A DNA stretch of 48,593 bases, taken from positions 1 through 48,593 of the forward strand of contig JAJPHB010000087.1 of the NCBI GenBank assembly GCA_021325525.1, written 5' to 3'. This document shows, in pieces, positions 1 through 48,593 of this stretch. The position numbers and the translations under genes were made by a program. Under the pieces are notes generated by a model. That model was given only the letters and a program-made list of their open reading frames with translations, was not told the DNA's origin and searched no databases. The stretch's first letter is position 1, and every line of letters starts with the position of its first letter. Source of the DNA: Alphaproteobacteria bacterium. Its GTDB lineage: Bacteria > Pseudomonadota > Alphaproteobacteria > ATCC43930 > CGMCC-115725.

Positions 1-528
1 CTAGCGCGGCGCGCCGCCTCGATGCTCCCGCGACAGTTGAACATAGCGCGAAGGCAGCTCGCGGATGTAGGCGCGCTCCTCCTCGCGCAAGGGTCGCATG
101 AGCCGCGCCGGATTGCCGCCCCAGAGTTCGCCCGAAGGGACGCGCTTTCCCGGCGTCACGACGGCGCCGGCCGCCACCATGGCGCCGGTTTCGACGACGG
201 CGCCGTCGGCGACGCACGCCTTCATGCCGACGAAGGAGCCGTCCTCGAGCCGGCAGGCATGGATGAGCGCCATATGGCCGATCGTGACGTCGGCGCCGAT
301 ATGGGTGGGCGGCTTGCCGGTCGAGCCGTGGACGACCGTGCCGTCCTGCACATTGCTGCGGGCGCCGACGACGAGGCCGGCGACATCGCCGCGCAGGACG
401 CAGCCGAACCAAATATTGGCGTCCTCGCCGATCTCGACATCGCCGATGATGACGGCGCCGGGGGCGATGAAGGCGCTCGCAGCGATGCGCGGGCGGATGC
501 CGTTGAAGGGCAGGATGAGCGGGCTCAT
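1..528 (-). CDS. Gamma-carbonic anhydrase-like hexapeptide-repeat protein
   Basis: A 175-residue left-handed beta-helix protein of the YrdA/PaaY/gamma-carbonic anhydrase family, normally a trimer holding a metal between subunits. Imperfect hexapeptide repeats run from about residue 20 to 130. The three expected metal ligands are present: His67 (in QDGTVVH), His85 (in TIGH) and His90 (in ALIH). The length is normal for the family and the stop codon lies right at the window edge, so the gene is complete. Its ATG overlaps the argC stop by 4 bp (525-528), so it is the distal gene of an argC operon and is probably translationally coupled. Carbonic anhydrase activity cannot be inferred with certainty, because many YrdA-type members have shown none. 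Confidence 0.88.
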
Positions 529-1493
529 GCGCGGGGCGGCTCCCCTCCAAGCCCGGCCTCCTCGGGAAGGCCCAGCATCAGATTGAGGTTCTGCACGGCG
601 GCGCCGGAGGCACCCTTGCCGAGATTGTCCAGCAAGGCGACGAGCCGCGCCTGCCCCGCCTCGTCCGAGCCGAAGACGTAGAGCTTCATGCGGTTGGTGC
701 CGTTGAGCCCTTCGGGATCGAGCGTCTTCAGCGCGCCCGCCTCCTCGAGCGAAGCGAGCGCGACGAAGGCCTCGCCGGCATAGGCGCGGGCGAGAGCGGC
801 ATGGACATCGCGCAGCCGCGGCGCCGCGGGGAGCGCCTTCAGATGCAGCGGCACCTCGACGATCATCCCTTGCGCATAGCGGCCGACGGCGGGGGCGAAG
901 AGCGGCGCGTGCGTCAGGCCCGCATGGCAGCGCATCTCCGGCACATGCTTGTGGGCGAGGCTCAGCCCGTAGATGCGATAGGGCGTCTCGGTATAGGCGG
1001 GCGAGCTCTTGTCCTCGAACTCGGCGATCATGCTCTTGCCGCCGCCGCTGTAGCCGGAGACGGCATTGACGGTGACCGGCCAGTCGCGCGGCACGAGGCC
1101 GGCTTCGACGAGCGGCCGCACCAGCGCGATGAAGCCCGTCGGATAGCAGCCGGGATTGCTGACCCGGCGCGATTCGGCGATAGCCGCACGCTGCCCCTTC
1201 GCCATCTCGGGAAAGCCGTAGGTCCAGCCGGGCGCGGTGCGGTGCGCCGTCGAAGCGTCGATGATCCGCACCGAATTGCTCTCGACGAGGCGGACGGCCT
1301 CGCGCGCCGCCTCGTCCGGGAGGCAGAGGATGACGAGATCGGCGCTGTTCAGCATGTCGCGGCGGACGGCCGGGTCCTTGCGCCGCGCCGGATCGATCGA
1401 GACGAGCTCGATGTCGCGCCGGTCCTTGAGGCGCCGGTGAATCTGGAGCCCGGTCGTTCCCGCTTCGCCGTCGATGAACACATTCGGAGCCAT
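525..1493 (-). CDS. argC: N-acetyl-gamma-glutamyl-phosphate reductase
   Basis: Third enzyme of arginine biosynthesis: NADPH-dependent reduction of N-acetylglutamyl phosphate to the semialdehyde, in the cytosol. The 322-residue protein starts with the dinucleotide-binding segment [12 protein letters not shown] and has the catalytic cysteine at position 116 in SNPGCYPTG. The length fits the short (type 2) ArgC subfamily. The gene lies downstream of rplM-rpsI on the same strand, an order often seen in alphaproteobacteria. A factor-independent terminator at 1518-1550 separates it from rpsI, so it either relies on read-through or has its own weak promoter in the short gap. It overlaps the following gamma-carbonic anhydrase-like gene by 4 bp. 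Confidence 0.95.
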
Positions 1494-1517
1494 GTCGACC
1501 CCCGCGTCAGGAGACAG

Positions 1518-1550
1518 AAAAAGGGCGCTTCGATCGGAACCGAAGCGCCC
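1518..1550 (-). terminator. Rho-independent terminator after rpsI
   Basis: A perfect 10-bp stem (GGGCGCTTCG / CGAAGCGCCC, arms 1523-1532 and 1541-1550) with an 8-nt loop is followed, in the minus-strand direction, by five T (1518-1522). It lies 22 bp beyond the rpsI stop and just before argC, so it should end most rplM-rpsI transcripts and lower argC expression relative to the ribosomal genes. Confidence 0.85.
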
Positions 1551-1572
1551 CCGCGGATGATGTCTGCGCGGA

Positions 1573-2079
1573 TCAGCGCTTCGAGAACTGGAAGCTGCGT
1601 CGCGCCTTGGCCTTGCCGTATTTCTTGCGCTCGACGACGCGGCTGTCGCGGGTGAGGAACCCGCCCGACTTCAGGGCCGGCCGCAGCTCCGGCTCGTAAT
1701 AGGTGAGCGCCTTGCTGATGCCGTGGCGCACCGCGCCCGCCTGGCCCGACAGCCCGCCGCCGACGACGGTGCAGACGACGTCGTACTGGCCCATGCGGTT
1801 GGCGACGACGAAGGGCTGGTTCATCATCATGCGCAGCACCGGCCGCGCGAAATAGACGGGGCTGTCGCGGCCATTCACCTCGATCTTGCCCGAGCCGGGC
1901 CGGAGCCAGACGCGCGCCACCGCATTCTTGCGCTTGCCGGTGGCGTAGGCGCGGCCCTGGGCGTCGAGCTTCTGCTTCGCCGGCTCGGCCTCGCTCGGCT
2001 GCGGCGCCTGCTTCTTCTGCTCCTGCTGCGCCGCCGTCATCGCGTGGCGCAGCGCCCCCAATTGCGAGAGATCCGCCAT
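1573..2079 (-). CDS. rpsI: 30S ribosomal protein S9
   Basis: Small-subunit ribosomal protein S9, which reaches the P-site tRNA with its C-terminal tail. The conserved S9 domain begins near residue 43 ([18 protein letters not shown]) and ends with the basic tail RRSFQFSKR. At 168 residues it is longer than the usual 130 because of an N-terminal extension of about 40 residues rich in Gln, Ala and Lys, a form common in rhizobial S9. It lies 3 bp downstream of rplM, so the two are co-transcribed. Confidence 0.97.
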
Positions 2080-2082
2080 CGA

Positions 2083-2544
2083 TCAGGCCCTCTTGTTCTT
2101 GCGGTTGAGCGCGGCGACGTCGAGCGGCTGCGGCTGCTGCGCCTCGTGCGGATGGCTGGCGCCGGCATAGACGCGCAGATTGCCCATGATCTTGCGGCCG
2201 AGGGGCCCGCGCGGCACCATCCGCTCCACCGCCTTCATGATGACGCGCTCGGGGTGCTTGCCTTCGAGGATCGCGCCCTTGCTGCGCCCCTTGATGCCGC
2301 CCGGATAGCCGGTGTGCCAGTAGAAGATGCTGTCCTTCCGCTTGTTGCCGGTCAGATGCACCTTCTCGGCGTTGACGACGACGATGTTGTCGCCGTCATC
2401 CATGTGCGGCGTGTAGCTCGGCTTGTGCTTGCCGCGCAGGCGATTGGCGATGATCGTCGCGAGGCGGCCGAGGACGAGGCCGTCGGCGTCGATCAGCACC
2501 CATTTCTTCTCGATCTCGGACGGCTTGGCCGTATAGGTCTTCAT
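2083..2544 (-). CDS. rplM: 50S ribosomal protein L13
   Basis: Large-subunit ribosomal protein L13, an early assembly protein. The 153-residue product has the expected N-terminus ([19 protein letters not shown]) and the central motif [19 protein letters not shown]. It is the first gene of the rplM-rpsI operon, with a strong promoter at 2596-2623. Length and sequence are ordinary for alphaproteobacteria. Confidence 0.97.
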
Positions 2545-2595
2545 CGGTCGGACTCGGGATGGCGCAGCCGGGCCAGTGCCCGGCGAAGGGCGCGG

Positions 2596-2623
2596 ATTAT
2601 GCCGCCGCGCCGCGCACTGTCAA
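2596..2623 (-). promoter_or_regulatory. Sigma-70 promoter of rplM-rpsI
   Basis: On the minus strand, a perfect -35 TTGACA (2618-2623) is followed after 16 bp by a -10 CATAAT (2596-2601), about 50 bp upstream of the rplM ATG. This is one of the best-matching promoters in the window, as expected for ribosomal protein genes. Confidence 0.75.
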
Positions 2624-2679
2624 GCGGAAAGCCAAGATTTTCCGCGGCTTTCAGCTAGCGGTAACATGATACCGAAGAC

Positions 2680-3105
2680 TCACCCCGCCGCGTGCGGCGG
2701 CAGCGAATAAGTCGCGACGACATGCGCCACCATCTCGCCTTCGCCTTCGGAGAAGAGCTCGACCTCGCCGACGGCAAGGCGCCGGCCGAGCTTCAACAGC
2801 CGGCCCTCGGCGCGGATCGCGGCCGGGGGCGGCTTGCGCAGGAAGTTGATGGTGAGGCTCGTCGTCACCGCGAGCTCGACCCGGCCGATGCGCGAGAGCA
2901 CCGCGGCATAGGTCACGAGATCGGCGAGCCCCATGAGAATGGGGCCGGAGATGGTGCCGCCGGGGCGCAGGAAGTCGGCCTTGAAGGGCATCCGCGCCGT
3001 CACGTGCCCGTCCTCCATCCGCAGGATTTCGGGATCGAAGAGCGCCGCGAAGGGCAGGCTCTCGCGCATCAGCGCCTCGAACTCGGCGATCGTCACCCCG
3101 GCCAT
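2680..3105 (-). CDS. PaaI-family hotdog thioesterase
   Basis: A 141-residue single hotdog-fold protein of the PaaI/YigI acyl-CoA thioesterase type. The central helix segment has the family pattern RPGGTISGPILMGLADLVTY (about residues 47-66), where the Asp is the usual catalytic acid, followed by the strand TTSLTINFLRKP. The substrate is not readable from sequence. It follows alkB by 28 bp on the same strand and probably shares its transcript. A functional link between the two is not known. Confidence 0.8.
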   Translation of the reverse strand: MAGVTIAEFEALMRESLPFAALFDPEILRMEDGHVTARMPFKADFLRPGGTISGPILMGLADLVTYAAVLSRIGRVELAVTTSLTINFLRKPPPAAIRAEGRLLKLGRRLAVGEVELFSEGEGEMVAHVVATYSLPPHAAG

Positions 3106-3133
3106 CGCAGTCTCCCGGTGATCCCGGCGCCCT

Positions 3134-3817
3134 TCAGAGCGCCTTCCTGAAAGTGAGGTTGATGCGGAAGGAACCGGTCAGCGGATGCTCGCCCTCGACC
3201 GGCGCCTCGACGCCGTGGAATGCCATGCGCGCCGGCCCGCCCCAGACGACGACATCGCCATGTTCGAGGCGGATGCGGCGCGGCCGGTCGGAGCGCCGCT
3301 CGCCGCCGAAGAGAAAGGTTGCGGGAAGGCCGAGCGAGACCGAGACGATGGGCTGCGCGTAGTCGCGCTCGTTGCGGTCCTGGTGGAGCGACAGCTTGGC
3401 GCCGGGCGCGTAGCGGTTGACGAGGCAGGCATCGGGGACGAACCCGGCAAAGCCGGCCGTCGCGGCGGCGGCGGCGGCAAGGCGGCGGAAGGCCTCCGGC
3501 AGCGCCGGCCAGGGCCGCCCCGTCTCGGGATCGGTCGCCTGGTAGCGATAGCCGCGGCGGTCGGTGACCCAGCCGGCTTCGCCGCAATTCGTCATCGCGA
3601 CCGACATCGCATAGCCGCCGGGCGTCACCATCCGGCGGAAGGGCGCCGCCACGGCGACCACCGCCACCGCCGCCGCGAGGCGATCCGCCTCCGGCAAGGC
3701 GAAGCCGCGCAGCACCACGGCGCCCTCGACAATCGCCTCGCGGCCAGGCGCGGCAAGGCCGCTCAGCAGATCGCCGAGCGCGCCAGGAACGGCACTCTGC
3801 TTGCGGGGCCGGGTCAT
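3134..3817 (-). CDS. alkB: Alpha-ketoglutarate-dependent DNA repair dioxygenase AlkB
   Basis: Fe(II)/2-oxoglutarate dioxygenase that removes methyl groups from 1-methyladenine and 3-methylcytosine in DNA or RNA by oxidation. The 227-residue protein carries the iron ligands His145, Asp147 (in LHQD) and His201 (in AFHGV) and the 2-oxoglutarate-binding RINLTFR with Arg218 and Arg224. All five sit exactly 14 residues after their E. coli AlkB counterparts. I chose the internal ATG giving MTRPRK because the family begins close to there; an upstream in-frame start at 3871 would add 18 residues. It is divergent from the GST gene, with a 68-bp gap. No Ada gene is near. Confidence 0.93.
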   Translation of the reverse strand: MTRPRKQSAVPGALGDLLSGLAAPGREAIVEGAVVLRGFALPEADRLAAAVAVVAVAAPFRRMVTPGGYAMSVAMTNCGEAGWVTDRRGYRYQATDPETGRPWPALPEAFRRLAAAAAATAGFAGFVPDACLVNRYAPGAKLSLHQDRNERDYAQPIVSVSLGLPATFLFGGERRSDRPRRIRLEHGDVVVWGGPARMAFHGVEAPVEGEHPLTGSFRINLTFRKAL

Positions 3818-3885
3818 GCGCAACCGAGCATAGCGGAGAAGGCCTCCGGCATATATTCTCTCCTCCCCCACTTGCCATCGAGGAC

Positions 3886-4545
3886 ATGATGCCCGAGCTT
3901 CAGATCATCGGCCTTCCGCAGAGCAATTATGTCTGGGTCACCCGCATCGCCTGCGCCGAGAAAGGCGTCTCCTGCACGCTCGTCCCGGTCATGCCGCACA
4001 CGCCGGAGGTCGATGCCGTCCATCCCTTCGGCAAGATTCCGGCGCTGCGCCACGGCGAGGTGACGCTCTGCGAATCGCGGGCCATCGCCTTCTATATCGA
4101 CCATGCCTTCGACGGCCCGCCGCTCACGCCGCGCGATCCTGTCGAGGGCGCCCGCGCCGAACAGTGGATTTCGCTCGTCAACACGCATATCGACCCCATC
4201 GCCGTGCGGCAATATATCGGCGCCCACTTCTTTCCGCGCACCCCCGACGGGAAGCCCGACCGCGCTCGCATCGAGGGCGCCCTCGCGCCGCTCGAAGCGC
4301 AGATCGGCGTCCTCGACCACGCCGTCGCCAAGACGGGATACCTCGTCGGCAGCGCCTTCAGCCTCGCCGACGCCAATCTGATGCCGATCCTCTTCTATCT
4401 CGACAAGATGCCGGAGAGCGGCGCGATGCTGGCGAAGGCGGCGGCGCTCAAAGCCTATTACGACCGCCACATCGCGCGAAAAAGCATCGCCGAGACGATA
4501 CCGCCGCCCTTCCCGGGGCGTTCCTCCTGGAAGTGGGAGGGCTGA
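3886..4545 (+). CDS. Glutathione S-transferase family protein
   Basis: A 219-residue cytosolic GST: an N-terminal thioredoxin-like domain (about residues 3-80, with FGKIPALRHGEVTLCESRAI containing the cis-proline and the glutathione-contacting Glu-Ser) and a helical C-terminal domain with the FSLADANLMPILFYL N-capping box. A Ser/Tyr near the N-terminus (QSNY) may be the catalytic residue. The substrate is unknown. A second ATG directly follows the first, so the start could be one codon later. It is followed 23 bp later by a crotonase-fold gene on the same strand and probably shares its transcript. Confidence 0.9.
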   Translation: MMPELQIIGLPQSNYVWVTRIACAEKGVSCTLVPVMPHTPEVDAVHPFGKIPALRHGEVTLCESRAIAFYIDHAFDGPPLTPRDPVEGARAEQWISLVNTHIDPIAVRQYIGAHFFPRTPDGKPDRARIEGALAPLEAQIGVLDHAVAKTGYLVGSAFSLADANLMPILFYLDKMPESGAMLAKAAALKAYYDRHIARKSIAETIPPPFPGRSSWKWEG

Positions 4546-4568
4546 GCGGAGATCGTGCGGAGGCACGC

Positions 4569-5384
4569 ATGAAGACAGACGCTGCGGTCGGGACCGGGCC
4601 GGGACCGGAGCCCCCTCTCCTCCTCCGCCGGGACGCCGACGGCGTGGCGACGCTCACCCTCAACCGGCCGCAGGCGCGCAACGCTCTCTCGCGCGCGCTG
4701 ATGGCGGCCCTGCAGGAGGCGCTGGACGAGGTGGCGGAGGATGCCGCGATCCGCGTCGTCGTCCTCGCCGGCGCCGGCCCCGCCTTCTGCGCCGGCCATG
4801 ATCTGCGCGAGCTGCGCGCCGCGCCCGGGCGGGCGCAGTACGAGGCGGTCTTCGCGCAATGCTCGCGGCTGATGCTGAGCCTGACGCGCCTGCCGAAGCC
4901 GGTCATCGCCCGCATCCACGGCGTCGCCACCGCCGCCGGCTGCCAACTCGTCGCCACCTGCGACCTCGCCGTCGCCTCGACCGAGGCGCGCTTCGCGACG
5001 CCGGGCGTCAATATCGGCCTCTTCTGTTCGACGCCGATGGTGGCGCTCTCGCGCGCCGTCGGCCGCAAAGCCGCGATGGAGATGCTGCTGACGGGCGAGT
5101 TGGTGGACGCCGAGCGGGCGCAGGCTCTCGGCCTCGTCAACCGCGTCGTCCCCGCCTCTGAGCTCGATGCCGAGGTCGCGCGCTTCGCGGCGCAGATCGC
5201 CGGCAAATCGGCGCTCACCCTCAAGATCGGCAAGGAGGCGTTCTATCGGCAAGCCGAGCTGCCGCTCGCCGAAGCCTATGATTACGCCTCGCGAGTCATG
5301 ACGCAAAACATGCTGGCCCGCGATGCCGAGGAGGGCATTGACGCCTTCCTCGAGAAGCGGCCGGCCGTGTGGGAGAACCGGTGA
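4569..5384 (+). CDS. Enoyl-CoA hydratase/isomerase family protein (ECHDC3-like)
   Basis: A 271-residue crotonase-fold protein. The CoA-binding oxyanion regions are present (AGAGPAFCAGHDLRELR near residues 67-83; HGVATAAGCQLVATCDLAVA near 117-136). Both glutamates that activate water in true enoyl-CoA hydratases are replaced: Gln126 where GCEL is expected, and Gly146 where the second Glu (PEI) is expected. The GLFCSTP segment matches the ECHDC3-like branch, whose reaction is poorly known. The start is the ATG preceded by CGGAGG at 4558-4563; a longer in-frame ORF upstream is a shadow of the GST gene. It lies 23 bp after the GST gene. Confidence 0.88.
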   Translation: MKTDAAVGTGPGPEPPLLLRRDADGVATLTLNRPQARNALSRALMAALQEALDEVAEDAAIRVVVLAGAGPAFCAGHDLRELRAAPGRAQYEAVFAQCSRLMLSLTRLPKPVIARIHGVATAAGCQLVATCDLAVASTEARFATPGVNIGLFCSTPMVALSRAVGRKAAMEMLLTGELVDAERAQALGLVNRVVPASELDAEVARFAAQIAGKSALTLKIGKEAFYRQAELPLAEAYDYASRVMTQNMLARDAEEGIDAFLEKRPAVWENR

Positions 5385-5660
5385 GGGCGGGACCGGTCCT
5401 TCGTCCGCTGCGCGCGGAAGCCGCGGCGGTTGTTCACCACGACGGCACGAAGCACAAATATACCGCAGAGACACAGAGAAGAATGGATGCGCCTTCGGCG
5501 CTGAAAAGCGATCGGAGTCTCGGCGACGGCGCCGCGGCGCCGGCTCGCTCCCGGATGAGGTTTATTTTCCATTCGTTTCAGATACTTGATCAACTCCCCT
5601 CATCCTGAACGAAAGGCGCAGCCCGAACTCGAAACATCGCGCCGCACGTTTACGCATCTT
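5385..5660 (+). other. Intergenic region with decayed repeat relics
   Basis: No gene is supported here. Positions about 5431-5480 (TTCACCACGACGGCACGAAG, then CACAAATA and CAGAGACACAGAG) resemble the left arm of the inverted repeat at 41211. Around 5598-5640 the text CCCTCATCCTGAACGAAAGG looks like a degenerate copy of a palindromic repeat common in rhizobial genomes. The region has lower GC than its flanks. Confidence 0.4.
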
Positions 5661-5680
5661 ACTTTGTATTATTATCAAGA

Positions 5681-5709
5681 TTGACAAAGTCGGCTGCGCA
5701 TTTTATCTG
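5681..5709 (+). promoter_or_regulatory. Promoter of the YeeE/YedE gene with overlapping inverted repeat
   Basis: A perfect -35 TTGACA (5681-5686), a 17-bp spacer and TATCTG (5704-5709) lie 60 bp before the ATG. The 7-bp inverted repeat ACTTTGT (5661-5667) / ACAAAGT (5684-5690) ends inside the -35 region and could be an operator. The regulator is unknown. Confidence 0.6.
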
Positions 5710-5768
5710 GTGCCGAGAAAGGAGCGCCGCCGAGGGAGCGGCGCCCCAATGCCTCGGGAACCGCCGCC

Positions 5769-7010
5769 ATGACCGACCTTTCCATCGACCGCCCGCTCGT
5801 CCCCCTCGCCCAGCTCCCGCAGGGCATCAACCAGCGCGTCGCGGGATTGGCGGCGGCGCTGCTGCTGGGCGGCGCCTGGTGGCTCGGCACGGCTTTCGCC
5901 TGGCGGCAAGGCGCGCTCTTCCTCCTGGGCGGCGCTCTGGGCCTCGTCCTCTACCACGCGCTCTTCGGCTTCACCTCGGCCTTCCGCGTCTTCATTGCCG
6001 ACCGCCGCGGCGCCGGGCTCCGCGCGCAGATGCTGATGCTGGCCTGCGCGGCGATCCTCTTCTACCCGACCCTGGGCCACGGCACGCTCTTCGGCCATCC
6101 GGTGCATGGCGAGGCGGGACCGCTCGGCGTCGGCGTCGCCTTCGGCGCCTTCCTCTTCGGCCTCGGCATGCAGCTCGGCGGCGGCTGCGCTTCGGGGACG
6201 CTCTTCACTGCCGGCGGCGGCAACACGCGCATGCTGGTGACGCTCGCCGCCTTCATTATGGGCTCGGCGCTGGGCGCGCTGCACCTGCCCTGGTGGAGCG
6301 CGCTTCCCGCCCTCCGCCCTGTGCTGCTCGTCGAGGCGATCGGCTGGGCGCCGGCGCTCGCCGTCAGCCTCGCCGCCTTCGCCGGCATCGCCGCGCTCAC
6401 CCTCTTCCTCGAGCGGCGTCGCCACGGCGAGGTCGCGAGCGGCGAGCAGGCGACGACCCGGCAGGGCTGGCAGCGCTTCTTGCGCGGCCCCTGGCCGCTC
6501 CTCTGGGGCGCCGTCGCCCTCGCCCTCGGCAATTACGCGACCTTGGCCCTCGCCGGCCGGCCCTGGGGCATCACCTCGGGATTCGCCCTCTGGGGCTCGA
6601 AGCTCTTGGCGGAGGGCGGCGTCGATGTCGCGGCCTGGCCCTATTGGTCGAGCCCGGCGCGCGCCGCGGCGCTCCATGCCAGCGTCTTCGCCGACATCAC
6701 TTCGGTCATGGATTTCGGCATCATTCTCGGCGCCATGCTGGCGGCGGCGCTCGCCGGCAAATTCAAGCCGGAATGGCGGATCGCGCCGCGCTCGCTCCTC
6801 GCCGCCGTCATCGGCGGCCTCCTCCTCGGCTACGGCGCGCGCCTTGCCTATGGCTGCAATATCGGCGCCTATTTCAGCGGCATCGCCTCATCGAGCCTGC
6901 ACGGCTGGCTGTGGCTCGCGGCAGCGCTCGTCGGCAGCACGGCGGGAACGGCGCTGCGCCCGCTCTTCGGCCTCACGGTGGAGCGCAGCCCGCGCCCGAC
7001 GAGCTGCTGA
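5769..7010 (+). CDS. YeeE/YedE-family sulfur (thiosulfate) transporter
   Basis: A 413-residue inner-membrane protein with about ten hydrophobic segments. It belongs to the YeeE/YedE (TsuA-type) family, which imports thiosulfate or related sulfur species by passing them along conserved cysteines. The two signature segments are GGGCASGTLFTAGGGNTR (Cys140) and YGCNIGAYFSGI (Cys363); Cys93 lies in another membrane segment. This is the full-length, two-repeat form rather than the split two-gene form. No rhodanese, TusA-like or sulfide-sensing regulator gene is adjacent, so the exact substrate is inferred only from the family. The nearby metY and aminotransferase genes lie on the same strand but are separated by gaps. 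Confidence 0.85.
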   Translation: MTDLSIDRPLVPLAQLPQGINQRVAGLAAALLLGGAWWLGTAFAWRQGALFLLGGALGLVLYHALFGFTSAFRVFIADRRGAGLRAQMLMLACAAILFYPTLGHGTLFGHPVHGEAGPLGVGVAFGAFLFGLGMQLGGGCASGTLFTAGGGNTRMLVTLAAFIMGSALGALHLPWWSALPALRPVLLVEAIGWAPALAVSLAAFAGIAALTLFLERRRHGEVASGEQATTRQGWQRFLRGPWPLLWGAVALALGNYATLALAGRPWGITSGFALWGSKLLAEGGVDVAAWPYWSSPARAAALHASVFADITSVMDFGIILGAMLAAALAGKFKPEWRIAPRSLLAAVIGGLLLGYGARLAYGCNIGAYFSGIASSSLHGWLWLAAALVGSTAGTALRPLFGLTVERSPRPTSC

Positions 7011-7155
7011 GCGCCGGCGCAGGCGTCGCGCCGCCAGCTCCCGGCCTTCCGCCGGCGGCGGCTTGCGGCCGCCCTCTTCGCGGCCCCACATGATAAGCCT
7101 GCACAGCGCCACCGTTCCGCGGTAGCATCGCGGCACATCAAGCGCGAGGCTTCCC

Positions 7156-8460
7156 ATGACCCCCAGGACCCGGAACGACGCCGAACTGCTGCTCGTCGAG
7201 GCGGCAAAGCGCGTGCTGCCCGCCGGCGGCTTCGGCAATGTGTCGAGCGACGTCATCATCCGCGAGGGGCGCGGCGGGCGCGTCTGGGACGAGAGCGGCA
7301 ATGAATATGTCGACTATCTCCTGGGCTCGGGCCCGATGCTGGTCGGCCACGCTCATCCGGAGGTGGTCGCGGCGGCCGAGAAGCAGCTCGCGCGCGGCAC
7401 CACCTTCTTCGCCAACAACCGCTACGGCATCGAGCTCGCGGCGGCGATCGTCGAAGCCGTGCCCTGCGCCGAGAAAGTGCGCTTCGTCTCGACCGGCACC
7501 GAGGCCGACCTCTACGCGATGCGCGCCGCCCGCGCCTTCCGCAAGCGCGACAAGATTCTGAAATTCGAGGGCGGCTATCACGGCATGAGCGACTACGCGC
7601 TCATCAGCCTCGCTCCCAAGCGCCCCGGCAATTTCCCGCAAGGCGTGCCCGATTCCGCCGGGCTGCCGCAAAGCGTCCGCGACGAGATGCTGATCGCGCC
7701 TTTCAACGACATTGAAACGGTGCGAAGCCTCATCCGCGAGCGCCATGACGAGCTCGCCGGCGTCATCATCGAGCCCTTCCAGCGCCTGCTCGCCCCCGCC
7801 CCCGGCTTTCTCGAAGCGCTGCGCCAGCTCACCGCGCAGTATGGCATTCCCCTCATCTTCGACGAGGTCGTGACCGGCTTCCGCTTCGCCTATGGCGGGG
7901 CGCAGGAATATTACGGCGTCAAGCCCGATCTCTGCACCCTCGGCAAGGTGATCGGCGGCGGCTTTCCGCTCGCGGCGATCGCCGGGCGCGCCGACATCAT
8001 GGCCCATTTCGACAAGAGCCTCGTCGGCGACGAGGGGTTCCTCATGCAGATCGGCACGCTCTCGGGCAATCCGATCGCCGCCGCCGCGGGTCTCGCGACC
8101 CTGGCGATCCTTCGCCGGCCCGGCGCCTATGAGCAAATCTTCGCCACGGGGCGCGAGCTGATGGGGGCGCTCGCCGAGATCCTGAAGCGCTCGGGCCTGC
8201 CGGCGCAGGTCATCGGCGTGCCGCCGCTCTTCGACATCGTCTTCACCGAGGGCGAGGTGAAGGACTATCGCGGCTGGCTGCGCGGGGACGCCGAGCTCAA
8301 CCGGCGCTTCAACACGCTGCTGCGCGAGCGCGGCGTCCTCAAAGGCGATTCGAAATACTACGTGTCGCTGGCGCACACGCCGGACGATGTGAAGCACACA
8401 ATCGCGGCCTGGCAGGCGGCTGTCGAAATGCTGGTCGCCGAGCGCAGCGCCCGGGCTTGA
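7156..8460 (+). CDS. Class III aminotransferase, glutamate-1-semialdehyde aminomutase-like
   Basis: A 434-residue PLP enzyme of fold type I. The PLP lysine is Lys264 in TLGKVIGGGFPLA; the cofactor-binding Asp is in LIFDEVVTGFR (Asp236) and the GTEA segment is at 114-117. It resembles glutamate-1-semialdehyde 2,1-aminomutase (HemL). Alphaproteobacteria make 5-aminolevulinate from glycine and succinyl-CoA, so a heme role is unlikely. HemL-like paralogues in this group often act on other amino acids or amines. It stands alone, with 145 bp before it and 205 bp after it. The true substrate is unknown. Confidence 0.85.
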   Translation: MTPRTRNDAELLLVEAAKRVLPAGGFGNVSSDVIIREGRGGRVWDESGNEYVDYLLGSGPMLVGHAHPEVVAAAEKQLARGTTFFANNRYGIELAAAIVEAVPCAEKVRFVSTGTEADLYAMRAARAFRKRDKILKFEGGYHGMSDYALISLAPKRPGNFPQGVPDSAGLPQSVRDEMLIAPFNDIETVRSLIRERHDELAGVIIEPFQRLLAPAPGFLEALRQLTAQYGIPLIFDEVVTGFRFAYGGAQEYYGVKPDLCTLGKVIGGGFPLAAIAGRADIMAHFDKSLVGDEGFLMQIGTLSGNPIAAAAGLATLAILRRPGAYEQIFATGRELMGALAEILKRSGLPAQVIGVPPLFDIVFTEGEVKDYRGWLRGDAELNRRFNTLLRERGVLKGDSKYYVSLAHTPDDVKHTIAAWQAAVEMLVAERSARA

Positions 8461-8606
8461 AGCGCCGCGCTCTCGGCTCGCCCCACTCTGGCCTCGAGCG
8501 GATCCGCGGCGCTGCGCGCCGGGCCCATGGCGGCGCCGCGCGGCTGGCGCCTTCGCGGCTCCCGTCGCCGATGCGGCGATATCGCGATCGACAACCGGCG
8601 CAACGG

Positions 8607-8628
8607 ACGATACGTTATATCGTTTCGT
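8607..8628. promoter_or_regulatory. 22-bp palindrome, probable metal-regulator operator
   Basis: Eighteen of 22 positions are symmetric around an AT-rich centre (half-site ACGAtACG, core TTATAT, half-site CGTtTCGT). It ends 37 bp before the ATG of the Zn/Mn-binding protein gene. The size, symmetry and AT-rich centre suit a Fur-superfamily regulator such as Zur or Mur. The regulator assignment is inferred from the target gene. Confidence 0.6.
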
Positions 8629-8665
8629 TGATCCGGCGATCTTGGCCAACTCCGCGGAGGCTGGA

Positions 8666-9586
8666 ATGCGGCAAGGCTTCATCGGGGCCGTCCTGCTCGG
8701 GCTCGCCGTGCTCGCCGCCGCCCCTGCCCTGGCGGAGGAGGCGCGGCTGCCCGTCGTTGCGACCTTCAGCGTCCTTGGCGACATGGCGAAGGCGATCGGC
8801 GGCGAGCATGTCGCGGTGACGACGCTGGTGGGTCCGGACAGCGACACGCATAGCTACGAGCCGACGCCGCGGGATGCGCAGACCATCTCCGCAGCGAAGC
8901 TGCTCATCACCAACGGCCTCGGCCTCGAAGGCTGGCTCGACCGTCTGCGCAGCGCGGCGCAGTTCAAAGGCACGGTCGTGGTGGCGACGGCCGGAATCGC
9001 CCCGCTGACCATAGCGGAGGACGAGGGCGGCGCGGGGGCGCGAGCGGGCAAGCGCGTGCGCGATCCGCATGCCTGGCAAAGCGCGGCCAATGGCGAGGTC
9101 TACGCCGACAACATCATGAAGGGATTGGTCGCCGCGGACCCGGCCCATGCCGATGACTACCGGCGACGGGCGGACGCCTACCGCGCCGAACTCGCCGCGC
9201 TCGACAAGACGATCCGCGAAACGCTCGCCGATATTCCGAAGGAGAAGCGGCGCGTCATCACGACGCATGATGCTTTTCAGTATTACGGACAGGCCTATGG
9301 GGTCGCCTTCCTCGCGCCGCTCGGCGTCACGACCGAAAGTGAACCCTCGGCCGGCGACCTCGCAAAGCTCGAGCGGCAGATCCGGCGCGAGCACATCAAG
9401 GCGCTCTTCCTCGAGAATGTGACGAGCCCGCGCCTCATCGCGCAAATCGCCAAGGAAACCGGCGCCGTCGTCGGGCCTCCGCTCTATTCCGATGCCTTGT
9501 CGAAACCGGACGCGCCCGCCGGCACCTATCTCACGATGCTGGAATACAACACGGCAGTGCTCAAGGCCGGGATGCTGAAGAACTGA
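8666..9586 (+). CDS. Zinc/manganese ABC transporter substrate-binding protein
   Basis: Cluster A-I periplasmic metal receptor (TroA/ZnuA/PsaA family) that captures Zn2+ or Mn2+ for an ABC importer. It has 306 residues, with a signal peptide (about residues 1-23, ending ALAEE). The metal ligands are His62 (THSYEP), His135 (DPHAW), His201 (TTHDAF) and Asp276 (YSDALS). The acidic loop at 118-131 lacks the run of histidines found in many ZnuA proteins. The ATG at 8666 is preceded by GGAGG at 8656-8660; an upstream in-frame TTG at 8642 is less likely. No permease or ATPase gene is adjacent, so it must work with components encoded elsewhere. A strong palindrome precedes it. Confidence 0.92.
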   Translation: MRQGFIGAVLLGLAVLAAAPALAEEARLPVVATFSVLGDMAKAIGGEHVAVTTLVGPDSDTHSYEPTPRDAQTISAAKLLITNGLGLEGWLDRLRSAAQFKGTVVVATAGIAPLTIAEDEGGAGARAGKRVRDPHAWQSAANGEVYADNIMKGLVAADPAHADDYRRRADAYRAELAALDKTIRETLADIPKEKRRVITTHDAFQYYGQAYGVAFLAPLGVTTESEPSAGDLAKLERQIRREHIKALFLENVTSPRLIAQIAKETGAVVGPPLYSDALSKPDAPAGTYLTMLEYNTAVLKAGMLKN

Positions 9587-9675
9587 GGCGCATTCGCGCG
9601 GGCCTGTTGGGAGAGACCGCTTCATCCGCGAGCCGCGGCGTTGGCGCGGAGGAATTCGCCGGGATAGAGTCTCGA

Positions 9676-9704
9676 TTGACAGGGCGATCGGCGGCGTTTA
9701 CCGG
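9676..9704 (+). promoter_or_regulatory. Possible promoter of the CoA-binding protein-metY operon
   Basis: TTGACA (9676-9681) is followed after 17 bp by the weak -10 TACCGG (9699-9704), about 40 bp before the ATG. The -35 is perfect but the -10 poor, which would suit an activated promoter. No S-adenosylmethionine riboswitch is recognisable in this short leader. Confidence 0.35.
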
Positions 9705-9742
9705 CTTCGCAAAGCCTCGCTACTCCGAGATGTGTGTCCCAT

Positions 9743-10231
9743 ATGGATCACAACAGCTATTCCGATCAATACCTGAGATCCATACTCGCCAGCGTGAAGA
9801 CGATCGCCATGGTCGGTGCCTCGCCGCATTGGAACCGGCCGAGCTACTTCGCCATGAAATATCTCCAGGGCAAGGGCTTCCGCGTCATCCCGGTCAACCC
9901 GCGCGCCGCCGGCGAGACGATCCTCGGCGAGCGCGTCTATGCCGATCTCGCCGAGATCTCCGAACCCGTCGACATGGTCGACATCTTCCGCAATTCGGAA
10001 GCCGCCGGCGCCATCGTCGACGAGGCGATCCGGATCGGCGCCAAGATCGTGTGGATGCAGCTAGGCGTGCGCAACGACGCGGCGGCGGCGCGGGCGGAGT
10101 CCGCGGGGCTTCGCGTCGTCATGAACCGCTGCCCCAAGATCGAATATTCGCGCCTCCATGGCGAGCTTGCCTGGAGCGGGGTCAATACCGGCATCATCTC
10201 CAGCAAGCGCCAGAAGAGGGTTCCGCGATGA
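9743..10231 (+). CDS. CoA-binding domain protein (YccU-like)
   Basis: A 162-residue single-domain Rossmann-fold protein with the CoA-binding pattern TIAMVGASPHWNRPSYFAMK near the N-terminus and VIPVNPRAAGETILGE after it. The family (PF13380 type) includes E. coli YccU; its function is unknown. I chose the ATG giving MDHNSYS; a GTG nine bases upstream is possible. The stop overlaps the metY start by 4 bp (ATGA), so the two are translationally coupled. This suggests a role tied to acyl-homoserine or CoA metabolism. Confidence 0.88.
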   Translation: MDHNSYSDQYLRSILASVKTIAMVGASPHWNRPSYFAMKYLQGKGFRVIPVNPRAAGETILGERVYADLAEISEPVDMVDIFRNSEAAGAIVDEAIRIGAKIVWMQLGVRNDAAAARAESAGLRVVMNRCPKIEYSRLHGELAWSGVNTGIISSKRQKRVPR

Positions 10232-11526
10232 GGGACGACGACAAGCCTGCCGGCTTCGGCTTCGAGACGCGCGCCGTCCATGCGGGCGCCGCGCCCGACC
10301 CCACGACGGGCGCGCGGACGACGCCGATCTACCAGACGACCGCCTTCGTCTTCGACGATGTCGACCACGCCGCCTCGCTCTTCAACCTCCAGACCTACGG
10401 CTACATTTATTCGCGCCTCACCAACCCGACGGTCTCGGTCCTCGAGGAGCGCGTCTCCGCCCTCGAAGGGGGACGCGGCGCCACCGCCTGCGCCTCCGGC
10501 CACGCGGCGCAGATGCTGGCCTTCTTCGCCTTCATGGAGCCGGGCGCCGAATTCCTCGCCTCGACCAAGCTCTATGGCGGCTCGATCACGCAGTTCGGCC
10601 GCAGCTTCAAGAAGTTCGACTGGAACGTCATCTTCGTCGATCCCGACGATCCCGAAAACTTCCGCCGGGCGCTGACGCCGAAATGCCGGGCGATCTTCGT
10701 CGAGAGCCTCGCCAATCCGGGCGGCGTCGTCACCGATCTCGAGCCGGTGGCGCAGATCGCGCATGCGGCGGGCATACCCCTCCTCGTCGACAACACCCTC
10801 GCCTCGCCCTATCTCTGCCGGCCCATCGAATGGGGCGCCGACATCGTCATCCATTCGACGACGAAATTCCTTTCCGGCCACGGCAATTCGATGGGCGGCG
10901 TCGTCGTCGACAGCGGCAAGTTCGACTGGTCGCAGAACGACAAGTTCCGTTCGCTGACCGAGCCCGAGCCCGCCTATCACGGGCTGCGCTTTCACGAGAC
11001 CTTCGGCGACCTCGCCTATACGGTGGCGGGGCACGCCCTGGGTCTGCGCGACCTCGGCGCGACGATGGCGCCGCTCAACGCCTTCCTCACCATCACCGGC
11101 ATCGAGACGCTGGCCCTCCGCATGGAGCGGCATTGCGCCAATGCGCTCGCCGTCGCGCAATTCCTCGAAGCCCATCCCATGGTGAAATGGGTCAGCTATG
11201 CCGGGCTGCCCTCCAACCGCTACCACGCCCTCGCCAAGAAATACCTGCCGAAGGGCGCAGGCTCGGTCTTCACCTTCGGTGTCAAGGGCGGCTACGAGGC
11301 CGGGGTCAAGCTGGTCGAGGGCTGCGAGCTCCTCTCGCACCTCGCCAATCTCGGCGACACGCGCTCGCTCATCATCCACCCGGCCTCGACGACGCACCGG
11401 CAACTGACCGAGGAGCAGCAGATCGTCGCCGGCGCCGGCCCCGACGTCGTCCGCCTGTCGATCGGCATCGAGAGCGCCGCCGACATCATCGCCGATCTCG
11501 ACCAGGCGCTGCGTCAGGCGGGGTGA
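10228..11526 (+). CDS. metY: O-acetylhomoserine aminocarboxypropyltransferase (sulfhydrylase)
   Basis: PLP-dependent enzyme of the Cys/Met metabolism family that makes homocysteine from O-acetylhomoserine and sulfide in methionine biosynthesis. The 432-residue protein has the PLP lysine Lys213 in HSTTKFLSGHGN, the phosphate-binding YSRLTNPT (61-68) and the C-terminal SIGIES. The length of about 430 fits MetY rather than the shorter MetZ or cystathionine lyases. It is coupled by a 4-bp overlap to the upstream CoA-binding protein. A palindromic repeat follows its stop codon. Confidence 0.93.
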   Translation: MRDDDKPAGFGFETRAVHAGAAPDPTTGARTTPIYQTTAFVFDDVDHAASLFNLQTYGYIYSRLTNPTVSVLEERVSALEGGRGATACASGHAAQMLAFFAFMEPGAEFLASTKLYGGSITQFGRSFKKFDWNVIFVDPDDPENFRRALTPKCRAIFVESLANPGGVVTDLEPVAQIAHAAGIPLLVDNTLASPYLCRPIEWGADIVIHSTTKFLSGHGNSMGGVVVDSGKFDWSQNDKFRSLTEPEPAYHGLRFHETFGDLAYTVAGHALGLRDLGATMAPLNAFLTITGIETLALRMERHCANALAVAQFLEAHPMVKWVSYAGLPSNRYHALAKKYLPKGAGSVFTFGVKGGYEAGVKLVEGCELLSHLANLGDTRSLIIHPASTTHRQLTEEQQIVAGAGPDVVRLSIGIESAADIIADLDQALRQAG

Positions 11527-11533
11527 GCGGCCT

Positions 11534-11635
11534 GCCCTCACCCCGACCCTCTCCCGCAAGCGGGAGAGGGAGAAATATTGATGCGAGACTGTATTCTGAC
11601 CCTTTCCCGCGTGCGGGAGAGGGGAGGATGAGGGA
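11534..11635. repeat. Paired palindromic repeat element between convergent genes
   Basis: Two hairpins sit back to back: CCCTCTCCCG/CGGGAGAGGG (11547-11570, loop CAAG) and CCTTTCCCGC/GCGGGAGAGG (11601-11622). The outer CCCTCA (11535-11540) pairs with TGAGGG (11629-11634). The unit matches the element at 45318. Placed between the convergent metY and MFS genes, it may also serve as a bidirectional terminator or mRNA 3-prime end stabiliser. Confidence 0.75.
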
Positions 11636-12844
11636 TTACTCCGCCGGCTGGATTGCGCGCGTCGGCGCCGGCGCCCGGCGCTCGCCCGGCAGGAAGAGGC
11701 CGGAGAACGCGATGATGGCGGCGAGTACGGCGAGCGCCAGGAAGAGCCAGAGGAAATCGCCGGTGCGGTCGTAGGTGATGGCGACGAGGGGGACGCCGGC
11801 CGAGCTGACGCCGAGGGCAAGCACGAATTTGGCGCCGAAGGCCGTCGCCCGCCAGCGCGCCGGGGTGTAGCGGACGAGAAGGCTGTTCTCGGCCGGCGTC
11901 GCCAGGACGTTGAAGCACTCGACCGCCATCATCGCCGCCAGCAGCGGCAGGTTGACGAGCCGGACGGCGATGAGAAAGAGCGGGAGCTGCACGGCCCAGG
12001 ACCAGATATAGACGCTCTTCAGGGAATAGCGGTCGGCGAGCCAGCCGCCGACGATCTGGGTCGCGCTCGCCAGCAGGAAGACGAGCGTCACGAAGCCGCC
12101 GGCGCCGAGGATGCCGCCATCGGTGAGGCCGGTCAGGCGCTCGGCGAAGATCTTGGGCAGCGCGACGATGAAGGCCTGGCTGACGAGGCCGGCGCAGAGC
12201 ATGGTGATCGAGAGCACGATGAAGGCGCGCATGACATCGGCGCGCGAGGCTTCGGGCTCGGGCTTGCGGTCGGCCTTCGCCGCGACGACGATGCCGGCGC
12301 GCACGGCGAGGGCGAGGACGAGGCCGATGATGATCGAGAGCGCGCCCGGCACGATGAAGGCCGCCCGCCAGGAGATGAACTGCGTCAGCGCGCCGGCGAT
12401 GAGCGCCGCGAGCCCGATCCCGAGGCTGCCGAAAATGCCGTTCCAGCCGAGCGCGCCGCCGCGATTGGCGGCGTTGCGCACCAGCCAGGCGATCCCGACC
12501 GGATGGTAGATCGAGCCGAAGACGCCGATGAGCGCCAGCCCCGAGGCGATGCCGAGCGGGCCGCTGGCGAGGCCGGTCGCGACGGCGGCGCCGCCGGAGC
12601 CGAGGAAGAACAGGATCATCATCCCCTCGGCGCTCCATTTGTCGCCGAGCCAGCCCGCCGGCAGCGCGGCGACGCCGTAGAGGATGTAGCCGGCGAGCGA
12701 CAGCGACAGCAGCTCGCCGTAAGTCAAGCCCCAGCGCCCCTCCAGCGCCAGAACCACGGTCGGGTAAAGCATCATCAAGAGATGCGTGAAGAAGTGCCCG
12801 ACATTGGAGAAAGCCATCGAAAGCCGGGCCGATTGCGTGCTCAT
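11636..12844 (-). CDS. MFS transporter
   Basis: A 402-residue major facilitator superfamily protein with about twelve membrane segments in two halves, split by a hydrophilic loop (KADRKPEPEAS) near the middle. The loop between the second and third helices is GWLGDKWSAEG, a recognisable MFS motif A variant, repeated as GWLADRYSLKS in the second half. The drug or metabolite is not predictable. The chosen start is MSTQSARL; an in-frame ATG 39 bases upstream would add a basic segment (MTAKLKKRRRSDP) and cannot be excluded. It converges on metY across a palindromic repeat. Confidence 0.85.
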   Translation of the reverse strand: MSTQSARLSMAFSNVGHFFTHLLMMLYPTVVLALEGRWGLTYGELLSLSLAGYILYGVAALPAGWLGDKWSAEGMMILFFLGSGGAAVATGLASGPLGIASGLALIGVFGSIYHPVGIAWLVRNAANRGGALGWNGIFGSLGIGLAALIAGALTQFISWRAAFIVPGALSIIIGLVLALAVRAGIVVAAKADRKPEPEASRADVMRAFIVLSITMLCAGLVSQAFIVALPKIFAERLTGLTDGGILGAGGFVTLVFLLASATQIVGGWLADRYSLKSVYIWSWAVQLPLFLIAVRLVNLPLLAAMMAVECFNVLATPAENSLLVRYTPARWRATAFGAKFVLALGVSSAGVPLVAITYDRTGDFLWLFLALAVLAAIIAFSGLFLPGERRAPAPTRAIQPAE

Positions 12845-12975
12845 CGGGTCGCTTCTGCGCCTTTTCTTCAGCTTCGCCGTCATGCCGACACTACAGGAGG
12901 ACCGCCTCCGTGCCGAGGGCCAGTAATGCGCGTCACGGCCGGACCAGCCGAGACGGCCGCAACGCTGGATTGCGG

Positions 12976-13317
12976 CTAGCGCATGGGTCCTTCTTGCTCG
13001 GGCGCCGTTTCGGCGGCGATCCAGGCGAGGTAGTCCGCCGATCCGCCGTTGACGGCAAAGGCGAGGATGCACGGGCATTCATAGCTGTGGAGCTGCTTGA
13101 CGCGCGCGGTCACCGCCGGAACGCGCGCCGCCGCGGTCTTCAGGATGAGCACCGATTCCGCGGCGTCCTGCACCTTGCCGGCCCAGCGATAGATCGAGCG
13201 CACGCGGTCGCTGATGTTGGCGCTCGCGGCGAGGCGCTCCTCGACCAGGATGCGGGCAATGCGCACCGCCTCGTCATGGGTTCCGGTCGTGATGTAAAGA
13301 AGGACTGCATCCCGCAT
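12976..13317 (-). CDS. cutA: Divalent-cation tolerance protein CutA
   Basis: A 113-residue member of the CutA family, a trimeric ferredoxin-like-fold protein with PII-like architecture, linked to copper tolerance in E. coli though its real role is uncertain. Recognisable segments are LLYITTGTHDEAVRIARILV, ERLAASANI, the IYRWAGKVQDAAESVLILKT strand region and the HSYECPCILAF segment near the C-terminus. The start is set at the ATG giving MRDAVLL, matching usual CutA length. It is divergent from the small gene at 13429. Confidence 0.92.
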   Translation of the reverse strand: MRDAVLLYITTGTHDEAVRIARILVEERLAASANISDRVRSIYRWAGKVQDAAESVLILKTAAARVPAVTARVKQLHSYECPCILAFAVNGGSADYLAWIAAETAPEQEGPMR

Positions 13318-13428
13318 GCCGCGCCCCGTTCCCGCCGCTCTTGGCGACGACTTGTCACAAGAATAACATTGGCGGCAACGGCGGATGGGAAAGCTCCGGC
13401 AGTGAGGCACCGTACCGCGAGGGAGGAG

Positions 13429-13659
13429 ATGGAGGACGCGCCCAGCGCCGCGCAGCGCGCCTGGCTCGAACGCGGCCGCGACGAACCCGGCGGCAAGCTG
13501 CCGCTCTTCGACCGCCGCGGACAGCAGGTGAGCCCGCGCACCGTGCGGAGCTGCATCGAGCGCGGCTGGGCCGAGCCTTGGTTCAGCAATCCCTTGAAGC
13601 CGGATTGGCTCGTCTGCAAGCTGACGCCGGCCGGCCGCGAGGCGATCAGCCGGCGCTGA
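13429..13659 (+). CDS. Small conserved protein, winged-helix-like
   Basis: A 76-residue protein that I recognise only as a type seen in Hyphomicrobiales with no known function. Its pattern is SAAQRAWLERG, GGKLPLFDRRGQ, RTVRSCIERGWAEPWF, KPDWLVCKLTPAGREA. The last segment resembles the wing and final helix of a winged-helix domain, so nucleic-acid binding is possible. Start choice is unsure: the ATG has AGGAG directly next to it, while an in-frame GTG at 13402 would add nine residues. Its 3-prime end overlaps the convergent ClC gene by 14 bp. Confidence 0.65.
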   Translation: MEDAPSAAQRAWLERGRDEPGGKLPLFDRRGQQVSPRTVRSCIERGWAEPWFSNPLKPDWLVCKLTPAGREAISRR

Positions 13660-14983
13660 TCCGCTTGGTTTCCGCCATGCTCGGCGGCGCCGCGGCGAGC
13701 CGCAGGAAATTCTTCGACAGCGCGTGATAGACGCCATCGGGGCAGATGAGGCGCGAGGTCGCGTAGGCGATGAGCGCCGCCGCCATGAGCGGCACCATCA
13801 TCGCGTGATTGTTGGTCATCTCGGTGACGATGACGAAGGCGGTGATCGGCGCCTGCACGACGCCGGCGAAATAGGACACCATGCCGAGGAGGATGATCGC
13901 GCCGAGAGGCGCACTCGGAAAGAACCAGGCGACATTGAGGCCGAAGCCGGCGCCGACCGCGAGCGAGGGCGAGAAGATGCCGCCCGGAATGCCGCTAACC
14001 GAGGAGAGGGCCGTCGCCGCCAGTTTGAAGAGACCGAAGCCGGCGGGCAGCGGCGTGCCGTTCTCGAGGAGCGCCTTCACCTGGACGTAGCCGGTGCCGT
14101 GAATGGTGCCGTCGCAGACAAGCCCGCAGAGGGCGACGGCGAGCCCGCAGGCGGCCGCAAAGGCAACCGGATGGCGCTTGACAGCCCGGCCCAAGGCGCC
14201 GGGAAAGCCGCCGGCGGCGGCGATGAGAATGCGGCTGAAGAACCCGCCCATCAAGCCGCCGAGGACTCCGCAGATGGGAACCGCGAGCCAATCGACGCCG
14301 CTCTGCAGCATCGCCGTGGTGGTGCCGAAATAGGTGTAGTTGCCGACAAGAGCGAGCGAGGTGAGGCCCGCCGCGATGACGCCGCCGATGATGAGGCCGC
14401 TGGTGCGCACCTCGAAGGCGCGGCTCATCTCCTCGATACCGAAGACGATGCCGGCGAGCGGCGTGTTGAACGCCGCGGCGACCCCGGCCGCGGCGCCCGC
14501 GAGGATGAGGCCTGGCTGGCGGCTCGGCGACATGCGGCCGATCGCGAACATGATCGAGGCGCCGACTTGCACCGTCGGCCCTTCGCGGCCCGCGGAGGCG
14601 CCGCAAAGGAGGCCGAGCAGCGTCAGGAGGATCTTGCCGATCGCGATCCGAACGGAGACGAGCTTGCCGCGCGCTCCTTGATCGGCGAGCTGCCGCGCCG
14701 CGATCGCCTGCGGAATGCCGCTTCCCTGCGAGTTCGGAAAGAAGCGGTTGGTGAGATAGACGGAAAGCGCGAAGCCGAGCGGCGTCACGACGAGCGCGGC
14801 GTGGCGCCGCCAGGAGAGGAGCGAGCGGAACTCGGCCTGGACCAGGTCGGCGAGGAGCGCCAGCGCCACGGCGGCGGCGCCAACAACGACGCCGCCCAGC
14901 ACGAAGATGGCGCGCCGCTGCCAGCGGCCCGAAAGCACTCTGAGGAGCCGGTTGCGACGGGCGGCGGCAAGTAGCGGGATCAA
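13646..14983 (-). CDS. ClC-family chloride channel / Cl-/H+ antiporter
   Basis: A 445-residue inner-membrane ClC protein. The three chloride-pathway motifs are present: GSGIPQA (Ser88), GREGPTVQVG with the gating glutamate Glu134, and GIPGGIFSPSLAVGA. The proton-pathway glutamate of the E. coli exchanger (Glu203) has a counterpart in GIEEMSRAF (Glu184/Glu185). This supports a Cl-/H+ antiporter rather than a channel. The protein has no C-terminal CBS domains. Likely roles are acid resistance or anion balance. Its end overlaps the small convergent gene at 13429-13659. Confidence 0.93.
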   Translation of the reverse strand: MIPLLAAARRNRLLRVLSGRWQRRAIFVLGGVVVGAAAVALALLADLVQAEFRSLLSWRRHAALVVTPLGFALSVYLTNRFFPNSQGSGIPQAIAARQLADQGARGKLVSVRIAIGKILLTLLGLLCGASAGREGPTVQVGASIMFAIGRMSPSRQPGLILAGAAAGVAAAFNTPLAGIVFGIEEMSRAFEVRTSGLIIGGVIAAGLTSLALVGNYTYFGTTTAMLQSGVDWLAVPICGVLGGLMGGFFSRILIAAAGGFPGALGRAVKRHPVAFAAACGLAVALCGLVCDGTIHGTGYVQVKALLENGTPLPAGFGLFKLAATALSSVSGIPGGIFSPSLAVGAGFGLNVAWFFPSAPLGAIILLGMVSYFAGVVQAPITAFVIVTEMTNNHAMMVPLMAAALIAYATSRLICPDGVYHALSKNFLRLAAAPPSMAETKRISAG

Positions 14984-15112
14984 AGGATCACAATCCAGCG
15001 TGATCGAAGAAAAGGAGGACGCACCGTCGCCGCGCCGCGAGAAAAGCGCTCACCGCGACTTGTCCGGGAAGGCCATCGCGGCGCGGACGGCAACGCCGCG
15101 CCGCGAGAGAAA

Positions 15113-15189
15113 TGGTCGGGCATGTCAGATTCGAACTGACGACCCCCAGCACCCCATGCTGGTGCGCTACCAGGCTGCGCTAATGCCCG
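15113..15189 (-). tRNA. tRNA-Pro (anticodon GGG)
   Basis: Read on the minus strand, the sequence folds into a standard cloverleaf of 77 nt including an encoded CCA. The acceptor stem is CGGGCAT/ATGCCCG with discriminator A, the D-arm GCGC...GCGC, the anticodon stem CCAGC/GCTGG with loop ATGGGGT (anticodon GGG), and the T-arm GTCAG TTCGAAT CTGAC. It reads CCC and CCU codons. Confidence 0.97.
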
Positions 15190-15301
15190 ATCGGATGGCT
15201 CCGCCGACCGCCTTGCGACGGCCATCGGCACTATAGCAGGCCGGCGCCTCGATTCAACGGCCGCGCTCCCGAGCGATGGTCATGGCGAGCGCAGCGGCGC
15301 C

Positions 15302-15760
15302 TCAGCGCCGGCCGCGCCGCCGCAGCAGCTCGCGCAAGGCGAGCAGCTCCTCCTTGAGCTCGGCGACGACGGCACGGAGGTCGGGCGGATGCGCCGGCGG
15401 GCGCAGCGGCAGGCGCTCCGCCGCCTCGCCCGGCAGACCGAGCGCGATCTCGCCGGCCTGCACCACGGCGGGCGCGGCGCTTTTCAGCGAGCCTTCGCGC
15501 AGGAGGCGCTGCACGCCCTTGATGGTGTAGCCTTCCTGATAGAGGCATTGCCGGATGCGGCGCAGCAGCACCACGTCCTCCGGCCGGTAGTAGCGTCGGC
15601 CGCCGCCGCGCTTCAGCGGCTTCACTTGCGTGAACTTCGATTCCCAGAAGCGCAGCACGTGCTGCGGCACTTGGAGCTCCTGCGCGACCTCGCTGATGGT
15701 GCGAAACGCGGCGGCCGATTTGGCGGTCCGTCGGGATTCCGGAGCGAGGCTCTCGGTCAT
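15302..15760 (-). CDS. MerR-family transcriptional regulator
   Basis: A 152-residue MerR-type regulator. The winged helix-turn-helix spans about residues 20-90 ([21 protein letters not shown], then [22 protein letters not shown]). A proline-rich linker and a short C-terminal coiled-coil helix ([21 protein letters not shown]) follow. No metal-binding cysteine cluster is present. It lies 3 bp downstream of ihfA, a conserved pairing in alphaproteobacteria; its targets are unknown. Confidence 0.88.
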
Positions 15761-15763
15761 GCG

Positions 15764-16093
15764 CTAGAGGGCGCTGGTCTTCGCCGGCCGCAGCTTCGTG
15801 AGGTTGGCGTTGATCTGGTCCTTCAGCACATGCGAAGCGCGAAAGACGAGAACGCGCCGCGGGCTGATCGGCACCTCTTCCCCGGTCTTGGGGTTGCGGC
15901 CGATGCGCTTTCCCTTCTTGCGCACCGCGAAGCTGCCGAAGGAGGAGATCTTCACCATCTCGCCCCGCGTCAGGGCGTCCGAAATCTCGTTGAGGACCGT
16001 CTCGACCAGCTCCGCCGATTCGTTCCGGGAAAGCCCGACCTCCTGATAGACGGCCTCGCTCAACTGCGCTCGAGTGACGGTTCGTCCAGCCAT
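15764..16093 (-). CDS. ihfA: Integration host factor subunit alpha
   Basis: DNA-bending nucleoid protein that pairs with IhfB. The HU/IHF fold is complete, with the DNA-contacting arm [23 protein letters not shown] and the start [19 protein letters not shown]. Two nearby ATG codons exist. I chose the second (109 residues, MAGRTVTR) because the GGGGG ribosome-binding stretch at 16100-16104 sits 6 nt before it but directly abuts the first. A promoter lies at 16119-16147. merR follows after 3 bp. Confidence 0.94.
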
Positions 16094-16118
16094 GGGCATC
16101 CCCCGCGATTATGGAGAA

Positions 16119-16147
16119 ACGTTAGTCCCGAGCGGGATGCCCGTCAA
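16119..16147 (-). promoter_or_regulatory. Sigma-70 promoter of ihfA
   Basis: Minus strand: -35 TTGACG (16142-16147), 17-bp spacer, -10 TAACGT (16119-16124), ending 25 bp before the chosen ihfA start. It allows ihfA-merR to be expressed apart from the upstream rpmF-plsX-fabH genes. Confidence 0.65.
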
Positions 16148-16208
16148 TCGGGAGAGCTGATTGAGAAGCTTGGGGAAATCCTGCCGCGGCGGGGCGCGGG
16201 AGCGCGCG

Positions 16209-17180
16209 TCACCAGCGCAGGAGGCTCGCCCCCCAGGTGAGGCCGCCGCCCATGGCTTCGATAAGAACGAGCTGCCCGGCGCGGATGCGGCCGTCCCCCG
16301 CCGCCTCGGCGAGGGCCAGCGGGATCGAGGCCGCCGAGGTGTTGGCGTGGCGATCGATGGTCACTACGACCTTCTCGGCGGAAAGGCCGAGCTTGCGGCC
16401 GATGCTGTCGATGATGCGTCGGTTCGCCTGATGCGGCACCAGCCAATCGATGTCGGCCGCGGTGAGGCGATTGGCGGCGAGCGCCTCGTCGACCGCTTCC
16501 GCCAGGCGATGCACGGCATTGCGGAAGACTTCGCGCCCGTCCATGCGGACGCTGCCCGTCGTCTGCGTCGAGGAGGGGCCGCCATCGACATAGAGCATCG
16601 GATAGTCGCGGCCGTCGGAATGGAGATGGGTCGAGAGGACGCCGCGGTCGCCCGGCCCTTGCGCCGGCGCCGCGCGGAGCACGAGCGCGCCGGCGCCGTC
16701 GCCGAAGAGGACGCAGGTGCTGCGATCATGCCAATCGAGAATGCGCGAGAAGGTCTCCGAGCCGATGACGAGGGCGGTGCGCGCCTGGCCCGCCTTGATG
16801 AAGTTGTCGGCGACGGCGAGCGCGTAAACGAAGCCCGAGCAGACGGCCTGGACATCGAAAGCGCAGCCGCCCGTCATCCCGAGCTGCGCCTGCACCTTGG
16901 TGGCGGTCGCGGGGAAGGTGTTGTCCGGCGTCGTCGTCGCCAGGACGATGAGGTCGAGCTCGGCGCCGGTCACTCCGGCGGCGGCGAGCGCGCGCTGCGC
17001 CGCGCGGCGGGCAAGGTCCGAGCAGAGCTCGCCTTCGGCGGCGATGTGGCGCTGGCGGATGCCGGTGCGCTGGACGATCCAGTCGTCGGAGGTGTCGAGG
17101 CTCCGGGCGAGCTCGGCATTGGTGACGATGCGCTCCGGTAGATAACCGCCGCAGCCGATGATCTCGGAGCGTAGCCTCAT
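16209..17180 (-). CDS. fabH: 3-oxoacyl-[acyl-carrier-protein] synthase III
   Basis: Starts fatty acid synthesis by condensing acetyl-CoA with malonyl-ACP. The 323-residue thiolase-fold enzyme has the complete catalytic triad: Cys114 ([10 protein letters not shown]), His250 (VPHQANRR) and Asn280 (RHANTSAAS). Length and motifs are canonical. Its ATG lies 1 bp after the plsX stop, so it is co-translated in an rpmF-plsX-fabH operon. Confidence 0.97.
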
Positions 17181-17181
17181 C

Positions 17182-18237
17182 TCAGAGGGCCGCCGATTGC
17201 GGCGCCTGCGGCGGGCTCTGCATGGCGTGGAGGCGTGCGACCTCCTCGCGCATCTGATCGAGGAAGCCGTTGATCTTCATGTCGACGGCGACGCCGATCG
17301 CATTGGCGAAACCGAGCGCGTCGGCGCCGCCATGGCTCTTCACCACGATGCCGTTGAGGCCGAGCAGCATGGCCCCGTTGTAGCGGCGCGGATCCATGCG
17401 CTCGCGCATCTTTTTCAGGGCGTCGGCGGCAAAGAGATAGCCGATCCGCGCGAGAAGCGAGTGGCGGAAGGCCGCGCGCATGAACTCGCTGAAGAGCCGC
17501 GCCGTCCCTTCCGCCGTCTTCAGCGCGATGTTGCCGGTGAAGCCGTCGGTGACGACGACATCGACGGTCCCGGCAGCGATGTCGTTGCCTTCGATGAAGC
17601 CGTGGAACTTGACGGGCGAGGTCTCGTTGCGCAGCTTCGCGGCGGCGCCGCGCACCGCATCGTTGCCCTTCACCTCCTCGGAGCCGACATTGAGGAGCCC
17701 CACCGTCGGCTGCACGAGGCCGAGCACGGTGCGGGCGAAGGCGTCGCCCATCAGAGCGAACTGCACGAGATTGTCGGCGTCGCACTCGACATTGGCGCCG
17801 AGATCGAGCATGACGCTCTCGCCGCGCCGCGTCGGGAAGAAGGAGGCGATCGCCGGCCGATCGATGCCGGGCAGCATCTTGAGCGCGATCTTCGCCATCG
17901 CCATCAGTGCCCCGGTATTGCCGGCCGAGACGACGCAATCGGCCTCGCCCTCGGCGACGGCATCGATGGCAAGGCGCATGCTAGAGCGCCGCGCCGTGCG
18001 CAGCGCCACCGAGGGCTTCGCCTCGTTGGTGACGACCTCGTCGGTGTGACGGATGCTGGAGCAGCGCATGAGGCGCGGCATCTTGGCGAGAAGCGGCTTG
18101 ATCTTGTCCTCGACGCCAAAGAGCAGGAAGGCGGCGCCGGGATAGCGCTTCAGCGACTTGTCGGCCCCTTTCAGCACCATGCGCGGGGCCTGGTCGCCGC
18201 CCATGACGTCGAGGGCGATGGTAATGCTTGCGCTCAA
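17182..18237 (-). CDS. plsX: Phosphate acyltransferase PlsX
   Basis: Peripheral membrane enzyme that converts acyl-ACP to acyl-phosphate, the donor for PlsY in phospholipid synthesis. The 351-residue protein begins with the family signature [14 protein letters not shown] and contains [11 protein letters not shown] and [14 protein letters not shown]. It sits between rpmF (31 bp upstream) and fabH (1 bp downstream), the standard bacterial arrangement linking ribosome and lipid synthesis. Confidence 0.97.
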
Positions 18238-18268
18238 GCCGGCGCGCCCCTACCCCGCCGGGGCCGCG

Positions 18269-18457
18269 TCAAGCGGTTTCCGAACGCGGCGAGACGACCT
18301 CGCGCCCATCATAATAGCCGCAAGCCGAGCAGACATGATGGGGACGTTTGCTCTCGCCGCAATTCGGGCACTCGACATAGCTTGCCGCCGGCAACGCATG
18401 ATGGGACCGCCGCATGTTGCGGCGCGATTTCGAGACTTTCTTCTTCGGAACCGCCAT
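18269..18457 (-). CDS. rpmF: 50S ribosomal protein L32
   Basis: A 62-residue large-subunit protein with the family start [20 protein letters not shown]. It has a complete zinc ribbon (CPNCGE...CSACGYY, two CxxC pairs), so it is the zinc-binding (C+) form. No cysteine-free paralogue is visible in the window. A promoter at 18499-18527 precedes it, and it starts the rpmF-plsX-fabH operon. Confidence 0.97.
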
Positions 18458-18498
18458 ATTGGGAAACTCGCCTAAGGGACCGGTTGGGAGGCCGCTGC

Positions 18499-18527
18499 TA
18501 CTTAAACAAAAACGGCGCGCCCGGCAA
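18499..18527 (-). promoter_or_regulatory. Promoter of rpmF-plsX-fabH
   Basis: Minus strand: -35 TTGCCG (18522-18527), 17-bp spacer, -10 TAAGTA (18499-18504), 41 bp before rpmF. The spacer contains a run of T after a GC-rich stretch, which might also weaken read-through from yceD. Confidence 0.6.
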
Positions 18528-18543
18528 CCTTGTTCGCGCGGGA

Positions 18544-19083
18544 TTAGCGCCTCCGCCGCAGCCGCTCCAGCGCGGCGAAGGGGTGCGGCAGGGCGGCGCC
18601 GGTATCCTCGGGCGGCGCCGGAAGATGCGCGCCGGGCGCGCGCGGGAACGGGTCGATGGCAAGCGAGAGCTGCTGCGCCGCGGCTTCGCCGATATCGACC
18701 TCGTCCCCGACAAGCGGCTCGACTTCCTCGGCTTCGGCCTCGACGACCTCGTGCCGGTCGGAGGCGCCCGGCCGATAGAAGAGCGTGAATTCCTCGGCGA
18801 TAAGGCCGGCCACCGGTTCCAGCGAGACGACGCATTCCTGCACGAGCTCGGCCGCGATCTGCGCCGCGAGCCGCACGCCTCCTCCCCTTTCGCGCGAGAG
18901 GCGCGCCTCGACCTCGAAGCGCTCGAGCGCGAGAAGACCGAAGCGGCGCGCGAGGGCGGCGCGCTCGGCCGCATCGGCGGCGAGACGATGGACCTCGTCG
19001 CCTTCGCCGAGATGGGCGACCGAGACGATTCGCGAGAATTCGGGGCGAGGCGATTGCGGCGGAGCCGGCCGGCGCTCATCCAT
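18544..19083 (-). CDS. yceD: YceD/DUF177 family protein
   Basis: A 179-residue member of the DUF177 family, linked to 23S rRNA accumulation and almost always encoded just before rpmF. Features are the N-terminal [10 protein letters not shown], the central [20 protein letters not shown] (around residues 81-100) and the acidic stretch [20 protein letters not shown], all typical. Its start overlaps the end of the upstream cbp3-like gene by 8 bp, suggesting coupling. No membrane segment is present. Confidence 0.9.
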
Positions 19084-19648
19084 GCGAGCGGCCTTTCGCG
19101 GCGCCCGCGGTGGCGGAAGGCGGCGGCGCAAACTGCGCCTCGCCGGCGAGCAGGAGGGAGGCCGGCTCTGCGGCGAGCGCCGCGGCGCAACGCCGCATAT
19201 AGTCCGCCATCGCGCAAAGATCGCCCTCGCCGGGCGACACGGTCCCGTAGAGATTGCGCCGCAGCGCCGCGCGGAGCTCATGGTCGCCTTCGGCGAGGCC
19301 CCGCTCGTAGGAGGCGATCCGCCCGTAGAACCCTTTCGCCATCCGCTTCACCTGGCGTCCGACGGAGAGGTCGCCGACCCCGATTTCGCGCAGCACGCGG
19401 TCCATGTCGGTGAACATCGTGTCGAACAGCGCCTGGGCGAAATCGGCGCATTCGGCTCCCGCGCCTTTGAGCCGGCCGAGGACCAGGAACGCGTGCAGAG
19501 CCAGAAGGTCGAAACGGCCATCGAGCGTGTCGGGCACGCCGCAATAGGCGAAGAAGACCGGCTGCCGCGCCGCCTCGACGATCCGACCATAGAGGCGCCG
19601 GGCCGCCTCGCGATGCGGATTGCGGCGAAAGAGCGAGGTGATCGGCAT
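19076..19648 (-). CDS. Ubiquinol-cytochrome c chaperone (Cbp3/UQCC1-like)
   Basis: A 190-residue protein of the family that helps assemble cytochrome b of the bc1 complex. Diagnostic segments are REAARRLYGRIVEAARQPVF, YCGVPDTLDGRFDLLALHAFLVL and FDTMFTDMDRVLREIGVGD. I chose the internal ATG (MPITSLFRRN), which has GGGAGA just upstream; an upstream in-frame start would add 12 residues. It is divergent from bamE and overlaps yceD by 8 bp. The cbp3-yceD and divergent bamE arrangement is a conserved alphaproteobacterial neighbourhood. Confidence 0.9.
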   Translation of the reverse strand: MPITSLFRRNPHREAARRLYGRIVEAARQPVFFAYCGVPDTLDGRFDLLALHAFLVLGRLKGAGAECADFAQALFDTMFTDMDRVLREIGVGDLSVGRQVKRMAKGFYGRIASYERGLAEGDHELRAALRRNLYGTVSPGEGDLCAMADYMRRCAAALAAEPASLLLAGEAQFAPPPSATAGAAKGRSHG

Positions 19649-19799
19649 CGGGTCTCCCGAGGCTGGGCTTGCCGGGGTTGACACCCGACTGCGCGGCGGC
19701 GCAATTTTGCGAGGCTAGATGGGCGCGTCAGGCGCCGATGTCAATCGATCCGCCACGGCATCGTCCGCTCCGCATGCCGGGCGAGGGAGAGGGTCGCCG

Positions 19800-20303
19800 A
19801 TGCCGCAACGCCGCCGCCTCGTTTCGCTCGGCTTTCTCGCCATGCTGGCGGCCGCCTGCTCGCCCGTGGTGGATCAGCGCGGCAATCTTCCGGACGCGAC
19901 GAAGCTCGCCCAGATTCAGCCCGGAGTGACGACAAAGGAGGCGGTCCAACAGCTCCTCGGCACCCCGTCGAGCGTCGCCACCTTCAACGACAAGACCTGG
20001 TACTACATCAGCCGCCGCACCTCGCAGACCGCCTTCTTCGACCCGAAAGTCCTCGATCAGGAGGTGATCGTCGTCGCCTTCGACGATGGCGGCGTCGTGC
20101 GCGACGTCGAGCGGCACGGCCTCGCCGACGGTCGGCAGGTCGATCCCTCGCCCCGCGTGACGCCTTCGGCCGGCCATGAGCTCGGCATCCTCGAGCAGCT
20201 CATCGGCAATCTCGGCCGCTTCAACACCGAGGGGAACGCGCCCAGGGCCTTCGGCCGTCCGGGCGGCCCCGGCAGCGGCGGCAGCCCCGGCCGCGGATAT
20301 TGA
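19800..20303 (+). CDS. bamE: Outer membrane protein assembly factor BamE
   Basis: Small lipoprotein of the BAM complex that inserts beta-barrel proteins into the outer membrane. The 167-residue precursor has a lipobox ending in Cys20 (LAAAC). The SmpA/OmlA domain follows: LPDATKLAQIQPGVTTKEAV, LLGTPSSVATFNDKTWYYIS, and QEVIVVAFDDGGVV. A Gly/Pro-rich tail (GRPGGPGSGGSPGRGY) follows the domain and looks disordered. It is divergently transcribed from the cbp3-like gene. Confidence 0.93.
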   Translation: MPQRRRLVSLGFLAMLAAACSPVVDQRGNLPDATKLAQIQPGVTTKEAVQQLLGTPSSVATFNDKTWYYISRRTSQTAFFDPKVLDQEVIVVAFDDGGVVRDVERHGLADGRQVDPSPRVTPSAGHELGILEQLIGNLGRFNTEGNAPRAFGRPGGPGSGGSPGRGY

Positions 20304-20421
20304 GCCGACCCCTCGCCGGCAGCGCTCGCACGGGGTGAGCAGCCGCTTCCGGCAACGCGTCGAATGCAAGGCAATTCCATCGCCTTCAACCGGGGATGAC
20401 TCGTCCCGAGCGCGCCTAACA

Positions 20422-20450
20422 TGAGGTCGAGGCGATCGCAATCGACCTCA
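20422..20450 (+). promoter_or_regulatory. Leader inverted repeat before the secreted protein gene
   Basis: Perfect 9-bp arms TGAGGTCGA (20422-20430) and TCGACCTCA (20442-20450) enclose an 11-nt loop that itself holds the 8-bp palindrome GCGATCGC (20432-20439). It ends 22 bp before the ATG at 20473. It could be a protein operator or a hairpin in the mRNA leader. Confidence 0.6.
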
Positions 20451-20472
20451 GCACCTTCACAAGGGGACGACC

Positions 20473-20814
20473 ATGTACCGAAAGCATATCCGCAGCGCGC
20501 TCGCTATCGCCGTCATCGGGCTCTTCGCCGGCGGCGCCAGCACCGGCGCCATGGCGCAGACGCAGTGGGAGCAGAACCATCCGCGGCGCGACCAGGTGAA
20601 CGATCGCCTCGCCAACCAGAACAAGCGCATTCATAAAGAGGTGAAGGAGGGCGATCTGACCAAGCGGCAGGCGGCGAAGCTCCACAAGGACGATCGCCAG
20701 ATCCGCAAGGAAGAGCGCCTCATGGCGAGCCAGAACCACGGCCATATCACCAAGCAAGAGCAGCGCACCTTGAACCAGCAGGAGAACAAGGTCAGCAAGA
20801 AGATCGGCGAGTAG
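20473..20814 (+). CDS. Small secreted charged protein of unknown function
   Basis: A 113-residue precursor with a clear signal peptide (cleavage expected after Ala28 in AMA-QTQ). The mature part is about 85 residues, almost all helical and strongly charged. It contains two related units: VNDRLANQNKRIHKEVKEGD then LTKRQAAKLHKDDRQIRKEE, and ITKQEQRTLNQQENKVSKKI. Similar periplasmic proteins occur in rhizobia and Burkholderiales, but I know no function. A palindrome lies in its leader and a terminator follows it. A metal- or stress-related role is only a guess. Confidence 0.85.
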   Translation: MYRKHIRSALAIAVIGLFAGGASTGAMAQTQWEQNHPRRDQVNDRLANQNKRIHKEVKEGDLTKRQAAKLHKDDRQIRKEERLMASQNHGHITKQEQRTLNQQENKVSKKIGE

Positions 20815-20871
20815 AACCTTTTTGGAGGGGCGCGGCCTTCGCTCTCCCTTCCCCGTCTCTGGAATGGAAAG

Positions 20872-20895
20872 GCCCCCGGCCCTAGGGCCGGGGGC
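20872..20895. terminator. Perfect 24-bp palindrome, bidirectional terminator
   Basis: Arms GCCCCCGGCCC (20872-20882) and GGGCCGGGGGC (20885-20895) around TA form a fully symmetric GC-rich stem. It lies between the convergent secreted-protein gene and hppA. T-rich tracts are short: CTTCGT on the plus side and CCTTTCC on the minus side. Confidence 0.7.
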
Positions 20896-20919
20896 TTCGT
20901 GCGGACGCCGCCCTCAGCG

Positions 20920-23019
20920 TCAGTGGCCGGCGGCGAGGAACGCCAGGAGCAGCAAGGCCACGATGTTGATGATCTTGATCATCGGGTTGACGGCCGGCCC
21001 GGCGGTGTCCTTGTAGGGATCGCCGACGGTGTCGCCGGTCACGGCCGCCTTGTGCGCGTCCGAGCCCTTGCCGCCGTGGTGGCCCTCCTCGATGTACTTC
21101 TTGGCATTGTCCCAGGCGCCGCCGCCCGAGGTCATCGAGATGGCGACGAAGAGCCCGGTGACGATCGTCCCGAGCAGCATCGCGCCCAAGGCGCTGAACG
21201 CGGCCGTCGGGCCGTGGATCCAGGAAATGACGCCATAGAGCACGATCGGCGCCAGCACCGGCAGCAGCGAGGGCACGATCATCTCCTTGATCGCGGCCCG
21301 CGTCAGCATGTCGACCGCCCTGCCGTAATCGGGCTTGGCCTTCCCCTCCATGATGCCCTTGATCTCCTTGAACTGCCGGCGGACCTCGATGACGACAGAG
21401 CCGGCGGCGCGGCCGACGGCGGTCATGCCGAGGGCGCCGAAGAGATAGGGCAAGAGGCCGCCGATAAAGAGGCCGATGACGACGAAGGGATCCTGCAGGC
21501 CGAAATTGACGTTGAGGCCGGGAAAATAGTGCCGCAAATCCTCGGTATAGGCGGCGAAGAGCACGAGGGCGGCGAGCCCGGCCGAACCGATCGCATAGCC
21601 CTTCGTCACCGCCTTCGTCGTGTTGCCGACGGCATCGAGCGCGTCGGTCGTCTTGCGGACGTCCTTGGCCAGATCGGCCATCTCGGCGATGCCGCCGGCG
21701 TTGTCGGTGACCGGGCCATAGGCATCGAGCGCGACGATCATGCCGGCGAGGGCCAGCATGGTGGTCACCGCAATGGCGATGCCGAAGAGGCCGGCGACGA
21801 GGTAGGAGGCGATGATGCCGGCGCAGATGACGAGCACCGGCAGGGCCGTCGCCTCCATCGATACGGCGAGGCCCTGGATGACGTTGGTGGCGTGCCCCGT
21901 CGTCGAGCTCTTGGCGACGCTGCGCACCGGCCGGTAGGAGGTCGAGGTGTAGTATTCGGTGATGATGACGATGAGCCCCGTGACGGCGAGGCCGACGATG
22001 GCGCAGCCGAAGAGATCGGCACCGGTCACGGTGACCCCGTTCGTCATCTTCACCGCCGTGCCGAAGCCGACGAGCCAGGCGATGATAGCGGCGATGAGGC
22101 CGGCCGAAATGATGCCGGTGGCGACGAGCCCCTTGTAGAGCGCCTGCATGATGTGGCCGCGGGGGCCGAGCTTGACGAAATAGGTGCCGACGACCGAGGC
22201 GGCGATGCAGACGCCGCCGATGACGAGCGGCAGGATCATCATGGCGTCGCGGACCGCGCCTTCGAAGAAGATGTTGCCGAGAAGCATCGTCGCGACGATG
22301 GTGACGGCATAGGTCTCGAAGAGGTCGGCGGCCATTCCGGCGCAGTCGCCGACATTGTCGCCGACATTGTCGGCGATGACGGCGGGGTTGCGCGGATCGT
22401 CCTCGGGGATGCCCGCCTCGACCTTGCCGACGAGGTCGGCGCCGACATCGGCGCCCTTCGTGAAGATGCCGCCGCCGAGGCGGGCAAAGATCGAGATCAG
22501 CGAGGCGCCGAAGCTCAGCGCCACCATCGCTTCGAGCACCGGGCGCAGATTGTCGGCCGGCAGGCTGGCGCGGAGAATGATGTAGTAGATGCCGACGCCG
22601 AGAAGGCCGAGGCCGACGACGAGCAGCCCGGTGATGGCGCCCGATTTGAAGGCGATGTCGAGACCGGCGGCGAGCCCCCCGCGCGCCGCCTGCGCCGTCC
22701 GCACATTGGCGCGCACCGAGACGTTCATGCCGATATAGCCGGCCGCGCCCGACAGCACCGAGCCGATGAGGAAGCCGACGGCGACCCTGATGCCCAGCGT
22801 CACGCCGAGAATGATGAGGATGACGATGCCGACAATGGCGATCGTCCGATACTGGCGGTTGAGGTAGGCACGGGCGCCTTCCTGGACGGCGCCCGAGATC
22901 TCCTGCATCCGCGCCGATCCCGCATCGGCCGCCAGAACCTGCCGGCTGGTCACCCAGCCATAGAGCAGCGCCAGAACGCCGCAGGCAATGACGATCACAT
23001 TAGGCCACATGGTCGACAT
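20920..23019 (-). CDS. hppA: K+-independent membrane-bound proton-pumping pyrophosphatase
   Basis: Inner-membrane enzyme that couples pyrophosphate hydrolysis to proton export. The 699-residue protein has about 16 membrane segments. The pyrophosphate/Mg site [20 protein letters not shown] spans 191-210 and DNVGDNVGD 217-225; a second acidic site, [12 protein letters not shown], is near 432-443. The motif GNTTKA places Lys469 where K+-dependent enzymes have alanine, so this should be the K+-independent, H+-pumping class. AAGGAA precedes the start. It is monocistronic and convergent with the small secreted-protein gene. Confidence 0.96.
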
Positions 23020-23352
23020 TCTCGTTTCCTTGTTTTTCGTGAGTTGGGCCGAGTGCGCGATCGATGCGAGGCTGCGCTGCCTCCGCCCGTCCCAGCCCAG
23101 GCAAAGCGCGGCGGAACATGCCAGAAGAGCCTCGCCGAGGCAACCGGACTGTGACCCGCTCGGCCTCCCCTCCGGCGCGGAACCGTCTCGCGCAACGCGC
23201 GAGAGATGCCGCGGCGAGCCCTTGGGACGAGAGGGCGACGGCGCTCGGCCGGAGCTGCCGCCGGCGCCTCCCTCGGCAGGAGGAAGATGACCGCGGTCAG
23301 CGGCAGAAGGTAAGGAGCGCCGGCGGCGTCGCAGATGGCGCCGCGGCCGCGC
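23020..23352 (-). other. Intergenic region upstream of hppA
   Basis: About 330 bp lie between the FliL-like gene and hppA, both on the minus strand. I see no supported gene, structured RNA or clear terminator. Short open frames on the plus strand are high-GC shadows. The hppA promoter must lie here, but no good -35/-10 pair was identified. Confidence 0.4.
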
Positions 23353-23814
23353 TCACGGCGCGCGCGGCCGCTCGAAGGCCTGCTCGACCAGAACCGCGTG
23401 GACGAAACCCTGGCCGAGAACACGGTCGCTCGTCTGCTGGAGGCGCGCCTTCAGCGCCGACACGTCGAGGACGCGCGTCGCCTCGCTGTGCTGATCGATA
23501 TAGGTGTAGATCTCGGTGATGAAGGCGTCGCGCAGCTTGTCGCGCTTCGGCTCGAAGTCGAGGGCCGTCTTGCCCTTTTCGAGCTCCAGCGCCAGGACGA
23601 GGCCGGCCGTGCGGGTCACGCGGTTGCCCTCGACGATGGGCAGGATGATCGGCCGGAGCTGGATGAAGGTCGGCCCGTCGACCGCCTCTCCTTTGGGCTT
23701 GACGGCCTCGGCGGCAAGCGCGCGGCCGGCGCCGGCAGGGGCTGCCGCCGCCAGCACCACAGCCAGGAGGAGCCGCGCCGCCCGCTCAGAAATGCTGGAA
23801 CCCCGCAGAAGCAA
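23353..23814 (-). CDS. FliL-like secreted or membrane-anchored protein
   Basis: A 153-residue protein with one hydrophobic N-terminal segment (about residues 12-35), either a signal peptide or a membrane anchor. The rest resembles the periplasmic domain of FliL: FIQLRPIILPIVEGNRVTR, LVLALELEKG, RDKLRDAFITEIYTYI and RVLGQGFVHAVLVEQAF. FliL binds the flagellar stator, and FliL folds resemble stomatin-type SPFH domains. No flagellar gene is near. The gene overlaps the end of thiL by 29 bp and is the last in the rib-nusB-thiL series. The FliL relation is my reading of the pattern. Confidence 0.72.
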   Translation of the reverse strand: MLLRGSSISERAARLLLAVVLAAAAPAGAGRALAAEAVKPKGEAVDGPTFIQLRPIILPIVEGNRVTRTAGLVLALELEKGKTALDFEPKRDKLRDAFITEIYTYIDQHSEATRVLDVSALKARLQQTSDRVLGQGFVHAVLVEQAFERPRAP

Positions 23815-24769
23815 GCTCGATCTCCCGTCCCGCGCCGTCGCGGACCAGAACGCCGGACCCGGCGCCGATCCGGCCGATGCGCGTCACCGGCAGGCCGAGC
23901 GCGCCCGACAGCGCCGCCAAGGGCTCCGCCGCCGCGGGCGGCGCGGCGAAGAGCAGTTCATAGTCGTCGCCGCCGGTGAGGACAAGCGGCAGCAGGCTTG
24001 GATCGGCCGACAGCGCCTGCCGCGCCGCCGACGACAGAGGCACGCGCTCGGCCTCGATCGCCGCCGCGACGCCCGAGGTCTCGCAGATATGGCCGAGATC
24101 GGCGACGAGCCCGTCCGAGACGTCGATCAGGGCATGGGCGAACCCGTGCAGCGCCGCGCCGAGGGCGAGGCGCGGCTGCGGCAGGCGGTAGCGCCCGGCG
24201 AGGGCGTCGCGTTCGGCCGCGGTGAGCCCCGCGAGGGCGCCTTGCAAGACCTTCAGTCCCAGCGCCGCGTCGCCGATCGTGCCCGAGACGTAGATTTCGT
24301 CGCCGATCGCCGCGCCCGAGCGGCGCAGCGCCGTGCCAGCGGCGATCGTGCCGATCGCGGTCATGGAGAAGCTGGCCGGCCCCGGCGTCGCCACGGAATC
24401 GCCCCCGAGAAGCGCGATGCCGAATTCGCGCTGATCGGCGGCAAGCCCGGCGGCGAAGGCGGCGAGCCAGTCCTCTCCGCGCGTCGGCGGCAGCGCCGTC
24501 GTCAGCAGATAGCCGAGCGGCGCCGCCCCCATTGCCGCGAGGTCGGAGAGGTTGACGCGCAGCAGCTTCCGCGCGACGAGATCGGCGGGGTCCGCGGGCA
24601 GGAAATGGACGCCCTCGACGATCGCATCCGTGGTGATGACCAGCTCCTGGCCGGGCGGACCCGGAAAGACCGCGGCGTCGTCGAGAAGACCGAGCGCGCC
24701 GGCGCCGGCGAGCGGCGCGAAGAAGCGGCGGATGCGCTCGAATTCACCGAGGCGCGGCACCGCCGCCAC
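23786..24769 (-). CDS. thiL: Thiamine-monophosphate kinase
   Basis: Phosphorylates thiamine monophosphate to the active cofactor thiamine diphosphate. The 327-residue protein has the family start RLGEFERIRRFFAPL, the ATP/Mg segment DDAAVFPGPPGQELVITTDAIVEGVHF read across residues 29-55, and later ALIDVSDGLVADLGHI and LTGGDDYELLFA. It overlaps nusB by 26 bp upstream and the FliL-like gene by 29 bp downstream, so the three are tightly linked. Confidence 0.96.
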   Translation of the reverse strand: MAAVPRLGEFERIRRFFAPLAGAGALGLLDDAAVFPGPPGQELVITTDAIVEGVHFLPADPADLVARKLLRVNLSDLAAMGAAPLGYLLTTALPPTRGEDWLAAFAAGLAADQREFGIALLGGDSVATPGPASFSMTAIGTIAAGTALRRSGAAIGDEIYVSGTIGDAALGLKVLQGALAGLTAAERDALAGRYRLPQPRLALGAALHGFAHALIDVSDGLVADLGHICETSGVAAAIEAERVPLSSAARQALSADPSLLPLVLTGGDDYELLFAAPPAAAEPLAALSGALGLPVTRIGRIGAGSGVLVRDGAGREIELASAGFQHF

Positions 24770-25277
24770 GGTCGGGTCCCAGATCCTCGGCGCGCAGGAG
24801 GCGCGCGAGGCGGTCGAGCACGCCGTTCACCATCCCCGGCTCCTTGCCGGCGAAGAAGGCGTGCGCCACGTCGAGATATTCGCTGATGACGACGCGCGGC
24901 GGGATGTCGCGCCGGGCCAGCAGCTCATAGGCGCCGGCGCGCAGTATGGCGCGGAGGATCGTCTCGAGCCGATGCACCGGCCATTCCTCGCTGAGCGCCT
25001 CCGACAGCATGCCGTCGATGTCGCCGCGCCGCGCCGAGGCGCCGCGCACGATGTCGACGAAAAGCAGCCGGTCAGCCTCGCCGTAATGCTCGCCTTCGAT
25101 TTCCTGGCCGAGGCGGTGCTTGACGAATTCGCCGATGACGGCATCGACCTCAGTGCTCGACGGGTCGAGGCGATTGAGCTCGATTTGGTAGAGCGCCTGC
25201 ACGGCGAGCAGGCGCGCGACGCTGCGGCGTCGGGCGGCACTGCCGCGAATCTTTTCGGTCTGGCGTTCGTCGATCAT
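24744..25277 (-). CDS. nusB: Transcription antitermination factor NusB
   Basis: RNA-binding antitermination factor that works with NusE/S10 at boxA sites in rRNA operons. The 177-residue all-helical protein shows ARLLAVQALYQIELN near residues 20-34, and the C-terminal VVISEYLDVAHAFFAGKEPG followed by MVNGVLDRLAR. It overlaps ribH by 4 bp and thiL by 26 bp. The ribH-nusB-thiL order is widely conserved in bacteria. Confidence 0.96.
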   Translation of the reverse strand: MIDERQTEKIRGSAARRRSVARLLAVQALYQIELNRLDPSSTEVDAVIGEFVKHRLGQEIEGEHYGEADRLLFVDIVRGASARRGDIDGMLSEALSEEWPVHRLETILRAILRAGAYELLARRDIPPRVVISEYLDVAHAFFAGKEPGMVNGVLDRLARLLRAEDLGPDRGGGAAPR

Positions 25278-25732
25278 GGGCGCTGCAATCCGAATTGGTG
25301 GCGCAGCTCGATCATGGCAAGGCAGGCCCGCGCCGCTTCGCCGCCTTTGTTCTTGCGCTCGACCTTGGCCCGGGTCAGCGCCTGCGCCTCGTTCTCGACG
25401 GTCAGAATGCCGTAGCCGATGGCGACGCCGTATTGCACCGCGAGCTGCTGGAGGCCGCGAGCGCTTTCCGCGCAGACATAGTCGTAATGCGTCGTCTCGC
25501 CACGGATGACGCAGCCCAAGGCGATATAGCCATCGAAGCGACGGCGGCCCGTGCCGCGCCCCTCGATCGCTATGCGGATCGCCGCCGGGATCTCGAAGGC
25601 GCCGGGCACGGTGAAGCGCTCATAGCTGGCGCCGGCGGCATCGAGAGCCTGGATAGCGCCGCGGGCGAGCTCCGCCGCGATATGCGCGTAATAGGGCGCC
25701 TCGACGATCATGACATGCGGCGCATCGGCCAT
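25274..25732 (-). CDS. ribH: 6,7-dimethyl-8-ribityllumazine synthase
   Basis: Penultimate step of riboflavin synthesis: condenses the dihydroxybutanone phosphate from RibB with the pyrimidine from the RibD branch. The 152-residue protein has VPGAFEIPAAI, GCVIRGETTHYDYV with catalytic His82, and the C-terminal GILTVENEAQALTRA. It lies 8 bp after ribB and overlaps nusB by 4 bp. Confidence 0.96.
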   Translation of the reverse strand: MADAPHVMIVEAPYYAHIAAELARGAIQALDAAGASYERFTVPGAFEIPAAIRIAIEGRGTGRRRFDGYIALGCVIRGETTHYDYVCAESARGLQQLAVQYGVAIGYGILTVENEAQALTRAKVERKNKGGEAARACLAMIELRHQFGLQRP

Positions 25733-25740
25733 GGCGCCTC

Positions 25741-26868
25741 CTATTCCGCCGCCGGGCGCCGGCGCGCGGCGATGCGGCGTTCGGCGACGACGGTGAGGCC
25801 GTAGCCTTCGAGCCCGACGATGGTGCGGTGCGTGTTGGAGAGGAGGATCATCTCGCGCACGCCGAGATCGAGCAGGATCTGCGCGCCGACGCCGTAGTCG
25901 CGCAGCTCCGGCGCGGCATGGACGTCATCGGCAACGCCGCGCAGGCGGTCGAGGAGGCTGGTGGGCGAGGCTTCGCGCAGCAGCACGACGACGCCCCGGC
26001 CTTCCGCGGCGATCATCTCCATGGCCTCGTGCAGGACGCCGCCGCGGCCGCTCGCGCTCGATCCCAGCACATCGTCGAGGACGTTCAAGGAATGCATGCG
26101 GACCAGCACCGGCCCCGGCGTCGCGATGTCGCCTTTGACGAGCGCGACATGCTCCACATATGCCACCTTGTTGACATAGATGTGCATGCGGTAGCGGCCG
26201 CCATAGCGGCTGTCGAAATCGGTCTCGAGCTTCTTCTCGACGAGGCGGTCGTGCCGCCGGCGATAGGCGATAAGGTCGGCGATGGTCGCGATCTTGAGGC
26301 CGTGGAGCTGCGCGAAGCGGACGAGGTCGGGGCGGCGCGCCATGGTGCCGTCGTCATTCATGATCTCGCAGATGACGCCGGAAGGGTTGAGGCCGGCGAG
26401 GCGCGCCACATCCACCGCCGCCTCGGTATGGCCGCTGCGCACGAGGACGCCGCCGTCGCGCGCCATCAGCGGGAAGATGTGGCCCGGCGTCACGAGGTCG
26501 TCCGGCCCCTTCGTCGGATCGATCGCCGTCGCGATGGTGCGGGCGCGGTCGGGCGCCGAGATGCCGGTCGTCACGCCCTCGCGCGCCTCGATCGAGACGG
26601 TGAAGGCGGTGCGCAGACGCGAGGCGTTCTGCTGCGGCATCAGCGGCAGGCGGAGCTGCTCGACGCGCTCGCGCGTCAGGGCGAGGCAGATGAGGCCGCG
26701 CCCGTGCTTCGCCATGAAGTTGATGGCCTGCGGCGTCGCCATTTGCGCGGGTATGACGAGGTCGCCCTCATCCTCGCGATCCTCGTCGTCGACGAGGATG
26801 AACATGCGCCCGTTGCGCGCGTCCTCGATGACCTCCTCGATGGGCGACGTCACTTCCATGAAGCTCAT
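25741..26868 (-). CDS. ribB: 3,4-dihydroxy-2-butanone 4-phosphate synthase with degenerate GTP cyclohydrolase II domain
   Basis: Residues 1-205 form a complete RibB domain, including the acidic DDEDREDEGDL (27-37) and SGHTEAAVDVARLAG (145-159), that makes the four-carbon unit of riboflavin from ribulose 5-phosphate. Residues 206-365 are homologous to RibA, but the zinc cysteines are gone: HSEC reads HSLN (259-262) and the RCDC region reads SASG (271-274). The catalytic RQEGRGIGL is replaced by REASPTSLL (298-306). This is the RibBX arrangement, so only the RibB activity is expected and a separate ribA should exist elsewhere. ribH follows after 8 bp. Confidence 0.93.
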   Translation of the reverse strand: MSFMEVTSPIEEVIEDARNGRMFILVDDEDREDEGDLVIPAQMATPQAINFMAKHGRGLICLALTRERVEQLRLPLMPQQNASRLRTAFTVSIEAREGVTTGISAPDRARTIATAIDPTKGPDDLVTPGHIFPLMARDGGVLVRSGHTEAAVDVARLAGLNPSGVICEIMNDDGTMARRPDLVRFAQLHGLKIATIADLIAYRRRHDRLVEKKLETDFDSRYGGRYRMHIYVNKVAYVEHVALVKGDIATPGPVLVRMHSLNVLDDVLGSSASGRGGVLHEAMEMIAAEGRGVVVLLREASPTSLLDRLRGVADDVHAAPELRDYGVGAQILLDLGVREMILLSNTHRTIVGLEGYGLTVVAERRIAARRRPAAE

Positions 26869-26971
26869 GACTGCGCCCCCGCTCCGACCATTCGCGTCCT
26901 CGCTCGCCGCCGCCCCGCCGCGCCTTGACTACCGCTTTCCTGGCGCGCGGCGCAAGCGCGCCGCCCCAGGC

Positions 26972-27565
26972 TTATGGGCTCGGGCTCTCGAGAAGGCGGG
27001 CGACATAGCGCGCCAGCACGTCGATCTCGAGATTGACGCGGTCGCCCGGCCGCGCCGTCCCGAAGCTGGTGCAGCTCTGGGTGTGCGGGATGATGTTGAC
27101 GCCGAAGACGGCGCCCTCGACCTCGTTGACGGTCAGCGACACGCCGTCGAGGGCGACCGAGCCCTTGGGCGCGATCGAGCGCGCGAGCGGCGCTGGCGCG
27201 CGGAAGCGGAAGCGGACGGAATCGCCTTCCGGGCGGCGCTCGACGATCTCGGCCGTCCCGTCGACATGGCCCAGCACGATATGGCCGCCGAACTCGTCGC
27301 CGAGCCTCAGGGCGCGTTCGAGGTTGACCTGCATGCCGGGGCGCCAGGCGCCGATCGTCGTCCTCGCCATGGTCTCGGCGGAGGCGGTGGCGGCGAACCA
27401 GTCCGCCCCCTTCTCGATGACGGTGAGGCAGACCCCAGAGCAGGCGATCGAGGCGCCGATCGCGACCTCCGCCATCGGGAAATGCGTGGCGATGACGAGC
27501 CGCGCGTCGCGCCCCGGATCGACCCGCCGGACGGTGCCGAGATCGGTGATGATGCCGCTGAACAT
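26972..27565 (-). CDS. ribE: Riboflavin synthase, alpha subunit
   Basis: Dismutates two lumazines to riboflavin. The 197-residue protein has the MFSGIITDLGTV start and two homologous barrels (lumazine-binding repeats) of about 90 residues, each with a GHVDG- or SLTVNEVEG-type motif (SGVCLTV near 43-49 and DGVSLTV near 139-145). It is separated from ribB by 103 bp. That gap holds a strong hairpin (arms GCGGCGC/GCGCCGC, 26947-26964) without a T-tract, and I find no FMN riboswitch. The upstream neighbour is the hydrolase gene. Confidence 0.95.
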   Translation of the reverse strand: MFSGIITDLGTVRRVDPGRDARLVIATHFPMAEVAIGASIACSGVCLTVIEKGADWFAATASAETMARTTIGAWRPGMQVNLERALRLGDEFGGHIVLGHVDGTAEIVERRPEGDSVRFRFRAPAPLARSIAPKGSVALDGVSLTVNEVEGAVFGVNIIPHTQSCTSFGTARPGDRVNLEIDVLARYVARLLESPSP

Positions 27566-27654
27566 GGGACGAGACTATGCGGGCGCGCGCCGGGTTTCCA
27601 GAATCACATCGATTCCTCTCCCCCCTTGCGCGAGAGGGCGCGTCAGGCGCTCCG

Positions 27655-28794
27655 CTACGCCGCCTTCCGCAGAAACTCCGTCAGCAAGCCGCTGACCGCC
27701 TCGGGCTGCTCCTGCTGGACCCAGTGGCCGGCGCCGTCGACGAGGCGGCAGAACAGCATCTTCGTCAAGGCGCGCTCCTGCATCCGCTCGAAGTCGCCGG
27801 GCTTCTGGTAGACGCCCCAGTCGCTCGCGCCGGCGATGAAGCAGGAGGGGACGTCGATGGTCCGGCCGGCGAAGAGCGCGAGCTCGCCGGCATAGCGGGG
27901 GATCGTCCGGCAGCGATACCATTGGAGGCCGCCCTGGAAGCCGGTGCGGGCGAATTCGCCGCTATAGACGGCAAGCTCGTCCTCGCTGAGCCAGCGGCAG
28001 CGCGCGATCGCCTCCGGCGAAGGCATCTCGGGCGCCACGGTCTCGGGCATGCTCTTTGCCAGATCCATGACGTAATAGGTCGGCAGCTTCGCCAGCTCCG
28101 CCGCGCTCCAGGCGGCGAGCCGATGCGGCTTGTTGCCCGGCCAGTCGGCGCTCTTGTGATGGTAATAGGCGCGCAGGAACGCATGGATGCCTTGCGGCGC
28201 GTTGCGCATCTCGGCATCGGCGGCGCGCGTCGAATAATACCATTGGTAGTGCTTCCGCGGCCGCGGCAGCGCCGCCAGCGCCGCGTGGATGTCGTCCTCG
28301 CCTCCGGCCGCGGCACCGGCGGAAAGCGCCGGCGGGCCGCCGAAAGGCGCGCTCATGAGAGCGACGGCGCGGAAGACATCGGGGCGCGCGAGCGCGCAAT
28401 AGGCGGCGACGGGCGAGCCGAAATCGTGGCCGACGACCGCCGCGACATGGCGGTGGCCGAGAGCGAAGACGAGCGCCAGCGCGTCGCGGACCAGGTTGAG
28501 GAGGCCGAAGGAGCCGAGATCGCCGTCGTAGTCGCCGTCCCATCCGGTGGTCCGCCCATAGCCGCGCTGGTCGGGCGCCACCACATGGAACCCCGCCGCG
28601 GCGAGCGGCAGCATCACCTTGCGCCAACTGTAGGCGAGCTCCGGAAAGCCGTGGAGGAGAAGGAGGCACGGCCGCCCTTCCTCCGCGAAGCCGGCTTCGA
28701 GGATGTGGAGGCGCAGCCCGTTGACGCCCTCGACGAAGCGCGCCCGTATGCCGGGCGGCAGCGCCGCTTCGGGCAAGGGCGCGAGCGTCGTCAT
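27655..28794 (-). CDS. Alpha/beta hydrolase, epoxide hydrolase-like
   Basis: A 379-residue alpha/beta-hydrolase-fold enzyme. The oxyanion HGFPE motif (LLLHGFPELAYSW) and the nucleophile elbow VGHDFGSP, with Asp instead of Ser, point to epoxide hydrolase or haloalkane dehalogenase chemistry. HGFPE favours epoxide hydrolase. The catalytic histidine is in GAGHWVQQEQP. The substrate is unknown. It overlaps the ribD stop by 4 bp and lies about 90 bp before ribE, so it is inside the riboflavin operon, an unusual position for this family. Confidence 0.88.
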   Translation of the reverse strand: MTTLAPLPEAALPPGIRARFVEGVNGLRLHILEAGFAEEGRPCLLLLHGFPELAYSWRKVMLPLAAAGFHVVAPDQRGYGRTTGWDGDYDGDLGSFGLLNLVRDALALVFALGHRHVAAVVGHDFGSPVAAYCALARPDVFRAVALMSAPFGGPPALSAGAAAGGEDDIHAALAALPRPRKHYQWYYSTRAADAEMRNAPQGIHAFLRAYYHHKSADWPGNKPHRLAAWSAAELAKLPTYYVMDLAKSMPETVAPEMPSPEAIARCRWLSEDELAVYSGEFARTGFQGGLQWYRCRTIPRYAGELALFAGRTIDVPSCFIAGASDWGVYQKPGDFERMQERALTKMLFCRLVDGAGHWVQQEQPEAVSGLLTEFLRKAA

Positions 28795-29894
28795 GCGGCG
28801 CGGCGGTAGGTTTCGAGGATGTCGTCGCCGACCGTCTCGACGGCGATCCGGGTGAAGCCGGGCGCAGCGTCGAGCCGCGCGAGGCCGAAGGGCGCGACGG
28901 CCGGGACGCCGTCGCCGCCGATGACGCGCGCGGCGCGGAACCAGGCGATGCGATCGACGAGCCCCTCGCGCAGCAGCGCGGCGGCGAGGCGGGAGCCGCC
29001 TTCGACGAGGATGCGGGTGAGGCCGCGCGCGCCGAGCGCCCGCAGCGCCTCGCGGAGATCGACGCCGCCGCCCTCGCCCGCCGCGACTTCGATGATGTCG
29101 ACGCCGCAGGCTTGGAGATCCGCGCGGCGCGCGGGGTCGCCGCCCGGCAGCGTCAGGACCCAGCTCGGGACCTGTCGCGCCTCGGCGGCGACATGCGCCG
29201 ACGGCGGCAGACGCAGGCGGCTGTCGAGGACGAGACGCACCGGCGAGCGCCCGACGAGACCGGGCAAGCGGCAGGTGAGATGCGGATCGTCGGCCAGCAC
29301 CGTGCCGCTGCCGACCAGGATCGCGTCATGCCCGGCGCGCAAGAGATGGCCGCGGTCGCGCGCCGGCTCTCCCGTGATCCAGCGGCTCTCTCCGTCGCTT
29401 GTCGCGATGCAGCCGTCGAGGCTCGTCGCGAGCTTCAAGGTGACGAGCGGGCGGCCCTCGCGCATCCGCATGAGGAAGCCGGCATTGAGCTCGGCCGCCT
29501 CGGCGGCGCAAAGCCCGGTCTCGACGGCAATCCCGGCGGCGCGCAGCCGGGCGATGCCCTGGCCTGAGACGCGCGGGGCGGGATCCTCGATCGGAACGAC
29601 GATGCGGGTGAGGCCGGCGGCGATGAGCGCGTCGGTGCAGGGCGGCGTCTTTCCCCAGTGGCAGCAGGGTTCGAGGCTGACATAGGCGGTGGCGCCGCGC
29701 GCCGCGGCGCCGGCGCGCGCCAGCGCCTCCGTCTCGCCATGGGGCCGGCCGCCGGGCTGCGTCCAACCGCGGCCGAGGACGCGGCCATCGCCGACGATGA
29801 CGCAGCCGACCGCAGGGTTGGGCCACACCTCGCCGAGGCCGCGCCGCGCCAGGGCGATCGCCGCCCGCATATACGAGGCGTCGTCCATGCTCAA
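28791..29894 (-). CDS. ribD: Bifunctional diaminohydroxyphosphoribosylaminopyrimidine deaminase / reductase
   Basis: Second and third steps of riboflavin synthesis. The N-terminal deaminase domain (about 1-145) has the zinc site His52-x-Glu54 (PHGETEA) and Cys77/Cys86 in [12 protein letters not shown]. The C-terminal NADPH-dependent reductase domain (about 150-365) contains [14 protein letters not shown] and [14 protein letters not shown]. It overlaps nrdR by 4 bp upstream and the hydrolase by 4 bp downstream. The glyA-nrdR-ribD order is typical of alphaproteobacteria. Confidence 0.96.
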
Positions 29895-30349
29895 TCGCTG
29901 TCGGCGCTGATGCGGCCGACGAACTCGCCGAAATCCTTGGCCTCGCGGAAGTTGCGGTAGACCGAGGCGAAGCGGACATAGGCGACCTGGTCGAGGCTGG
30001 ACAGCGCCTCCATGACGAGGCCGCCGATGACATCGCTCGGAATCTCGCTTTCCCCGGAGCTTTCGAGCTGGCGCACCATAGAGTTGATGACGCGCTCCAC
30101 CCGTTCCGGCTCGACCGGGCGCTTGCGCAGCGCGACATGGATCGAGCGGGCGAGCTTGTCGCGGTCGAAAGGCTCGCGCTGCCCGCCCTTCTTGACGACG
30201 GTCAGCTCGCGCAGCTGGACGCGCTCGAAGGTCGTGAAGCGCGCCGCGCAGTTCGGGCAGAAGCGGCGGCGGCGGATGGCGGCGCGATCATCGGTCGGAC
30301 GCGAATCCTTCACCTGCGTATCGTCGAAACCGCAAAATGGACAGCGCAT
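29891..30349 (-). CDS. nrdR: Transcriptional repressor NrdR
   Basis: Zinc-ribbon and ATP-cone repressor of ribonucleotide reductase genes that senses ATP/dATP. The 152-residue protein has four zinc cysteines (Cys3, Cys6, Cys31, Cys34) and an ATP-cone domain beginning [28 protein letters not shown] lies just upstream of the ATG. It overlaps ribD by 4 bp. No NrdR-box pair was recognised in the window, so its targets are elsewhere. Confidence 0.96.
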
Positions 30350-30447
30350 CGTCCCCTCCCAGAGGCGCCGCGGCGCTCAGCCTCGCGCCCGCGCGGAACC
30401 CGCGCGCAAGGCGCGAAGAGGCAGGGCGGCGGCCGGCGTTCCTCGTG

Positions 30448-31743
30448 TCATGGCAGATCGGGATAGATGGGAAAGCGGGCGCAGAGGGCGTGGACCTGGT
30501 CGCGGATGCGCCGCTCCGTCGCTTCGCCGTCATTGCGCCCCGCCATCGAGGCCTCGAGCACCTCGACGATCATGCGGCCGATTTCGCGGAACTCCTTCTC
30601 GCCGAAGCCGCGCGTCGTCGCCGCTGGCGAGCCGAGGCGGATGCCCGAGGTGATCGTCGGCTTCTCTGGGTCGAAGGGGATGCCGTTCTTGTTGCAGGTG
30701 ATGCCGGCGCGCCCGAGAGCCGCCTCGGCGAGCTTGCCGGTCAGCCCCTTCGGCCGCAGATCGACCAGCATGAGATGCGAATCCGTGCCTCCCGAAACGA
30801 TGGCGAGGCCGCTCTCGGCGAGCGTCGCCGCGAGCGCCCGCGCATTGGCGAGAACCGCGCGCGCATAGTCCTTGAAGGCCGGCTGCAGCGCCTCGCCGAG
30901 GGCGACCGCCTTGGCGGCGATGGCGTGCATGAGCGGCCCGCCCTGGAGGCCGGGGAAGACGGCGCTGTTGATGCGGGTGCCGATCTCCGGATCCTGGCAG
31001 ACGATCATGCCGCCGCGCGGGCCGCGCAAGGTCTTGTGCGTCGTCGTCGTCACGACATGGGCGTGCGGCAGCGGGCTCGGATAGACGCCGCCGGCGACGA
31101 GCCCGGCGAAATGCGCCATGTCCACCATGAAATAGGCGCCGACCTCGTCGGCGATCCGGCGGAAGCGCGCGAAGTCGATGACCCGCGGATAGGCGGAGCC
31201 GCCGGCGATGATGAGCTTCGGCCGCTCTTCGCGCGCCAGTCTCTCCACTTCCTCGAAGTCGATGCGCGCGTCGTCGCGGCGGACGCCGTAGGAGACGATG
31301 CGGAACCATTTGCCTGAGAGGTTGGGCGCGGCGCCGTGCGTCAGATGGCCGCCGGCGGCGAGCGACATGCCCATGACCGTGTCGCCCGGTTTGAGGAGCG
31401 CGAGGAACACCGCCTGGTTCGCCTGCGCCCCCGAATGCGGCTGGACATTGGCGAAGGCGCAGTCGAAGAGGCGCTTCGCGCGCTCGATCGCCAGGGTCTC
31501 GGCGACATCGACGAATTGGCAGCCGCCGTAATAGCGGCGGCCGGGATAGCCCTCCGCGTATTTGTTGGTCAGCACCGAGCCCTGCGCTTCGAGGACGGCG
31601 CGCGAGACGATGTTCTCGGAGGCGATGAGCTCGATCTCGTGGCGCTGGCGGCCGAGCTCGGCACGGATCGCGGCCGCGATCTCGGGATCGCCATCCGACA
31701 GCGCGGCGGTGAAAAAGGGAGAAGCGTCGGGGCGGGAAGACAT
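30448..31743 (-). CDS. glyA: Serine hydroxymethyltransferase
   Basis: PLP enzyme interconverting serine and glycine while charging tetrahydrofolate with a one-carbon unit. The protein has 431 residues from the chosen ATG, with PLP lysine Lys237 in [14 protein letters not shown]. Other family segments are [22 protein letters not shown] and [12 protein letters not shown]. An upstream ATG at 31779 would add 12 residues ([12 protein letters not shown]) and lies 1 bp from the rpiB stop, so it is also possible. rpiB precedes it and nrdR follows. Confidence 0.95.
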
Positions 31744-31780
31744 GGCGGTGCGCGGTTCCGAGGCTGGATTGGCGGGCATT

Positions 31781-32227
31781 TCAGCCGAGCTTGGCGACCC
31801 GCCGGGCATGGCGGCCGCCTTCGAACGGCGTCGTCAGGAAGGTCTCGACACAGTCCCTGGCGGTCTCGATACCGATCAACCGGCCGCCAAGAACGAGGAC
31901 ATTGGCGTCGTTATGCTGGCGCGCCAGCCGCGCCGTCAAGCCGTCGTGGCAGAGCGCCGCGCGGATTCCGGGATGCCGGTTCGCTGCGATCGACATGCCG
32001 ATGCCGCTGCCGCAGGCGAGGATACCGCGCGTCGCCCGGCCCGCCTTCAGCGCCTTGGCGAGGGCGGCGGCGAAATCGGGGTAGTCGACGCTCTCGCGGC
32101 TCGTCGTGCCGAGGTCGAGCACGGTGAGGCCGCGCTCGCGCAGGATGGCGGCCAGCGTCGCTTTGAGCTCGTAGCCCGCGTGATCCGCCGCGAGCGCGAC
32201 GGTATCGGCGATCGAGGTTTCGGGCAT
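31781..32227 (-). CDS. rpiB: Ribose 5-phosphate isomerase B
   Basis: Interconverts ribose 5-phosphate and ribulose 5-phosphate, the RibB substrate, in the pentose phosphate pathway. The 148-residue protein has the family start [16 protein letters not shown] and the catalytic cysteine (Cys72) in [17 protein letters not shown]. The ATG at 32227 was chosen; a TTG nine bases upstream has a closer ribosome-binding sequence. A promoter lies at 32257-32286, making rpiB the likely first gene of the long rpiB-glyA-nrdR-rib-nusB-thiL series. Confidence 0.93.
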
Positions 32228-32256
32228 CGGCACCAACCATCCTGCGGGAACGCCGA

Positions 32257-32286
32257 TTCATACCATATATCGGCGGAGGATGTCAG
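32257..32286 (-). promoter_or_regulatory. Promoter of rpiB-glyA series
   Basis: Minus strand: -35 CTGACA (32281-32286), 18-bp spacer, -10 TATGAA (32257-32262), about 30 bp before the rpiB start. AT-rich DNA surrounds it. Confidence 0.55.
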
Positions 32287-32552
32287 GTCCGGCACAACGG
32301 ATCGAGGCGGCGCGGCGCTCTGAACCGAAGGCTTATTCGCGCAAATATCGCCCTTCCCGGCGCAAGAGGCATGCCCGACCCCGACGTATATTTCTGCGAT
32401 GCGAGGGTCTTTCATTCGCCTTGCGTATATATCGATTGATCCATCATTGCCGATCACTGAATCCGCGCCGATCGAATGCCGCCGGAGCAAGACGATCTGA
32501 CCTCATCGCCACTCTGCCCGAATGTCGAATACTCTCGACCAAGGGTTTCCGA
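32287..32552. other. AT-richer divergent intergenic region upstream of mucR
   Basis: The region between rpiB and mucR has clearly lower GC than the rest and several T/A-step-rich patches (GTATATTTCTG near 32389, GTATATATCGATTGATC near 32426). Such patches are the kind of DNA that MucR/Ros proteins bind, so autoregulation is plausible. No gene is supported here. Confidence 0.4.
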
Positions 32553-32581
32553 TTGACACGAAAAAATCACTCTGCAATTAT
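32553..32581 (+). promoter_or_regulatory. Sigma-70 promoter of mucR
   Basis: Perfect -35 TTGACA (32553-32558), 17-bp spacer and -10 AATTAT (32576-32581), 47 bp before the ATG. The spacer contains an A6 run. Confidence 0.75.
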
Positions 32582-32628
32582 CACCGCGCTTTTCGTGAAT
32601 TAACGCATTTATCCGAGGCGCCAGAATA

Positions 32629-33084
32629 ATGGTCGAGCCGACACCATCTGCGAAAGTCGCAGAAGAGGAGCTGCTCCGCATGACGGCGGACGTGGTTGCC
32701 GCCTATGTGAGCAATAACTCGCTGCCGACGGCACAATTGGCCGAGGTCATCAACGCCGTCTTTACGTCGCTGCGGGCGCTGGACAGCAAGCCACCGGAAG
32801 CAAAATCCGAGCCGTTGAAGCCGGCGGTGCCGATCCGCAAGTCGATCACGCCGGATTACTTGATCTGCCTCGAGGACGGCAAGAAGCTGAAGATGCTGAA
32901 GCGGCATCTTCGCTCGACCTACAATCTGACGCCCGACGAATACCGCGCGAAATGGGGGCTGGGCCCCGACTATCCGATGGTCGCGCCGAACTATGCGGAG
33001 CAGCGCTCGGCCTTCGCCAAGAAGATCGGGCTCGGCCGCGGCACCGGGCGGCAGACGGGCAAGCGCGCCGCCGCCAAGAAATAA
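32629..33084 (+). CDS. mucR: MucR/Ros-family transcriptional regulator
   Basis: A 151-residue global regulator of the Ros/MucR zinc-finger family, which in rhizobia and Brucella controls exopolysaccharide, motility and virulence genes. The DNA-binding region is YLICLEDGKKLKMLKRHL followed by RSTYNLTPDEYRAKWGLG (about 78-112). Compared with Ros, the second Cys is Asp83 and the second His position holds Thr/Tyr, leaving Cys80, Asp83 and His93; other MucR-like proteins also show reduced zinc sites. The N-terminal half (ELLRMTADVVAAYVSNNSLP) is the oligomerisation part. It has its own promoter and terminator. Confidence 0.93.
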   Translation: MVEPTPSAKVAEEELLRMTADVVAAYVSNNSLPTAQLAEVINAVFTSLRALDSKPPEAKSEPLKPAVPIRKSITPDYLICLEDGKKLKMLKRHLRSTYNLTPDEYRAKWGLGPDYPMVAPNYAEQRSAFAKKIGLGRGTGRQTGKRAAAKK

Positions 33085-33116
33085 CAACAACGATACGGTA
33101 CCTGGACTGCAGCGAT

Positions 33117-33148
33117 CACCGCATCCGCGAGGATGCGGTGAATTTTTT
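33117..33148 (+). terminator. Rho-independent terminator of mucR
   Basis: A perfect 10-bp stem CACCGCATCC/GGATGCGGTG (33117-33126, 33131-33140) with a GCGA tetraloop is followed by AATTTTTT (33141-33148). It lies 32 bp after the stop codon and is the clearest terminator in the window. Confidence 0.93.
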
Positions 33149-33162
33149 CGCCGGCCTTGCCC

Positions 33163-33804
33163 TCAGCCCGGCGCGGCGGCCGGGCGCGCGACGATGACGC
33201 GGATCGGCGTCGGATTGTAGGCATTCGCCGGATTGTGCACCTGCGGGCAGTTCGAAAGGACGGCGAGCGCATCCATCTCGGCGCGCAGATCGACATGGTC
33301 GCCGGGCTTCGAGCGGCCATCGACGATCGCCATGCCGCCTTCGGCCGTCACCGGCACATACATGAAGAAATTGACGTTGGCGACGATGTCGCGGCGGTCG
33401 AGGCCGAATTTCGCGAGGCCGCGCAGAAAATTGTCGCGGCAATTGGGCGTGTCGCGGACGCCGTAGCGGACGAAGTTGCTCTCGCTGCTGCAGCAGCCCC
33501 CGATCGTGTCGTGGAAGCCGCAGGTGTCGCGGACCACCGTGAAGATCGGGTTGCCGAGCCCGGAATAGAGCTTCGTTCCCTCGCCGATGAAGATCGAGCC
33601 GGCGATCTTCATCGTATCGGCGGCGTTGTAGCGCTCGCCGGGATCGGCGGCGTTGTAGCAGAGGAAATCGACGGCCTGGCAGCCTTCGAGATCGATGATG
33701 CGCAGGATGTTGCCGCGCTCGACGAGCGCCGACCAGTGCCCGCCCGCCGCCACGACCGTATCCTCGATGACCGTGCCGAGGTCGTTCCCGCCGCCCGCCG
33801 CCAT
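33163..33804 (-). CDS. Urea carboxylase-associated family protein (DUF1989)
   Basis: A 213-residue protein of the DUF1989 family, often encoded with urea carboxylase/allophanate hydrolase genes but without a firmly known reaction. Family segments are LRIIDLEGCQAVDFLCYNA, CGFHDTIGGCCSSESN and VNFFMYVPV, with conserved Cys and His residues that could bind metal. I chose the ATG giving MAAGGGND because AGGAGG lies just upstream; the longer frame would run through the terminator at 33833. It follows the binding-protein gene of a Liv transporter. No urea carboxylase or urease gene is in the window. Confidence 0.85.
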   Translation of the reverse strand: MAAGGGNDLGTVIEDTVVAAGGHWSALVERGNILRIIDLEGCQAVDFLCYNAADPGERYNAADTMKIAGSIFIGEGTKLYSGLGNPIFTVVRDTCGFHDTIGGCCSSESNFVRYGVRDTPNCRDNFLRGLAKFGLDRRDIVANVNFFMYVPVTAEGGMAIVDGRSKPGDHVDLRAEMDALAVLSNCPQVHNPANAYNPTPIRVIVARPAAAPG

Positions 33805-33832
33805 GATCGCCTCCTTCGCTCCGCTGCCGACG

Positions 33833-33858
33833 AAAAAGGCCCGGCTCGCGCCGGGCCT
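33833..33858 (-). terminator. Rho-independent terminator after the binding-protein gene
   Basis: A 9-bp stem AGGCCCGGC/GCCGGGCCT (33837-33845, 33850-33858), 4-nt loop, then five T in the minus direction (33833-33837, the innermost base shared with the stem). It separates the liv cluster from the DUF1989 gene. Confidence 0.85.
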
Positions 33859-33878
33859 CTCCCTCGTCGAGATGCCGA

Positions 33879-35000
33879 TTACATCTCCTTGTAGGTGCCG
33901 TCCTTCCACACGTAGAAGACGTATTTGGCGTCGTTGATGTCGCCCTTCTTGTCCCAGGAGAGCTTGCCGATCACCGTGTCCACCGTCATCGAGTGGAGCG
34001 CCTTCGAGAGGTCGTCGACCTTCACCGACTTCGCCTTCTCGGCGGCCGCCGCGAAGGCCTGCATCGCGGCATAGGTGTAGAGGGTGTAGCCCTCGGGGTC
34101 ATAGCCGTCCTTCTTGAAGGAGTCGACGACGGCCTTGGCGCTCGGAAGGTTGCGCGGGTCCGGCGGGAAGGTCATGAGGACGCCTTCGCCGGCCTTGCCG
34201 GTGATCTTCCAGAACTCGTCCGTGACGAGCGCGTCGCCGGAGATGAACTGCGCGTTGAAGCCCTGGTCGCGCGCCTGGCGGACGAGAAGCCCCGCCTCGG
34301 GGTGATAGCCGCCGAGATAGAAGACGTCGACCCCGGCCTGCTTCATCTTGCTGATGAGGGCCGAGAAGTCCTTGTCGCCGCGGGTGATCGATTCATACAT
34401 CACCTCTTTAAGGCCGGCGGCGTTCATCGCCTTCTTCGTCTCGTCGGCGAGGCCCTTGCCGTAAGCCGTCTTGTCCTGAATGATCGCGACCTTCTTGCCC
34501 TTGTATTTCTCGGCGATGTACTTGCCGGCGACGCCGCCCTGCGCGTCGTCGCGCCCGACGGTGCGGAAGACGTTGTTCCAGCCCTTGGCCGCCGCGTCGT
34601 CGGTCAGCGCCGGATTGGTCGAGGCCGGCGTGATCTGCAGGACGCCGCCGTCATTGTAGACGGCCGAGGCCGGGATCGAGGTCGAGGAGCAGTAATGCCC
34701 GTCCATGAAGACGATCTTGTCGGAGACCATCTTGTTGGCGACGGCGACGGCCTGCGTCGCATCGCACTGATCGTCGCCGATGAGGAGCTTCAGCTTCTTG
34801 CCGAGGACGCCGCCCTTCGCATTGATGTCCTCGACCGCCTTCTGCGCGCCGCGCTTCATCTGCTCGCCGAACTGGGCGTCGGGACCGGTGATCGGCCCGG
34901 CGACGCCGACGAGGATGTCCTCTGCCTTCGCCCCGGGCATTCCCGCGGTCAGCGCCAGAAGGGCGGCCGCCGCGGCTATCGTGCCAGTTAATCTACGCAT
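33879..35000 (-). CDS. Branched-chain amino acid ABC transporter substrate-binding protein (LivJ/LivK-like)
   Basis: A 373-residue periplasmic receptor of the Leu/Ile/Val-binding protein family. The signal peptide (MRRLTGTIAAAAALLALTAG, ending AKA near residue 27) precedes ILVGVAGPITGPDAQFGEQM. Other LivJ-like segments are DGHYCSSTSIPASAVY, ITPASTNPAL and DKTAYGKGLADE. These favour an amino acid receptor over the UrtA urea type, but specificity is inferred. The ATG at 35000 has GGGGAG upstream. It is the last gene of the livHMGF cluster and has its own terminator. Confidence 0.93.
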   Translation of the reverse strand: MRRLTGTIAAAAALLALTAGMPGAKAEDILVGVAGPITGPDAQFGEQMKRGAQKAVEDINAKGGVLGKKLKLLIGDDQCDATQAVAVANKMVSDKIVFMDGHYCSSTSIPASAVYNDGGVLQITPASTNPALTDDAAAKGWNNVFRTVGRDDAQGGVAGKYIAEKYKGKKVAIIQDKTAYGKGLADETKKAMNAAGLKEVMYESITRGDKDFSALISKMKQAGVDVFYLGGYHPEAGLLVRQARDQGFNAQFISGDALVTDEFWKITGKAGEGVLMTFPPDPRNLPSAKAVVDSFKKDGYDPEGYTLYTYAAMQAFAAAAEKAKSVKVDDLSKALHSMTVDTVIGKLSWDKKGDINDAKYVFYVWKDGTYKEM

Positions 35001-35070
35001 TGGTGTTCTGCTCCCCGCAAATTGTTGCTGGATGGTACCCTTTTGCGGCCATATCGGCAGCATCCCTGGA

Positions 35071-35089
35071 CGCTATCACGAGAATAGCG
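35071..35089. promoter_or_regulatory. Inverted repeat upstream of the binding-protein gene
   Basis: Perfect 6-bp arms CGCTAT and ATAGCG separated by 7 bp lie about 70 bp before the start of the substrate-binding protein gene and just after the DUF6867-like gene. It may be an operator giving extra expression of the receptor. The regulator is unknown. Confidence 0.35.
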
Positions 35090-35114
35090 CCACAGCAATT
35101 CGGTGTGGGACGGA

Positions 35115-35455
35115 TCACGACTTGTCCCGCCAGCCGAACAACCCGGCTCTTTCGTAAAGCCAGGGATATTGTACGACCATCCGCCGCGCCTGCGTCATGC
35201 GGTAGGCGGCAAGGCAGATGGCGAGCAGGATGACGAGGGTGATGACGTAGCCGCTCAGCGACAAGAGCGCGCCTTCGAAGAGCGCATAGGTAAGGAAGCG
35301 GGCGCCGGCCGCGAGAAGCACGGTGTAAGGAAGGGCGTGCCAGAGCGGGCGCCAGGTCTCGGCCAAGGCCTGGCCGGTCATGAAGGCGGCGCCGCCGAAC
35401 AGAATCACCGTGAGGCCGATGAAGACGGCGGGCGTCGTGCCGAGGAGCATCTCCA

Positions 35456-35459
<4 letters not shown>
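35115..35459 (-). CDS. Small membrane protein of Liv transporter operons (DUF6867-like)
   Basis: A 114-residue protein with three hydrophobic helices (about 10-32, 42-63, 67-88) and a polar C-terminus (RMTQARRMVVQYPWLYERAG). It starts inside the end of livF (4-bp overlap) and precedes the receptor gene, so it belongs to the transporter operon. Similar small proteins accompany liv genes in Hyphomicrobiales and are, as far as I recall, classed as DUF6867. Its function is unknown; an accessory or stabilising subunit is a guess. Confidence 0.75.
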
Positions 35460-36166
<707 letters not shown>

Positions 36167-36173
36167 CGACGCG

Positions 36174-37039
36174 CTAACCCGCAAGGCCAAGGTCGCTGGC
36201 GACGATCTCGGGCATCTCCTCCTCCTCCGCCTCGCCGAGATACGCCTTGATGACGTTGGGATCGCTGCGCACGGCCTCCGGCGTGCCGTCCGCGATCTTG
36301 CGGCCGTAATCGAGCACGACGATGTGATCCGAGATGCCCATGACGACGCTCATATCGTGCTCGATCAGCATGATGCCGATCTTCTCCTCGGCGCGAATGT
36401 CGAGCAGGAGCTGGTTGAGCTCGGCCGATTCGCGCGGGTTGAGGCCCGCGGCGGGCTCGTCGAGGCAGAGCAGCGTCGGCCCCGTGCACATGGCGCGCGC
36501 GATTTCGAGGCGGCGCTGCGCGCCATAGGGCAGGTTCCCCGCCTGCCAATCGGCGCGGTCGAGCAGCCCGACCTTGTCGAGCCAATGCCGCGCCCGCTCG
36601 ATCGCGCCCGCCTCGGCCCGGCGGTAGCCGGGGAGGCCGAGCAGCCCGGCAAGGGAGAAGCGGCTCGCCCGCTGCAGCGGGTTGTGCTGGGCGACGAGCA
36701 AATTCTCGAGCGCCGTCATGCCCGCGAAAAGGCGGATGTTCTGGAAGGTGCGGGCGATGCCGGCGAGCTTCGCGATGCGGAAGCCTTCCATCTGCTCGAG
36801 CAGCATGCGCCCGCCGTCGCGATGCAGGGTGAGGCGGCCGGCGCTCGGCTTGTAGAAGCCGGTGATGCAGTTGAAGACGGTGGTCTTGCCGGCGCCGTTC
36901 GGGCCGATGATCGCGGTGATCTCGTCGCGATAGGCGACGGTCGAGAGATCCTGGACGGCGACGAGCCCGCCGAAGCGCATATAGAGATGCTCGATCTCGA
37001 GCAGCGGCTGCTTGCCGTTGACCGCGAGTTGCGCGAGCG

Positions 37040-37043
<4 letters not shown>
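36174..37043 (-). CDS. livG: Branched-chain amino acid ABC transporter ATP-binding protein LivG
   Basis: A 289-residue ABC ATPase of the LivG type. The Walker A is GPNGAGKTT (47-55), the LivG hallmark GIARTFQNIRLFAGMTALEN is present, the signature reads LPYGAQRRLEIARAM, and the Walker B and switch are LLCLDEPAAGLNP and LIEHDM. A C-terminal acidic tail (GEAEEEEMPEIVAS) is unusual but short. It overlaps livM by 4 bp and is followed by livF. Confidence 0.95.
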
Positions 37044-38367
<1,324 letters not shown>

Positions 38368-38368
<1 letters not shown>

Positions 38369-39282
38369 CAGACCTTCTCCACCTCCGGTTTGCCGAGCAG
38401 CCCGGTCGGCCGGAAGATGAGGACGAGGACGAGGATGGCGAAGACCGACACATCCTTGTACTGGACCGAGAAATAGCCCGACCAGAAGGCTTCGATGAGG
38501 CCGATGAGGAGGCCGCCCAGCATGGCGCCGGGCAGCGAGCCGACGCCGCCCAGCACGGCCGCGGTGAAGGCCTTGACCCCGGCGAGGAAGCCGATGAAGA
38601 AGTCGACCACCCCCCAGTAGAGCGTCACCATCAGCCCGGCGACGGCGGCGAGCGCCGCGCCCATGACGAAGGTCAGCGAGATCGTCCGGTCGACATCGAC
38701 GCCGAGCAGCGCGGCCATGCCGAGATCCTGCTCGCAGGCGCGCTGCGCCCGGCCGAGCGGGGTCGAGGCGATGAGCGTCGAGAAGCCCGCCATCAAGGCG
38801 ACCGTCAGCAGGAAGATGAAGAGCTGCAGGTAGCTGAGATGCACCGAGAAGCCGCCGCTGTCCATCAGCGTGAAGCCGCCGGTGACGATCGGCGGCAGCG
38901 GCTTGCCGCGCGCCCCCTGCAGGAGCTGGACGTAGTTCTGCAGGAAGATCGACATGCCGATCGCCGAGATGAGCGGCGCCAGCTTGTGCGAGGCGCGGAG
39001 CGGCCGGTAGGCGATGCGCTCCACCGTCCAGCCATAGGCCGAGGTGAAGAACATCGTCACGATCAGCGTCAGCACGAGGGCGACTGGGATCGAGGTGACC
39101 CCGGCGGAGGCCAGCACCAGCAGCGAGATGATCGTGACGAAGGCGCCGATCATATAGATTTCGCCATGGGCGAAATTGATCATGCCGATGATGCCGTACA
39201 CCATCGTGTAGCCGATCGCGATCAGGCCGTAGATCGAGCCGAGCGTCAGCCCATTGATGAGCTGCTGCAGGAAATACGCCAT
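38368..39282 (-). CDS. livH: Branched-chain amino acid ABC transporter permease LivH
   Basis: A 304-residue permease with about eight membrane segments. It begins [20 protein letters not shown] and contains [16 protein letters not shown], the coupling loop [20 protein letters not shown] and [20 protein letters not shown], all LivH-type. It is the first gene of this liv cluster. The cluster promoter should lie between it and the divergent gcdH gene (39283-39637), a 355-bp GC-rich gap where no good promoter pair was found. Confidence 0.95.
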
Positions 39283-39637
39283 CGGGACCCTGCACCTTCT
39301 CCCTGTCGGCCGCGGCATCTTTCCCGCTGCGCGGCGTTTTCGTCCTTGCCCCAAACCCCGCGCCCCCGTGGACGCGCACCCGAAATCGCGACGGCGCCGC
39401 CTGTCCGGGCGAGCCCGCCGAACGATCCTCGGCCGATCGTTCCTATTCCCGGCGATCTCCCCCGAAAGAGGCGGCAGCCGGGACGGTCTACTACCCGGAC
39501 ACGACCCGTCGGTGCAATGGGATTCGTCATCGCCAGCGCCGAAACCGCCTCGGGCGCGCCATCGGCCGGGTGATTCCGCGCGCGCTCGGTGCTACATGAC
39601 GGAGGAAGGTCGACGGATGCGAGGATGGGGACACGAG

Positions 39638-40852
39638 ATGAGTGCGCCGAGAGCCGCCCACAGCGCCAAGCCCGCCGCGAGCCGGCCCGCCTTCGACTGG
39701 CAGGACCCGCTCCTCCTCGATGACGCGCTGGCGGAGGAGGAACGGCTGCTGCGCGACAGCGTGCGCCAGTTCTGCGCCGAGCGCCTCATGCCGCGCATTC
39801 TGGAGGCCAACCGGCACGAGCGCTTCGACCGCGAGATCATGACCGAGATGGGGGCGCTGGGGCTCCTCGGCTCGACCATCGAGGGCTATGGCTGCGCCGG
39901 CGTCAATTATGTGAGCTACGGGCTTGCCGCGCGCGAGGTCGAGCGCGTCGACAGCGGCTACCGCTCGGCGATGAGCGTGCAGTCGAGCCTCGTCATGTAC
40001 CCGATCCACGCCTTCGGCAGCGAGGCGCAGCGCCAGAAATACCTGCCGAAGCTGGCGACCGGCGAATGGGTCGGCTGCTTCGGCTTGACCGAGCCAGACC
40101 ACGGCTCCGATCCCGCCGGCATGGTGACGCGGGCGCGCAAGGCCGCCGGCGGCTATGTGCTGACGGGCGCCAAGATGTGGATCACCAACGCGCCCATCGC
40201 CGACGTCTTCGTCGTCTGGGCCAAGACCGAGGACGACGTCATCCGCGGCTTCCTCCTCGAAAAGGGCATGAAGGGCCTGTCGGCGCCGAAGATCGAGGGC
40301 AAGTTCTCGCTCCGCGCCTCGGTGACGGGCGAGATCGTCATGGACGGGGTCGAGGTGCCGGAAGAGAACCTGCTGCCCGGCGTCAGCGGCCTCAAAGGCC
40401 CCTTCTCCTGCCTCAACAACGCGCGCTACGGCATCGCCTGGGGCGCGCTCGGCGCCGCCGAGTTCTGCTGGCATGCGGCGCGCCAATACACGATGGAGCG
40501 GAAGCAGTTCGGCCGGCCGCTCGCGGCGAACCAGCTCATCCAGAAGAAGCTCGTCGACATGCAGGCCGAGATCACCTTGGGCCTCCATGCGTGCCTGCGC
40601 CTCGGCCGCCTCAAGGACGAGGGCCGGGCCGCGCCCGAGATGATCTCGCTCCTGAAGCGCAACAGCTGCGGCAAGGCACTGGAGATCGCCCGGACGGCGC
40701 GCGACATGCATGGCGGCAACGGCATCTCGGACGAGTACCACGTCATCCGCCACGTCATGAATCTGGAGGCGGTCAACACCTATGAGGGCACGCACGACAT
40801 CCACGCCCTCATCCTCGGCCGCGCCCAGACCGGCATCGCCGCCTTCAATTGA
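39638..40852 (+). CDS. gcdH: Glutaryl-CoA dehydrogenase (acyl-CoA dehydrogenase family)
   Basis: FAD enzyme that oxidises and decarboxylates glutaryl-CoA to crotonyl-CoA in lysine, tryptophan and benzoyl-CoA breakdown. The 404-residue protein has the catalytic base Glu383 in [17 protein letters not shown] and Arg109 in [10 protein letters not shown], which matches the Arg that binds the gamma-carboxylate in glutaryl-CoA dehydrogenases. The FAD-contacting [11 protein letters not shown] is also present. The ATG giving MSAPRAAH is used; longer in-frame starts extend into the intergenic region. It is divergent from livH. Confidence 0.92.
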
Positions 40853-40922
40853 GCTCGGAGGAGACAGGACAGGATAAATTGCCTCCTTCTGGGGGGACGA
40901 GTTCATATCTTATTCAGTTCGA

Positions 40923-41153
40923 GTGGATGCTCTTTCCCCTCCATTGCACGTTGCCTGGATTACAAACGAGGAGATCGAAGACGACCAGTATCCGGAGGGA
41001 CCGCCCACGGTGCGGTGGGTAACCCCAAGGTATTTGCAAATCGAGATGAAAACGCGGACGCTCCGCGGCTCTTTAGCACGGCATGTCGGCGAGGACCTCG
41101 CGATCGTTCGGACCTTTACCGCTCTCGCGCCCGAAGCATTCCCAAATTATTAG
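40923..41153 (+). CDS. Doubtful small ORF, unknown
   Basis: A possible 76-residue protein from a GTG start, with no match that I recognise. It is unusually acidic in its first half (WITNEEIEDDQYPEGPP) and Arg/Thr-rich later (YLQIEMKTRTLRGSLARH). Base composition is lower in GC than the flanking genes and no good ribosome-binding site precedes it. It might be a remnant or a young gene in the 478-bp gap between gcdH and the MarR-type gene. Confidence 0.3.
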   Translation: MDALSPPLHVAWITNEEIEDDQYPEGPPTVRWVTPRYLQIEMKTRTLRGSLARHVGEDLAIVRTFTALAPEAFPNY

Positions 41154-41210
41154 CGGCAGGGTGCCTGCAACGTTTGTCGGAGGAGACGTGGCAGAGACGA
41201 GAAGGGAATA

Positions 41211-41303
41211 ACCACGAAGACACACGAAGGGCACAAAGTTCCTCTCATCTGGCGCTTCGCGCCTCAACCCTTCTCTTGGTGTCCTTTGTGTCTTTGTGGT
41301 GAA
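41211..41303. repeat. Imperfect long inverted repeat (CACCACGAAGACAC type)
   Basis: The left arm (41211-41238, starting ACCACGAAGACACACGAAGG) and right arm (41276-41303, whose complement starts TTCACCACAAAGACACAAAG) enclose about 37 bp. It is a type of intergenic palindrome found scattered in diverse bacterial genomes. A decayed left arm occurs at about 5431. It lies between gcdH and the convergent LdtR-like gene and might act as a terminator-like structure. Confidence 0.7.
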
Positions 41304-41330
41304 CCCTTTCTCCGCTCCTCTGCGAGGAGA

Positions 41331-41810
41331 TCACGCCGCCGGGGTGAAGGCGGCGGGGCGCTGGGCGAGGTCGCTGGCGCGCGTCCAGAAGCGTTCGAGG
41401 CGCTTCATGGCGGCGCAAGCCGCCTGCAGATCCTCAGCCTTGATCGGCGTCTGGGCCAGCATCGCCACATGGCGGTCGTGCATGACGCCGAGCTTGTCGC
41501 GCAGCGCCTTGCCCTTCTCCGAGAGCCGCACATGGATCGAGCGGCGGTCATGCTCGGAGCGCTCCTGCACGAGGTAGTCGTTCTCGACCATCTTCTTGAC
41601 GTTGTAGGAGACGTTGGAGCCGAGATAGCAGCCGCGGAGCGTCAGCTCGCCCACCGTCATCTCGGCATCGCCGATATTGAAGAGGATGAGGCCCTGGACG
41701 TTGTTGATGTCGTGAATGCCGAGCCCGTCGAGCTCGAGCTTTACGATCTCCAGGAAGTGGCGATGGAGCCGCTCGATCAGCCCGATCGTTTCCAGATATT
41801 CGGCCTTCAT
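41331..41810 (-). CDS. ldtR: MarR-family regulator, LdtR-like
   Basis: A 159-residue winged-helix regulator of the MarR family. The core INNVQGLILFNIGDAEMTVG, then ELTLRGCYLGSNVSYNVKKM and the wing QERSEHDRRSIHVRLSEKG match LdtR, described in rhizobia and Liberibacter as a regulator of an L,D-transpeptidase gene and osmotic stress tolerance. The cysteine in the recognition region (RGCYLGS) is typical. A short inverted repeat (AACTT N7 AAGTT, 41829-41845) lies just upstream of the start and may be an autoregulatory site. No transpeptidase gene is in the window. Confidence 0.82.
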   Translation of the reverse strand: MKAEYLETIGLIERLHRHFLEIVKLELDGLGIHDINNVQGLILFNIGDAEMTVGELTLRGCYLGSNVSYNVKKMVENDYLVQERSEHDRRSIHVRLSEKGKALRDKLGVMHDRHVAMLAQTPIKAEDLQAACAAMKRLERFWTRASDLAQRPAAFTPAA

Positions 41811-41828
41811 GTCGCGCCCCGTGCTTGA

Positions 41829-41845
41829 AACTTTAGCGCGAAGTT
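41829..41845. promoter_or_regulatory. Candidate operator upstream of the LdtR-like gene
   Basis: The inverted repeat AACTT-TAGCGCG-AAGTT ends about 19 bp from the start codon of the MarR-type gene. MarR proteins commonly repress their own genes through such sites. The match to a known LdtR motif was not checked. Confidence 0.3.
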
Positions 41846-42005
41846 AGGCTGCGGATTGTTAATTTTTCGCTTAGACCCGCCGCGCCGGCCGCGCATAGCC
41901 GGAGACAGAGGCTGCAACCAGATCTGGTAGCTCACGCGCTTCGGTACGCGTAAAACTCAGAGAATTTCCTCGGCATTTCCTCTAGATTTAGTATGGTACT
42001 CGACT

Positions 42006-42080
42006 GTCATTGCGAGCCGCAGGCGAAGCAATCCAGAGCGGCGCCGAGGCGTGGATTGCTTCGCTGACGCTCGCAATGAC
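42006..42080. repeat. REP-like palindromic element (GTCATTGCGAG type)
   Basis: The left arm begins GTCATTGCGAGC and ends GCGAAGCAATCCA (42006-42035). The right arm is its near-perfect complement, TGGATTGCTTCGC...GCTCGCAATGAC (42052-42080), around a 16-bp centre. This is a well-known dispersed palindrome type in rhizobial and other genomes. Apart from it, the gap 41846-42140 shows no gene, only an AT-rich patch near 41950-42000. Confidence 0.85.
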
Positions 42081-42140
42081 CCCGGTCATACGCCGAGGGC
42101 CGTTCGACGCCGCCGCGCCTGCACGTCGCGCGGCCGCGCC

Positions 42141-43034
42141 TCAACCGCGCTGCCCGCTGAGGAAGCGGAAGATCGCGGAGAAATCCTTGGCGCCGGCGCC
42201 GCCATTGACCATGAGAGCGTAGAGCGCGGCGGCATTGGCGCCGAGGGGCGTCGCGGCGCCGGCCGTCTGCGCCGCCTGCTGCGCGAGGCGCAGATCCTTC
42301 AGCATCATCTCGGCGGTGAAGCCCGGCTGGTAGTCGCGGTTGGCGGGCGAGGACGGCACCGGCCCCGGCACCGGGCAATAGGTCGTGAGCGACCAGCACT
42401 GCCCGGAGGACTTCGCGCTGATGTCGAAGAGCTTCTGGGCGTCGAGGCCGAGCTTCTCGGCCAGGGCGAAGGCCTCGCAGACGCCGATCATCGAGATGCC
42501 GAGCATCATGTTGTTGCAGATCTTGGCGGCCTGCCCGCTGCCCGAGGGGCCGGCATGGACGATCGTCTTGCCCATGGCGGCGAGGACGGGTTGGGCGCGG
42601 GCGAAATCCTTGGCCTCGCCCCCCACCATGAAGGTGAGCGTCGCGGCGGCGGCGCCGCCGACGCCGCCCGAAACCGGCGCATCGAGCATGCCGAAGCCGC
42701 GGCCGGCCGCCGCCTTGGCGACGGCGCGCGCCGTCTCGACATCGATCGTCGAGCTGTCGATGAGGAGCGTGCCGGGTCGCGCGCTCTCGAGGAGCCGCCC
42801 CTCCCCCGTATAGACGGCGCGGACATGGGCGCCCGCCGGCAGCATGGTGATGACGACCTCGCCGGCGGCCGCCGCCTCGGCCGTGCTGGACGCGGCCTTG
42901 CCGCCGGCCGCGGCGAAGCGCTCAAGCGCCGCCGCGCTCGTGTCGTAGCCGGTGACGGCGTGGCCCGCCTTGACGAGGTTGGCGGCCATCGGCCCGCCCA
43001 TATTGCCGAGCCCGACGAAGCCGATCGCGGTCAT
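42141..43034 (-). CDS. mmsB: 3-hydroxyisobutyrate dehydrogenase
   Basis: NAD-dependent oxidation of 3-hydroxyisobutyrate to methylmalonate semialdehyde in valine breakdown. The 297-residue protein has the nucleotide-binding GFVGLGNMGGPMAANL at the N-terminus, the substrate-binding DAPVSGGVGGA (118-128) and the catalytic Lys171 in KICNNMMLG. It lies 1 bp after the 3-hydroxyisobutyryl-CoA hydrolase gene, whose product it uses. Confidence 0.94.
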   Translation of the reverse strand: MTAIGFVGLGNMGGPMAANLVKAGHAVTGYDTSAAALERFAAAGGKAASSTAEAAAAGEVVITMLPAGAHVRAVYTGEGRLLESARPGTLLIDSSTIDVETARAVAKAAAGRGFGMLDAPVSGGVGGAAAATLTFMVGGEAKDFARAQPVLAAMGKTIVHAGPSGSGQAAKICNNMMLGISMIGVCEAFALAEKLGLDAQKLFDISAKSSGQCWSLTTYCPVPGPVPSSPANRDYQPGFTAEMMLKDLRLAQQAAQTAGAATPLGANAAALYALMVNGGAGAKDFSAIFRFLSGQRG

Positions 43035-43035
43035 C

Positions 43036-44136
43036 TCATGGCCCTCCCTCTGTGCCGCCCTCGAAACGCAGCTCGCGCGCGCCGAGCGGCTGGAAGTAGA
43101 AGGCGACCTCCTCCTCCGTCACCTCGGCGAGGCGCGGCGGCCGCCAGCGCGGCGCCTGGTCCTTGTCGACGAGAAGGGCGCGCACCCCCTCGAAGAAATC
43201 ATGCCGCTGCATGACGTGCTGCGTCATCCGGTATTCGAGCTGCAGCGCCGCCTCGACGTCGAAACCGGCGCCGAGCGTCAATTGCCGCAGCGTGATCTTG
43301 AGGCTGGTGGGCGAGGCCTTGGCGATGGCGTCCAACGCCGCCGCCGCCCATGGCCCGCCCTCCTCTTCGAGCGCGGCGATGATCCCTTCGATGCTGTCCG
43401 GCGCGAAGCAGCGCTCGATCGCGGCGCGCTGCTCAGCGAGCGGCGCCGGCCCGGCATCCGCCGCGAATCCGACAATGACGCGGTCGGCTTCGGCGCGCGC
43501 ATCGCCGCCGCGCCAGGCGAGGCCGGCGAGAGCCTCGGTCAAGGCGGGAAGGCGCTCGCTCGGCACGAAGTGTGTCGCGAGGCCGCAATAGAGCGCATCC
43601 GCCGCCTTGAGGCGCGCCCCGGTGAGCGCAAGATAGCGCCCGATCCGGCCGGGGCAGCGGTTGAGGAAGGTGGTGGCCCCGACATCGGGAAAGAGGCCGA
43701 TCGCCGTCTCCGGCATGGCGAAGAGGAAGCGCTCGGTCGCGATCCGGTGCGAGCCATGCACCGACATGCCGACGCCGCCGCCCATGGTGATGCCGTCGCA
43801 AAGGGCGATATAGGGTTTCGGAAAGCGGTAGACGCGCTGGATGAGGCAATATTCCTCGCGGAAGAAGTCGGCGGTGAGGCCGGAGGTCTTCCCCTGCCCC
43901 GCCTCCCAGATGGCGCGTACATCGCCGCCGGCGCAGAAGGCGCGGCCACCGGCGCCGCGGATGATGACGGCGGCGACGGCGGGATCGGCCCCCCAGGCGA
44001 GGAGGTCGGGGTCGAGCCGGCGATACATGGCGAGCGTCAGGGTGTTGAGCGCCTTCGGCCGGTTGAGGGTGACGATGGCGACGCCGCCGCGCCGCTCGAG
44101 CAAGATTTCGTCGGTGCTGCTGTAACGATCGTGCAT
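43036..44136 (-). CDS. 3-hydroxyisobutyryl-CoA hydrolase
   Basis: Crotonase-fold hydrolase that releases 3-hydroxyisobutyrate from its CoA ester in the valine pathway. The 366-residue protein has the oxyanion segments AFCAGGDVRAIWE (67-79) and GITMGGGVGMSVHG (115-128), plus the catalytic acids Glu143 (MPETAIG) and Asp151 (FPDVGAT), as in the human HIBCH enzyme. The C-terminal half is the extra region seen in hydrolases but not in enoyl-CoA hydratases. It forms a two-gene operon with mmsB. The window lacks the other valine-pathway genes (mmsA, acyl-CoA dehydrogenase). Confidence 0.93.
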   Translation of the reverse strand: MHDRYSSTDEILLERRGGVAIVTLNRPKALNTLTLAMYRRLDPDLLAWGADPAVAAVIIRGAGGRAFCAGGDVRAIWEAGQGKTSGLTADFFREEYCLIQRVYRFPKPYIALCDGITMGGGVGMSVHGSHRIATERFLFAMPETAIGLFPDVGATTFLNRCPGRIGRYLALTGARLKAADALYCGLATHFVPSERLPALTEALAGLAWRGGDARAEADRVIVGFAADAGPAPLAEQRAAIERCFAPDSIEGIIAALEEEGGPWAAAALDAIAKASPTSLKITLRQLTLGAGFDVEAALQLEYRMTQHVMQRHDFFEGVRALLVDKDQAPRWRPPRLAEVTEEEVAFYFQPLGARELRFEGGTEGGP

Positions 44137-44151
44137 GGCGGCCGATCATAG

Positions 44152-45303
<1,152 letters not shown>

Positions 45304-45317
45304 CGCGCCGCCGGAAT

Positions 45318-45355
45318 GCCCTCACCCTGCCCTCTCCCGCATGCGGGGGAGGGGT
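45318..45355. repeat. Palindromic repeat, same family as 11534
   Basis: CCCTCACCC followed by the hairpin CCCTCTCCCGC/GCGGGGGAGGG (about 45330-45353). It lies just after hemB and before the convergent livF, and could end both transcripts. The first 30 bp match the first hairpin unit at 11534-11570 closely. Confidence 0.75.
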
Positions 45356-45397
45356 AAGCTTTGGAGCTTACGGCGCCTTCGGCCAATCAGGCGGCGC

Positions 45398-46150
45398 TTA
45401 GGCCGTCTTCATCTCGCCGAGATAGGCGCTGCGCAGCCACTCGTTCTGCAAGAGGCCCTTGGCTTCGCCCGACAGCACCACCTCGCCCGTTTGCAGCACG
45501 TAGCCGCGCGAGGCGATGGAGAGCGCCATATTGGCGTTCTGCTCGACGACGAAGATGGCGGTGCCCTGCTTGTTGATCGCCTGGATGATCTCGAAGACCT
45601 GCTCGACATAGAGCGGCGAGAGGCCCATCGAGGGCTCGTCCATGCAGAGGAGAATGGGGCGGGCCATCAAGGCGCGCGCCATCGCCACCATCTGCTGCTC
45701 GCCGCCGGAGAGCGTTCCCGCGAGCTGCGAGCGGCGCTCCTTGACGCGCGGGAAGAGAGCGTAGACGCGCTCCAGATCCTCCTCGACGCCCTTGGGGTCG
45801 GTGCGCGTGAAGGCGCCCATTTCGAGATTCTCGTAGACGGTCATGCGCGGGAAGAGGCGCCTTGCCTCCGGCACCGGCGCGATGCCGCGGCGCACGCGCT
45901 CGGCGGTGCGCATGGTGCTGATGTCCTCGCCATTATAGGTGACGCTGCCGCGCGTCGGGCGGACGACCCCGAGCACCGTCTTCATCGTCGTCGACTTGCC
46001 GGAGGCGTTGCCGCCGAGGAGGCAGACGATCTCGCCGGGACGGATCTCGTAATTAACCTTCTTGAGGACGTGCAGCTCACCGTAATAGGTGTCGACGTCC
46101 TTAAACTCGAGCAGTGGCCGTCCGTCCGAGATAGGCGCGGATGACTTCAT
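45398..46150 (-). CDS. livF: Branched-chain amino acid ABC transporter ATP-binding protein LivF (second cluster)
   Basis: A 250-residue LivF-type ABC ATPase. The Walker A is GGNASGKST (46-54, with Ala in place of the usual Gly), the signature LSGGEQQMVAMARAL, Walker B LLCMDEPSMGLSP, and the LivF-typical FVVEQNANMAL. The start giving MKSSAPIS places its first 50 bp inside the end of the livMG fusion gene, so translation is likely coupled. It is the last gene of the cluster. Confidence 0.94.
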   Translation of the reverse strand: MKSSAPISDGRPLLEFKDVDTYYGELHVLKKVNYEIRPGEIVCLLGGNASGKSTTMKTVLGVVRPTRGSVTYNGEDISTMRTAERVRRGIAPVPEARRLFPRMTVYENLEMGAFTRTDPKGVEEDLERVYALFPRVKERRSQLAGTLSGGEQQMVAMARALMARPILLCMDEPSMGLSPLYVEQVFEIIQAINKQGTAIFVVEQNANMALSIASRGYVLQTGEVVLSGEAKGLLQNEWLRSAYLGEMKTA

Positions 46151-48119
46151 CGTTTTGATGGACCTCCTCTGCACTGCCTTCGGCGATCTTCTCGCCGTGA
46201 TCGAGAACGATGACCTTGTCGGCGATGTCATTGACGACGTTGAGCTTGTGCTCGATGAGCAGGATCGTCAGCCCCATCTCGCGCAGGCTGCGAAGCTGAG
46301 CGGCGAGTTCGAGCGTCTCGGCCGGGTTCATGCCCGCCGTCGGCTCGTCGAGGAGCAGCAGCTTCGGGCGCGAGGCGATGGCGCGCGAGATCTCCGTCCG
46401 CCGCCGGTTGGCGTAGCTGAGGCTGTGCGCCTGGTGGTTGACGCGCGGCAGCAGCCGGTTGCCGAAGATGGTGATGATCTCGAGCGCCCAGTCGCGCGCC
46501 GACTTCTCCTCGTGGCGCACGCCCGGCGTCCGCACCACCGCGCCGACGGCGCTGGTCCGCGTCCGCGAATGGACGCCGACGAGCACATTCTCCATCACCG
46601 TCATGTTGGGGAAGATGCGCAGATTCTGGAAGGTGCGGGCGATGCCGCGCTCCGTCACCGTATGCGGCGGCAGCCCGGTGATGTTCTCGCCCATGAAATA
46701 GATTTCGCCGCTATTGGGCTTGTCGAGGCCGGTGATGAGGTTGAAGAAGGTCGACTTGCCCGAGCCGTTGGGACCGATGATCGCCACGATCTGGCCCGGC
46801 ATCATGGTGAAATCGACTTCCTTGACCGCGGTGATGCCGCCGAAGCGATTCACCAGCTTGCGCGTCTCGAGGATCGGCGTGCCCGGCGGCAGATGGACCT
46901 CCTTGGCAAGGCCGCTCAGCGCCTTCTCGATCTCGCCGCGCGAGGGCACCGCCGTCTGCTGCGCATGGGTCAGCGCCGCCGTGGTGCCGGTCGCCGGAAT
47001 GAGTCCCTGCCGCCGGAACAGCATCATCACCACGAGGATGATGCCGAAGATGAGCTCGATCGACTGCACGAGCTCGATGCGCTGGAAGAACTCGACATGG
47101 ATGAGGCGCCCGAAGGCGTGCACCCATTGCGTCAGATCCTGAAGAAACCAGGATTGCAGCAATTGCAGGATGAGGGCGCCGACGACGACGCCGGCGACGC
47201 TGCCCATGCCGCCCAGCACGATCATGACGAGGACCATGACCGAAACCGGGAACATGAACATCTCGGGGGTCGCCGTCTGCAGCTTTGCCACGTAGAAGGT
47301 GCCGGTGGCGCCGGCGAAGCCGGCGCCGATGGCGAAGGCGAGGAGCTTCAGCTTAACGAGGTTGACGCCCATGGCGCTCGCCGCGACCTCGTCCTCGCGA
47401 ATCGCCATCCACGCGCGGCCAATGCGCGAATCGCGCAGGCGGTAGCTGACGAAGATCAGGAAGAAGATCATCGCCACGCCGACATAATAGAAGGGCCACG
47501 AGGCGACGCCGAATTTGTAGCCGAAGAAGACCGGAGGCGAGACGCCGTTGAGCCCCATCGCGCCATTGGTGAGGTAGGGCGTGTTGCGGGCGACGATCGG
47601 CACGATCTCGCCGAAGCCCAGGGTCACGATGGCGAGATAATCGCCTTTGAGGCGCAGGGTCGGCGCGCCAAACAGCATGCCGAAGAAGGCGGCGATGATC
47701 GCCGAGAGCGGCAGCATCAGCCAGAAGGAGAAGATGAAATGCACGTAGTTGGCGCCGCTCGCCGTGACGTGCTCGACGAGGCCGAGCCACTGGAACGGCT
47801 CCCAGAACGAGCTCCAGGCCGGCGTCACCTGATAGGAGGAGAGGATGCCGTAGGAATAGGCGCCGATGGCGAAGAAGGCGGCATAGCCGAGATCGAGCAG
47901 CCCGGCGAAGCCGACGACGATGTTGAGGCCGAGCGCCAGGATGGCGAAGGCGCAGGCATTGGCGGCGGCGTCGATGTCGCCGTCATTGCCGTCGATGAGG
48001 GGGAACAGCACCGCCGCCAGCATCAGGATGCCGACGATGCCGCGGCGGCGCAGCGCCACCGGGATGCGCTGGATCGGCGCGAACAGGGAGGCGCGCGCCG
48101 TCGGGGAGGGAGCAACCAT
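46101..48119 (-). CDS. livMG: Fused branched-chain amino acid ABC transporter permease-ATPase (LivM-LivG)
   Basis: One 672-residue frame joins two transporter subunits. Residues 1-375 are a LivM-type permease: NIVVGFAGLLDLGYAAFFAI (66-85), LKGDYLAIVTLGFGEI (157-172) and the coupling loop GRAWMAIREDEVAASAMGVN (234-253). A hydrophilic linker covers about 376-412. Residues 415-672 are a LivG-type ATPase with Walker A GPNGSGKST (449-457), GIARTFQNLRIFPNMTVMEN (492-511), Walker B LLLLDEP (587-593) and switch His624. The signature reads LSYAN (567-571) instead of LSGGQ or LSYGQ. It overlaps livF by 50 bp and follows livH by 9 bp. Confidence 0.94.
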   Translation of the reverse strand: MVAPSPTARASLFAPIQRIPVALRRRGIVGILMLAAVLFPLIDGNDGDIDAAANACAFAILALGLNIVVGFAGLLDLGYAAFFAIGAYSYGILSSYQVTPAWSSFWEPFQWLGLVEHVTASGANYVHFIFSFWLMLPLSAIIAAFFGMLFGAPTLRLKGDYLAIVTLGFGEIVPIVARNTPYLTNGAMGLNGVSPPVFFGYKFGVASWPFYYVGVAMIFFLIFVSYRLRDSRIGRAWMAIREDEVAASAMGVNLVKLKLLAFAIGAGFAGATGTFYVAKLQTATPEMFMFPVSVMVLVMIVLGGMGSVAGVVVGALILQLLQSWFLQDLTQWVHAFGRLIHVEFFQRIELVQSIELIFGIILVVMMLFRRQGLIPATGTTAALTHAQQTAVPSRGEIEKALSGLAKEVHLPPGTPILETRKLVNRFGGITAVKEVDFTMMPGQIVAIIGPNGSGKSTFFNLITGLDKPNSGEIYFMGENITGLPPHTVTERGIARTFQNLRIFPNMTVMENVLVGVHSRTRTSAVGAVVRTPGVRHEEKSARDWALEIITIFGNRLLPRVNHQAHSLSYANRRRTEISRAIASRPKLLLLDEPTAGMNPAETLELAAQLRSLREMGLTILLIEHKLNVVNDIADKVIVLDHGEKIAEGSAEEVHQNDEVIRAYLGRTATARV

Positions 48120-48128
48120 GGAACCGGC

Positions 48129-48593
48129 CTATGATTTCTGCGGGGCTTGCAGCCCGAGCAATCCAGTGGGTTTGAAGACGAGCACCAGGATTAGGATCGA
48201 AAAGATGATGACGTCCGTCCACCGCACCGAAATGAATTGACCGCTCATGCTCTCGATGAGCCCGATCACGACCCCGCCCACCATGGCGCCCATGATATTG
48301 CCGATGCCACCCAGCACCGCCGCGGTGAAGGCGCGCAGCCCGGCCGAATAGCCGATAACGAAGCTGGTGAAGTTGTAATAGAGGCCGAAGATCATGCCGC
48401 CGGCGCCGGCCAGCGCCGAGCCGAGGAAGAAAGCGAGGACGACGACGCGGTCGACCTCGACCCCCATCATGCGCGCCGCCTCCTGGTCCTGCGCCGTCGC
48501 CCGCATCGCCTTGCCGAGGCGCGAGCGGCGGACGAAGACGTGCAGGCCCACCATGAGGATGAGCGCCACGCCCCAGACCAGCACCTCGCGCAG
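48129..48593 (-). CDS. livH: Branched-chain amino acid ABC transporter permease LivH (second cluster, 5-prime end outside window)
   Basis: Only the C-terminal part, about 154 residues, of a LivH permease is in the window; the reading frame continues open to the edge at 48593, so the start lies outside. Visible features are the coupling loop SRLGKAMRATAQDQEAARMM, then [20 protein letters not shown] and the end LVFKPTGLLGLQAPQKS. It corresponds to the second half of the livH at 38368-39282 and heads the second liv cluster before livMG. Confidence 0.92.
   Translation of the reverse strand: MREVLVWGVALILMVGLHVFVRRSRLGKAMRATAQDQEAARMMGVEVDRVVVLAFFLGSALAGAGGMIFGLYYNFTSFVIGYSAGLRAFTAAVLGGIGNIMGAMVGGVVIGLIESMSGQFISVRWTDVIIFSILILVLVFKPTGLLGLQAPQKS

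Follow-up and report, generated by a model that had tools for sequence, protein, structure and literature searches.

The 22-bp palindrome ACGATACGTTATATCGTTTCGT at positions 8607..8628, just upstream of a gene for a metal receptor, is very probably a Zur box that serves as the operator of this aztC-like gene within a split regulon under zinc control, judging from sequence. It lies in a 48,593-nucleotide stretch of alphaproteobacterial DNA (hereafter, the window), which is contig C38 of a 172-contig, 4.79-Mb assembly rated 100% complete. Most likely, the site is a new instance of a known element, the alphaproteobacterial Zur box, in this case before a stand-alone AztC-like receptor gene. Zinc regulation is ordinary here; what is unusual is the gene layout, in which the receptor is split from the transporter.

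The receptor gene (8666..9586, plus strand) encodes a periplasmic solute-binding protein of 306 amino acids with a signal-like N terminus. The protein matches the ZnuA profile PF01297 with 290.6 bits (cut-off 29), and its top NCBIfam model is AztC (NF040870), which it covers at profile positions 1-276 of 277. Because the score for this model, 289.7 bits, is under the curated cut-off of 350, we use the term AztC-like rather than AztC. The manganese-receptor model NF053842 is matched with 235.2 bits (cut-off 400). Among solved structures, 8svc, 5kzj, 5w56 and 6xpn are the closest, and the receptor aligns with the latter three, of which we assume 5kzj to be an AztC structure. In seven aligned receptor sequences, His135 (of the motif DPHAW) and His201 (of TTHDAF) do not vary, and these motifs correspond to DPHAWQ and AHNAF in the alignment with 5kzj and 5w56. 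We take these residues to be the counterparts of AztC His138 and His204, and the remaining two zinc-ligand positions are presumably His62 and Asp276. In work on AztC (PMC7463823), 6xpn and 5w57 (whose sequence is identical to that of 5w56) are given as AztC, and His138 and His204 are among its zinc-ligand histidines.

The preceding gene, on the same strand, encodes an aminotransferase resembling glutamate-1-semialdehyde aminomutase, and the gene after the receptor carries a CoA-binding domain; neither of the two encodes a transporter component. Among the neighbouring genes tested against profiles, there is no metal-type permease or ATPase, and matches to the permease profile PF00950 lie on other contigs. 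This agrees with the original prediction, which had described a TroA/ZnuA-type receptor without adjacent transporter genes.

The palindrome itself, to which no strand is assigned, is also as first described: it is symmetric at 18 of 22 positions, has an AT-rich centre and is separated by 37 bases (8629-8665) from the receptor's ATG at 8666. What we read as a Shine-Dalgarno-like GGAGG (8656..8660, plus strand) precedes this ATG. The symmetry by itself is unremarkable, as it is at chance level in this DNA. The window contains 40 22-mers with at least 18 symmetric positions (8607-8628 included, and some of them overlapping), specifically 28, 11 and 1 with 18, 20 and 22 symmetric positions, respectively, and ten dinucleotide shuffles of the whole window yield 22-42 such 22-mers each. 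When only the intergenic region 8461-8665 is shuffled, 18 symmetric positions are attained in 471 of 2,000 cases. Some other palindromes in the window form a set of their own: those at 11548-11569, 11601-11622 and 45331-45352 have the form CCTCTCCCGC-NN-GCGGGAGAGG, recur with small changes and resemble a short palindromic repeat in dispersed copies. A perfect, G+C-rich 22-bp palindrome, CCCCCGGCCCTAGGGCCGGGGG, is present at 20873-20894.

What exceeds chance is the letters of the site when they are scored as a Zur box. We used a 17-column matrix derived from 15 training boxes, i.e., 10 zur-proximal boxes and 5 published boxes of Paracoccus denitrificans. The zur-proximal boxes are exact occurrences of GTTA-N5-TAAC, obtained from 9 of 30 zur loci of relatives that were scanned; 5 of the 30 had a site with one mismatch only, and 16 had none. 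Because these boxes were chosen as exact matches, the matrix favours that core. The published boxes were taken from Table 7 of PMC5387054, and a sixth site in that table, a weak one at norC, was left out. Promoters of AztC-type receptors were excluded from the training set, and one of the boxes is from a ZnuA promoter. Within the genome, the matrix scan covered the window and selected stretches, and the whole genome was covered by pattern searches only, so that there may be further Zur targets.

The best-scoring register in the window is ACGTTATATCGTTTCGT (8612..8628, plus strand), with 15.6 bits and rank 1 of 48,577 window positions, and the second is ACGATACGTTATATCGT (8607..8623, plus strand), which overlaps it and has 12.7 bits and rank 2 of 48,577. 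The third-best score is 10.2 bits. When the intergenic region 8461-8665 was shuffled 2,000 times, 15.6 bits was never attained (the maximum was 12.1), and ten shuffles of the whole window had peak scores of 6.0-12.2 bits. On the minus strand, 8612-8626 shares 13 of 15 letters, counted by eye, with pden4139, which is also one of the training boxes and is listed as the zur-promoter box of P. denitrificans in Table 7 of PMC5387054. These results favour the original idea of a Fur-family site and point to Zur as the probable regulator. It is important to note that the receptor box is weak: in leave-one-out scoring, every one of the 15 training boxes (18.5-28.7 bits) exceeds its 15.6 bits, and it has two mismatches to GTTA-N5-TAAC (GTTA-N5-TTTC). 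A scan for sigma-70-like promoters around the site found none; shuffles average 0.0 as well, and the consensus used may not suit this organism.

Since the two registers start 5 bp apart, at 8607 and 8612, and together span 8607-8628 precisely, we can understand the even-centred palindrome as two overlapping, odd-centred 17-bp Zur-type sites. This geometry is frequent. In the loci examined, 109 boxes score 15 bits or more after removal of identical copies; among them are training boxes as well as the receptor site itself and the aztA box described below. In 76 of the 109, the best overlapping second match is 5 bp away, while 3 have a partner at 8 bp and 30 lack a second match that reaches 8 bits. 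When boxes were simulated with the matrix and given random flanks, only 16-22% had a 5-bp partner, so the matrix itself does not account for the doubling. The 18-bp core of the double site, GATACGTTATATCGTTTC (8609..8626, again with no strand assigned), shares 14 of 18 letters with GATATGTTATAACATATC, which PMC2706843 quotes as the Zur consensus of the Rhodobacter group.

A structural precedent comes from E. coli Zur, whose crystal structure, as reported in PMC4219657, has two dimers on overlapping RNNNYxxxRNNNY elements that are offset by 5 bp and produce an 18-bp inverted repeat. The core at 8609-8626 matches this two-dimer skeleton, RNNNYRNNRYNNYRNNNY, at 8 of 8 fixed positions. However, the fit is consistent rather than probative, because the skeleton has 220 matches in the window, i.e., 219 besides the site, and the aztA box, when placed in the matching register, departs from it. 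The residues that link the dimers, Asp49 and Arg52, are described as highly conserved in gram-negative Zur proteins in PMC4219657, and as conserved only in enterobacterial and actinobacterial Zur proteins in the review PMC6103462. In an alignment of 4mtd with the Zur-like protein of the present genome, the position of Asp49 is a gap and that of Arg52 is occupied by Ala. Given that this linker is not conserved, cooperative double occupancy of the site is not assured.

We then considered conservation before orthologous receptor genes, using 97 loci. Of these, 80 were the best of 590 confirmed relatives (595 stretches), and so are not a random sample, and 17 were additional; 3 duplicates were dropped and 4 loci were set aside (short upstream sequence or another arrangement). 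A receptor was classified as stand-alone if the sequence examined, 1.5-5 kb per side and less at contig ends, had no aztB match, and a box was called if at least 15 bits were reached within 350 bp upstream of the receptor. Among the loci examined, which include the best 80 of 590, a box is present before 19 of 25 stand-alone receptors (18 of 24 if the window is not counted; several of the 19 are close kin, e.g., six Pleomorphomonas loci), before 6 of 63 receptors that are located behind aztB, and in 2 of 2 divergent arrangements. At the same threshold and in the same loci, again including the best 80 of 590, the receptor coding sequence contains a box in 0 of 25, 2 of 63 and 0 of 2 cases, respectively. 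The stand-alone loci under the threshold (6 of 25, with the same sampling from the best 80 of 590) include that of a family relative, L023, at 9.4 bits.

Where the receptor lies behind aztB, the 3 kb upstream contain a box in 38 of 63 cases (among loci that include the best 80 of 590), and in 35 of the 49 cases where the full 3 kb of upstream sequence is available. For example, in L107, L116, L117, L124 and L166 the box stands before the operon, roughly 1.9-2.6 kb upstream. Because the box precedes the operon in many of these loci and is directly upstream of the receptor in stand-alone ones, it follows the promoter and not the coding sequence. The nearest orthologues keep the core at the same place, as in L012 (whose protein is 61% identical; TTGTTATGTTATATCGT), L013/L098 (ATGTTATGTTATATCAT), L015/L100 (GTGATATGCCATAACAT) and L016 (TTGATATGATATAACAC), and the L023 site, GTGACATGACATACCAT, is the weak one already mentioned. 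It had been expected that the site would recur in the genome and be conserved upstream of orthologues. This expectation is borne out for the inner core, RYGTTATAWCRY, which also occurs at aztA and before orthologues, and not for the outer ACGA/TCGT arms, which the orthologues do not keep.

Some of these loci contain further genes of interest. In L100 (positions 3-752), L016 and L023, a gene for a CobW-type GTPase lies on the minus strand, divergent from the receptor across the box; this classification was tested with Pfam in L100, and the same CLCCT motif was seen in L016 and L023. The genes with Zur boxes in P. denitrificans that are presented in PMC5387054 include a COG0523 (CobW-type) gene. 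In L012, a TonB-dependent-receptor-like gene (2571-3888) that is 3' of the zinc receptor has its own box; the gene is cut at the end of the locus and is just above the Pfam cut-offs. It is possible that it encodes a zinc-specific outer-membrane importer, and TonB-dependent proteins are reported as Zur targets in Caulobacter (PMC4176598). A Zur-like box is also found 3' of the zinc-receptor gene of L013, from position 1624 onward. In two genomes, G024 and G031, zur, aztA and aztB share one locus and the receptor is on another contig; both assemblies are fragmented, and each has a further AztC-like match. The only genome of the same genus among those compared (G001; loci L038 and L055) has no close AztC-type receptor, and its best match, which is 32% identical, lies beside zur. 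This pattern suggests that the type of importer was replaced within the genus.

In the genome to which the window belongs, candidates for the rest of a zinc system are present, on contigs other than that of the receptor within the 172-contig assembly. The permease profile PF00950 is matched by two fragments at contig ends, on C52 (profile positions 2-74) and C165 (74-256), which most simply represent one aztB gene broken by an assembly gap. The longer fragment has AztB as its best model, with 180.9 bits for a cut-off of 280, a score that reflects a fragment only. The breaks are located at the right ends of C52 and C165 (loci L007, L010 and L006), and the fragments match adjoining parts of the profile. 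Before the break, C52 has a Zur-like gene and a gene for an AztA-like ATPase (NF040873, 213.2 bits; cut-off 220). We designate the regulator as Zur-like because its score for NF008646, 111.6 bits, is below the curated cut-off of 167, although this model is the best of the 6 families listed. Its FUR domain scores 42.5 bits (cut-off 23.1), and its second-best match in the PDB is E. coli Zur, 4mtd. The aztA-like and aztB-like genes fit the distant ABC system that the original prediction had envisaged.

Between the zur-like gene and aztA on C52 stands TGACATGTTATAACATCAA, and its core, ATGTTATAACAT, is the sole exact match in the genome. This aztA box scores 18.7 bits and has a second register of 12.9 bits, likewise 5 bp apart. 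In the window and the stretches of the same genome that were scored (141,314 bases, with overlapping copies counted), the highest scores are those of the aztA box, 18.7 bits, and the receptor box, 15.6 bits, and the next are 14.4, 14.1 and 14.0 bits. Together with the Zur-box letters of the receptor site, the presence of this twin box beside a zur-like gene suggests that zinc supply, which was proposed from the outset, is the likely signal. As to other components, AztD (NF038015) has no match in the genome, using a model that was matched in 2 of 14 control genomes and was above its cut-off in 1. PF01297 was matched just once in the genome, by this receptor, and no ZnuABC was found besides the Azt genes. 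The main CobW-type gene (locus L192) has no Zur box (best score, 0.3 bits), and PF02492 has two further weak matches in the genome.

Pattern searches of the whole genome found RYGTTATAWCRY exactly at three places: the receptor site, the aztA promoter and C47:42531-42542. With at most one mismatch, this pattern occurs at 20 and 14 places on the two strands, compared with 45 and 46 for a reversed-pattern control, and so only the exact places are meaningful. Similarly, ATGTTATAACAT with up to two mismatches has 5 places versus 7 for the control, and GTTA-N5-TAAC with up to one mismatch has 46 places versus 443 for the reversed control. All 46 of these cores were scored, and the nine that reached at least 11.6, as well as C168:25230, were examined in context. 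None of the ten stretches has a 17-mer at 15 bits, and no obvious zinc gene is among the surrounding genes, whose translations were judged by eye. Because core patterns with mismatches are no commoner in the genome than their reversed controls, the regulon evidence within this genome rests on two places. The half-site pattern ACGAnACG-N6-CGTnTCGT, which had been put forward as a recurring element, did not prove useful as a probe of the regulon: its only exact match is the receptor site, one place has 1 mismatch and the others have 2 (45 places with at most two mismatches; 13 for the control).

The third exact place, C47:42531-42542 (locus L043), is between a GntR/FCD regulator gene and the ATPase gene of an ABC transporter that is not of a zinc type, and the best register in its locus has 10.0 bits. 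Given this score and these non-zinc genes, we treated it as unrelated to Zur; it is possibly the operator of the adjoining regulator. Its location is nonetheless relevant to the question of whether the palindrome at 8607-8628 is a chance AT-rich palindrome, or the site of some unrelated dimeric regulator (e.g., of TetR or GntR type) that resembles a Zur box. Such an interpretation could appeal to the GntR-type neighbour of the third core, to the symmetry that is so common in the window and in intergenic shuffles, and to the outer arms that vary among orthologues. We consider it improbable, given that no intergenic shuffle attained the Zur score, that the nearest orthologues (L012, L013/L098, L100 and L016) keep the core in this position, and that no regulator is encoded among the neighbouring genes tested.

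It might also be supposed that the operator belongs to another member of the Fur family, i.e., a manganese or iron regulator (Mur/Fur) or Irr, and that the receptor binds manganese or iron. The genome does encode a Fur-type protein (L008) and an IrrA protein (L009; NF045678, 217.7 bits, cut-off 150), and the receptor does match a manganese-receptor model, as given above. There is little chance that this is correct, however, since the receptor fits AztC better than the manganese families, the genome's twin core precedes aztA and adjoins the zur-like gene, and, in a comparison that involved Zur motifs only, the site agrees in sequence with both the published Zur boxes and the consensus of the Rhodobacter group. 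No observation made here points to manganese, which the original prediction had offered as an alternative to zinc. The Mur protein of Rhizobium leguminosarum is reportedly one that recognises an "unusual operator".

Finally, the original prediction had raised the possibility of a second receptor. The idea that the protein plays such an auxiliary role for a complete znuABC elsewhere has only the remote location of the transporter genes in its favour and is very improbable, indeed wrong for this assembly: although the genome is rated 100% complete, no other PF01297 protein was found in it, and metal-type permeases appear only as two contig-end fragments, most simply of one gene.

Under the preferred explanation, a split Zur regulon, we propose the following. 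When zinc is sufficient, zinc-loaded Zur, whose gene would be the one on C52, would occupy both overlapping elements and block transcription of the receptor gene. As zinc falls, Zur would leave, and both the receptor gene and the distant aztA-aztB genes, which have a Zur box of their own, would be expressed. The receptor would then pass zinc to AztB-AztA. There would thus be one regulon in two separated transcription units. In this scheme, the binding of Zur, the zinc signal, repression and the pairing of receptor with permease are what we infer from the sequences. A more specific hypothesis can be formulated, though we rather doubt that all of it will hold. In this lineage, AztABC would be divided between two units, one with zur, aztA and aztB and the other with the receptor by itself, and given boxes of 18.7 versus 15.6 bits, the receptor would be derepressed earlier than the transporter. 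Both 5-bp double sites would be read without an Asp-Arg bridge, and any cooperativity would rest on something else.

Comparison with known systems helps to place the site. With the alphaproteobacterial Zur box it shares the GTTATA core around the centre, 14 of 18 letters and a location just upstream of a zinc-receptor gene, but it is more degenerate, is richer in G+C outside the core (the ACGA/TCGT arms) and is weaker than the 15 training boxes. The resemblance to AztABCD of P. denitrificans, as described in PMC5387054 and PMC7463823, is that the receptor, ATPase and permease score best against the AztC, AztA and AztB models and that a Zur box is present at the transporter promoter. However, all three proteins are below the cut-offs of these models (aztB being a fragment), the receptor gene is split from aztAB, and neither AztD nor an additional ZnuABC was found here. 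The E. coli (Zur2)2 operator of PMC4219657 likewise has two overlapping elements 5 bp apart, and the receptor site fits its skeleton fully, whereas the Asp49-Arg52 linker is not conserved and the aztA box misfits the skeleton in the matching register. In the account of R. leguminosarum znuA in PMC12183173, a Zur box is 41 bp upstream of the start, which is a similar distance to that observed here, but that receptor belongs to the ZnuA subfamily, and ZniCBA is present there as a second system for zinc.

The double geometry may be of more general relevance. An even-centred palindrome of 18-22 bp corresponds to two copies, 5 bp apart, of an odd-centred motif of 13-15 bp, which suggests why both even-centred and odd-centred descriptions of the Zur box are in use. 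Since this geometry is frequent without the E. coli linker residues, how two dimers are coupled in other Zur proteins becomes a testable question. For this organism, an orphan receptor gains a predicted function, a predicted signal and a likely link to a transporter on other contigs, and annotation that relies on gene neighbourhoods would miss this link.
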